Below, one piece after another: positions 1 to 37,696 of a stretch of DNA of 37,696 bases. The notes under the pieces were generated by a model, which saw nothing but the letters and a program-made list of their open reading frames with translations, did no database searches and was not told the origin of the DNA. Within the stretch, counting starts at the first letter, position 1; the number at the start of each line of letters is the position of its first letter. Position numbers and translations under genes: made by a program. Source of the DNA: Desulfonatronospira sp. (GTDB lineage Bacteria > Desulfobacterota > Desulfovibrionia > Desulfovibrionales > Desulfonatronovibrionaceae); the NCBI GenBank assembly GCA_007125075.1, contig SLDX01000001.1:80539-118234 (forward strand). Reading direction: 5' to 3'.

Positions 1-495
1 CTGAGGAAGATCTATATGTTTGAGCTCGACAATGGTGACCTTGATTCCCCAGGCATCGGTCTGATCATCCAGAATGGATTGAATTTTGGTGTTCAGTTTT
101 TCCCTCTGGGCGAGTATCTCATCCAGATCAGAAGCGCCGCAGACGGTCCTGATGGTTGTCTGAGAAAGCTGGGATGTGGCGAAATTGAAATCTTCCACCT
201 CCAGAATGGCTTTTTCCGGTGAGACAATACGGTAGTAAAGCACCGCATTTACCTTGATAGTCACGTTGTCCCGGGTGATCACCTCCTGATGGGTTACATC
301 CAGAGTGATTATACGCAGGCTGGTGCGCACCATTTTATCGAGTACCGGAATCAGTATGATCAGCCCGGGTCCTTTGACCTTCAAGAATCGGCCCAGTCGA
401 AAAACAACTGCACGTTCATATTCATTAAGCACTCTGATCGCATTCATCAGAAAGAGGATGATAATAATTAGAATTGGAATCCCGTAAGTTAACAT
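1..495 (-). CDS. Slipin / stomatin-like SPFH membrane protein (C-terminal part cut by window edge)
   Basis: This open frame is absent from the ORF track because its stop lies beyond base 1; I read it by translating the reverse strand. It starts at ATG 495-493 behind a clear AGGAGG site and runs 165 codons to the edge. The N-terminus has one hydrophobic segment ([14 protein letters not shown]), then a stomatin/slipin signature: [15 protein letters not shown], and the SPFH stretch [19 protein letters not shown], ending inside VELKHIDLP. Slipins are membrane-anchored oligomeric scaffolds. Its start is 18 bp after the stop of the NfeD gene, and slipin-NfeD pairs are classic two-gene operons in which the NfeD protease is thought to cleave the slipin. 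HflK/HflC and plain stomatin are the alternatives; the NfeD neighbour favours slipin. Confidence 0.92.
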
Positions 496-513
496 TTGTT
501 CCTCCTAATCAGA

Positions 514-1800
514 TTAATTGGGTTTTATATGTGCAGTCAGGCCTTCAATTCTGTCCACAGTTACTTCCTGACCCGGATAAAGGGTTAGCGGCTCTTCGGA
601 TTTTGCTCTCCAGATCTCACCTCGCATTTTAATCTGGCCCTGGGTTCCGCTCCAGCTGATCACCCGGGCTGCATGCCTGTCTGCAATGGTATCATGCACT
701 TTCGGAGCCATCTGGGATTTGCTTATTAAATAAGCCAGTGCAAGTAAAATAATGGTCAGAATCAGTATAGTGGGTATGATAGTCATAGCGGGCACCTGAA
801 AGTATGGATGTTCCGGATCAAAAAGAAAAAGCGAGCCAAAAAAGAAGCTGGTTATCGCCGCTAACGTCAGCAGGCCGAATGTAGGAAAATTTATCTCCAG
901 AATAATAAAGATAAATCCCAGTATAAGCAGTAAAATTCCTGTAACATTGGTTGGCAGGACGGCAAGAGAGTAAAGTCCCAGGACAAGACAAAATGCGCCT
1001 ACAGTTCCGGGGAAAATTGCTCCGGGATTGGAAAGCTCAAAAAACAAGCCGGCCATGCCTGCCAGAAACAAGAGATAGGCGATTTGCGGATGCAGTATCC
1101 AGGACAGAATTCTGTACCTGAGTCCGGGTTCAAACTGAACGATCTGGATCTGGTCATAAGAAAAAAACACTTCTTCATCGTGATACATAAGGCCTAATCT
1201 GCCGATCTGATTAAACAGATCCGCCCTGGATACGGCAACATGATCAATGACTCTTTTTTCCAGGGCTTCTATGGAATCTATATTGGCAGCCTCGGTAATG
1301 GCTTTTTCATACCATTCAGCATTACGCCCTTTTTCTCTGGCTACCGTGCGCACCAGGCTGAGCATTTCATTCATTATTTTTGCGGTCATTGCGTCCACAT
1401 CTTCTCCGGTCAAGGCAACCGGAGTGGCTGAACCAATGGTGGTCTGAGGACTCATGACCGCGTGATCCGAGGCGGCAACCAGAAAGACACCGGCAGAAGT
1501 AGCTCTTGCTCCTGGCGGATCGACCCAGACGATTATCGGTACCTGGGCGCCCAGCATATCCTTGACCATGTTGCGCATGGATTCGGCCAGTCCTCCCGGG
1601 GTATCCAGACGGATCAGCAGGGCGATAAAGTTTTCTGCTTCCGCCTGTTCAATGGCACTGCTCAAGAGTTCTTCCGTCGCAGGGGTTATCGGTCCGCTCA
1701 TGTCCACATCCAGTACTCTGTATTCCTGGCGATCAGCATGAACATAGCTGAATAAAAGCAAAGCAATCGATAAGCAAATAAATATCTTATACTTTATCAT
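514..1800 (-). CDS. nfeD: NfeD-family membrane serine protease (long form, ClpP-class)
   Basis: About 428 aa. The track start (GTG at 1842) has no ribosome site; I prefer ATG 1800, which directly opens a signal peptide (MIKYKIFICLSIALLLFSYVHA) and has a GAGAAGA site. After the signal comes a ClpP-like domain with LDTPGGL, PPGARATSAGVFL (the Ser in TSAG is the likely nucleophile) and MSPQTTIGSATPV. The middle is a cluster of about four to five transmembrane helices, and the C-terminus is an OB-fold NfeD domain (GTQGQIKMRGEIWRAKS). Family knowledge says long NfeD proteins are Ser/Lys-dyad proteases acting on the hydrophobic C-terminus of the partner slipin, here encoded 18 bp downstream. The product class is confident; the physiological substrate is inferred. 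Confidence 0.92.
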   Translation of the reverse strand: MIKYKIFICLSIALLLFSYVHADRQEYRVLDVDMSGPITPATEELLSSAIEQAEAENFIALLIRLDTPGGLAESMRNMVKDMLGAQVPIIVWVDPPGARATSAGVFLVAASDHAVMSPQTTIGSATPVALTGEDVDAMTAKIMNEMLSLVRTVAREKGRNAEWYEKAITEAANIDSIEALEKRVIDHVAVSRADLFNQIGRLGLMYHDEEVFFSYDQIQIVQFEPGLRYRILSWILHPQIAYLLFLAGMAGLFFELSNPGAIFPGTVGAFCLVLGLYSLAVLPTNVTGILLLILGFIFIILEINFPTFGLLTLAAITSFFFGSLFLFDPEHPYFQVPAMTIIPTILILTIILLALAYLISKSQMAPKVHDTIADRHAARVISWSGTQGQIKMRGEIWRAKSEEPLTLYPGQEVTVDRIEGLTAHIKPN

Positions 1801-1964
1801 CTTCTTCTCATTATTAGCTTGCCTGAAAACAGAATCAGACACTGGTTTATGTTTTCATGCTTGTGCGCAGACAGCTCCAGAACAAGCTAGTGCAAAATTA
1901 TTAATGATCGTGCGCTCATTACACTCCGGCTTATTGTGAAAAAATTCCTGAAGACAAGCCCCTT

Positions 1965-2552
1965 TTAAGGTGAGAACTGCTTGAGCAAGTTCCAGGTAAG
2001 ATTTTTCAGGATTCGATTATCCGGCAGCATTGATTCCAACGAAGGTAAAGCCAGGATTGAAAAATCATTAAGCATTGTTTTTCCATAGACAAAAGACCTG
2101 TTTGGGGTTATTATTTTATAGGCATCTGCACCAAAACAAAAAATATACACAGGCTTTATAATACTTAGACCCTGGTAAAAGAAATCTCTGTCCTCTGAAT
2201 CTAGCTCCTGGTGTTTTTGAGTCACCGGCCAGAAAGTAATGGTCTTATCCGGCCAGGCAAGCCTGGATTGTATTTCCTTCACCAGCAGGCCCTGAATAGA
2301 GGAAAAATTCAGCCTCAGGTCTTCAAACAGGTCATAGTAGGTCCACAGGGCATAAGCAGGTCTTAAATATTTTTTTAAGAATGCTGCATCATCTTGGCAA
2401 GACTTTATCTGGTTCAGGGATTTGCAGTTAATTTCAGCCCCGGATTTGCCGCCTGGATCCTTGGAAGATACTTCGGGTATATCCTTTTTTTTGTTCAGGA
2501 CATGATTTATGCCCAATCCGCGCAGACGATCAGCATGAAAATGGTTCTTCAC
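1965..2552 (-). CDS. Conserved protein coupled to coaBC, possible degenerate uracil-DNA-glycosylase fold
   Basis: The track ORF (215 aa from 2612) begins inside coaBC. The better start is GTG 2552-2550, which overlaps the coaBC TGA as GTGA, giving 195 aa and translational coupling. No signal peptide or membrane segment is seen. The first 60 residues are polar and low in pattern; the rest looks globular. The C-terminal half has IKPVYIFCFGADAYKII, then ILALPSLESMLPDN and KNLTWNLLKQF. This order (Pro plus hydrophobic strand, G-A small loop, then P-S-x and K-x-x-W-x-x-L) resembles the last half of family 4/5 uracil-DNA glycosylases, but the catalytic GE(A)PG and HPS motifs and Fe-S cysteines are absent, so a lost-activity or binding-only role is possible. 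The function assignment is tentative. Confidence 0.6.
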   Translation of the reverse strand: MKNHFHADRLRGLGINHVLNKKKDIPEVSSKDPGGKSGAEINCKSLNQIKSCQDDAAFLKKYLRPAYALWTYYDLFEDLRLNFSSIQGLLVKEIQSRLAWPDKTITFWPVTQKHQELDSEDRDFFYQGLSIIKPVYIFCFGADAYKIITPNRSFVYGKTMLNDFSILALPSLESMLPDNRILKNLTWNLLKQFSP

Positions 2553-3811
2553 AACGCAGCTATCCTGTCCGCCAGTCTCCAGGCGATTTCCGCCTTGGAG
2601 AGTCTGGGCCATTTTTCTATCCGATGGTGCCTGTCCAGGAGTACGACTTCATTATGAGTTGACCCAAATGGAGTGGCCTCAGGAGTAACCAGGTTTGCGA
2701 CAACCAAGTCCAGATCCTTGCGCTGCATTTTTTTACGGGCATTGTTTATAAGATCGTCAGCTTCAGCAGCAAAACCTATAACTATCTGATGCGCAGCTCT
2801 GCTTTTGCTCAGACCCGCCAGGATGTCCCGGGTTCTGAGCAGGGTGAGCAAGATTTGCTCGCGATCCCCTTTTTTGAATTTTCCCTCTGGCGATGATTCA
2901 GGAGTAAAGTCGGCCACTGCAGCGGCAAAAATTCCATACCTGCATTCAGGCCATATTTTTCGGCATGCATTGTACATCTCATCGGCGCTTGTAACCGGAT
3001 GAAGATAAAAATCAGGCAAGGCTTGCAGGGCCTGCATGGGACCATGCACAAAGTACACGGCAGCACCGTGAAGCCATAAGGCCAAAGACGCAGCCAACCC
3101 CATCCTTCCGCTGGACGGGTTGCCCCAGTAGCGAACCAGATCGAAATATTCATGCGTAGGACCGGCTGAAACCAGGGCTTTTTGACCTTTAAAAGTCTGG
3201 GGACAGAGTGTTCTAAGGCACTGAAAATAAAGACTGACAATGGATGCCAGGCGGCCGGTACCTGTATCGCCGCAGGCCACTTTGCCCGTTTCCGGGAAAA
3301 TAATTCGGTGTCCGGCGTTCTGGATGACTTCAACGTTGCGCCGGGTAATGGAATTGTCCCACATCTGCGGATTCATGGCCGGAGCAAAATAGACTGGACC
3401 AGGATAGGATAAAATCTGGCAGGTAAGCAGATCATCAGCTATTCCAGCCGCGGTTTTGGCCAGGATATTAGCTGTAGCCGGTGCAACCAGAAATAGATCC
3501 ATTTTTTGCCTGTCAGACAAATGGGCAAAGGGCTGGATCACAGAATCAAAATTATTTTGATCATAGACCGGATCAACTCCAAGCGCGCTCAACACAAGGG
3601 GGCTTACAAAATCGCCCCCGGATCTGGTTAAAGTGCAGCCGATACGAATAGAGGACTTCTGCAGCAGACGAATCAAATCCGGAATTTTATATGCGGATAT
3701 ACTCCCGCTGATACCAAAATGGATGAGCTGACCAGAAAAGTTGTTGAATATGGGATATGGTTCGGGCAACATTTTTTTGGGTCTGAATGCCTGATGCACG
3801 TCCGCCGGCAT
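2549..3811 (-). CDS. coaBC: Bifunctional phosphopantothenoylcysteine decarboxylase / phosphopantothenate-cysteine ligase
   Basis: Catalyses the second and third steps of coenzyme A synthesis: ligation of cysteine to 4'-phosphopantothenate (CoaB) and FMN-dependent decarboxylation (CoaC). The N-terminal CoaC flavoprotein domain has GSISAYK, the HLS histidine (about residue 97), LVAPATANILAKTAAGIADDL, PAMN and the catalytic cysteine in KVACGDTGTGRL. The CoaB domain follows with SAGPTHEYFDLVRYWGNPSSGRMG and a lysine cluster (GKFKKGD). Its 420 aa are normal for the family. The start is unresolved: neither ATG 3811 nor ATG 3772 (MLPEPYP) has a good ribosome site, and the shorter form trims a non-conserved leader. 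It overlaps the next gene by GTGA. Confidence 0.95.
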   Translation of the reverse strand: MPADVHQAFRPKKMLPEPYPIFNNFSGQLIHFGISGSISAYKIPDLIRLLQKSSIRIGCTLTRSGGDFVSPLVLSALGVDPVYDQNNFDSVIQPFAHLSDRQKMDLFLVAPATANILAKTAAGIADDLLTCQILSYPGPVYFAPAMNPQMWDNSITRRNVEVIQNAGHRIIFPETGKVACGDTGTGRLASIVSLYFQCLRTLCPQTFKGQKALVSAGPTHEYFDLVRYWGNPSSGRMGLAASLALWLHGAAVYFVHGPMQALQALPDFYLHPVTSADEMYNACRKIWPECRYGIFAAAVADFTPESSPEGKFKKGDREQILLTLLRTRDILAGLSKSRAAHQIVIGFAAEADDLINNARKKMQRKDLDLVVANLVTPEATPFGSTHNEVVLLDRHHRIEKWPRLSKAEIAWRLADRIAAL

Positions 3812-3965
3812 CGCTGCGGTAACAGTACCCGGGCTAAAGCATTCAGGAATTCACACGATTACTATCATTCACATATTGAGTTAATGAAGAAAGCTTTTAT
3901 CCAACTCGATCAGCAGTTTATCCGGCTCAACAATTAGGCATTTAACCCGGGATAAAACAAAACAT

Positions 3966-4424
3966 TTATGAAATCTTGGGCGACACCCATATCTGCAATT
4001 CAGTGCGCATCCGGCCTTCAATAATACGAATGGTGCACAAGCGGTTGTCCTTATCAAAGGTGAGGATCTGGGTTCCATACTTTATATAACTCAACAGCCG
4101 CCAATCTTCATTTTGCATGCTGACTTGAAAATAATTAAACAAAGATTCGCTGTCCACCCGACCGGTATAGGTGAGCATGCCCACCTTGATTCCCTGGGAT
4201 TCGAACAAAATGGAATCATTGCGATTAAGAGTCATCTCCATGGGTATGGGGATGTCGTCAAAATCATAATAGCGATGACCATCCGCATCACGCTCGGGTG
4301 GAAAAGGTTCTGCAGCAGTCTGTTCTTGAGCAGGCTGAAAATGAGCATCAGCATCATGTTCTTTAGTGGCTATGCAGGCTGTAAGAGAGAGAGCGAGAAT
4401 CAGAATTAAAGTCTTTAACCACAT
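3966..4424 (-). CDS. Small predicted lipoprotein of unknown function
   Basis: 152 aa. ATG 4424 has a strong AAGGAAGG site. The N-terminus is a lipoprotein signal (MWLKTLILILALSLTAC) with the lipobox LTAC, so Cys17 should be lipidated; the residues after it (IATKE) include no Asp at +2, consistent with Lol-dependent transfer to the outer membrane. The mature part has an acidic linker, then a compact domain with YYDFDDIPIPMEMTLNRNDS, GMLTYTGRVD, SLFNYFQVSMQNEDWRLLS and FDKDNRLCTIRI, which reads like an alpha/beta domain. I do not recognise a named family with certainty. It lies 20 bp after the Re-citrate synthase gene on the same strand, so the two are probably cotranscribed, although no functional link is obvious. 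Confidence 0.85.
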   Translation of the reverse strand: MWLKTLILILALSLTACIATKEHDADAHFQPAQEQTAAEPFPPERDADGHRYYDFDDIPIPMEMTLNRNDSILFESQGIKVGMLTYTGRVDSESLFNYFQVSMQNEDWRLLSYIKYGTQILTFDKDNRLCTIRIIEGRMRTELQIWVSPKIS

Positions 4425-4444
4425 TTGAAACCTTCCTTTGCTTT

Positions 4445-6271
4445 TCAGGACAGATTTTGATCAATGGCAAAATCTTCCTGGATTTTGACCAGTTCATCAA
4501 AACGGATGTCAGCGCCCAAAATGGCCTGTATCTCGTCTGACTGGCTGAACACAGGTACTGATGCAGTCAGACAGAGTTTTCCGGTAAAAAAGGATTTGTA
4601 AAAATCAGTAATATGCAGTCGGCCGGTTTTAACCGGGCGAACAAACCATTCCCGGTCGGAAAGATCCGTACCTGGTGCAACCTGTTTGTATTTTGACAAA
4701 TCGCCTATATCACTCACATTCCAGGTTAGCAAGCTCCCTTTGGCATCTGTAAGATATAAATATTGGATAAAAGGATATTCCTTTAAAAAATCCCGCATCA
4801 AAATATTGATCCGGTCCATATCCAGAGAGGCCATATCCGGTTGAGCCGCCAGATCCAGCATGATCTTGGCCAGGACCTTGTGAGCCAGCTCCTTGAGCTG
4901 ATCAAAGGAGGAGGAGAAAAGTTCGGGCAAATAACGGCGTACCAGTTTCTCCATCTCCTTATGCGAATAATTGGTAGTCCTTCCCATGGAATATGAGTTT
5001 TTGATCTTGTCGTAGATCTTGCCTACAGCCGGATGTCTTTTATCCACTCTGTTGTCCTCAGAGATATCCAGATAATGGTTGATCCAGTAAGCCACGCCGG
5101 CTCTACCGGTCTTGTCGGTGATGATGATCGGGATGGTCCGGTGCAGAATCTGCTTAGTGTCGAAAATATTATAAATTTCCTCATTCTTCAGCAGCCCGTC
5201 GACATGGATGCCTGCACTGGTTGCATTGAAGTCCCTGCCTGCAAAGGGATAGTTGGCAGGTATATCTGAGCTGAGTCTCTTTTGAAAATATCTGGCCAGT
5301 TCAGTTATGACAGGTGTATATGCGGCGTCATCATTTCCAGTTAAAGAGATGTACTCGATAACCAGTGCTTCCAGGGGAGCATTGCCGGTACGCTCACCCA
5401 GGCCGAACAGGGTGGAGTTGGCTGCTGAACACCCGTAAAGCCATGCGGTTGATGCATTGATGAAGGCCTTGTGAAAATCGTTGTGTCCGTGCCACTCCAA
5501 CCATTCACCGGGTACTTTGGCTTCATGGGTAAAGGTGCGTACGATTTTGGAGACGCTGCGAGGCAGTGCAGCACCGGGATAAGGTACGCCATAACCCATG
5601 GTATCGCATAGTCTGATTTTTACTGGAAGTCCTTTCTGGCCGGACAGATCCATCAGCTTTTGAGCAAAAGGTATGCAAAAACCGTAAATGTCCGCACGGG
5701 TGATATCCTCAAAATGACATCTGGGGATTATATCCTTGTCCAGGGCGGATTCCACTATACGCAGATAATCTTCCATAGCCTGCTGCCTGGTCTTTCCGAG
5801 CTTAAGAAAGATGTGATAATCCGAAACCGAAGTAAGCATGCCCGTCTCTTTAAGACCCATTTCCTTGACCAGTTTAAGATCATTTCTGTTGGCCCTGATC
5901 CAGCCGGTGATTTCCGGGAACCTGTATCCTTTGTCCAGGCAGGCTTCCACAGCTTTCTTGTCCTTGTCTGAATAAAGAAAGAATTCGCATTGGCGAATCA
6001 ATCCTGAATGACCGCCAAGCCTGTGCAGCATCTCATAAATATCTGCAATCTGCTGCACGGTAAAAGGGGGTCTGGCCTGTTGTCCATCCCTGAAAGTCGT
6101 ATCAGTGATGAATATTTCTCCGGGCGGTTTGGGCAGAATGAAGGAATCATCAAAGGCCAGTCGGCACACCCTGTTATACGGATATAATTCGCGCAGGAGC
6201 TGAGGATTGTCTACATTTTCCAGATTATATCTCAGTTTGGCTGGATCTTTGTGATACAGAAAATCAAACAT
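4445..6271 (-). CDS. Re-citrate synthase-type enzyme (homocitrate/isopropylmalate synthase superfamily) with C-terminal Cache-like domain
   Basis: 608 aa; ATG 6271 follows a CGGAGG site. Residues about 40-440 form an HMGL-like TIM-barrel Claisen-condensing enzyme: FITDTTFRDGQQARPPFTV (Asp/Arg metal and substrate residues), RCHFEDITRADIYGFC, LCDTMGYGV, EWHGHNDFHKA (HxH metal ligands near residues 258-262) and FGLGERTGNAPLEAL. From memory this matches the Clostridium kluyveri Re-citrate synthase group closely, so the likely reaction is acetyl-CoA plus oxaloacetate to citrate, with opposite stereospecificity to normal citrate synthase. Related genes are often misannotated as histone-lysine methyltransferase. 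Residues about 490-600 form a Cache/PDC-like sensor domain (YLYLTDAKGSLL, DREWFVRPVKTGRLHITDFY, ILGADIRFDEL) without any transmembrane helix, which is unusual. Homocitrate synthase activity cannot be excluded by sequence alone. Confidence 0.88.
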   Translation of the reverse strand: MFDFLYHKDPAKLRYNLENVDNPQLLRELYPYNRVCRLAFDDSFILPKPPGEIFITDTTFRDGQQARPPFTVQQIADIYEMLHRLGGHSGLIRQCEFFLYSDKDKKAVEACLDKGYRFPEITGWIRANRNDLKLVKEMGLKETGMLTSVSDYHIFLKLGKTRQQAMEDYLRIVESALDKDIIPRCHFEDITRADIYGFCIPFAQKLMDLSGQKGLPVKIRLCDTMGYGVPYPGAALPRSVSKIVRTFTHEAKVPGEWLEWHGHNDFHKAFINASTAWLYGCSAANSTLFGLGERTGNAPLEALVIEYISLTGNDDAAYTPVITELARYFQKRLSSDIPANYPFAGRDFNATSAGIHVDGLLKNEEIYNIFDTKQILHRTIPIIITDKTGRAGVAYWINHYLDISEDNRVDKRHPAVGKIYDKIKNSYSMGRTTNYSHKEMEKLVRRYLPELFSSSFDQLKELAHKVLAKIMLDLAAQPDMASLDMDRINILMRDFLKEYPFIQYLYLTDAKGSLLTWNVSDIGDLSKYKQVAPGTDLSDREWFVRPVKTGRLHITDFYKSFFTGKLCLTASVPVFSQSDEIQAILGADIRFDELVKIQEDFAIDQNLS

Positions 6272-6657
6272 AAAACCTCCGAGAACATATCGAAACTTAT
6301 ATAATCAACCAATATGTACCAGAAAAAAATCTGCGAAACAAGAGCTGTTCTTCAACCGTTCTTTAAATCAAAAGGTAAAAACTGATATGACCCTTTCAAG
6401 CCAATGCGCAAAAAAAACCCGGTGCGACCCGGAATTCAATATGCATCATGCCGGACCGCAATAAATTGCTTTATCCCGGTTGTTCGCGAAAATCCGAAAA
6501 CCTGTCAGCGCACTGAGCCGGCAATTGAGCCTCAGGGAACTTTTTATAAAGGGGCAGAGCACCATTATGCGGCCCAGTCCAACTGGATTGTAAATTTTTC
6601 TTCATCTTTCTTCTTGCTGTATAAAATATGGAGCAGAAAAAAATAAACGAGAATTTT
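6272..6657. other. Intergenic region between Re-citrate synthase and the 236-aa gene
   Basis: 386 bp without a convincing gene. The track ORFs here (80 aa plus, 84 aa minus) have skewed compositions and no ribosome sites. It should contain the promoter of the Re-citrate synthase gene near 6280-6360; AT-rich stretches are present but I see no clear sigma70 pair. The one recognisable structure is the terminator-like element at 6410-6433. Confidence 0.5.
6410..6433 (-). terminator. Possible weak intrinsic terminator for the 236-aa gene
   Basis: Read on the minus strand: TCCGG-GTCGCA-CCGGG followed by eight T residues. The stem is only four to five base pairs but the U-tract is long. It lies about 225 nt downstream of the 236-aa gene stop and upstream of the next minus-strand gene. 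Confidence 0.4.
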
Positions 6658-7368
6658 TTACTGCAAATCAAGAGGCAGGCTGCTTCGAGCAGCCCGGGCC
6701 TCTTTGATCCAGCCACCGCGCTCAAGACTCAGGGCGGCCAGCTCATATAACTTGCCTGGGTTGTCCCGATAAATTGCGGAGATGAGTTCCGGATACAATG
6801 TTTTGAACACATCCTGAACCAGTCCTTTTTCGGCGAATAAAAATCTGGCCAGCAAAGGATTATCCTGATGGGCGGGCAGATACATGATAAAAAGCCTGCG
6901 GCAGTGAAAGAGAATAAATCTTACTCTGGATATTTCTCTGGAAATGCTTTCTCCGGTCTGCTCAAGCACAGTGAACAGCTCCTGACTGATCAGCTGTTCT
7001 TCAGGAGAAATTGACGGATTTATATGCCTTGCCTCGAACCAGGGACGATAGTTTTCCTGTTGATAAGCATCTTCTCTAAGCTTCATGCACTCGTGAAAGA
7101 TATAGCCGATACACCAGTCCAGATAAGGACCGATGCGGTCATCCTCCTGGTCGTGACGAAAAAGGATGTGGGCGGTATCTTTAAGATGCCAGAGCTGACC
7201 CTTGTTCATCTCGTCGCCTAAAAGCTCTTTAAAAAAGTTGAAGCTGATCTGGCCGGTTTGATCGTGGTTCTTAAATTGAGTACACAACTCCTGGCTGATC
7301 TGACAAAAATCGCGAAGGATATCGCGAACGAATTCTGGAAGTTTGGTTTTGATCCAAGATTTGTACAT
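6658..7368 (-). CDS. Uncharacterised 236-aa soluble protein
   Basis: No signal peptide or transmembrane segment is visible. The sequence is rich in aromatic and charged residues and looks all-helical: MYKSWIKTKLPEFVRDILRD at the start, HLKDTAHILFRHDQEDDRIG, LDWCIGYIFHECMKLREDAYQ, VRFILFHCRRLFIMYLP, and a C-terminal ALSLERGGWIKEARAAR. Histidines and cysteines are scattered (HLKDTAH, FRHDQEDD, FHECMK, FHCRR), which might bind metal, but no known motif is formed. I do not recognise the family. The gene is alone on its strand, with a 290-bp gap to the divergent CDF exporter upstream (7369-7625) and a possible weak terminator downstream. Length and even composition support a real gene. The ribosome site before ATG 7368 is weak. 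Confidence 0.75.
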   Translation of the reverse strand: MYKSWIKTKLPEFVRDILRDFCQISQELCTQFKNHDQTGQISFNFFKELLGDEMNKGQLWHLKDTAHILFRHDQEDDRIGPYLDWCIGYIFHECMKLREDAYQQENYRPWFEARHINPSISPEEQLISQELFTVLEQTGESISREISRVRFILFHCRRLFIMYLPAHQDNPLLARFLFAEKGLVQDVFKTLYPELISAIYRDNPGKLYELAALSLERGGWIKEARAARSSLPLDLQ

Positions 7369-7625
7369 TATCTGGTTTTTTCTTTACGGGCGATTATCAA
7401 CTGCTGAATTTTTGAGATGCAAATATGGCCCAGGCTTATTGTTGTGGTTTCATTGAATTTATCCAGGCAGCTTTTTTCACTCATGGAGCAAGGGTTGAGA
7501 TTGAGTAAAGAAGTCGCCCTGAGCGTAACTAATGCTTTAACTGATAAGAATTTTTTAACCTTTCAGGATTTAAACTCTTTGTATATATTTCTTTTTTTGT
7601 CAATATTATTTGCGGAGTAAAGGTC

Positions 7626-8531
7626 ATGCCCAGAAATTTCGCCCTTTTATCAGTACTTGCTTCAATATTGACTCTGGGGCTCAAGTTCAGCGCCTTCTGG
7701 ATCACCGGTTCTGTGGGCCTGCTCTCTGACGCAATGGAAACCCTGGTCAACCTGACGGCCAGCATAGCGGCTGTTCTGGCATTGACCATAGCTTACAGAC
7801 CTGCTGACAGGAAATACAATTACGGACATGACAAGGCTGAATACTTTGCCGGAGGCCTTGAAGGAGGTCTGATTCTGGTTGCGGCAGGGGGTATAATTTA
7901 TTCAGCTCTGGGCCGTATACTGTCTCCTCAGCCTCTGGAAAATCTTATCCTGGGCATCTTCATCTCCGCAGCAGCGGCAGCCATAAATCTGATTGTGGCC
8001 AGAATCATGCTCAAAGCTGCCAAACATTTTGATTCCATAACCCTTGAAGGAGATGCCAAACATCTCATGGCTGATGTCTGGACGTCGATCGTGATTATTG
8101 CCGGACTGCTGATCATAAATTTCTATCCTCAGATGCTCATACTGGACTCAATTATGGCCGTACTGGTCGCATTGAATATTACCCGTTCAGGGGTCAGTCT
8201 GATTAAGCGGTCTTATCACGGTCTTATGGATGTGGCTCTGCCCAGGGAAGAGATTGAGATAGTGGAAAAGCATATTCGCCGGCATGCAGGAGAAAACGTC
8301 AAATACCACGGTCTGCGCACCAGGAAGTCGGGATCGAGACGATTTATTGATTTTCACCTGCTGCTATCTGGTGAGAAGACGATTCAGGAAGGTCATCAGA
8401 TCTGCTGTCACATTGAACAGGGCATTGAGAGTGAGCTGCCCAGATCACAGGTAACCATTCACGTGGAGCCTAAAGAGGATGGGTGCTCATGGGACGGAGA
8501 CAGGATCGGCGGTACCAGTTCTGAGCAGTGA
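7626..8531 (+). CDS. Cation diffusion facilitator (CDF) family metal/proton antiporter
   Basis: 301 aa; ATG 7626 follows GCGGAGTAAAGGTC. Six hydrophobic helices occupy about residues 5-195, followed by a cytoplasmic ZT-dimer domain (PREEIEIVEKHIRRH, GLRTRKSGSRRFIDFHLLLSG, VTIHVEPKED). TM2 carries SDAMETLVNL and TM5 carries HLMADVWTS. The usual site-A pair is HxxxD or DxxxD in TM2 plus HxxxD in TM5; here TM5 has HxxxD but TM2 has ExxxN, a known subgroup pattern that changes metal preference. The conserved HDKAEYFAG between TM2 and TM3 is present. It exports a divalent cation (Zn, Mn, Fe or Co cannot be told apart). It is monocistronic, divergent from the 236-aa gene and convergent with the amidase. 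Confidence 0.93.
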   Translation: MPRNFALLSVLASILTLGLKFSAFWITGSVGLLSDAMETLVNLTASIAAVLALTIAYRPADRKYNYGHDKAEYFAGGLEGGLILVAAGGIIYSALGRILSPQPLENLILGIFISAAAAAINLIVARIMLKAAKHFDSITLEGDAKHLMADVWTSIVIIAGLLIINFYPQMLILDSIMAVLVALNITRSGVSLIKRSYHGLMDVALPREEIEIVEKHIRRHAGENVKYHGLRTRKSGSRRFIDFHLLLSGEKTIQEGHQICCHIEQGIESELPRSQVTIHVEPKEDGCSWDGDRIGGTSSEQ

Positions 8532-8564
8532 GTCCTTCCGGTTAACTGTTTTTTCACCGTACTC

Positions 8565-10364
8565 TTAGTAGCTCAAGCTGGCGAATTGTTCGATTTTGTC
8601 CTTATAGGCCAAAATGCCCTGCGTCAAACCATTGGCCATATGCATCAGAAAATCCTCGGACTGCAATAGCTGACGATCTTTCACATTGGTCAGATAACCC
8701 AGTTCCAGCAGGATGGCAGGCATCTGAGCACCCATGAGCACATAAAACGGAGCCTGTCTTACTCCGTTGTCGCCAAGAGCTGAAAATCTCTGCCGGCCAT
8801 GGCTGATTGTTGTAGTATGCACCTTCTGAGCCAGATCGCGGGATTCATTGATTTTGGAGCTGAGCATGAGATCGGTAAGGATGTACTGCAGATCTGAGAT
8901 TTTTTGAGTGGATACAGCGTTTTCTCTGGCAGCTACTCTTTTTGCGTCTTCTGACTGGGCAAAATTGAGGTAGTACACTTCAAACCCGCGGACATTGGGA
9001 TTGCGATGCGCATTGGCATGTACGGAGATAAAGAGGTCGGCCTTTTTGGAGTTGGCCATGGCTGTTCTTTCCTCCAGTGGAACAAAGACATCCTCGGTAC
9101 GGGTATATAAAACGTCAAAGCCTTTTGCCTCCAGCTTGCGTCCTAAAATCCTGGACATGCGTAAGGCAATATCTTTTTCTCTTATCCCGTGAGATACCGC
9201 ACCAGGATCTTTGCCCCCATGTCCGGGATCGATCATGATGGTCTGAACCTTGAGGCCCAACTGCTCCACCAGGCTTCCGGCGGCGATTTCCCTGCCCCGG
9301 GGATCAAGAGAAACCTGCGGTTCAGACTTTGCTGTCAGAGTTTTAAGACCTTTTTCAGGAGCATAGACATCAACCACTATGCGAAAAGGATTTTCCAGCG
9401 CGAAGACGCGAAAGTCTTCCAGATCCTGAATGTCCAGAACTACCCTGGATGTATCATGAGTATACTGGGCTGATCTTATACGGTTCAATATGCCGTCGGC
9501 TATGTTCTCTTCACCTTTAATGTTTCTGCCCCGGATGGTTTTTTCAAGATCGATGAACAGCCTGTGCACGGTGCCAAGGTCAGGATCGGGCTTAAGCAGT
9601 GTATGACTGAAATTGACCTGGGAATCAAGATCAAGAACCACCCGGGTATATTCATCACTGCTCCAGTGACGAATGGTCACAAGCTCTGATTCGTTCGATG
9701 CAGAACTCAAAGTTTTCCGGTGCGGATTCTCGAGTTCTGTGTTTGAATGTTTGTTTTCATCCAGCGATTCGGCAATATTTATGGTCTGTTCCTGGATGGA
9801 CCGTTCCCGGGGCGCTTCCAGAATACTGTTTGAACCGTTTGTCCTTCTTATCTTTTCCAGCTTCTTGCGGTCGAGCTCCGTTAAAATCTCTTGAGCCTTG
9901 TCCGTTACCGGGCCTGGAGAAAAACTATACACCACCCGCAGGTATTCAATATATGCCTGAGCAGAGTCCCTGTAATGATTCAGGTAAAGTCCGGCCTTTC
10001 GGTACTGGGCCTCGGCAGCCCGGGCATGAGTGGGGAAACCGCGCACTGTTTTTGTGTAAAATTCTTCAGCCTTTTCAAAATCAGAGCGCAGAAAAGACCT
10101 CTTGCCCAGTTCTTCATAAGTGCGGCCAAGATAAAAAAGTGCATCTGCAGCTTCCGGAGCTTCAGGGTTCTCACTGAAAGCCTGTTCAAAGTGTCTGGCT
10201 GTATCAAGCCAGTAAGAACGAAATTTAGATCTGTTTTCATCGCCGATCAGAGCATTGAAGGCCTTAATGCCCTGATCATAACCAGCTGAAGCTTCTTTGG
10301 AAAAAAAGGGCTGAAAAATAAGAAACAAAGCGATGAAGAAAGCGAGCAGCATATTTTGACGCAT
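8565..10364 (-). CDS. amiC: Periplasmic N-acetylmuramoyl-L-alanine amidase with TPR and AMIN domains
   Basis: 599 aa. A signal peptide (cleavage after KEASA, about residue 27) is followed by a TPR-like helical region (about 30-170: ADALFYLGRTYEELGKRSF, AEAQYRKAGLYLNHY), a Ser/Asn-rich linker, an AMIN domain (about 225-335: IRHWSSDEYTRVVLDLDS, SRVVLDIQDLEDFRVF) and a C-terminal Amidase_3 domain (from about 375). Zinc and catalytic residues are visible: DPGHGGKDPGA, IREKDIALRM, LFISVHANA and ILLELGYLTN. It cuts the stem peptide from glycan strands during septum splitting; AMIN domains target septal peptidoglycan. The N-terminal TPR portion is absent from E. coli AmiA/B/C. The GGAG ribosome site lies in the end of glmS, whose stop is 3 bp upstream, so the two are coupled. 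AmiC is assigned by type only. Confidence 0.93.
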   Translation of the reverse strand: MRQNMLLAFFIALFLIFQPFFSKEASAGYDQGIKAFNALIGDENRSKFRSYWLDTARHFEQAFSENPEAPEAADALFYLGRTYEELGKRSFLRSDFEKAEEFYTKTVRGFPTHARAAEAQYRKAGLYLNHYRDSAQAYIEYLRVVYSFSPGPVTDKAQEILTELDRKKLEKIRRTNGSNSILEAPRERSIQEQTINIAESLDENKHSNTELENPHRKTLSSASNESELVTIRHWSSDEYTRVVLDLDSQVNFSHTLLKPDPDLGTVHRLFIDLEKTIRGRNIKGEENIADGILNRIRSAQYTHDTSRVVLDIQDLEDFRVFALENPFRIVVDVYAPEKGLKTLTAKSEPQVSLDPRGREIAAGSLVEQLGLKVQTIMIDPGHGGKDPGAVSHGIREKDIALRMSRILGRKLEAKGFDVLYTRTEDVFVPLEERTAMANSKKADLFISVHANAHRNPNVRGFEVYYLNFAQSEDAKRVAARENAVSTQKISDLQYILTDLMLSSKINESRDLAQKVHTTTISHGRQRFSALGDNGVRQAPFYVLMGAQMPAILLELGYLTNVKDRQLLQSEDFLMHMANGLTQGILAYKDKIEQFASLSY

Positions 10365-10367
10365 GGA

Positions 10368-12191
10368 TCACTCCACAGTTACGCTTTTGGCCAGGTTTCG
10401 GGGTTGATCTACATCCTTGCCCAGGTACACGGCCATTTCATAAGCGAAAAGCTGCAGTGCCGGCAAGACCAGGAAACTGTTCAATGGATCAATAACTTTG
10501 GGCAACTCCCATCTTTCATCAGCATCCAGCTCCACCCCGGGATTGGTCAGAGCAAGAACAGGACCGCTGCGGGCTTTGATTTCCATTAGATTGGACTTGA
10601 TCTTGCTTAAAAGATCGTTTTCCAGAGCCAGAGCAAAAGTAGGGACATCAGGTTCAATCAAGGCTATGGGACCATGCTTTAATTCTCCAGCTGCATAGCC
10701 CTGAGCATGGATATATGAAATTTCCTTAAGTTTTAATGCTCCCTCCAGAGCCAGTGGAAAATATATCCCCCGGCCGACATAAAATAAACTGCGAGCTCTG
10801 GAGTACCTGGAACACAATTCCCGGGCCCTGATCTGCATTTGAGGCAGTTGGGCCTGAAGCAGGTCAGGAAGTTCGTTTAGAAATGACAGGTATTTGTTCA
10901 AAGCCCTGGAGTCCAGATTTTTTTTTGACTGGGCAAAGTAAAGTCCCAGAAGATAAAGCATGACCAGCTGACTGCACATGGCTTTGGTCGAAGCCACGCT
11001 GATTTCGGGACCGGCCTGAGTATAGAGCACTCTGTCGGCTCCCCGGGCCACACTGGAACCCAGGACATTGCATAGACCCAGAACAGGAAGACCGTGTTCA
11101 CGGACCATGTGCTGACCGGCCAGAGTGTCCGCGGTTTCTCCGGACTGACTGATGCTCAAATACAGGGTATCCTTTTCCTGGATCAAAGACCTGTATCTGA
11201 ATTCTGAAGCTATCTCCACGTTTACCGGTATGCCGGCAAGGCTCTCCAGAACGTATTTGCCCCATAATCCTGCATGATATGAGGTGCCGCAGGCCACCAC
11301 CTGCACCCTGGAGGGAACAGGCATGTCTTCCAGTTCCTCAAGAATAATTCTGTTCTTTTTGTGGTCTATTCTGCCGGCCAGGCAATCGGTCAGCACCTTT
11401 GGCTGCTCCATGATCTCCTTGAGCATGAAGTGCTTGTATCCCCCCTTCTGAGCGGCCTGCACATCCCAGGCGATGTGGTGAATCTTCTTTAAGGTGTGCT
11501 CCAGGATGGAGGCCTGATAAACATTCCACTGACCGGAATCCATTTCTACAAGTTCATCATCTTCGAGAAAAACAACCTCCCGGGTAAAGGGCAGAAAAGC
11601 AGGTATATCTGAAGCAACAAAATTTTCTCCGGTGCCGATGCCCAGAACCAGCGGGCTGGCTTTTCTGGCCGCCCAAACTTTGCCTGGATGATCTTTGCTG
11701 ATCAAGGCAAAGGCGTATGAACCATGAACCTGGGACATGCTCCAGGCCAGGGCTTTGAGGATGGAACCGTAATGATTCAAGGCATGGGCAATAAGGCAGA
11801 CCAGAACCTCTGAGTCCGTTTCAGAACGAAAAGTACATCCCTGATCACTCAGCATGGTTTTGAGCTGCTGATAATTTTCGATTATTCCATTGTGCACCAG
11901 GGCCAGATTCAAGTGGACATCCAGGTGGGGATGGGCGTTGACCTCATTGGGCAAGCCATGAGTGGCCCATCTGGTATGCCCGATCCCACTGGTGGCGTGC
12001 AGCACCTCGCCACCAGCAAGTTTTTGTTCCAGGGACTGCAGTTTTCCTGCAGCCCGAAAAAGATGCAGGCGTCCTGAATGGACGAAGGCCAGTCCGGCTG
12101 AATCATAGCCGCGGTATTCAAGGCTTTTCAGGCCACGAATAATGGCCGGCACAGCTGGCCGGTGACCGGTATAAGCAATTATTCCACACAT
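10368..12191 (-). CDS. glmS: Glutamine-fructose-6-phosphate aminotransferase (isomerizing)
   Basis: Makes glucosamine-6-phosphate from fructose-6-phosphate and glutamine, the entry point to UDP-GlcNAc for peptidoglycan and lipid A. The ORF track starts at 12230, but the correct start is ATG 12191, giving MCGIIAYTG with the N-terminal nucleophile Cys2 after Met removal (607 aa, normal length). The glutaminase domain has LEYRGYDSAG, GIGHTRWATHG and FRSETDSEVL; two SIS sugar-isomerase domains follow (ACGTSYHAGL, SISQSGETADTL, SVASTKAM) and the typical C-terminus ends LAKSVTVE. It lies 85 bp downstream of rdgB and 3 bp from the amidase. The gap to rdgB is too short to hold a glmS ribozyme. Confidence 0.97.
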   Translation of the reverse strand: MCGIIAYTGHRPAVPAIIRGLKSLEYRGYDSAGLAFVHSGRLHLFRAAGKLQSLEQKLAGGEVLHATSGIGHTRWATHGLPNEVNAHPHLDVHLNLALVHNGIIENYQQLKTMLSDQGCTFRSETDSEVLVCLIAHALNHYGSILKALAWSMSQVHGSYAFALISKDHPGKVWAARKASPLVLGIGTGENFVASDIPAFLPFTREVVFLEDDELVEMDSGQWNVYQASILEHTLKKIHHIAWDVQAAQKGGYKHFMLKEIMEQPKVLTDCLAGRIDHKKNRIILEELEDMPVPSRVQVVACGTSYHAGLWGKYVLESLAGIPVNVEIASEFRYRSLIQEKDTLYLSISQSGETADTLAGQHMVREHGLPVLGLCNVLGSSVARGADRVLYTQAGPEISVASTKAMCSQLVMLYLLGLYFAQSKKNLDSRALNKYLSFLNELPDLLQAQLPQMQIRARELCSRYSRARSLFYVGRGIYFPLALEGALKLKEISYIHAQGYAAGELKHGPIALIEPDVPTFALALENDLLSKIKSNLMEIKARSGPVLALTNPGVELDADERWELPKVIDPLNSFLVLPALQLFAYEMAVYLGKDVDQPRNLAKSVTVE

Positions 12192-12276
12192 TTCTGGCCA
12201 AGCTCCGAGTTTGAGTTCATTACTGCACAAAAAAAAATACTAGACGCATGAAATCTCTCTAAAGATCAATAATTCA

Positions 12277-12939
12277 CTAAGATACATTGTCTGCAATTCG
12301 GCGCAGAAATTCATCCCAGTGCTTCATAAGCTCTGCCAGTGCCCTTCCCCGGTGACTGCGCGAGTTTTTCTGTGAAGGGTTCATCTGTGCTGCAGTAAGA
12401 CCTATTTCTGGATCATAAAATAAAGGGTCGTAGCCAAAACCATCCCTTCCCCGGGGCTCTTTCAGGATCGTGCCCGTCCATTCACCCCGGACTTCAATGT
12501 TTTGGCCTCCAGGGGCAAAAGCGTACAGAACACTGACAAAACTGGCTCTGCGTTCATCGCCGGAAAGATGTTGCATTCTGCGCAACAGCTTGCGGTTGTT
12601 CTCCTCATCTGTCGCCTGCGGACCGGCATAGCGGGCGGAGTAAACCCCGGGCTCGCCGTTCAGGGCCGGAACAACCAGTCCGGAGTCATCAGCTACGGCC
12701 AGGAGTCCGGTAGCATGGGTAACGGCCACGGCCTTGATGCGGGCGTTTTCTTCAAATGTGGACCCTGTTTCCGGAATATCTCCGATTTTTGGATACCTAT
12801 CCAGGCCGATGATCTTCAAGTCCGGTTGCACAGCAGTCAGCAGTTCTTCCAGCTCTTTGATCTTTCCCTGATTGCGGGTGGCCAGAACAGCGGTCAATTT
12901 TTCTTTAAGCATATTCCCCATGATTTTCCTGCAGGCCAT
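12277..12939 (-). CDS. rdgB: Non-canonical purine NTP pyrophosphatase (dITP/XTP)
   Basis: Hydrolyses dITP, XTP and related NTPs to the monophosphate, keeping damaged purines out of DNA and RNA. Hallmarks of the HAM1/RdgB family are ATRNQGKIKELEELL, ADDSGLVVPALNGEPGVYSARYAG, GRDGFGYDPLFYDP and SHRGRAL. The track ORF opens at a TTG (12969) overlapping the HesA stop; I prefer ATG 12939 (MACRKIMGN, 220 aa), preceded by AGGACAG. ATG 12912 (MLKEKLTAV) is also possible, and the conserved domain starts only there. It is the last gene of the AOR-moaD-hesA run and is followed by glmS. Confidence 0.93.
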   Translation of the reverse strand: MACRKIMGNMLKEKLTAVLATRNQGKIKELEELLTAVQPDLKIIGLDRYPKIGDIPETGSTFEENARIKAVAVTHATGLLAVADDSGLVVPALNGEPGVYSARYAGPQATDEENNRKLLRRMQHLSGDERRASFVSVLYAFAPGGQNIEVRGEWTGTILKEPRGRDGFGYDPLFYDPEIGLTAAQMNPSQKNSRSHRGRALAELMKHWDEFLRRIADNVS

Positions 12940-12965
12940 GTCTTCTGTCCTGCTGAACCAAGCGC

Positions 12966-13805
12966 TCAAAGTTTAAGCATTTGAAAGGCAAATGTATCCA
13001 GATCAGCCAGAAACACCTTATTGCGCAGTTGAGGTTTTTGTCCAGAAAGAACGTTGATTGCCTCCTGGGCCTGAATTGCGGCAATCATGCACACTATGGT
13101 CGCCAGATTGCCCAGGAGGTCTTCGGCGCTTTGCTCCCGGCCATCCGGCCAGAAAGCTGCCGGGTCCTTGTCTCCGGGATAGACTGTGCAGGCCAGTCCT
13201 GTTTTGCCGGCCACAAAGCCGGTGATCAATGCTCGGCCATGTTTTTGCGCGGCCAGGAGCAGATTCTTTCTGAAATCAGTGCCCCCAAGGCAGTCAAGGA
13301 CCAGATCCACCCGCATCAGTGTATCCGGAAGATCTGAAGATTCAAGAAAACCTGAGCAGAGCTCGAGCCGGGTAAAAGGGTTGATTCTCCTGACTCGTTC
13401 CAGGGCGGCTTTCTGTTTGGACGTGCCCAGATGGTCCATGCTTCCCAGTATCTGTCGATTGAGATTGCTTTCCTCAAAAACATCACCATCAGCGACCAGG
13501 CACGTCCCCACTCCCGTGCGAACCAGCAGCTCCAGAACGTAACCCCCGAGGCCTCCTGCTCCAACGATCAGAATTCTTGAGCAGGCCAGAGCCAGCTGCA
13601 TCTTCAAAGTCATTGAGCTGTAATTGCGCAGATATCTTTCAAGACTGATCCCGTTTCTTAAAGTCAACTGCTGGGCTGAAAGCGGATCCAGGCCGTGAGT
13701 CCTGGCCAGCTTGAGCAAATTCCTGCCTGAAATCCAGGCAAAAGGATAATTCTGCCCTGTCCTGCTGGCCGAAATCACGGCCCGGATGAAATCACTTTCG
13801 GACAT
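12966..13805 (-). CDS. HesA/MoeB/ThiF-family adenylyltransferase
   Basis: 279 aa from ATG 13805, chosen because GGAGG sits 10 nt upstream; the ORF track's GTG 13820 adds five residues. This E1-like enzyme activates the C-terminal glycine of a ubiquitin-fold sulfur carrier with ATP. An N-terminal helix bundle (about 1-95) precedes the Rossmann domain: RILIVGAGGLGGYVLELLVRTGVG, VADGDVFEESNLNRQI (the SNLNRQ signature), DLVLDCLGGTDFRKNLL and FVAGKTGLACTVYPGD. The two CxxC zinc pairs of classic MoeB are not visible, which points to the HesA-like AOR-linked subgroup. The preceding moaD-like gene ends in Gly-Gly-Gly four bases upstream, so this enzyme most likely activates that carrier. Its role in tungsto/molybdopterin sulfuration is inferred. 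Confidence 0.9.
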   Translation of the reverse strand: MSESDFIRAVISASRTGQNYPFAWISGRNLLKLARTHGLDPLSAQQLTLRNGISLERYLRNYSSMTLKMQLALACSRILIVGAGGLGGYVLELLVRTGVGTCLVADGDVFEESNLNRQILGSMDHLGTSKQKAALERVRRINPFTRLELCSGFLESSDLPDTLMRVDLVLDCLGGTDFRKNLLLAAQKHGRALITGFVAGKTGLACTVYPGDKDPAAFWPDGREQSAEDLLGNLATIVCMIAAIQAQEAINVLSGQKPQLRNKVFLADLDTFAFQMLKL

Positions 13806-13809
13806 GAAA

Positions 13810-14049
13810 TCAGCCTCCACCTATAGCCGGGAAAAGGCCCACCCGGTCATTGTCTGAAAGCCTTGCATCTGCATGAGCGTTTTGGCCATTGACAAAGATA
13901 ATTTTCACGTCGTTCTCGGAAATGCCGAGTTTACGGATGATATCCCGGGGAGTTGATCCTGTATCCAGTTCCATGCGGCCATCAGGAGGAGTGAACCCTG
14001 ACAGAGATGCAAAACAGGAAACTTGAACGCGCATATTTTCACTGCTCAT
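13810..14049 (-). CDS. MoaD/ThiS-family small sulfur carrier
   Basis: 79 aa from ATG 14049 (MSSENMRVQVSC); the track ORF opens at a TTG further upstream. It is a ubiquitin-like beta-grasp protein: VQVSCFASLSGFTPPDGR, a middle TPRDIIRKLGISENDVKIIFVNGQ, and RLSDNDRVGLFPAIGGG at the end. The C-terminal Gly-Gly(-Gly) is the site adenylated and thiocarboxylated in MoaD and ThiS. It lies between AOR and the HesA/MoeB-like gene, which argues for molybdopterin synthesis rather than thiamine. No MoaE partner is present in the window, so it may supply sulfur to an unlinked MoaE or to another acceptor. Confidence 0.88.
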   Translation of the reverse strand: MSSENMRVQVSCFASLSGFTPPDGRMELDTGSTPRDIIRKLGISENDVKIIFVNGQNAHADARLSDNDRVGLFPAIGGG

Positions 14050-14164
14050 TTTGTTCAACCGGATCTTAACCAATGGAGAATAATTTAATCGCGCAATGTC
14101 GCTCTGATACGTTCAAGCCTGAATAAGCTTTGAATCTTTAAATTCAGCATTGGCGGATACAATG

Positions 14165-15904
14165 TCATGATTCCACTTTGGCCTTTTGCAGTTCCTCCAG
14201 GCTGAAATCCCATTTTCCATTATGCGGAGGAAGCTCTTCATTGATAAAGAAGTCCGGAAGCTGATCATGCACACTGGTAAAGCCTGCATCGCGGTTGAAG
14301 GAGTATTCGTCCCTCAGAATTTCCATTCCGGTCCTGCCGATGTCGTCAACAGTAAAAGTGATTCCGAATTTGGAGCTTATGAGCCTGGCAATGACTTCCA
14401 GGGCATCTTGGGTATCCAGTACAGCAAAAGCGACAAACAGGCAAAATCCAGTGGAATCCACTGCCGCAGTGGCGATCTGCAGATTTTTGGAAGTCTCCAC
14501 GTTACCTTGTTTGCCCAGAGGATCGATGTCTCCGCCCACTTTGAGAATATTCTGGCAGATGGCATAGCCGGCAGTGTGATCAGCGCCCATGGAACTGGTG
14601 GCATAAGTTACACCTACGCCCTTGGCCGCCCTGGGATCGTAGGCTGGAATGGACTGCTTCTTGACCACAGGCACCCGGTCAACCCCCAGGGCGTCAGCGG
14701 TATATGCTGTGCCGTTGGCGATGATCACCCCCAGATAATCTGCAGGATCATAAACTCTTTTTAAAAGATCAATGGCGGCCTGTCCATCACCCCAGGGAAT
14801 AATGCCCCCTTCCATGGCCATGGCCAGGGTTGTACCGGTTTCAATGGTGTCCAGTCCCAGATCGTCGCACAAACGATCCAGCATGGCAATTTGATCCATG
14901 TCGGATATGAGCAGATTGGAACCAAAAGCCCAGACAGTTTCATATTCAAAACCTGAGGTCAGGTATGTACCATTTTCGTCGCAGTATTTCTGGGAACACT
15001 GGATCACACATCCGGCATGACAGCCCTCTCTGGCGATGCCGGCACGCTGATTGATGATTTCAACCATCTTTTCACCGCTGATCTGTGCTGCCTGGTCAAA
15101 CCTTCCCGAACGAAAATTTTTCGTTGGCAGTGCTCCAGCCTCGTTGATGATGTTAATTAAAATGGATGTACCGTAGCCGGGCAAACCCTGGCCGGTTACC
15201 GGATGATTGATCAGAATTTCAGCCCATCTTTTGGAGGCTGCCTTGAAGGCCTCCTTGTCGGCTATGCTTTGACCGGGGCCTCCCTGGGCATCAATAACAA
15301 TGGCCTTGATTTTTTTCGATCCCATGAGCGCGCCAAGGCCGCCTCGACCAGCTGCCCTGCTGGGATTGCCTTTGGGATCAGTAAACATGATGGCTGAGGC
15401 CAGGCGGCTGTTTTCTCCGGCAGGACCAATGACCATGATGCCTGCCTTTTGTCCGAAACGTTCAAACAGTTTGGCTGAGGCTTCATAGGTTCCAAGACCG
15501 GCTATTTCCGGCAGCTCCAGAAAATCCACTCCGTCTTTGGTGATAAAAATGGTCTGATGAGGCGCCTTAGGGTCGGGCTTGTCCTCAAGGACAAAGCCGG
15601 TGATATCCAGCTTGGCAAGTTTCTGGGCAAAAGTTCCTCCGGAATTGGATTCCTTGATGGTCCCGGTTAAGGGTGATTTGCCGCCAACGGATATTCTGCC
15701 GGTATTGGCGGCGGCAGTGCCGGTCAACAGCCCCGCAGCCACGACCAGCTTGTTGGCCGCGCTCAAGGGGTGACAGGTAGGGGGGACCTCACGGCGAACA
15801 AGTCTTGAAGTCAGGGCCCGCCCGCCAAGACCTGAGTAATCCCCGGACTGATCTTCGAACACAGCTTTTTTTGTTCGCGTGTTGATGCGCAACAGTCTGG
15901 CCAT
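14165..15904 (-). CDS. aor: Aldehyde:ferredoxin oxidoreductase (tungsten/molybdopterin enzyme)
   Basis: 579 aa from ATG 15904, behind an excellent AGGAGGATAACC site; the longer track ORF (609 aa) adds a non-conserved hydrophobic leader. Oxidises aldehydes to carboxylates using a bis-pterin tungsten cofactor and one [4Fe-4S] cluster. Family features include a start like ARLLRINTRTKKAVFE, GRALTSRLV, TGRISVGGKSPLTGTIKESNSGG, NPSRAAGRGGLGALMGSKKIKAI and GADHTAGYAI. The cluster cysteines are in REGCHAGCVIQC (three Cys spaced CxxxCxxxC, about residues 292-300) plus the one in STGFCLFV (about residue 490). It opens the run aor-moaD-hesA-rdgB and is divergent from a radical-SAM gene. Aldehyde specificity cannot be read from sequence. 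Confidence 0.95.
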   Translation of the reverse strand: MARLLRINTRTKKAVFEDQSGDYSGLGGRALTSRLVRREVPPTCHPLSAANKLVVAAGLLTGTAAANTGRISVGGKSPLTGTIKESNSGGTFAQKLAKLDITGFVLEDKPDPKAPHQTIFITKDGVDFLELPEIAGLGTYEASAKLFERFGQKAGIMVIGPAGENSRLASAIMFTDPKGNPSRAAGRGGLGALMGSKKIKAIVIDAQGGPGQSIADKEAFKAASKRWAEILINHPVTGQGLPGYGTSILINIINEAGALPTKNFRSGRFDQAAQISGEKMVEIINQRAGIAREGCHAGCVIQCSQKYCDENGTYLTSGFEYETVWAFGSNLLISDMDQIAMLDRLCDDLGLDTIETGTTLAMAMEGGIIPWGDGQAAIDLLKRVYDPADYLGVIIANGTAYTADALGVDRVPVVKKQSIPAYDPRAAKGVGVTYATSSMGADHTAGYAICQNILKVGGDIDPLGKQGNVETSKNLQIATAAVDSTGFCLFVAFAVLDTQDALEVIARLISSKFGITFTVDDIGRTGMEILRDEYSFNRDAGFTSVHDQLPDFFINEELPPHNGKWDFSLEELQKAKVES

Positions 15905-15959
15905 GGTTATCCTCCTGGTTTGCTGGTGGATGGAATATTGGACTAAAAGAAGATAATCG

Positions 15960-15989
15960 CTTATAACAAAAATGGAAATAATCTGTAAA
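15960..15989 (-). promoter_or_regulatory. Candidate sigma70 promoter of aor
   Basis: Minus strand: TTTACA, 18-bp spacer, TATAAG (five of six consensus bases each). The predicted start near 15953 would give a leader of about 50 nt with the AGGAGG site at its end. Confidence 0.5.
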
Positions 15990-15995
15990 GACAAC

Positions 15996-16025
15996 TTGGC
16001 CCCGTGCCTGTTAAAAAGTTACAAT
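15996..16025 (+). promoter_or_regulatory. Candidate sigma70 promoter of the radical-SAM gene
   Basis: Plus strand: TTGGCC, 18-bp spacer, TACAAT. The predicted start near 16032 leaves a leader of about 18 nt holding GGGAGGA. The -35 boxes of this and the aor promoter are only 6 bp apart, back to back. Confidence 0.45.
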
Positions 16026-16049
16026 ATTTAAATGTCCGGGAGGATTTTG

Positions 16050-17090
16050 ATGAGTTTTAGAGATGACTTGGCCGCGCTTGGCTACCCCAGACTGGATTGG
16101 ATACAGGTGGGGATTACGAGCAGCTGCAACGCTGCCTGTATTTATTGTCCCCATCGCGTTTATCAAAAAGCCGGTCGATGCAGACATATGTCCATGAAGG
16201 TATTTAGTTCTCTGTCTCCTGCCTTTGCCCGCACCGGTCTTGTCTATCTTCAGGGTTGGGGTGAGCCCATGCTCCATCCGGAATTTTTGACAATGCTGAA
16301 TTTGGTCAAAAAAAAGGGAGCTGAAGCCGGAGTAACCAGTAACGCTACTTTATTGACTGAAGAAAGGATCAAAAGACTGGTGGATCAGGGTCTTGATGTT
16401 TTAAGCTTCTCTGTTGCCGGAGTCGAAGACCGGATCAACGATCAGATAAGGCCTGGAAGTCCCTTGAAGCAGGTTTTAAAAGCTCTGGAAACAGTGCACA
16501 GAGTCAAGGCCAGAGCAGGAAGTCCAACTCCGCGGATACACCTGGCCCACATGCTTCTGGCTTCAAGACGCAGGGACATCGCGAAGATGGCCAGGTTTTT
16601 CAATGCGCTTGCCCTGGATCAGATAGTAGTCAGCACCTTGACCCTGGCTGTAAGCCCGGAAATGGAAAAGGAAAAATATCCGGCAAAAAGCCCTGAAGAT
16701 TATGAACAATTCAAAAAGGAACTTTTGGACATGCGCTCAGATGTGGATGTCCGGGACCGTGTCTTCTTTCACCTTTACAATCCTTATGCTCCGCCAGGCG
16801 CGTGTTCGGAAAACATACAAAGATCCTGCTACGTGAATGTTGAGGGGAACATTCTGCCCTGCGTATATACTGATGTCAGCGGGAAGCAGCCGGTGCACAA
16901 GTATTTTCTGAGTAAAAAATATCCGCTTTATCCTCTGGAATTCGGGCAGTTGTCCAGCGCTGCGCTGAAGAAGATCTGGTACGGAGAAAAATATCGCGGG
17001 TTCAGAGCAGGAATGTCCAAAGGCTTATGCCCGGAAACATGTACTGTCTGTTGCAAGCGTTATATAACCGATCTGAAGAAGGAACAATGA
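16050..17090 (+). CDS. Radical SAM protein with SPASM domain, AOR-associated
   Basis: 346 aa from ATG 16050, which has GGGAGGA upstream; the track start at 16032 would precede that site. The core CNAACIYCPHR (CxxxCxxC) near residue 28 binds the SAM [4Fe-4S] cluster; VYLQGWGEPMLHPEF is the GGE-like SAM motif. The C-terminal part has extra cysteines typical of a SPASM domain binding auxiliary clusters: CSENIQRSCYVNVEGNILPC, then CPETCTVCCKRY. Family knowledge: SPASM proteins next to AOR genes are known in Pyrococcus and others and are proposed to modify the tungsten cofactor or help mature AOR; no biochemical role is firmly settled. Here the gene is divergent from aor with a shared, compact promoter region, which supports the link. 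Peptide modification is an alternative, but no precursor peptide was seen nearby. Confidence 0.9.
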   Translation: MSFRDDLAALGYPRLDWIQVGITSSCNAACIYCPHRVYQKAGRCRHMSMKVFSSLSPAFARTGLVYLQGWGEPMLHPEFLTMLNLVKKKGAEAGVTSNATLLTEERIKRLVDQGLDVLSFSVAGVEDRINDQIRPGSPLKQVLKALETVHRVKARAGSPTPRIHLAHMLLASRRRDIAKMARFFNALALDQIVVSTLTLAVSPEMEKEKYPAKSPEDYEQFKKELLDMRSDVDVRDRVFFHLYNPYAPPGACSENIQRSCYVNVEGNILPCVYTDVSGKQPVHKYFLSKKYPLYPLEFGQLSSAALKKIWYGEKYRGFRAGMSKGLCPETCTVCCKRYITDLKKEQ

Positions 17091-17150
17091 GAAAGAGACG
17101 GAACGATTTCCCCTTTGAGAAATGCAGGTAAAGGTGCAGGTGTGGTTGGT

Positions 17151-17990
17151 TTACAGATCCTGAATTTTTCCCAGGTTATCGGGATCAACGCCGAGCATGG
17201 TGATGCCATGCTGATCAGCAAGTTCAACAGACTTGTCCTTGTCAAACAAAAGGCTTGAGCCAGCCTCAAAAGCCAGACACGTCACCCCTGAGCGGACCAT
17301 GACCTTGACTGTCTGCAGCCCCATGGCAGGCAGATCTATGCGTCTGTCCTGGCCGGGTTTTAAGATTTTGACCACGGTCAGGTTGTTTCCGGATAAACGG
17401 CCTGCACGCAAAATCGTCTCATCAGTACCCTCGATTGCTTCAACAGCAATAACAGCACGCTCCTTGACCACCATGCACTGGCCGATATCCAGTCTGCCGA
17501 TCTGCTTGATAAGTGGCCAGGCAAAAAGTATATCGGCTTTTTCTGCTGCTGATGGCCTGCGTCTGGTAAGAAGACCTTCCGGGGAGATCAACTCAGGCAC
17601 GAAATCAATGGCCGAAACGACATCAAAACCTTCATTGGTCAGTTCATCAGCGACAGCGGTGAGCAGTGCGTTGTCATTGCGGCTGCGCAGATTGACCAGA
17701 AATTTTATGGCCCTGAAGTCCGGACGAAGGTTAAAGGCCCTGGGCTTGTTGATTGGACCGGCGAAAACAACTTTTTCTGCTTTGACCTGGTGAAGAAACT
17801 GGATCAGTTTGCCCAGTTGACCCAGATTCAGCCAGGCAATCTGGTCGGCCACCGAGCCCATTTCGGAGATGGTTTCATTCACGAATGCGGCAGCGGCAAC
17901 ATGGTATCCAAGCTTTTTGGCGCTTCTGGTCACCTGCAGAGGAAAACTGCCTCCTCCGGCAATAAGCCCCAGAGTTTTATCTCTGGTCAT
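17151..17990 (-). CDS. lpxI: UDP-2,3-diacylglucosamine pyrophosphatase LpxI
   Basis: Hydrolyses UDP-2,3-diacylglucosamine to lipid X, the fourth step of lipid A synthesis, replacing LpxH. I start it at ATG 17990 (MTRDKTLGLIAGGG, 279 aa), which overlaps lpxA by 14 bp; the track start at 18014 is a TTG. The N-terminal Rossmann-like domain has GLIAGGGSFPLQVTRSAKKLGYH and WLNLGQLGKLIQFLHQVKAEKVVFAGPINKPR. The C-terminal catalytic domain has the LpxI hallmark RRIDLPAMGLQTVKVM (its Asp matches the catalytic/metal residue region) and AFEAGSSLLFDKDKSVELA. It is last in the envelope operon and convergent with the radical-SAM gene. Confidence 0.94.
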   Translation of the reverse strand: MTRDKTLGLIAGGGSFPLQVTRSAKKLGYHVAAAAFVNETISEMGSVADQIAWLNLGQLGKLIQFLHQVKAEKVVFAGPINKPRAFNLRPDFRAIKFLVNLRSRNDNALLTAVADELTNEGFDVVSAIDFVPELISPEGLLTRRRPSAAEKADILFAWPLIKQIGRLDIGQCMVVKERAVIAVEAIEGTDETILRAGRLSGNNLTVVKILKPGQDRRIDLPAMGLQTVKVMVRSGVTCLAFEAGSSLLFDKDKSVELADQHGITMLGVDPDNLGKIQDL

Positions 17991-18792
17991 AGGCTTCTGC
18001 GGGAGAGCGCTCAAGAGTGATTACTCCCCTGGTGCTTGATTTGAGAAATGAGATAAGCCTGGAAACAAGCTGATATCCGGAAAATTCATTCTCAACCTTT
18101 TCCAGAGCCTGCTCCCGGCTCAGGCCAGATTTCCAGATCAGGTGAAAAACCTTTTTCAAGGCAAGAATTTCTTCTCTGGCAAAACCTGCTCTGCGCAAAC
18201 CAATGAGATTGGGCCCATAAAGCTTGGCTCTTTCTCCAGCAGCCAGCATAAAGGGGGGAACGTCCTGCGCAATTCCGCTTTTGCCCCCGATAAATGAGTA
18301 CTCACCCACACGCACGAATTGATGCACAGCGCAAAGCCCTCCAATGACAGCCTTGTGTCCGAGATGGACATGTCCGCCAAGAGTCGCGCCATTGGCCATA
18401 ATTACTCCGTCCTCCAGGCAGCAGTCATGTGCCACGTGGGCATAGGCCATCAAGAAGCAATCCGAACCGATACTGGTCACTCCTCTGCCTGCGGGTGTTC
18501 CCCGGTTCAAAGTAGTGTATTCCCGGATTTTATTGTTATTCCCGATTTTCAGCCAGGTCTCCTCGCCTCTGTACTTGATGTCCTGAGGTCCTTCACCCAG
18601 GCAGGCGTAGGAATAAACATGATTATTCCGGCCCAGGCTGGTAAATTTCTTGATCTGGGCGAAGGCGTCCACACGGGTGCCGGCCCCAAGGCTGGCATAT
18701 TCCTCTACGATCACATAAGGACCTATGACTACGTCGGGACCCAGATCACTGCCCGGATGAACAATGGCTGTGGGGTGTATCTCCTGGTTCAC
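17977..18792 (-). CDS. lpxA: UDP-N-acetylglucosamine acyltransferase
   Basis: First step of lipid A synthesis: transfer of an R-3-hydroxyacyl chain from ACP to the 3-OH of UDP-GlcNAc. 271 aa, of normal length. The GTG start (VNQEIHPTAIV) overlaps the fabZ stop as GTGA. The left-handed beta-helix hexapeptide repeats run through most of the protein (IHPTAIVHPGSDLGPDVVIGP, TSIGSDCFLMAYAHVAHDC); the catalytic His is in AYAHVAHDC. The C-terminal helical domain starts at RAKLYGPNLIGLRRAGF. Both neighbours, fabZ and lpxI, act in the same supply route. Confidence 0.97.
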   Translation of the reverse strand: MNQEIHPTAIVHPGSDLGPDVVIGPYVIVEEYASLGAGTRVDAFAQIKKFTSLGRNNHVYSYACLGEGPQDIKYRGEETWLKIGNNNKIREYTTLNRGTPAGRGVTSIGSDCFLMAYAHVAHDCCLEDGVIMANGATLGGHVHLGHKAVIGGLCAVHQFVRVGEYSFIGGKSGIAQDVPPFMLAAGERAKLYGPNLIGLRRAGFAREEILALKKVFHLIWKSGLSREQALEKVENEFSGYQLVSRLISFLKSSTRGVITLERSPAEAYDQR

Positions 18793-19256
18793 TTTGAGTC
18801 TTCCCTGTTTACTAGAGTGGCGGAAAAGACCCCTTCCGCCACCATTTTATCATTTACCATCGCCTGTCCGTTCATTCGCCACAAATTAAGTCTGTGACGT
18901 TCATAAACGATGTGCAGGTGCAGCTGGTCTCCGGGAAATACCGGCTTGCGGAAACGCACCTTGTCCACTCCAGTGAACAGAAATATCTTATCCTGTTTAT
19001 GCGCCGGGATACTTTTAACCACCAGGATTCCACCGGCCTGAGCCAGTGATTCCAGGATGAGCACTCCGGGCATGACCGGATATCCTGGAAAGTGCCCCTG
19101 AAAAAAGGGCTCGTTGATGCTTACATTTTTCAGGGCCCGCAAATACTTGAAAGGTTCAAGCTCCAGCACTTTGTCCACCAGCAAAAAAGGATAGCGATGA
19201 GGAAGCAGTTCCAGGATATCCCTGCTGATTATCTGGCCATTGGAAGAAGTACTCAC
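18789..19256 (-). CDS. fabZ: 3-hydroxyacyl-ACP dehydratase
   Basis: 155 aa hot-dog-fold dehydratase that removes water from 3-hydroxyacyl-ACP in fatty acid synthesis, competing with LpxA and LpxD for the same substrate. Motifs are ILELLPHRYPFLLVDKV, FFQGHFPGYPVMPGVLILES (catalytic His and Glu) and GVDKVRFRKPVFPGDQL. The GTG start lies in a GTGA overlap with the lpxD stop and its own stop is in a GTGA overlap with lpxA, so the three are translationally coupled. This keeps dehydratase and acyltransferase levels tied together. Confidence 0.97.
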   Translation of the reverse strand: MSTSSNGQIISRDILELLPHRYPFLLVDKVLELEPFKYLRALKNVSINEPFFQGHFPGYPVMPGVLILESLAQAGGILVVKSIPAHKQDKIFLFTGVDKVRFRKPVFPGDQLHLHIVYERHRLNLWRMNGQAMVNDKMVAEGVFSATLVNREDSK

Positions 19257-20284
19257 AGGTCCTCTCCTTGCTTTGATTGTATCAAGATCTGGATTTCTTT
19301 TTCCAGCTTCTTGAGCCTTTTGTACATTTGCGGCAGTTTAGGCAAAAGTACGGCGTTGCGAAGAAAAAGGGAATGCTCCACGGCCGGAATGCCGCCGACA
19401 TCAGTGTTGGGCGGCAAGGACTTGCCTAAGCCTGATTTGGCGGCAACACGGCAATTGTCCTCTATGTTCAGATGTCCGGCTATACCCGCCTGCCCCCCGA
19501 GAATAACATTCCGGCCGAGTTTTGTGCTCCCGGATATGCCTACCTGGGCCACAAGCACGCAGTTTTCGTCTATCTGCACATTGTGAGCCACCTGAACCAG
19601 ATTGTCGATTTTGGTTCCCCGGCCGATCCTGGTCTCTCCCAGGGTGGCGCGATCGATTGTGGTGCAGGCTCCGACTTCCACATCATCCTCAATGACCACC
19701 CTGCCCAGTTGAGGAATCTTGATCCGCTTCTGTCCGTCTTGCACAAAACCGAAACCGTCACTACCTATGACCGCCCCGCTATGGATCACAGCCCTGTCCC
19801 CGACAACGCATCCCGCCATGATGCTTGCCTGGGGATAGATAACGCAGTCTCTGCCAAGCTGGACGTGCTCACCGATATAGACATGGGGAAAGATACGGCA
19901 GCCGGATTCGATCCTGGCTTTTTCTCCGATAAAGACCATGGGATGGATAACAGCAGTAGGGTCTACTTCAGCTGACGGATGAATGAAGGCCTGATCCATG
20001 CGGCTCTGTTCCAGTCCCTGTGGCCGGGCAAAGCTGTGCATCGCCCTGGCAAAATCAAGATAAGGATTGTTGCTGATCAGGTATCTCCGGACACTGCCTG
20101 CATCTGCCGGAGCCAATATCACAGCTCCTGCTTTTGTGGTCTTCAGCAGTTCTCGGTACTTGGGTGAATCCAGAAAGGACAGTTCTTCCGGGCCTGCTTT
20201 ATCCAGCGTGTTGACTCCTGAGATTAAGAAATCTTCTCCTGTGTATTCTAATCCCAATTCAGCAGCCAGCTGTGAAAGCCACAT
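19253..20284 (-). CDS. lpxD: UDP-3-O-(3-hydroxyacyl)glucosamine N-acyltransferase
   Basis: Adds the second hydroxyacyl chain, at the 2-amine, in lipid A synthesis. 343 aa; ATG 20284 follows AAGGGGAAAA. The N-terminal uridine-binding domain (about 1-100) is followed by hexapeptide repeats (IHPSAEVDPTAVIHPMVFIG, AVIHSGAVIGSDGFGFVQDG) with the catalytic His in NLVQVAHNVQIDENC. The C-terminal helix ending KKLEKEIQILIQSKQGEDL fits the family. It is separated from skp by 10 bp. Confidence 0.96.
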   Translation of the reverse strand: MWLSQLAAELGLEYTGEDFLISGVNTLDKAGPEELSFLDSPKYRELLKTTKAGAVILAPADAGSVRRYLISNNPYLDFARAMHSFARPQGLEQSRMDQAFIHPSAEVDPTAVIHPMVFIGEKARIESGCRIFPHVYIGEHVQLGRDCVIYPQASIMAGCVVGDRAVIHSGAVIGSDGFGFVQDGQKRIKIPQLGRVVIEDDVEVGACTTIDRATLGETRIGRGTKIDNLVQVAHNVQIDENCVLVAQVGISGSTKLGRNVILGGQAGIAGHLNIEDNCRVAAKSGLGKSLPPNTDVGGIPAVEHSLFLRNAVLLPKLPQMYKRLKKLEKEIQILIQSKQGEDL

Positions 20285-20294
20285 CTTTTTCCCC

Positions 20295-20819
20295 TTAATT
20301 ATTTCCGGCTTCCCATGCCTTGTTTACTTCCTCAATAATTTCTCCGGTAATGTTGATGCCTTCCCTGGCAAAGATGAGTCCGCTGCCTTGAGCATCAAAG
20401 ATCATGTCGAAATCATTTTCTGCTGCATAATTGTTGATTATTTCAAAGAGCAAATCAATGATCGGTTCGGACAATTCCTCTTCTTTTTGCTGCATCTGAA
20501 TCTGGTAGGATTGATATTTCTGCTGAAACTGCTGCATTTTCTGTCTCAGTTCGGTCTCCATATCCTGCTGGGCCTCCTGACTCAGGACCATGCTCTGTTT
20601 CTGCAGTTCCTGGCGCAACTGTTCCACTTTTGATCTTTCCTGCTCCAGATCCTCACGCATGTCTTCAAAGTCAAGAGTGAGCTGTCCCAGAGCCTGCCTG
20701 CCCGGTTCAGAGGTTTCCAGGACCCGCTGGACTTCAATGATGCCAAGCTTGCTGCCGGCCACGGCCGTTCCGGGAATAAGCAAAAGGATAAGAATAAAAA
20801 AAGCAATTTTGATTTTCAT
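20295..20819 (-). CDS. skp: Periplasmic chaperone Skp/OmpH
   Basis: 174 aa. Signal peptide MKIKIAFFILILLLIPGTAVAG, then GIIEVQRVLETSEPGRQAL, typical of OmpH. The middle (about residues 45-125) is a long charged, Gln-rich coiled coil (DMREDLEQERSKVEQLRQEL), which forms the tentacles that hold unfolded outer-membrane proteins. The C-terminus (NNYAAENDFDMIFDAQGSGLIFA) returns to the beta core. ATG 20819 has AAGGAGT upstream. It lies between bamA and lpxD, the standard place for this gene. The long Gln-rich coiled coil matches the E. coli tentacle design. Confidence 0.95.
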   Translation of the reverse strand: MKIKIAFFILILLLIPGTAVAGSKLGIIEVQRVLETSEPGRQALGQLTLDFEDMREDLEQERSKVEQLRQELQKQSMVLSQEAQQDMETELRQKMQQFQQKYQSYQIQMQQKEEELSEPIIDLLFEIINNYAAENDFDMIFDAQGSGLIFAREGINITGEIIEEVNKAWEAGNN

Positions 20820-20930
20820 GGCTGAATACTCCTTTAGAATTGATTTTATAGGCTACGCCGTCCCAAAGGCATGAACTCCTTTGGGAAATGTAATTATAAT
20901 AAATACATAACGGCACTCTATTCAAAATAT

Positions 20931-23606
20931 TTAAAACTCGGCCCCCACACTGAACTCGATCTGGCTGCGGTCGCTGTCTTCAAGATCATCCAGAGCATAC
21001 CCCCATTCCACGCGAAGCGGTCCTATCGGAGAGTACCAGCGAATCCCCGCGCCGACGCTTTTGAACAGATCCAGATCCATGCTTTCTCCGATATCCCATA
21101 CGTTTCCGGCGTCAAAGAAAACAACTCCCATTATGCCCAGATCCCTGTTGATGGGATGGATCAGTTCAAGATTGGTGAAAAAATGTTTGTCTCCGCCTTT
21201 TACTTCTCCATCGTCGAATCTGGGGGCCAGTTTGCGCGCGGCATATCCGCGCACTGTATTGATGCCGCCCAGCCTGAACAGTTCAAAGTTGGGAATGTCC
21301 TCGTCAGTGTTGGGCATAATGTATCCGGCCTGCGCTCTTAAGCGAAAAACGGCGTCCCCGATCAGGGGGCGATAATTATCCGTATTGAAGATATATTTGA
21401 TGAAATTGTCATCGCCCTGAATTATCCCCCCGGCATATTCAATGGAGAGCGTGTTTCTGGTTCCTCTGGTGGGATTGATCCGTCTGTCCCTGGTGTCTCG
21501 AACAGCAGCCGCATATAATGCACTTGACCAGTTTTCCCCTTCCAGTTCCCGGATATCGGGGTGAGCGTCGTCATCAACATTATTGATGGTATATTGGTCC
21601 AAGCGGTAGCTCCAAAAGAGCCTGGTATACTCGCCCAGCGAATATGCGAAGCGAAGCCTCCCGCCCCTGGTTTCCTTGTCAAAGGTAAAAAAATCTTCAT
21701 CAATCCAGTACAGATCTGTGCCCATGCCCAGATCGCTGTCCCGGAAGCTTGGATTCCAGAAGCTTAAATCGAAGCGGATTATTCTGGCGCCGAAGCTGCC
21801 TCTGAATCCCAGATCGTACCCTTTGCCGAAAAGATTTCTCTGTTCGACCATACCGGTAAAAAAGATGCGGTCAAACGACGAGTAACCGGCCCCTGCAGAG
21901 AGCATTCCTGTAGGCTTTTCATGAACCTGCACCACCAGATCCATGATATTTTCATGTTCCGTAGGCACCGGCTGGATATCCACCTCCTCGAAAAAATCAA
22001 GGCGATGCAGGCGCTGGCTGGATCTTCGCAGATCGGAAATACTGAAGAGATCACCGTCCGTCAGGCGCATTTCCCGGCGTATGACATTATCCCTGGTACT
22101 GACGTTGCCCTCGATGAGCACCCGTCCAATAAAAATTCTATCTCCTTTGTCCAGGTTGTAAACTACGTGAACAATTCTTTCCTGTTCATCCACATGCATG
22201 TCTACATCAGCATCAGCAAAGGCATAGCCGTGGTCGGCATAGAAATCAGCCAGCTTCTGGGTGTCTTCATGCATGACCGAACGGTTGAAGTATTCATTAT
22301 CCCTGCCCAGATCGTCCAGAGAGGTGATATCCATGAGCTCTTCCTTGCTCACCAGAAGGTCGCCTCTGAAATCCACATCTCCTATTTTATACCTTTCGCC
22401 CTCTTGCACATGAAAGGTCAGGTATATTCCGTCTTCTTCGTAGTCCACTTCCGGATGGCCCACACGGGCATCAATATAGCCCTTGTCCGCATAAAAGGCT
22501 TCAATGGCGGCCACATCCCGGTCCAAAAGCTCTTCTCTGAGTATGCCTCTGCCTGTCAGCCAGGAAAAGATACCCCTTTTTTTCAGGGCCATTTCTCTGC
22601 GCAGAGTGCGCTCGCTTACTTCCTGAGTTCCTTCGATGCTTATGTCCTGGATAAATAAGCGCCTGCCTTCATCAATTATGATGTTCAAATTGGCCTGCCG
22701 TTCATCAATTTCGGCGACCTCATAGGAAACAGTAGCGTTATAGTAGCCTTTCTCCCGGTAAAGTGCACGGATACGGCTCAGATCTTCACTGGCTATCCTG
22801 GGATTGACCACAGATCCGGTCCTGGTGGTCAGCACTTCGCGGATATCTCTTTCCCTGATTCTGTCATCTCCGGATATGTTGATGTTTCTGATCAGGGGCC
22901 TTTCCTCCACAATGAAGGTAATCTCTCTGCCCTGCGGTGTTGATTCCACCTGCAGCTGTACATCTTCGAAATAGCCCAGATCAAAAATGCGTCTAATTTC
23001 CTGGTTCAATATGTCGACATCGTACATATCGCCTTCCTGAACCTGCAGACGGAGTAAAACCACATCCGGATCCAGTATATCCGTGCCCTGGACTTCAATG
23101 GAAGCAATCCGTTCCTCGCGCAGGAGTTCCTGATAGATTTTTTCTCCAAGTTCCTCCACAGCAGGAAGAATATTGATAATCCCTTCCCTGACGATGTAGA
23201 AGGGCACGGTGTCTCTTTCGCCGTACCCGTCAACAAGACGGACATCCATGCTGATAAATTCGTCAACCATGTTGAATGTCCCGTAAACGGCATAGCGTCC
23301 ATCTCCCAAAAGGACCAGCCTCCTTGCTCTCTGAGTGTCCAGGTAGGTTATCTCCTCTCTTGCGATCAGGGTCTGGCCCAGTTCAGGATCGATCAGATCC
23401 AGTCCTTTTTCTCTTAAGATATTGGTGAGCATGGTCGGCAGTCCGATTTCAAGATACTCAAGATCAGGTGGGGCGTTGATTTCAAAAGGCAGCACAAGAA
23501 TTTTCTGTTCCCGGGCATGACCTGGAGCAGCCAGGATAAATATCATGCACACGGTCCACAGGACTAATGTCGGCAAGGTTGCCATGGATTTAATGCTTCT
23601 GTTCAT
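20931..23606 (-). CDS. bamA: Outer-membrane protein assembly factor BamA with N-terminal extension
   Basis: 891 aa, longer than the approximately 810 aa of E. coli BamA. Signal peptide ending GHARE, then an extra domain at about 33-165 (ILVLPFEINAPPDLEYLEIGL, GRYAVYGTFNMVDEFISMDV) that resembles a TolB-N/LpoB-type fold. POTRA repeats follow from about 168 (IASIEVQGTDI, IRNINISGDDRIRERDIRE, FIQDISIEGTQEVSERTLRR, YKIGDVDFRGDLLVSKEEL, FIGRVLIEGNVSTRDNVIRR), which is five. The barrel starts near 565 (GMLSAGAGYSSFD), contains the TVRGY motif (about 782) and ends in aromatic F (EFSVGAEF). It inserts beta-barrel proteins in the outer membrane. The ATG overlaps the lolD stop by 17 bp; ribosome site GGCAGG. 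Confidence 0.96.
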   Translation of the reverse strand: MNRSIKSMATLPTLVLWTVCMIFILAAPGHAREQKILVLPFEINAPPDLEYLEIGLPTMLTNILREKGLDLIDPELGQTLIAREEITYLDTQRARRLVLLGDGRYAVYGTFNMVDEFISMDVRLVDGYGERDTVPFYIVREGIINILPAVEELGEKIYQELLREERIASIEVQGTDILDPDVVLLRLQVQEGDMYDVDILNQEIRRIFDLGYFEDVQLQVESTPQGREITFIVEERPLIRNINISGDDRIRERDIREVLTTRTGSVVNPRIASEDLSRIRALYREKGYYNATVSYEVAEIDERQANLNIIIDEGRRLFIQDISIEGTQEVSERTLRREMALKKRGIFSWLTGRGILREELLDRDVAAIEAFYADKGYIDARVGHPEVDYEEDGIYLTFHVQEGERYKIGDVDFRGDLLVSKEELMDITSLDDLGRDNEYFNRSVMHEDTQKLADFYADHGYAFADADVDMHVDEQERIVHVVYNLDKGDRIFIGRVLIEGNVSTRDNVIRREMRLTDGDLFSISDLRRSSQRLHRLDFFEEVDIQPVPTEHENIMDLVVQVHEKPTGMLSAGAGYSSFDRIFFTGMVEQRNLFGKGYDLGFRGSFGARIIRFDLSFWNPSFRDSDLGMGTDLYWIDEDFFTFDKETRGGRLRFAYSLGEYTRLFWSYRLDQYTINNVDDDAHPDIRELEGENWSSALYAAAVRDTRDRRINPTRGTRNTLSIEYAGGIIQGDDNFIKYIFNTDNYRPLIGDAVFRLRAQAGYIMPNTDEDIPNFELFRLGGINTVRGYAARKLAPRFDDGEVKGGDKHFFTNLELIHPINRDLGIMGVVFFDAGNVWDIGESMDLDLFKSVGAGIRWYSPIGPLRVEWGYALDDLEDSDRSQIEFSVGAEF

Positions 23607-24276
23607 ACAAGCCGCCTGCCTTAAGTTCGTAATTGATACTCATGCGCGAAGCCAGTTCCAGATTATGAGTCACGATCACCAGAGTCATGTTCAGTTCCCG
23701 GTTTAAGTGCAGAAGAAGTTCACCGACTTCCCGGCTTTTAGCCTGATCCAGATTGCCGGTGGGCTCATCTGCCAGAAGGACTCTGGGCCTGGAGAGGATT
23801 GCCCGGGCCAGGGCCGTCCGCTGGCTTTCCCCTCCGGAAAGGGTGGTCACCTTTTGCGGGGCCTTGTCTTTAAGACCGACCTGTTCCAGAGCTTCTAAAG
23901 CCATAAAGTGGGCTTTTTTTCTGTTCATTCCACTTATGATCGCCGGCATGGCCACGTTTTCAACAGTGTTGAATTCAGACATCAGATGATGGAACTGAAA
24001 AATAAAGCCTATTTCGGAGCGTCTTAACATAGCCTTTTCCCAGGCGCTGGCAAGGGTCAGGTCCCGGCCGCAAAAAAAGACTTTTCCCCGGGTTGGATCA
24101 TCAAGTGTACCCAGGATATGCAGAAAAGTGCTTTTTCCGCAGCCTGAAGCTCCAAGAACGGCAATGGTCTGTCCCTCTTCTATGCTTAAGTCTATTCCTT
24201 CAAGGACAGTTATTGTTTCCGGTCCGGAGACAAAGGATTTGCTCAGTTTTTGAAGTCTGTACAAGCTGTTATTCAT
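23590..24276 (-). CDS. lolD: Lipoprotein-releasing ABC transporter ATPase LolD
   Basis: 228 aa ATPase of the complex that extracts lipoproteins from the inner membrane for delivery to the periplasmic carrier. Walker A is GASGCGKST (about residue 43), Q-loop IFQFHHLMSEFNTVENV, signature LSGGESQRTALARA, Walker B VLLADEPTGNLD and the switch His in VIVTHNLEL. The LMSEFNTVENV segment matches the LolD-type signature. It overlaps the lolC/E start by 8 bp, so the pair is coupled. A MacB-type ATPase is the nearest alternative but has different partners. Confidence 0.95.
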   Translation of the reverse strand: MNNSLYRLQKLSKSFVSGPETITVLEGIDLSIEEGQTIAVLGASGCGKSTFLHILGTLDDPTRGKVFFCGRDLTLASAWEKAMLRRSEIGFIFQFHHLMSEFNTVENVAMPAIISGMNRKKAHFMALEALEQVGLKDKAPQKVTTLSGGESQRTALARAILSRPRVLLADEPTGNLDQAKSREVGELLLHLNRELNMTLVIVTHNLELASRMSINYELKAGGLYEQKH

Positions 24277-25498
24277 GCTTTAAAGCCTCGGCCGGATTGA
24301 CGCTCGACGCTTTCCTGGCCGGATATATGGTGGCCAGGAAACAAAGGAGCATGGCTGCCACAGCAATGATGAGCAGATCAGAAGTATGCAGCAGTACCGG
24401 CAGGTGATCCATGAAATAAACATCTGCTGGCAACTGAATGAATCTGTAGTTTTCCAGGAGATAGCAGCCTCCAAGGCCGGTGGCGAATCCGAGCGCGGTG
24501 CCCAGTGCGCCGATCATCAGACCCAGGAGGATAAAGATATTGCGCACCATTGTTCTGGTCGTCCCCATGGACATCATGATGGCAATGTCCTTGGATTTTT
24601 CCATGACCAGCATGACCAGCGCAGTGATGATGCTGAAGGAGCCCACCAGAATTATCATGGCTAAAATTACGCCCATGGCGATTTTTTCCAGCTCCAGAGC
24701 GGCAAAGAGGTTTTCATTCATCTCCTTCCAGTTGCGCACGAAATATGGAAATCCTCCCAGCCTCTCCGCAATTCTTTCAGACATCAGGTGAGCCTGATTG
24801 ACATCCTGGATACGGACTTCCATGCCGGAAACAGCATCCCGCTGGAATCCCAGAGTGTTTTGAGCATCCGGGATGGCGATGTAGGCAAAGGAAGTGTCGT
24901 ACTCATACATTCCGGTCCTGAATATCCCCCGCACTTCAAATGTCTGGATCTTGGGAGTAAACCCGGCAGCGGAGCGCTCTCCGGACGGAGCCATGATATT
25001 CACTGTGCTGCCCGGGGAAATACTTAGTCTGGAGGCCAGTTCCTGACCTATGATTATTCCTGGAAATTCTTTGTCCTCATTCAGGTCGAGAACGGAGCCG
25101 TGAACCATCTCCCGGTCCAGATCCAGTACCCTGGTGGCGCCCCGGGGATCGATGCCGCGCATGACCACCCCTTTGACCCCGGCCGGATTACTGAGCATAA
25201 CTTCAGAGTATATGAAAGGAGTAGCTCCAAGAACTCCGGGAATCTCTTCAAGTTTCCCGGACAACAGATCGTAGTCCTCAATACTGCCGGTGTGGCTGCC
25301 GACCACAATGTGGGCGTTCAACCCCAGAATCTTGTCCCGCAGATTTTCACTGAATCCGTTCATCACGCCAAGGACAATGATCAAGGCGGCCACTCCCAGG
25401 GCTACCCCCAGAACGGAAAGAAGCGATATGACTGAAATAAAGGCCTGATGTCTTTTGGCCTTAAGATAGCGCAAAGCCACAAAAAATTCAAAACGCAT
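24269..25498 (-). CDS. lolC: Lipoprotein-releasing ABC transporter permease (LolC/LolE type)
   Basis: 409 aa with the LolC/E layout: one N-terminal transmembrane helix (VISLLSVLGVALGVAALIIVLGVMNGF), a large periplasmic MacB-PCD-like domain (about 50-265) and three C-terminal helices in an FtsX domain (ILAMIILVGSFSIITALVMLV, GLMIGALGTALGFATGLGGCYL, LLIIAVAAMLLCFLATIYPARKA). The start ATG shares one base with the lysS stop (TGATG). Only one permease gene is present, whereas E. coli uses LolC plus LolE; a homodimeric LolF-like complex or an unlinked partner is implied. LolC versus LolE identity cannot be decided here. Confidence 0.93.
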   Translation of the reverse strand: MRFEFFVALRYLKAKRHQAFISVISLLSVLGVALGVAALIIVLGVMNGFSENLRDKILGLNAHIVVGSHTGSIEDYDLLSGKLEEIPGVLGATPFIYSEVMLSNPAGVKGVVMRGIDPRGATRVLDLDREMVHGSVLDLNEDKEFPGIIIGQELASRLSISPGSTVNIMAPSGERSAAGFTPKIQTFEVRGIFRTGMYEYDTSFAYIAIPDAQNTLGFQRDAVSGMEVRIQDVNQAHLMSERIAERLGGFPYFVRNWKEMNENLFAALELEKIAMGVILAMIILVGSFSIITALVMLVMEKSKDIAIMMSMGTTRTMVRNIFILLGLMIGALGTALGFATGLGGCYLLENYRFIQLPADVYFMDHLPVLLHTSDLLIIAVAAMLLCFLATIYPARKASSVNPAEALKHE

Positions 25499-27024
25499 CA
25501 GCCGGTACCAACCTCCGGACGAAGCAGAGGAAAGAGGATCACTTCACGAATGGAAGGGGAGTCGGTAAAGAGCATGACCAGCCGGTCAATCCCTATGCCT
25601 TCACCTGCTGCCGGAGGCATCCCGTATTCAAGAGCCCGGATATAGTCCTCATCCATATGGTGTGCTTCCGCATCTCCGCCTTCTTTTTCCAAAACCTGTT
25701 CCTGAAAACGTTTTTTTTGATCCACGGGGTCGTTCAACTCAGAAAAAGAGTTGGCGATCTCCCTGCCGGCAATAAACAGTTCAAAGCGGTCCGTTATGGT
25801 GGGATCTTCATCATTGCGCCTGGACAAAGGGGAAATATCCGTAGGGTAGTGATAAATAAAGTGTGGCTGAACCAATTGGGGTTCAACCAGCAGATCGAAC
25901 AGCTTGGCCTGGATTTTTGCCAGTTTTTCTCCAGGGACCACGTTTTCCCCAAGCTTAAGCACAAGAGCTCTGGCCCGCTCTGGGTCCTGGTAATCCCGGG
26001 GAACCAGCCCTCCGATCTTTTCCAGAGCGCGGTAGAAAGAAAGTTTTGTCCAGGGAGGTGTAAGGTCTATGCTTTGCCCCTGGTAAGTTATCTGAGTGCT
26101 GTTGAAGATCTTTCGGGCAAGAGAAGCAAGCATCTCTTCGGTGAAGCGCATAAGATCATGAAAATCCACATAGGCCCAGTAGAATTCGAGCATGGTGAAT
26201 TCCGGATTGTGCTGGGTGGAAATGCCTTCATTGCGGAAATTGCGATTTATTTCGTACACTCGTTCAAAGCCGCCGACCAGAAGTCTTTTGAGGTAGAGTT
26301 CAGGTGCCACCCGGAGAAAAAGCTGCATGTCCAGGGCATTGTGATGGGTTTTAAATGGTCTGGCCGTGGCTCCGCCGGGAATGACCTGCATCATTGGGGT
26401 TTCAACTTCTATAAAGCCCTTGGAGTCCAGAAATTCGCGGATGAAAGCGACAATTTTGGTCCTGGTCAGAAAGATCTGCCTGGAAGAGGGATTGACTATC
26501 AGATCGACATATCTCTGACGATATCTCAGTTCTACATCCTTCAGGCCATGATATTTTTCAGGCAGAGGGCGCATGGACTTGGTCAAAAGCCTTATCCTTT
26601 CCGCTCTGATGGTCAGCTCGTCGGTTCTCGTCCTGAACAGTTCGCCTTCAACGCCGATTATGTCTCCGATGTCAAATTTTTTGAATGCCTGATATTCATA
26701 CTGACCCAGAACATCTCTCTGGACAAAGATCTGGATCCTTGCGCTCTGGTCCTGAATGTGAGCGAAGGTTACTTTGCCGAAAGAACGAAGGCCCATTATT
26801 CTGCCCGCAACCTTGTTTCTCCTGGGCTCAGCTTCCAGTTCAGCGGCATTCATCCTGCCCGCCTCCTGAAGAATGCCGGCAATATCTATGTCCTTGCGAA
26901 AGGTGTTCGGAAAAAGCTCGATGTTCTGCGCTGCGAGTAAGTCTGCTTTTTTGCGCCGATGCTGCAGAATCCTGCTTTCGCTTTGTTCGTCTGTCTTGGC
27001 TGAATTCAGATTCAAATTTTTCAT
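25498..27024 (-). CDS. lysS: Lysyl-tRNA synthetase, class II
   Basis: 508 aa, normal for bacterial LysRS. An OB-fold anticodon-binding domain (about 55-165: KVAGRIMGLRSFGKVTFAHIQD) precedes the class II core with motif 1 (FLDSKGFIEVETPMMQ), motif 2 (FERVYEINRNFRNEGISTQHNPEFTMLEFYWAY) and motif 3 (GIGIDRLVMLF). It is the first gene of the lol-bam-lpx operon, a common arrangement in these bacteria. No clear Shine-Dalgarno sequence precedes ATG 27024; a possible promoter lies just upstream, which would leave a very short leader. The TGA shares its last base with the lolC start. Confidence 0.97.
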   Translation of the reverse strand: MKNLNLNSAKTDEQSESRILQHRRKKADLLAAQNIELFPNTFRKDIDIAGILQEAGRMNAAELEAEPRRNKVAGRIMGLRSFGKVTFAHIQDQSARIQIFVQRDVLGQYEYQAFKKFDIGDIIGVEGELFRTRTDELTIRAERIRLLTKSMRPLPEKYHGLKDVELRYRQRYVDLIVNPSSRQIFLTRTKIVAFIREFLDSKGFIEVETPMMQVIPGGATARPFKTHHNALDMQLFLRVAPELYLKRLLVGGFERVYEINRNFRNEGISTQHNPEFTMLEFYWAYVDFHDLMRFTEEMLASLARKIFNSTQITYQGQSIDLTPPWTKLSFYRALEKIGGLVPRDYQDPERARALVLKLGENVVPGEKLAKIQAKLFDLLVEPQLVQPHFIYHYPTDISPLSRRNDEDPTITDRFELFIAGREIANSFSELNDPVDQKKRFQEQVLEKEGGDAEAHHMDEDYIRALEYGMPPAAGEGIGIDRLVMLFTDSPSIREVILFPLLRPEVGTG

Positions 27025-27036
27025 AATGTTACAGAT

Positions 27037-27065
27037 ACTTTACGGCTTGTCCAGGCTGGGATCAA
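27037..27065 (-). promoter_or_regulatory. Weak candidate promoter of the lysS-lol-bam-lpx operon
   Basis: Minus strand: TTGATC, 17-bp spacer, TAAAGT (about four of six consensus bases each). The start would be near 27030, only about 6 nt before the lysS ATG, which fits the lack of a ribosome site there but is otherwise unsupported. Confidence 0.25.
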
Positions 27066-27384
27066 GCCCTAATGCTCTTTAGCTGAAGATCTTTTAATAA
27101 ACAAGTCCACAAGCTTATTTTAAATTCAGATTACCGTCAAGAAAGCTTGATCTGAACAGGATTAATTAGTGGATGAGATTTTGTTTTCTGATAATGATCA
27201 TGTGAATAAATATAAAGCATAATTAATATTTTATCGCAGCATAACCTATTTAGCTGTGTTTAGTACTGAGGACAGCAGACGCAGTATCGTCTGAACCGCT
27301 GACTTCAACAATCTATTGATCAGGTATGAATTGTCCCAAAACTAAAACATGGCATAAATTTATCAGTTCATGCCTTTAAACTGC

Positions 27385-27412
27385 TTGACAACTGCTGATA
27401 TTATGCTATAAG
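27385..27412 (+). promoter_or_regulatory. Strong sigma70-type promoter of proVWX
   Basis: TTGACA (perfect -35), 16-bp spacer, TATAAG, with an extended -10 TGC directly in front. The predicted start is near 27419, about 52 nt before the chosen proV ATG. Confidence 0.7.
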
Positions 27413-27470
27413 AATTATTACTATTAATATGCTCCACCGAGTGTTTACTTTTTACCAGCAGGTTGCATTA

Positions 27471-28661
27471 ATGGAAAAGATAGTTTTAAAAAATGTGGTC
27501 AAAATTTTTGGCGACTCTCCAAAAAAAGCATTACACATGCTCAATGAAGGGGCTTCAATATCCGAAATTTCGAAAAAGACCGGTAATGTAGTCGGCGTGG
27601 CCAATGTTTCCTTTTCAGTCAATGAAGGTGAAATAGTTGTGGTCATGGGCCTTTCCGGAAGCGGAAAATCCACCCTGGTCCGGTGCATTAACCGTCTTTT
27701 TGAGCCCACTTCCGGGGGCATCTACGTGGACGGGCAGGACGTATGTGCCTTGGGTCCCAAGGAATTGCGCGAGTTCAGAAGAAGCAAGTTCGGCATGGTC
27801 TTTCAGCATTTCGCCCTTTTTCCGCACCGCAAAGTTGTGGATAATGTGGAATTCGGCCTGGAGATACAGGGAGTTGACAAGAACCAGAGAAGGGAAAAGG
27901 CTGAGAAATCCCTGGAAATGGTCGGCCTTAAGGGCTGGGGGGAAAAATATCCCGAGGAGCTTTCCGGAGGCATGCAGCAGAGAGTAGGACTGGCCAGGGC
28001 TCTGGCTCTTGATCCGGATATCCTGCTCATGGATGAAGCCTTCAGTGCCCTTGATCCGCTCATTCGCAGAGATATGCAGGATGAATTGATCAATCTGCAG
28101 CACACCATGCAAAAAACCATCGTCTTCATCAGTCATGATCTGGATGAAGCCCTTAAGCTGGGCGACCGTCTGGTCATCCTCAAGGACGGGGCAGTGGAGC
28201 AGATCGGCACTTCCGAGGAAATTCTGACCAAACCGGCCACTGAATATGTGCGCAAGTTTGTGGAAGAGGTGGATATCACCAAGGTCCTCACTGCTGAAAC
28301 CATCATGAAGAAAAGCGAGGATGTGGCTTATCTGGGTTCGGACGGACCAAAGACCGCTCTTCGCAAAATGAAAAAAAACGCTATATCCTCCCTGTTTGTA
28401 GTCAACAAAGACCACACTGTGGCGGGAATCGTATTTGTTGACGACGTCCGCAGGCTCGCGGATCAGGGAGAAACCGACCTTGAAAAGGCAATGCGCAAGG
28501 ACATAAAAACTGTGTCCGCGGATACTCCCGCACATGAACTTTTTCCCATTATGCAGGATATTTCTTATCCGGTTGCGGTGGTCAATGAACAGAACAAGCT
28601 CAAGGGAGTCATCGTCAAAGGCCTGCTTTTTTCCGCCATTGCCGAACGAGGAGGTGAATAA
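27471..28661 (+). CDS. proV: Glycine betaine/proline ABC importer, ATPase with CBS domains
   Basis: 396 aa from ATG 27471 (MEKIVLKNVVKIFG); the track start at 27429 lies only about 10 nt after the predicted transcript start and adds a non-conserved leader. Motifs: the ProV/OpuAA pre-Walker segment SPKKALHMLNEGAS, Walker A MGLSGSGKST, Q-loop FQHFALFPHRKV, signature LSGGMQQRVGLARA, Walker B ILLMDEAFSALD and switch His VFISHDLDEA. Two CBS repeats end the protein (about 275-390: KTALRKMKKNAISSLFVVNKD, HELFPIMQDISYPVAVVN), which in OpuA sense ionic strength. It energises uptake of osmoprotectants, so the operon should respond to salt. The stop overlaps the proW start as TAATG. Confidence 0.96.
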   Translation: MEKIVLKNVVKIFGDSPKKALHMLNEGASISEISKKTGNVVGVANVSFSVNEGEIVVVMGLSGSGKSTLVRCINRLFEPTSGGIYVDGQDVCALGPKELREFRRSKFGMVFQHFALFPHRKVVDNVEFGLEIQGVDKNQRREKAEKSLEMVGLKGWGEKYPEELSGGMQQRVGLARALALDPDILLMDEAFSALDPLIRRDMQDELINLQHTMQKTIVFISHDLDEALKLGDRLVILKDGAVEQIGTSEEILTKPATEYVRKFVEEVDITKVLTAETIMKKSEDVAYLGSDGPKTALRKMKKNAISSLFVVNKDHTVAGIVFVDDVRRLADQGETDLEKAMRKDIKTVSADTPAHELFPIMQDISYPVAVVNEQNKLKGVIVKGLLFSAIAERGGE

Positions 28662-29497
28662 TGAACTTAGATCTGCCAAGAGTTCCTATCGGACCGGCCG
28701 TCGAGGCTACCATAGACTTTCTGGTGGAGCATCTGGCCTTTGCCACCAGGGCCTTTTCTGCAGTGGCTGACCAGGGCCTGCGCTTTATGGAATCCTCGAT
28801 GATGGCAGTACATCCTGTTATTGTGGTTGTCGCGGCCACGATCCTGGTCTTTTTATTGACCAGGAAGCGGGGAGTAACCGTCTTTACTTTCCTGGGACTG
28901 GGCCTTATCTGGAATATAGGTCTGTGGTCGGCTGCGGTAACCACCTTGAGTCTGGTCGTGGTGGCCACGCTTATTGCCATAATCATCGGCATTCCACTGG
29001 GAATCATATCTGCCATAAGCGATACAGTTTATAGAATTGTCCGGCCTGTACTCGATTTTATGCAGACACTGCCCGCATTTGTATATCTGATACCGGCTAT
29101 TCCCTTTTTTGGCCTGGGACGGGTGGCGGCCATATTCGCCACAGTCATTTTTTCCATGCCTCCGGCGATCAGGTTTACCAATCTGGGCATCCGTCAGGTC
29201 CCTAAAGAGCTTACTGAGTGCGCTGACGCGTTCGGGGCGGACAGGTGGCAAAAGCTGATCAAGATCCAGCTGCCTCTGGCCAAGACCACTATTATGGGCG
29301 GAGTGAATCAGACGGTCATGCTCGCCCTGTCCATGGTGGTTATCGCCGCCATGATCGGTGCCGGAGGCCTGGGCGGCGAGGTCTGGCGGGCTATTCAGAG
29401 ACTGCAGCCAGGAGCAGGATTTGAGGCCGGTATCGGCATTGTTATTCTGGCCATAATACTGGACCGGGTTTTACACCAGCTGGCCACCAAGGATTAA
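28661..29497 (+). CDS. proW: Glycine betaine/proline ABC importer, permease
   Basis: 278 aa. ATG 28661 shares a base with the proV stop and follows an excellent GGAGGTGA site. An N-terminal amphipathic part (PRVPIGPAVEATIDFLVEH) precedes about six transmembrane helices (IVVVAATILVFLLTRK, VTTLSLVVVATLIAIIIGIPLG, FVYLIPAIPFFGLGRVAAIFATVIFSMPPAIRF and others). The EAA loop that contacts ProV is CADAFGADRWQKLIKIQLPLA. It is the membrane channel of the betaine importer and belongs with proV and proX. Confidence 0.95.
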   Translation: MNLDLPRVPIGPAVEATIDFLVEHLAFATRAFSAVADQGLRFMESSMMAVHPVIVVVAATILVFLLTRKRGVTVFTFLGLGLIWNIGLWSAAVTTLSLVVVATLIAIIIGIPLGIISAISDTVYRIVRPVLDFMQTLPAFVYLIPAIPFFGLGRVAAIFATVIFSMPPAIRFTNLGIRQVPKELTECADAFGADRWQKLIKIQLPLAKTTIMGGVNQTVMLALSMVVIAAMIGAGGLGGEVWRAIQRLQPGAGFEAGIGIVILAIILDRVLHQLATKD

Positions 29498-29606
29498 CTC
29501 ATAATAAATATTTCCCGGCAAGAGGCTGATATGGACCGTCTTAACAACTTGACGTAATTTCCTGGAAATCCTGAAACCTATAAAAATAGAATGTAGGAGG
29601 TACACC

Positions 29607-30458
29607 ATGTTTAAAAAAGGTTTAGCGGTTTTAGCAGTGCTGGTCATGCTGATGGGCTTTACTTCTTCTCCGGCGGGCGCCCAGGGCAGGCTGACCCTTG
29701 CTTATGTTGAATGGGACTGTGCTGTAGCCAGCACAAACGTGGCCCAAGCGGTTCTGCAGGAAAAGCTGGGCTATAATGTCGAAACCCTGTCCGTCAGCGC
29801 AGCTGCAATGTGGCAGGGAATCGCAACCGGCGATGTTGACGCCATGGTTACCGCCTGGCTGCCTGTTACGCATGCCGACTACTGGGATGCGACAGAAGGC
29901 CGGGTGGAAGATCTGGGAGTCCTGGCCGAAGGTGCCAGAATCGGGTTGGTGGTTCCGGAATATGTGACCATCGACAGCATTGAAGAGCTAAATGACTATG
30001 CAGACCGGTTCAGAGGCAGGATTACCGGCATTGATCCGGGCGCAGGAATCATGTCCAGAACAGAAGAGGCCATGGAAGAATACAACCTGACCAACATGGA
30101 ACTGCTGGAAGGCAGTGACGCCACCATGGCCGCCGCTTTGCGCGAAGCTGTCCGCGCTGAAGACTGGATCGTTGTAACCGGATGGTCTCCGCACTGGAAG
30201 TTCGGCCGCTGGGATCTTAAATATCTTGAGGACCCCAAAAAAGTATATGGCGAAGAAGAGTACATCGGCAAGATCGGACGTCACGGATTGGAAGAAGATG
30301 CCCCTGAAGCCTACAATTTTCTGAAAAACTTTGCCTGGAGCCAGGAAGATATGGCTACAGTGATGGATTGGAACCAGGAACATCCTGACAGGTACGCCAA
30401 CGCTGTTCGTTTCATCGAGGAAAATCCTGATCTGGTGGAAAAATGGCTGGAAAACTAA
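29607..30458 (+). CDS. proX: Glycine betaine-binding periplasmic protein (OpuAC family)
   Basis: 283 aa; ATG 29607 has a TAGGAGGTACACC site. The signal peptide ends near SSPAGAQG with no lipobox, so it should be free in the periplasm. The mature protein starts RLTLAYVEWDCAVAS and has the tryptophan-rich ligand pocket of this family: VEWD, MWQGIATGDVDAMVTAWLP with HADYW, and VVTGWSPHWKFGRWDLKYL. These aromatic residues form cation-pi contacts with trimethylammonium groups. It lies 109 bp after proW, a gap with the small palindrome TTTCCTGGAAA but no clear terminator, so it is probably in the same transcript. Choline or proline betaine are possible ligands. Confidence 0.95.
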   Translation: MFKKGLAVLAVLVMLMGFTSSPAGAQGRLTLAYVEWDCAVASTNVAQAVLQEKLGYNVETLSVSAAAMWQGIATGDVDAMVTAWLPVTHADYWDATEGRVEDLGVLAEGARIGLVVPEYVTIDSIEELNDYADRFRGRITGIDPGAGIMSRTEEAMEEYNLTNMELLEGSDATMAAALREAVRAEDWIVVTGWSPHWKFGRWDLKYLEDPKKVYGEEEYIGKIGRHGLEEDAPEAYNFLKNFAWSQEDMATVMDWNQEHPDRYANAVRFIEENPDLVEKWLEN

Positions 30459-30465
30459 AAAAATG

Positions 30466-30494
30466 TTGACTTAATAATCCTGCTGGATTATAAG
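30466..30494 (+). promoter_or_regulatory. Near-consensus sigma70 promoter upstream of the tRNA-Asn locus
   Basis: TTGACT, exactly 17 bp, TATAAG (five of six consensus bases in each box). It starts 8 bp after the proX stop, and the predicted start near 30501 falls at the base of the downstream hairpin. Likely the promoter of the tRNA locus, or of a very short hairpin RNA. Confidence 0.55.
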
Positions 30495-30496
30495 CT

Positions 30497-30535
30497 AAAT
30501 CCTTGCGGAGCTGAACAGGTTCCGCAAGGATTTTT
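30497..30535 (+). terminator. Intrinsic terminator of proVWX
   Basis: AAATCCTTGCGGA and TCCGCAAGGATTTTT form a stem of about 12 base pairs around an 11-nt loop, ending in a T-run. It is a strong terminator for transcripts from proX. Confidence 0.85.
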
Positions 30536-30541
30536 AATTAT

Positions 30542-30635
30542 GCCGGTAGCTCAACCACGCCTTTGGCGTGGAGAGCGGGTGGCTGTTAATCAAGCTTTGA
30601 GCGTGATTGGCGGTTAAAAACCCAAAGGGGATTTT
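30542..30635 (+). pseudogene. Degenerate tRNA-Asn-derived element interrupted by hairpins
   Basis: Three blocks match the intact tRNA-Asn downstream, in order: CCGGTAGCTCAA (30543-30554), AGAGCGGGTGGCTGTTAA (30572-30589, includes the GTT anticodon) and TGGCGGTT (30608-30615). Between and after them are inverted repeats not found in the tRNA: CCACGCC-TTT-GGCGTGG (30555-30571, perfect, in place of the D-loop), AATCA-A-GCT-TTG-AGC-G-TGATT (30588-30608, one mismatch) and a purine/pyrimidine repeat around CCC-AAA-GGG (30621-30629) flanked by AAAA/TTTT. D-stem strands GCTC/GAGC are retained, but the 3' half of the anticodon stem, the T-stem 3' strand, the acceptor 3' strand and CCA are lost. It cannot be a normal tRNA. 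Confidence 0.75.
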
Positions 30636-30657
30636 AAGCCGAATAAGTATTTAATGT

Positions 30658-30733
30658 TCCCCGGTAGCTCAATCGGCAGAGCGGGTGGCTGTTAACCACT
30701 AGGCTGGCGGTTCAAGTCCGTCCCGGGGAGCCA
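30658..30733 (+). tRNA. tRNA-Asn (anticodon GTT)
   Basis: 76 nt including an encoded CCA. Acceptor stem TCCCCGG/CCGGGGA with discriminator G; D-stem GCTC/GAGC; anticodon stem GGTGG/CCACT with loop CTGTTAA and anticodon GTT at 30691-30693; T-stem GGCGG/CCGTC with loop TTCAAGT. All stems pair apart from G-T wobbles. It follows the degenerate copy and precedes a terminator. Confidence 0.97.
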
Positions 30734-30740
30734 AATTTCC

Positions 30741-30765
30741 AAGGCCACTTCAGGTGGCCTTTTTT
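30741..30765 (+). terminator. Intrinsic terminator after tRNA-Asn
   Basis: AAGGCCAC-TTCAG-GTGGCCTT followed by TTTT: a perfect 8-bp stem with a T-run, 7 nt after the tRNA. Confidence 0.9.
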
Positions 30766-31193
30766 ATGAGCATGCCTTATCATGGTTTTGCTTTTCACTT
30801 CTCCTGATAAAAAGCTAATTTCCTTCAATGCCCTAGTGTTTAGATTCCTGAAAACAAACTCAGAATCCTTTCTTAGAGCCTTCTTGATAAAAATGATCTA
30901 AAATCTGCCAAGTTATCGGCAGCGGTCTTCTGCTGCCTTTTGCATGGATTTTTACATACTCTCAGCGCTGTACAGCAGCGAAAGTTTCTTCCCTTAAGAG
31001 TTGCGTAAAAACAAGCAGCTTATAAACCGAATCAAGCCCTTTTTTATGGCCAGGACAAAATATATGCTTATTTAAAATGTATAAACGCGGGCTTAATCGT
31101 TGCCATGATTGAGCTTTTTTAGCGACAGCTGAGCAATGCAGCACAGTATTGAGAAATTTATCAGGTGCTTTGTGGAAGAAAAAAGGGGCTTAA
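30766..31193. other. 428-bp intergenic region before the activase gene
   Basis: No convincing gene; the 60-aa minus ORF at 30962-31144 has no ribosome site or recognisable composition. Visible elements are a short hairpin GGCAGC-n8-GCTGCC followed by TTTT (30918-30941), a widely spaced inverted pair AAGCCC/GGGCTT (31034-31094) and several T-runs. The activase promoter must be here but no clear sigma70 pair is seen. Confidence 0.5.
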
Positions 31194-34100
31194 ATGAAGA
31201 TGGACAGAAGAAGTTTTACACTCTCTGATCTGATTTTAGGGATAGATGCGGGTTCTGTCTCTGTGGGTATGGTTGTTTTGAATCAAGACAGGGAAGTGCT
31301 GCAGAGCCTTTATGAATTTCATCACGGGGATATTTCGAAGACGGCTGCCAGGATGCTGGATGCCATCGATCTGCAAAACGTAACTTCAATTGCATCCACT
31401 GATCAGACTCCAAAATATATTTATGCGGACTATCGCTGCGACGACCAAGTGGCGGTCATTGCCGCAGCTAAGTATTTACATCCTCGCACAGGCTCTGTTC
31501 TGCATGTGGGAGGTGAAAAATTTTTCATGCTCTTTTTCAATGAGCAAGGGGAATATTCAGGCCTTAAAACCAATACCTCCTGTGCCGCCGGAACAGGAGG
31601 GTTTCTGGATCAGCAGGCTGGCAGACTGAATCTTTCTGGAATTCAGGAGCTTGCAGAAATTGCCGCTTCAAACACCCAAAGTCTTCCCGGAATCGCTTCA
31701 AGATGCTCTGTATTTGCCAAGACTGATCTGATTCACGCGCAACAGGAAGGCTACAGTCTCTCAGCAATCTGCGATGGCTTATGTCACGGTCTGGCTGCAA
31801 ATATTGCTAACACCCTGTTTAAAAATGAACAACCGCACGCTCCTGTGATTTTCTGCGGCGGAGTGGCAAGAAATCAGGCGGTTGTCCGACATATCAGTTC
31901 AATGCTGGGTTCTGCTCCATTTGTGGATGATATGGCCCATCTTTACGGAGCTTTTGGAGCCGCCTGCAGAATGCTCGACGACGCAGCGCGGATTAAACCG
32001 CGGACAGCTGTTTCAGATGTTATTGGACAGGTGGAAATTAAAAAAGAGACCGGCCATCCCCCTCTTGAGCTTTCCCTTTCATCCTACCCGGATTTTGATT
32101 CTTGCGAATCCTTTGAATACCATGCCCAACACGGGCCGTTTGCGGATAAAGTAGAGGTGGATATTTACACACGCCTGAATCAGAACGGGAAGTACTCTGT
32201 GTACCTTGGTCTGGACATAGGTTCAACCAGTACCAAGGCAGTTTTGTTGACCCCTGAAAAACAGGTTCTGGCCGGATTTTATACCAGAACAGCAGGAAGG
32301 CCTGTAGAAGCTATGTGCAGCCTGCTTGAAGCCGTTGATGCACTGGCGAATAATCGAGGCGTCTTTCTTGAAGTGCTGGGCATGGGTACAACCGGTTCCG
32401 GAAGAAAATTCGTCGGACGTCTGGCTGGAGCTGATCTGATTCTGGACGAGATTACCGCTCATGCCAGGGCTGCGGTTGAGCTTCATCCTGACGTGGACAC
32501 GATCATCGAGATCGGAGGACAGGATTCCAAGTTCACCACCCTGAACAAGGGTAGAGTGACTTTCTCGATCATGAACAATGTCTGTGCAGCCGGGACGGGC
32601 AGTTTTATTGAAGAACAGGCAGAACGCCTGGAAGTTGAGCCCAACGCTTACGCCGGGAAAACAATAGGTGTGGCCTCGCCAATTGCCAGCGACAGATGCA
32701 CTGTGTTCATGGAGAGGGATATAAATTACTATTTGAGCTGCGGCTATTCTGTAAGCGAAGTTCTTGCAGCTGCTCTGCACTCGGTTAGTGAAAATTACCT
32801 GAACAAGGTGGCTGTAGAAAACAGCATAGGAGATGTGGTCTGCTTTCAAGGTGCGACTGCCAAAAACCGGGCACTGGTGGCAGCCTTTGAGCATCGACTT
32901 AACCGGCCCATTCATGTTTCAGCCTTCTGTCATCTGACCGGAGCGCTTGGAGTTGCCCTGATTCTGCGCGAGGAAAATATTAACGGGTCAAGTTTTCGGG
33001 GCATGAAGCTGTATAAGGAAGAAATTCCGGTTCGTTCCGAAACCTGTGATATCTGCACCAATCACTGCAAGATCACTGTTGCCGACATGCATGACGGCCC
33101 CGTGGCCTTCGGATTTTTGTGCGGCCGTGATTACCGGACAAGGCATTTTGTGGACAATAATAGAGCAGGATTTGATCTGATTCGAACCCATAAAAAAATA
33201 TTTCCCCATAAAAACCGGATCCCGGACAGTTCCAGCGCAATAGTCGGAATTCCATCAGCCCTGTATCTTCGTGAGGATATATCCATGTGGGTGGATTTTT
33301 TCAATCAGCTGGGCATCAGGACCATAACCGGAGAAGATGCAGGCAGGGCAGTACTCCAGACCGGAAAAAAAAGGGCTGGTGCGGAATTTTGTTCTCCCAT
33401 AGCCGCCATGCTCGGTCAGGCGGCACTGCTGGCCGAAAAATGTGACTTTATATTCCTGCCTCATTATCTGGACAATCAGGAAGGAAAAACCGACGCCAGA
33501 CGCCAGTACTGCTATTATTCTCAGTATATTCCTTCCATGGTTGCCGGCATGGACGATCGCATCAAAGAAAAGCTGGTCTCTCCAATGATGAAATACCTTT
33601 ATTCCAGCCTGCACCAGCGCCTGGAGATATACAGAACAGCCAGCAAAATTAACAGCAGCCTGAATGTGGTGGAAATAATCAGAGCCTTCGAAAAAGCAAA
33701 AGCCAACCTGCATAAGGGGCAAAAGAAATGGCGGGAGACATTTGAACGCGAGCATGCTCGTGGAGGAGGCATCAGCGTGATGCTTCTGGGTCGGCCATAT
33801 ACAGTCCTTTCACCGGCCATGAATAAAAACATTCCTGCAATATTTGCAGCCCTGGGGATAAAGACCTTTTTTCAGGACATGCTCAACCTGGAAAAAGAAG
33901 ATGAGTTTTCAATCAAGCCTTTTCTTGATGAGCTGCACTGGAACTATGCCGCTGATAGCATAAAGGCCGCGGAAATAGTTTCCAGAACCCCGGGGATCTA
34001 TCCTGTGCTTATGACCTCATTCAACTGCTCACCGGATTCTTTTATCCGGGAAGCTTTCCAAAAATTGATGGAAGGCTCGGACAAGCCCTATCTGATACTG

Positions 34101-35450
34101 GAAATGGATGAACACGGTTCAAGCGTAGGATATGAGACCAGGATCGAGGCTGCCATCAGGTCTTTCAGAAATCATGCTTCAGAAAAAAAAGGTCCGGTAT
34201 GTGCGGATGACCGGATAAATCCAGTAAAAATTCGATCCATATCGGATAAAACCATTCTTTTTCCCAACTGGGATCCCCTTACCTGCCCGCTCTTGGTGGC
34301 CAATCTGCAAGGAGAAGGTCTGGACGCCAGACTGCTTGACGAGAACCAGGACGTTATCAGACGAAGCATGCGCCTGAACAGCGGCCAGTGCATCCCCATA
34401 AACGCCATTGCCCAGGAATTTGTGGAGTATGTCAGGGACCACGAACTAAATCCGGAGCATACGGCTTTATGGATGGCCTGTTCGGAAATAGCGTGCAATA
34501 TCCGTCTTTATCCGTACATGCTGAAGCAGATGATTTCCTCTTTTGGCGGAGGAATGGAAAAGAGCGGAGTATACACAGGAAACATCTCTTTTGCTGATAT
34601 TTCCATTAAAGCGGCAATGAATGCCTACTTTGCTTTTATGTTTGGAGGGCTGCTGCGCAGGATGGGGTGCAGGATCAGGCCCTACGAGAAGCACAGAGGG
34701 AATACTGACCGGGCGCTTGAAAAATCTCTGGAGATTATGAAAGAAGCGTTTCTGGGAAAAAGGACCAAAGAATCAGCAGTCAGTGAAGTGGTGAATATGT
34801 TTGAGGGTATTGAAACAGAGCCTGGAAATAAAATCCACGTGGCCATATTCGGGGATCTTTATGTCCGGGACAATCCTGTGTTCAATCAGGAACTTATTCA
34901 TTTTATCGAGAACCATGGAGGAGAGGCGGTGACCACTCCTTACAGTGAATATGTCAAGATGATAGCGCCGGCGTATTTCAGAAAGTGGTTTGCAGAAAGA
35001 AAATATCTGATCCTGCTTGGTAACCGGACACTTCTGGAAACCATGGTTCACCGGGAAAAAGCATACTATCGGCAATTCAGCAAAATCCTAAATGAACCTC
35101 AACCGGTGTATGATGTAGCCCCGGAAACCATATTGGCCAGATTTAATCTGATTCCGGAAAACAGCGGCGAATCCATGGATAACATTCTTAAATTATATTA
35201 TATTAAAAAATATCATCCTGATGTGTCTCTTTTTATACAGACCAGTCCCTCTTTTTGCTGCCCTTCATTGGTTACCGAAGCCATGGTCAAAACCATTGAA
35301 GAACAATTCGAAACACCTATGGTATCCATTACTTACGACGGCACAGGAGGAGATAAGAACCGCAAAATAATTCCTTATCTGGAATTTGCCGCCGGAAAAA
35401 CGGAAAGGAGTAGTGAGGAGCCTATCCTTTCCTCCGCACTGAGCGCATAA
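31194..35450 (+). CDS. Giant acyl-CoA dehydratase activase-like protein (two BadF/HgdC domains, DUF2229, HgdB-like region)
   Basis: 1418 aa; ATG 31194 follows AAAAAGGGGC. Two ASKHA ATPase domains of the HgdC/BadF type are in tandem: the first has GIDAGSVSVG (about residue 16), NTSCAAGTGGF (about 129) and SRCSVFAKTD; the second has GLDIGSTSTKAV (about 339), EIGGQDSK, NNVCAAGTGSF (about 463) and SDRCTVFMERD. Both keep the two cysteines that hold the bridging [4Fe-4S] cluster in HgdC dimers, so one chain could form the two-domain ATPase. A Cys-rich segment follows (ETCDICTNHCK about 616, FLCGRD about 642), then DUF2229 and an HgdB-like region with VMLLGRPYTVLSPAMN and MRLNSGQCIPINA. Such proteins are common in anaerobes; they may drive ATP-dependent low-potential electron transfer, but the substrate is unknown. 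Confidence 0.9.
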   Translation: MKMDRRSFTLSDLILGIDAGSVSVGMVVLNQDREVLQSLYEFHHGDISKTAARMLDAIDLQNVTSIASTDQTPKYIYADYRCDDQVAVIAAAKYLHPRTGSVLHVGGEKFFMLFFNEQGEYSGLKTNTSCAAGTGGFLDQQAGRLNLSGIQELAEIAASNTQSLPGIASRCSVFAKTDLIHAQQEGYSLSAICDGLCHGLAANIANTLFKNEQPHAPVIFCGGVARNQAVVRHISSMLGSAPFVDDMAHLYGAFGAACRMLDDAARIKPRTAVSDVIGQVEIKKETGHPPLELSLSSYPDFDSCESFEYHAQHGPFADKVEVDIYTRLNQNGKYSVYLGLDIGSTSTKAVLLTPEKQVLAGFYTRTAGRPVEAMCSLLEAVDALANNRGVFLEVLGMGTTGSGRKFVGRLAGADLILDEITAHARAAVELHPDVDTIIEIGGQDSKFTTLNKGRVTFSIMNNVCAAGTGSFIEEQAERLEVEPNAYAGKTIGVASPIASDRCTVFMERDINYYLSCGYSVSEVLAAALHSVSENYLNKVAVENSIGDVVCFQGATAKNRALVAAFEHRLNRPIHVSAFCHLTGALGVALILREENINGSSFRGMKLYKEEIPVRSETCDICTNHCKITVADMHDGPVAFGFLCGRDYRTRHFVDNNRAGFDLIRTHKKIFPHKNRIPDSSSAIVGIPSALYLREDISMWVDFFNQLGIRTITGEDAGRAVLQTGKKRAGAEFCSPIAAMLGQAALLAEKCDFIFLPHYLDNQEGKTDARRQYCYYSQYIPSMVAGMDDRIKEKLVSPMMKYLYSSLHQRLEIYRTASKINSSLNVVEIIRAFEKAKANLHKGQKKWRETFEREHARGGGISVMLLGRPYTVLSPAMNKNIPAIFAALGIKTFFQDMLNLEKEDEFSIKPFLDELHWNYAADSIKAAEIVSRTPGIYPVLMTSFNCSPDSFIREAFQKLMEGSDKPYLILEMDEHGSSVGYETRIEAAIRSFRNHASEKKGPVCADDRINPVKIRSISDKTILFPNWDPLTCPLLVANLQGEGLDARLLDENQDVIRRSMRLNSGQCIPINAIAQEFVEYVRDHELNPEHTALWMACSEIACNIRLYPYMLKQMISSFGGGMEKSGVYTGNISFADISIKAAMNAYFAFMFGGLLRRMGCRIRPYEKHRGNTDRALEKSLEIMKEAFLGKRTKESAVSEVVNMFEGIETEPGNKIHVAIFGDLYVRDNPVFNQELIHFIENHGGEAVTTPYSEYVKMIAPAYFRKWFAERKYLILLGNRTLLETMVHREKAYYRQFSKILNEPQPVYDVAPETILARFNLIPENSGESMDNILKLYYIKKYHPDVSLFIQTSPSFCCPSLVTEAMVKTIEEQFETPMVSITYDGTGGDKNRKIIPYLEFAAGKTERSSEEPILSSALSA

Positions 35451-36099
35451 ATGTCTCGTGCCTTTGAGGGTAAGGAGGGTGATTGAAGAAGGCTGATCCG
35501 GAAACCAGGACGTCTGCTCCGCATTGCACCAGTTCCAGGGCGTTTTCCGGAGAAACTCCCCCGTCAACCTGGATAAGAGTCTCCAGTCTTCGAGAAGCAA
35601 GCAGGGATTTGAGCCTGCGTATCTTATCCAGGCTGAAGGGAATAAACTTTTGACCTCCGAAGCCGGGATTAACGCTCATTATCAAGACCATGTGCACCTG
35701 GGGAAGTACGTAGTCGATCATTTCCAGAGGGGTATGCGGGTTAAGGGCTACAGCAGGCTTTGCACCCATCCTGGCAATCTCGGACAGGGTTCTTTCCAGA
35801 TGCCTGCAGGCTTCAGCGTGGACGCAGACAAGATCCGCACCTGCCTGTACAAAGTCCTCGAGATAGCGGTCAGGATTTTCAATCATCAGGTGAACATCAA
35901 AAAAAAGAGCGCTTTCCTCGCGGCATCGGGCGATGACCGGGGGTCCGAAAGTAATGTTGGGCACAAAAGAGCCGTCCATGACATCCCAGTGGACCCATTG
36001 AACCCCGGCCTCAGCAAGTGCTTCAAGTTCCCGGGCCAGGCGGGAAAAGTCAGCTGACAGGAGTGAGGGGGCCAGAATAACTTCTCTGTTGACATCCAT
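35422..36099 (-). CDS. rpe: Ribulose-phosphate 3-epimerase
   Basis: 225 aa TIM barrel interconverting ribulose-5-phosphate and xylulose-5-phosphate. Motifs: APSLLSADFSRL, WVHWDVMDGSFVPNITFGP, FFDVHLMIENPD, VNPGFGGQKFIP and QVDGGVSPENA. The paired Asp and His metal ligands are in place. It is last in the tkt-glpX-rpe group, 67 bp after glpX. Its 3' end overlaps the 3' end of the convergent activase gene by 29 bp, with no terminator between the two. Confidence 0.96.
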   Translation of the reverse strand: MDVNREVILAPSLLSADFSRLARELEALAEAGVQWVHWDVMDGSFVPNITFGPPVIARCREESALFFDVHLMIENPDRYLEDFVQAGADLVCVHAEACRHLERTLSEIARMGAKPAVALNPHTPLEMIDYVLPQVHMVLIMSVNPGFGGQKFIPFSLDKIRRLKSLLASRRLETLIQVDGGVSPENALELVQCGADVLVSGSAFFNHPPYPQRHETFMRSVRRKG

Positions 36100-36150
36100 A
36101 TCTAAACAACCTTTCGTGTTCTTCCGGTTATTTCCAGTTATTCAATTTGC

Positions 36151-36170
36151 GGATTATCACGGATTATCAC
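36151..36170. repeat. Tandem 10-bp direct repeat GGATTATCAC x2 over the glpX stop
   Basis: Two exact adjacent copies; the second overlaps the glpX TGA. On the minus strand it places a TAA right after the TGA. Probably a small slippage duplication. Confidence 0.8.
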
Positions 36171-37156
36171 GTATATTTTATTGAACTTATACGCATGAGC
36201 TTATCAAAGGAGTGCAGGGATTCAATGCGGCGCAGGGTGCCGGTTTTGCCTCTGACGACCATTGAGTGGGTCAAGGCGCCCTGCCCGGTGAAGCTGACAC
36301 CCTTCAGAAAGGTTCCTCCTGAGATTCCCGTGGCCGCAAAAAAGACATCTTCGCTGCGGATCAGTTCTTTAACCGTAAGCACCCGGTCCAGATCGTACCC
36401 GGCCTGAATCAGATTGTTTTTTTCCTGTTCAGACTGAGGATTGAGTCTGCAGTGCATCTCACCGCCCATGGCAATAATGGCTGCAGCAGCCAGGACGCCT
36501 TCGGGCGTTCCCCCGGTGCCCATCATCACATCAACATCTCCTGAAGGGCTCACAGCCATGAGCGCTCCGGCGACATCCCCGTCGGTATGCAGCTGGATGC
36601 GTGCACCGGCCTTTCGGATCTCAGAGATGAGATCCTTATGTCTTGGCTTGTCCAGGACAAAGACGACCAGGTCGTCTACATTTTTATCCATGGCCCTGGC
36701 GATTTTTCTCAGGTTGTCTCCAACAGGTGCATCTATGTCCACTTGATCTCTGGCTTTGGCGGAGACTGCAATTTTCTGCATGTAAAATCCGGGACCAGGA
36801 TCGAACATGGTCCCTCTGGGAGCCAGAGCGACTACGGCAATTGCGTTGGGGCGGCCATAGGCCAGAAGGCTGGTTCCTTCCACCGGGTCAACGGCCACAT
36901 CCATGGCCGGCCCGCTGCCCGTACCCAGGCGTTCTCCATTATAAAGCATCGGGGCCCTGTCTTTTTCTCCTTCTCCAATGACTACCACTCCGCTCATGTC
37001 TAACACATTGAAGCTAAGGCGCATGGCATCCACAGCAGCCAGGTCGCCTTTGATCTTGTCTCCCTTGCCCAGCCAGCGGGATGAAGCCAAAGCGGCGGCT
37101 TCAGTAACCCGAACCAGATCCAGGGCCAGATTTCTCTGAGGTGCTTCTTGGATCAT
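36167..37156 (-). CDS. glpX: Fructose-1,6-bisphosphatase, class II
   Basis: 329 aa, GlpX type. Converts fructose-1,6-bisphosphate to fructose-6-phosphate in gluconeogenesis. Motifs: VIGEGEKDRAPMLYNGE (metal-binding Glu/Asp), AVDPVEGTSLLAYGRPNA, PGFYMQKIAVS, HTDGDVAGALMAV and MGTGGTPEGVLAAAA. ATG 37156 has AAGGAGC. It sits between tkt and rpe, making fructose-6-phosphate for the transketolase reaction. Some GlpX enzymes also act on sedoheptulose-1,7-bisphosphate. A candidate promoter with a palindrome lies upstream. Confidence 0.96.
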   Translation of the reverse strand: MIQEAPQRNLALDLVRVTEAAALASSRWLGKGDKIKGDLAAVDAMRLSFNVLDMSGVVVIGEGEKDRAPMLYNGERLGTGSGPAMDVAVDPVEGTSLLAYGRPNAIAVVALAPRGTMFDPGPGFYMQKIAVSAKARDQVDIDAPVGDNLRKIARAMDKNVDDLVVFVLDKPRHKDLISEIRKAGARIQLHTDGDVAGALMAVSPSGDVDVMMGTGGTPEGVLAAAAIIAMGGEMHCRLNPQSEQEKNNLIQAGYDLDRVLTVKELIRSEDVFFAATGISGGTFLKGVSFTGQGALTHSMVVRGKTGTLRRIESLHSFDKLMRISSIKYT

Positions 37157-37219
37157 AAGCTGCTCCTTGCCGGTAAATCTGAAAAATGTCGCTCAGGAAC
37201 ATGATTGATTGCGGAAAAA

Positions 37220-37257
37220 ATTATGATCAATTTACATCAATGAAATCAATGATTTCA
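37220..37257 (-). promoter_or_regulatory. Palindrome overlapping a candidate glpX promoter
   Basis: Perfect inverted repeat TGAAATCA-A-TGATTTCA at 37241-37257. On the minus strand a candidate -35 TTGATT (37249-37244) lies inside it, with an 18-bp spacer to CATAAT (37225-37220). This is the layout of an operator, but the protein is unknown. Confidence 0.4.
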
Positions 37258-37280
37258 AATGCAAAAATACAGCTCAGGAG

Positions 37281-37696
37281 CTAATTCTCTTTCTGTTTAT
37301 GTCCGGAGAGGGTCAGCAGCTCGTTCAGCTTCTCTGCAACAGCATTTGCGGTAAGCTTAAAAAAATCAAATAAAATATCTCCGGGTGCTGATTCTCCAAA
37401 ACGTTCTATACTTAGGATCACTCCTCTTGCTCCGGTCAGCGGGTACCAGGATGACCCGGTACCGGCCTCGACAGCCAGGCGCAGGTCAACTTCGGAAGGC
37501 AGAACCAAGTCCCGGTATTCTTTATCCTGAGCCAGAAAAGTATCCAGGCTGGGCATGGATACCACTCTTATTCTGTGCCCCAGGGAGATAAGCTTTTGGG
37601 CGCCTTTCACCGCCGGACCCACTTCAGAACCGGAGGCTATTACAATCGCTTCTGGAGCACCCAGGCAATCTAACAGGATGTATCCACCCTTCTCGA
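37281..37696 (-). CDS. tkt: Transketolase, C-terminal part (cut by window edge)
   Basis: The frame is open to the right edge. The track's start at 37622 is only an internal GTG; reading further gives GGYILLDCLGAPEAIVIASGSEV, continuous with GPAVKGAQKLISLGHRIRVVSMPS. IASGSEV and RVVSMPS are conserved in the transketolase C-terminal domain, followed by LPSEVDLRLAVEAGTGSSW and RFGESAPGDILFDFF. About 138 codons are visible; the thiamine-diphosphate-binding domains lie outside. The stop TAG is inside a small hairpin (AGCTC-CT-GAGCT) with a nearby T-run that might act as a weak terminator. glpX and rpe follow downstream on the same strand. Confidence 0.94.
   Translation of the reverse strand, partial: EKGGYILLDCLGAPEAIVIASGSEVGPAVKGAQKLISLGHRIRVVSMPSLDTFLAQDKEYRDLVLPSEVDLRLAVEAGTGSSWYPLTGARGVILSIERFGESAPGDILFDFFKLTANAVAEKLNELLTLSGHKQKEN

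Follow-up and report, generated by a model that had tools for sequence, protein, structure and literature searches.

A hairpin-bearing partial tRNA-Asn copy in Desulfonatronospira and its links to a small GIY-YIG nuclease and a dispersed palindrome family

Why does a broken tRNA-Asn lie in front of an intact one, with hairpins in the place of its arms? We met this question in the genome of a Desulfonatronospira (a sulfate reducer of soda lakes), whose assembly, G000 in what follows, comprises 2.17 Mb in 149 contigs. The window, the whole stretch of 37,696 nucleotides analysed here, carries the element between a glycine-betaine binding-protein gene and the tRNA-Asn gene (Table 1). The first-pass annotation of this DNA had proposed a structured RNA, a mobile repeat inserted into a second tRNA-Asn copy, or a recombination target.

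Anatomy and recurrence of the element

The limits of the element are approximate (start about 30541, end about 30645) and agree within a few bases with those first proposed. A script confirms the three ordered blocks that the element was said to share with tRNA-Asn. All three are exact: CCGGTAGCTCAA at 30543 (12 nt, tRNA-Asn 4-15), AGAGCGGGTGGCTGTTAA at 30572 (18 nt, 21-38) and TGGCGGTT at 30608 (8 nt, 48-55). The element lacks the acceptor 3' strand and most of its T-arm, and does not form the complete cloverleaf with acceptor stem of a functional tRNA. Neither ARAGORN nor Rfam calls it a tRNA. The intact tRNA-Asn downstream is the sole call, and Rfam returns no match apart from tRNA.

Two of the three hairpins described at first hold up. 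The D-loop hairpin is perfect over 7 bp and stands in place of tRNA positions 16-20. The second hairpin, AATCAAGC-T-TTG-A-GCGTGATT, has nine pair positions with one A.G mismatch, and its core stands in place of tRNA positions of about 39-46. The third symmetric element does not: it pairs only with bulges and is kept in neither G004 nor G003. It may be a decayed member of the palindrome family of the other hairpins, an uncertain assignment. The RNA of the whole element folds at −45.4 kcal/mol (z −4.65 against dinucleotide shuffles, 0/200). The window does contain a second tRNA-Asn copy with clean hairpins, as had been claimed, and drift alone is insufficient to produce it.

Table 1. Features around the partial tRNA-Asn copy, in window coordinates
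Feature	Position	Strand	Basis or remark
Glycine-betaine binding-protein gene	29607-30458		PF04069
Candidate tRNA-Asn promoter, TTGACT-17-TATAAG	30466..30494	+	sequence; upstream of the element
Leader stem-loop with short T-run, terminator-like	30497..30533	+	between candidate promoter and element
Partial tRNA-Asn copy with hairpins, 5' part	30541..30645	+	block match; homologous copies in G004, G003, G005, G001
D-loop hairpin, CCACGCC-TTT-GGCGTGG	30555..30571	+	perfect 7 bp; dispersed palindrome family member
Anticodon-arm 3' side hairpin	30588..30608	+	joint 38/47 recurring, 6 families
Third symmetric element	30616..30635	+	T-loop position; place equals that of the G005 T-loop palindrome and a degenerate G003 one
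Intact tRNA-Asn (GTT)	30658..30733	+	ARAGORN; Rfam RF00005, 66.5 bits
tRNA-Asn terminator	30741..30761	+	no GIY-YIG gene after it in G000

Because a candidate promoter and a leader stem lie upstream, the element is probably transcribed within the tRNA-Asn precursor. The candidate promoter fails a strict scan that demands T at the sixth position; by eye, TTGAC is kept at this place in relatives. Stems similar to the leader stem-loop are present in relatives too, and the stem-loop is a possible leader or attenuator of tRNA-Asn.

The expectation that the element recurs beside tRNA-Asn in related genomes is borne out for Desulfonatronospira and Desulfonatronovibrio. A search of 60 relatives finds the upstream copy in G004 (88%), G003 (85%) and G005 (two in tandem). 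Reading of the loci adds G001, which has a copy, and G013, G016, G007 and G018, which have related hairpin-bearing ones. A pattern scan of genome contigs gives matches confined to the same two genera, barring one chance match within coding DNA of a Rhodospirillaceae MAG. Among close relatives the copy number varies from none to several: the close relative G002 has the same leader and tRNA and no copy. In G001 the leader AAATTTGTCTCTATG is repeated between copy and tRNA, and thus this copy looks like a tandem duplication of the leader and the tRNA 5' part.

A dispersed palindrome family and its joints with tRNA-Asn

The hairpins of the element are part of a REP-like palindrome family that is scattered over the genome. 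The pattern YCACGC-N5-GCGTGR occurs 43 times in G000 (reversed-pattern control 0), and the D-loop hairpin has exact duplicates at C90:12060 and C117:27885 of this genome. We count 62 palindrome cores in G005 and 66 in G006. For 30 distinct members in G000, 97.1% of the pair cells are paired, the three-base loop is nearly free, and 22 changes are double-sided, a number reached by 0/500 shuffles; part of this pairing is built in, since ten inner bases of the stem were set by the search pattern, and it is the outermost and innermost pairs that are informative. A covariation test of the hairpins had been proposed. Such covariation as there is belongs to the dispersed family.

The ends of the palindrome are asymmetric. 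TT stands at an end in 25/36 distinct contexts, CAG in 22/36, and both at opposite ends in 15/36. The commonest outward end is CAGG (21), or CCTG when read into the stem; the opposite end has TT. Hence the unit is CCTG-hairpin-TT, in full CCTG-YCACGC-N5-GCGTGR-TT. Many dispersed hairpins in G000 lie within degenerate short tandem arrays with a period of about 7 bp (L099, L100, L106, L108, L113, L114), of the types GACAGAG, TTATCAG, GTTGAAC and AGATAAC. A longer repeat, CTGAGCGAC-[hairpin]-ACTAGTCAAAATCCTTTAACC, surrounds some hairpins of G000 (L082, L084, L102, L103, L105) and crosses species (L043 and L044, in G002 and G001).

Rickettsia palindromic elements and mitochondrial hairpin elements are known cases of small hairpins whose insertion sites are genes or RNA genes. 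We noticed no sequence shared between our family and the Rickettsia elements, the mitochondrial double-hairpin elements or the sponge RHE. For the Rickettsia and mitochondrial elements we know of no nuclease gene tied to one tRNA locus.

The family resembles the REP elements of the GTAG and CGTC super-families in being short, dispersed, palindromic, partly clustered and of high copy number, with a variable loop and conserved asymmetric ends (PMC3733652). However, the ends here are CCTG and TT, neither GTAG nor CGTC, and the hairpin-bearing copies are concentrated at tRNA-Asn beside a GIY-YIG gene. A Y1 transposase (Y1_Tnp) is absent from G000. Y1 transposases are present in G005 and G006, and no CACGC palindrome lies at 20 Y1 loci of relatives, unlike REP elements of the GTAG type, which have a flanking RAYT (Y1) transposase gene. 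A RAYT-driven REP is thus unsupported. REP-like palindromes outside the GTAG group have no known mobilising enzyme, as is stated for CGTC repeats (PMC3733652). For them, the nuclease at tRNA-Asn would be a concrete candidate.

Where do the hairpins meet the tRNA? A script that places hairpin flanks on the local tRNA-Asn returns recurring joints: 38/47, 24/35, 38/54, a T-loop joint at 54, and D-loop joints. The right joint lies at 35, 47 or 54 in 42/53 hairpins from the window's family and nine others, a count for which the binomial value is descriptive: some joints were read by eye, the lineages are related, and the motif filter of the second tally favours TT sites (the first tally was made without that filter). 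One G435 hairpin tallied under 47 truly sits at about 61-62, which is also a TT of the G435 tRNA. Positions 35, 47 and 54 are the only TT dinucleotides of the reference tRNA-Asn. The stem sequence is lineage-specific (TCACGC, TCCCGC, TTCCGA); the recurring thing is therefore the set of joint positions and not one stem sequence. Because the dispersed unit itself has TT as a conserved end, the match between joints and TT may reflect end homology rather than target choice.

A small GIY-YIG nuclease beside tRNA-Asn

tRNA-Asn is followed in G005, G007 and G018 by a GIY-YIG gene, about 82-92 codons long, which precedes a hairpin-bearing tRNA-Asn 3' part. The G005 protein matches PF01541 (E 4.6e-16). 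An order-wide search with this protein finds it in 4/297 genomes: these three and G003, which has a stop-bearing copy. All four genes follow tRNA-Asn or its 3' end; the G003 gene, at a contig break, starts directly behind the 3' end of tRNA-Asn and a terminator. At phylum level the subfamily appears in 18/395 genomes under a strict cut-off (1e-15), such that some negatives may be diverged positives. Thirteen of these 18 have an intact same-strand tRNA-Asn about 10 to 300 bases upstream, and in the other five, reading shows the 3' end of a tRNA-Asn or a hairpin-bearing part, or the two together.

Taken together, tRNA-Asn or its fragments adjoin the subfamily nuclease in 22/22 loci read. An intact same-strand tRNA-Asn lies on the same contig in 16 of the 22, and in G003 across the contig break. 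Among other GIY-YIG loci, read with flanks of up to 1.5 kb a side, 0/17 have a tRNA. Fisher's test gives p = 2e-11 for 22/22 against 0/17 if the loci are taken as independent, which is only partly true. The layout is directional: the partial copies upstream of the nuclease/tRNA-Asn locus are 5' parts, and those downstream are 3' parts. The nuclease gene itself has hairpin copies on its flanks; at three nuclease loci (G303, G406, G599) none are nearby.

In a tree, 21 subfamily sequences separate from 12 controls, save for one long-branch row. The closest solved relatives by sequence are the small GIY-YIG proteins of the UPF0213/YhbQ type (PDB 1zg2, E 5.5e-5, and 1ywl), followed by SLX1 (E 0.15). 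The subfamily differs from these in its signature, HNDP...TTKR..GPW, and in its genomic association with tRNA-Asn. The protein is a putative homing endonuclease, for which the genomic association with tRNA-Asn is what is shown.

Two kinds of locus deserve mention on their own. G580 (L150 / L164) carries five near-identical hairpin-bearing tRNA-Asn 3' parts at 62-bp spacing, four in tandem and one beyond the GIY-YIG gene; the array looks like a recent local amplification. In G598 and G352 (L152, L155) the GIY-YIG units stand apart from intact tRNA-Asn and are preceded by a shared sequence of the type GATRTTGAAGG...TTCGGTTAAC...GAGCGGTTATGAAGAGG, a possible second insertion site.

Nuclease presence goes along with palindrome number. 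The median count of TCCCGC-N3..6-GCGGGA is 45.5 in the 18 nuclease-positive genomes and 3 in the 377 others (p = 5e-7), a comparison in which families are not independent samples; with labels permuted within families the association keeps p = 0.0037. There are exceptions in both directions. G000, G002 and G006 have many palindromes and no subfamily nuclease found, several other genomes without a detected nuclease are also rich in palindromes (202 in G597 and 194 in G541, for instance), and some nuclease-bearing genomes have few palindromes. The stem type of the G580 locus is not dispersed, with 5/7 genome copies belonging to the local array at tRNA-Asn.

Weighing the explanations

To explain the element, we propose that it is a decaying 5' partial tRNA-Asn copy left behind by a selfish tRNA-Asn/GIY-YIG/palindrome locus, a reading we hold to be rather likely. 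Such a locus, seated at tRNA-Asn in this phylum, would consist of an intact tRNA-Asn, its terminator and a small GIY-YIG gene, with hairpin-bearing partial copies on either side, 5' ones upstream and 3' ones downstream. The anatomy, the recurrence, the place of the hairpins in their family and the association at the locus are shown; we infer the cleavage, the causal chain and the transcription in this model. The nuclease would break or nick tRNA-Asn DNA near TT sites. Repair of the break would yield tandem partial copies and capture palindromes at those sites, with the TT end of a palindrome joining tRNA-Asn sequence at TT dinucleotides. Selection would retain one intact tRNA-Asn. In G000 the nuclease gene would have been lost. 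We read the window copy as a relic because a protein search finds no match to the subfamily nuclease in G000. Taken alone, the element is ordinary debris; what is unusual is the locus that it comes from, and there the interest lies. An earlier version of the model, in which each insertion event leaves one 5' half and one 3' half, was dropped: G007 has two 3' halves and no 5' half seen.

The nuclease and tandem-copy half of this mechanism has, by analogy, a direct precedent in SegB, a free-standing GIY-YIG enzyme of T-even phages that cuts within tRNA genes and without which a tRNA segment does not undergo tandem amplification (PMC13096335). Both enzymes are encoded beside tRNA genes, and the SegB motif RAWTSGAAC reads on the other strand as the T-loop-like GTTCSAWTY (PMC13096335). 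In contrast to SegB, the protein here is small (about 80-92 aa) and encoded on a bacterial chromosome, its cutting is predicted only, and it is tied to tRNA-Asn only and to palindromes. The palindrome half of the mechanism we infer. If the model holds, it would extend SegB-like GIY-YIG-driven tandem amplification at tRNA genes to bacterial chromosomes. More tentatively, as a possibility that we would not yet bet on, the palindromes may form a new mobile class, mobilised by a small GIY-YIG nuclease and not by a Y1 transposase, with tRNA-Asn as the home where the nuclease would act at TT sites, where TT-ended palindromes are captured and from which they are dispersed.

The same observations could arise from two unrelated passengers, REP-like palindromes that another enzyme moves into redundant tRNA-Asn copies, and an independent free-standing GIY-YIG homing gene with tRNA-Asn as its site. 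We take this reading seriously and find it doubtful. Palindromes are plentiful in genomes without the nuclease, G002 combines dispersed palindromes with a clean tRNA-Asn locus, and G005 and G006 do have Y1 transposases. Against it stand the within-family association of nuclease and palindromes (p = 0.004) and the hairpin copies on the flanks of the nuclease gene; moreover, G000 lacks a Y1 transposase while the Y1 genes examined have no CACGC palindrome nearby. Improbable, by comparison, is a functional structured RNA of tRNA-Asn descent that shares the tRNA-Asn transcript, for instance as a leader with a tuning effect on tRNA-Asn or with affinity for AsnRS. The strong fold, the place between candidate promoter and tRNA-Asn, and compensatory changes in the anticodon-arm hairpin across 12 sequences speak for it. 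However, each upstream copy of G000, G003 and G004 has an uncompensated arm mismatch, and the anticodon-arm 5' block is mutated or lost in G004. Among orthologous upstream copies the arms are not preserved through compensatory change, as those of a conserved structured RNA would be. It is because the arms are mismatched in close relatives that we consider such a function unlikely. Nor is the third hairpin conserved, the copy is present in some relatives and absent in G002, Rfam has no match, and dispersed copies show the same pairing pattern. The earlier suggestions of a structured RNA and of an interaction with AsnRS find no support, in contrast to the suggestion of a hairpin-bearing mobile repeat in a second tRNA-Asn copy, which fits the recurrence and the 43-member family. 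The genome-wide spread of the hairpins and the GIY-YIG gene of such loci elsewhere in the phylum, absent from the first-pass annotation, became visible only with other genomes.

Integrases typically go with 3' fragments of tRNAs and with duplications that flank a tRNA, and 3' partial copies do lie downstream in relatives. That the copy served an integrative element at tRNA-Asn as attachment site or recombination target is nevertheless very improbable. The window copy is a 5' part and lies upstream of the tRNA, no integrase was noticed in our reading of the ORFs around the element, nor between copies and tRNA in those relatives whose loci we read, and the element has no match in phage or plasmid records. 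Least credible of all is a tRNA pseudogene decayed by chance with accidental hairpins: the copy is indeed broken and lacks its acceptor 3' strand, but the same joints occur in other genomes and families, and G000 holds 43 family members.

A phage, plasmid or viral-contig origin was also considered and rejected, with no match there for the element or for the anticodon-arm hairpin pattern. For the nuclease, a record of a plasmid collection holds the sole match, a weak one at 40%, while phages and viral contigs give none. In the literature searched we found no report that joins GIY-YIG nucleases, tRNA-Asn and palindromes. A multicopy sequence that runs into tRNA-Asn is reported for Geobacter metallireducens (PMC2700814). 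The mutant tRNA-Asn of Pelobacter carbinolicus is a different RNA that keeps its cloverleaf (PMC3543383).

What our survey brings together is a nuclease gene linked to one tRNA gene, to hairpin-bearing copies of it and to how many palindromes a genome has. There is also a practical side. ARAGORN calls an 85-nt hairpin-bearing copy in G018 (L009 373-457) a genuine tRNA-Asn, and automated tRNA annotation can thus mistake hairpin copies for genes.
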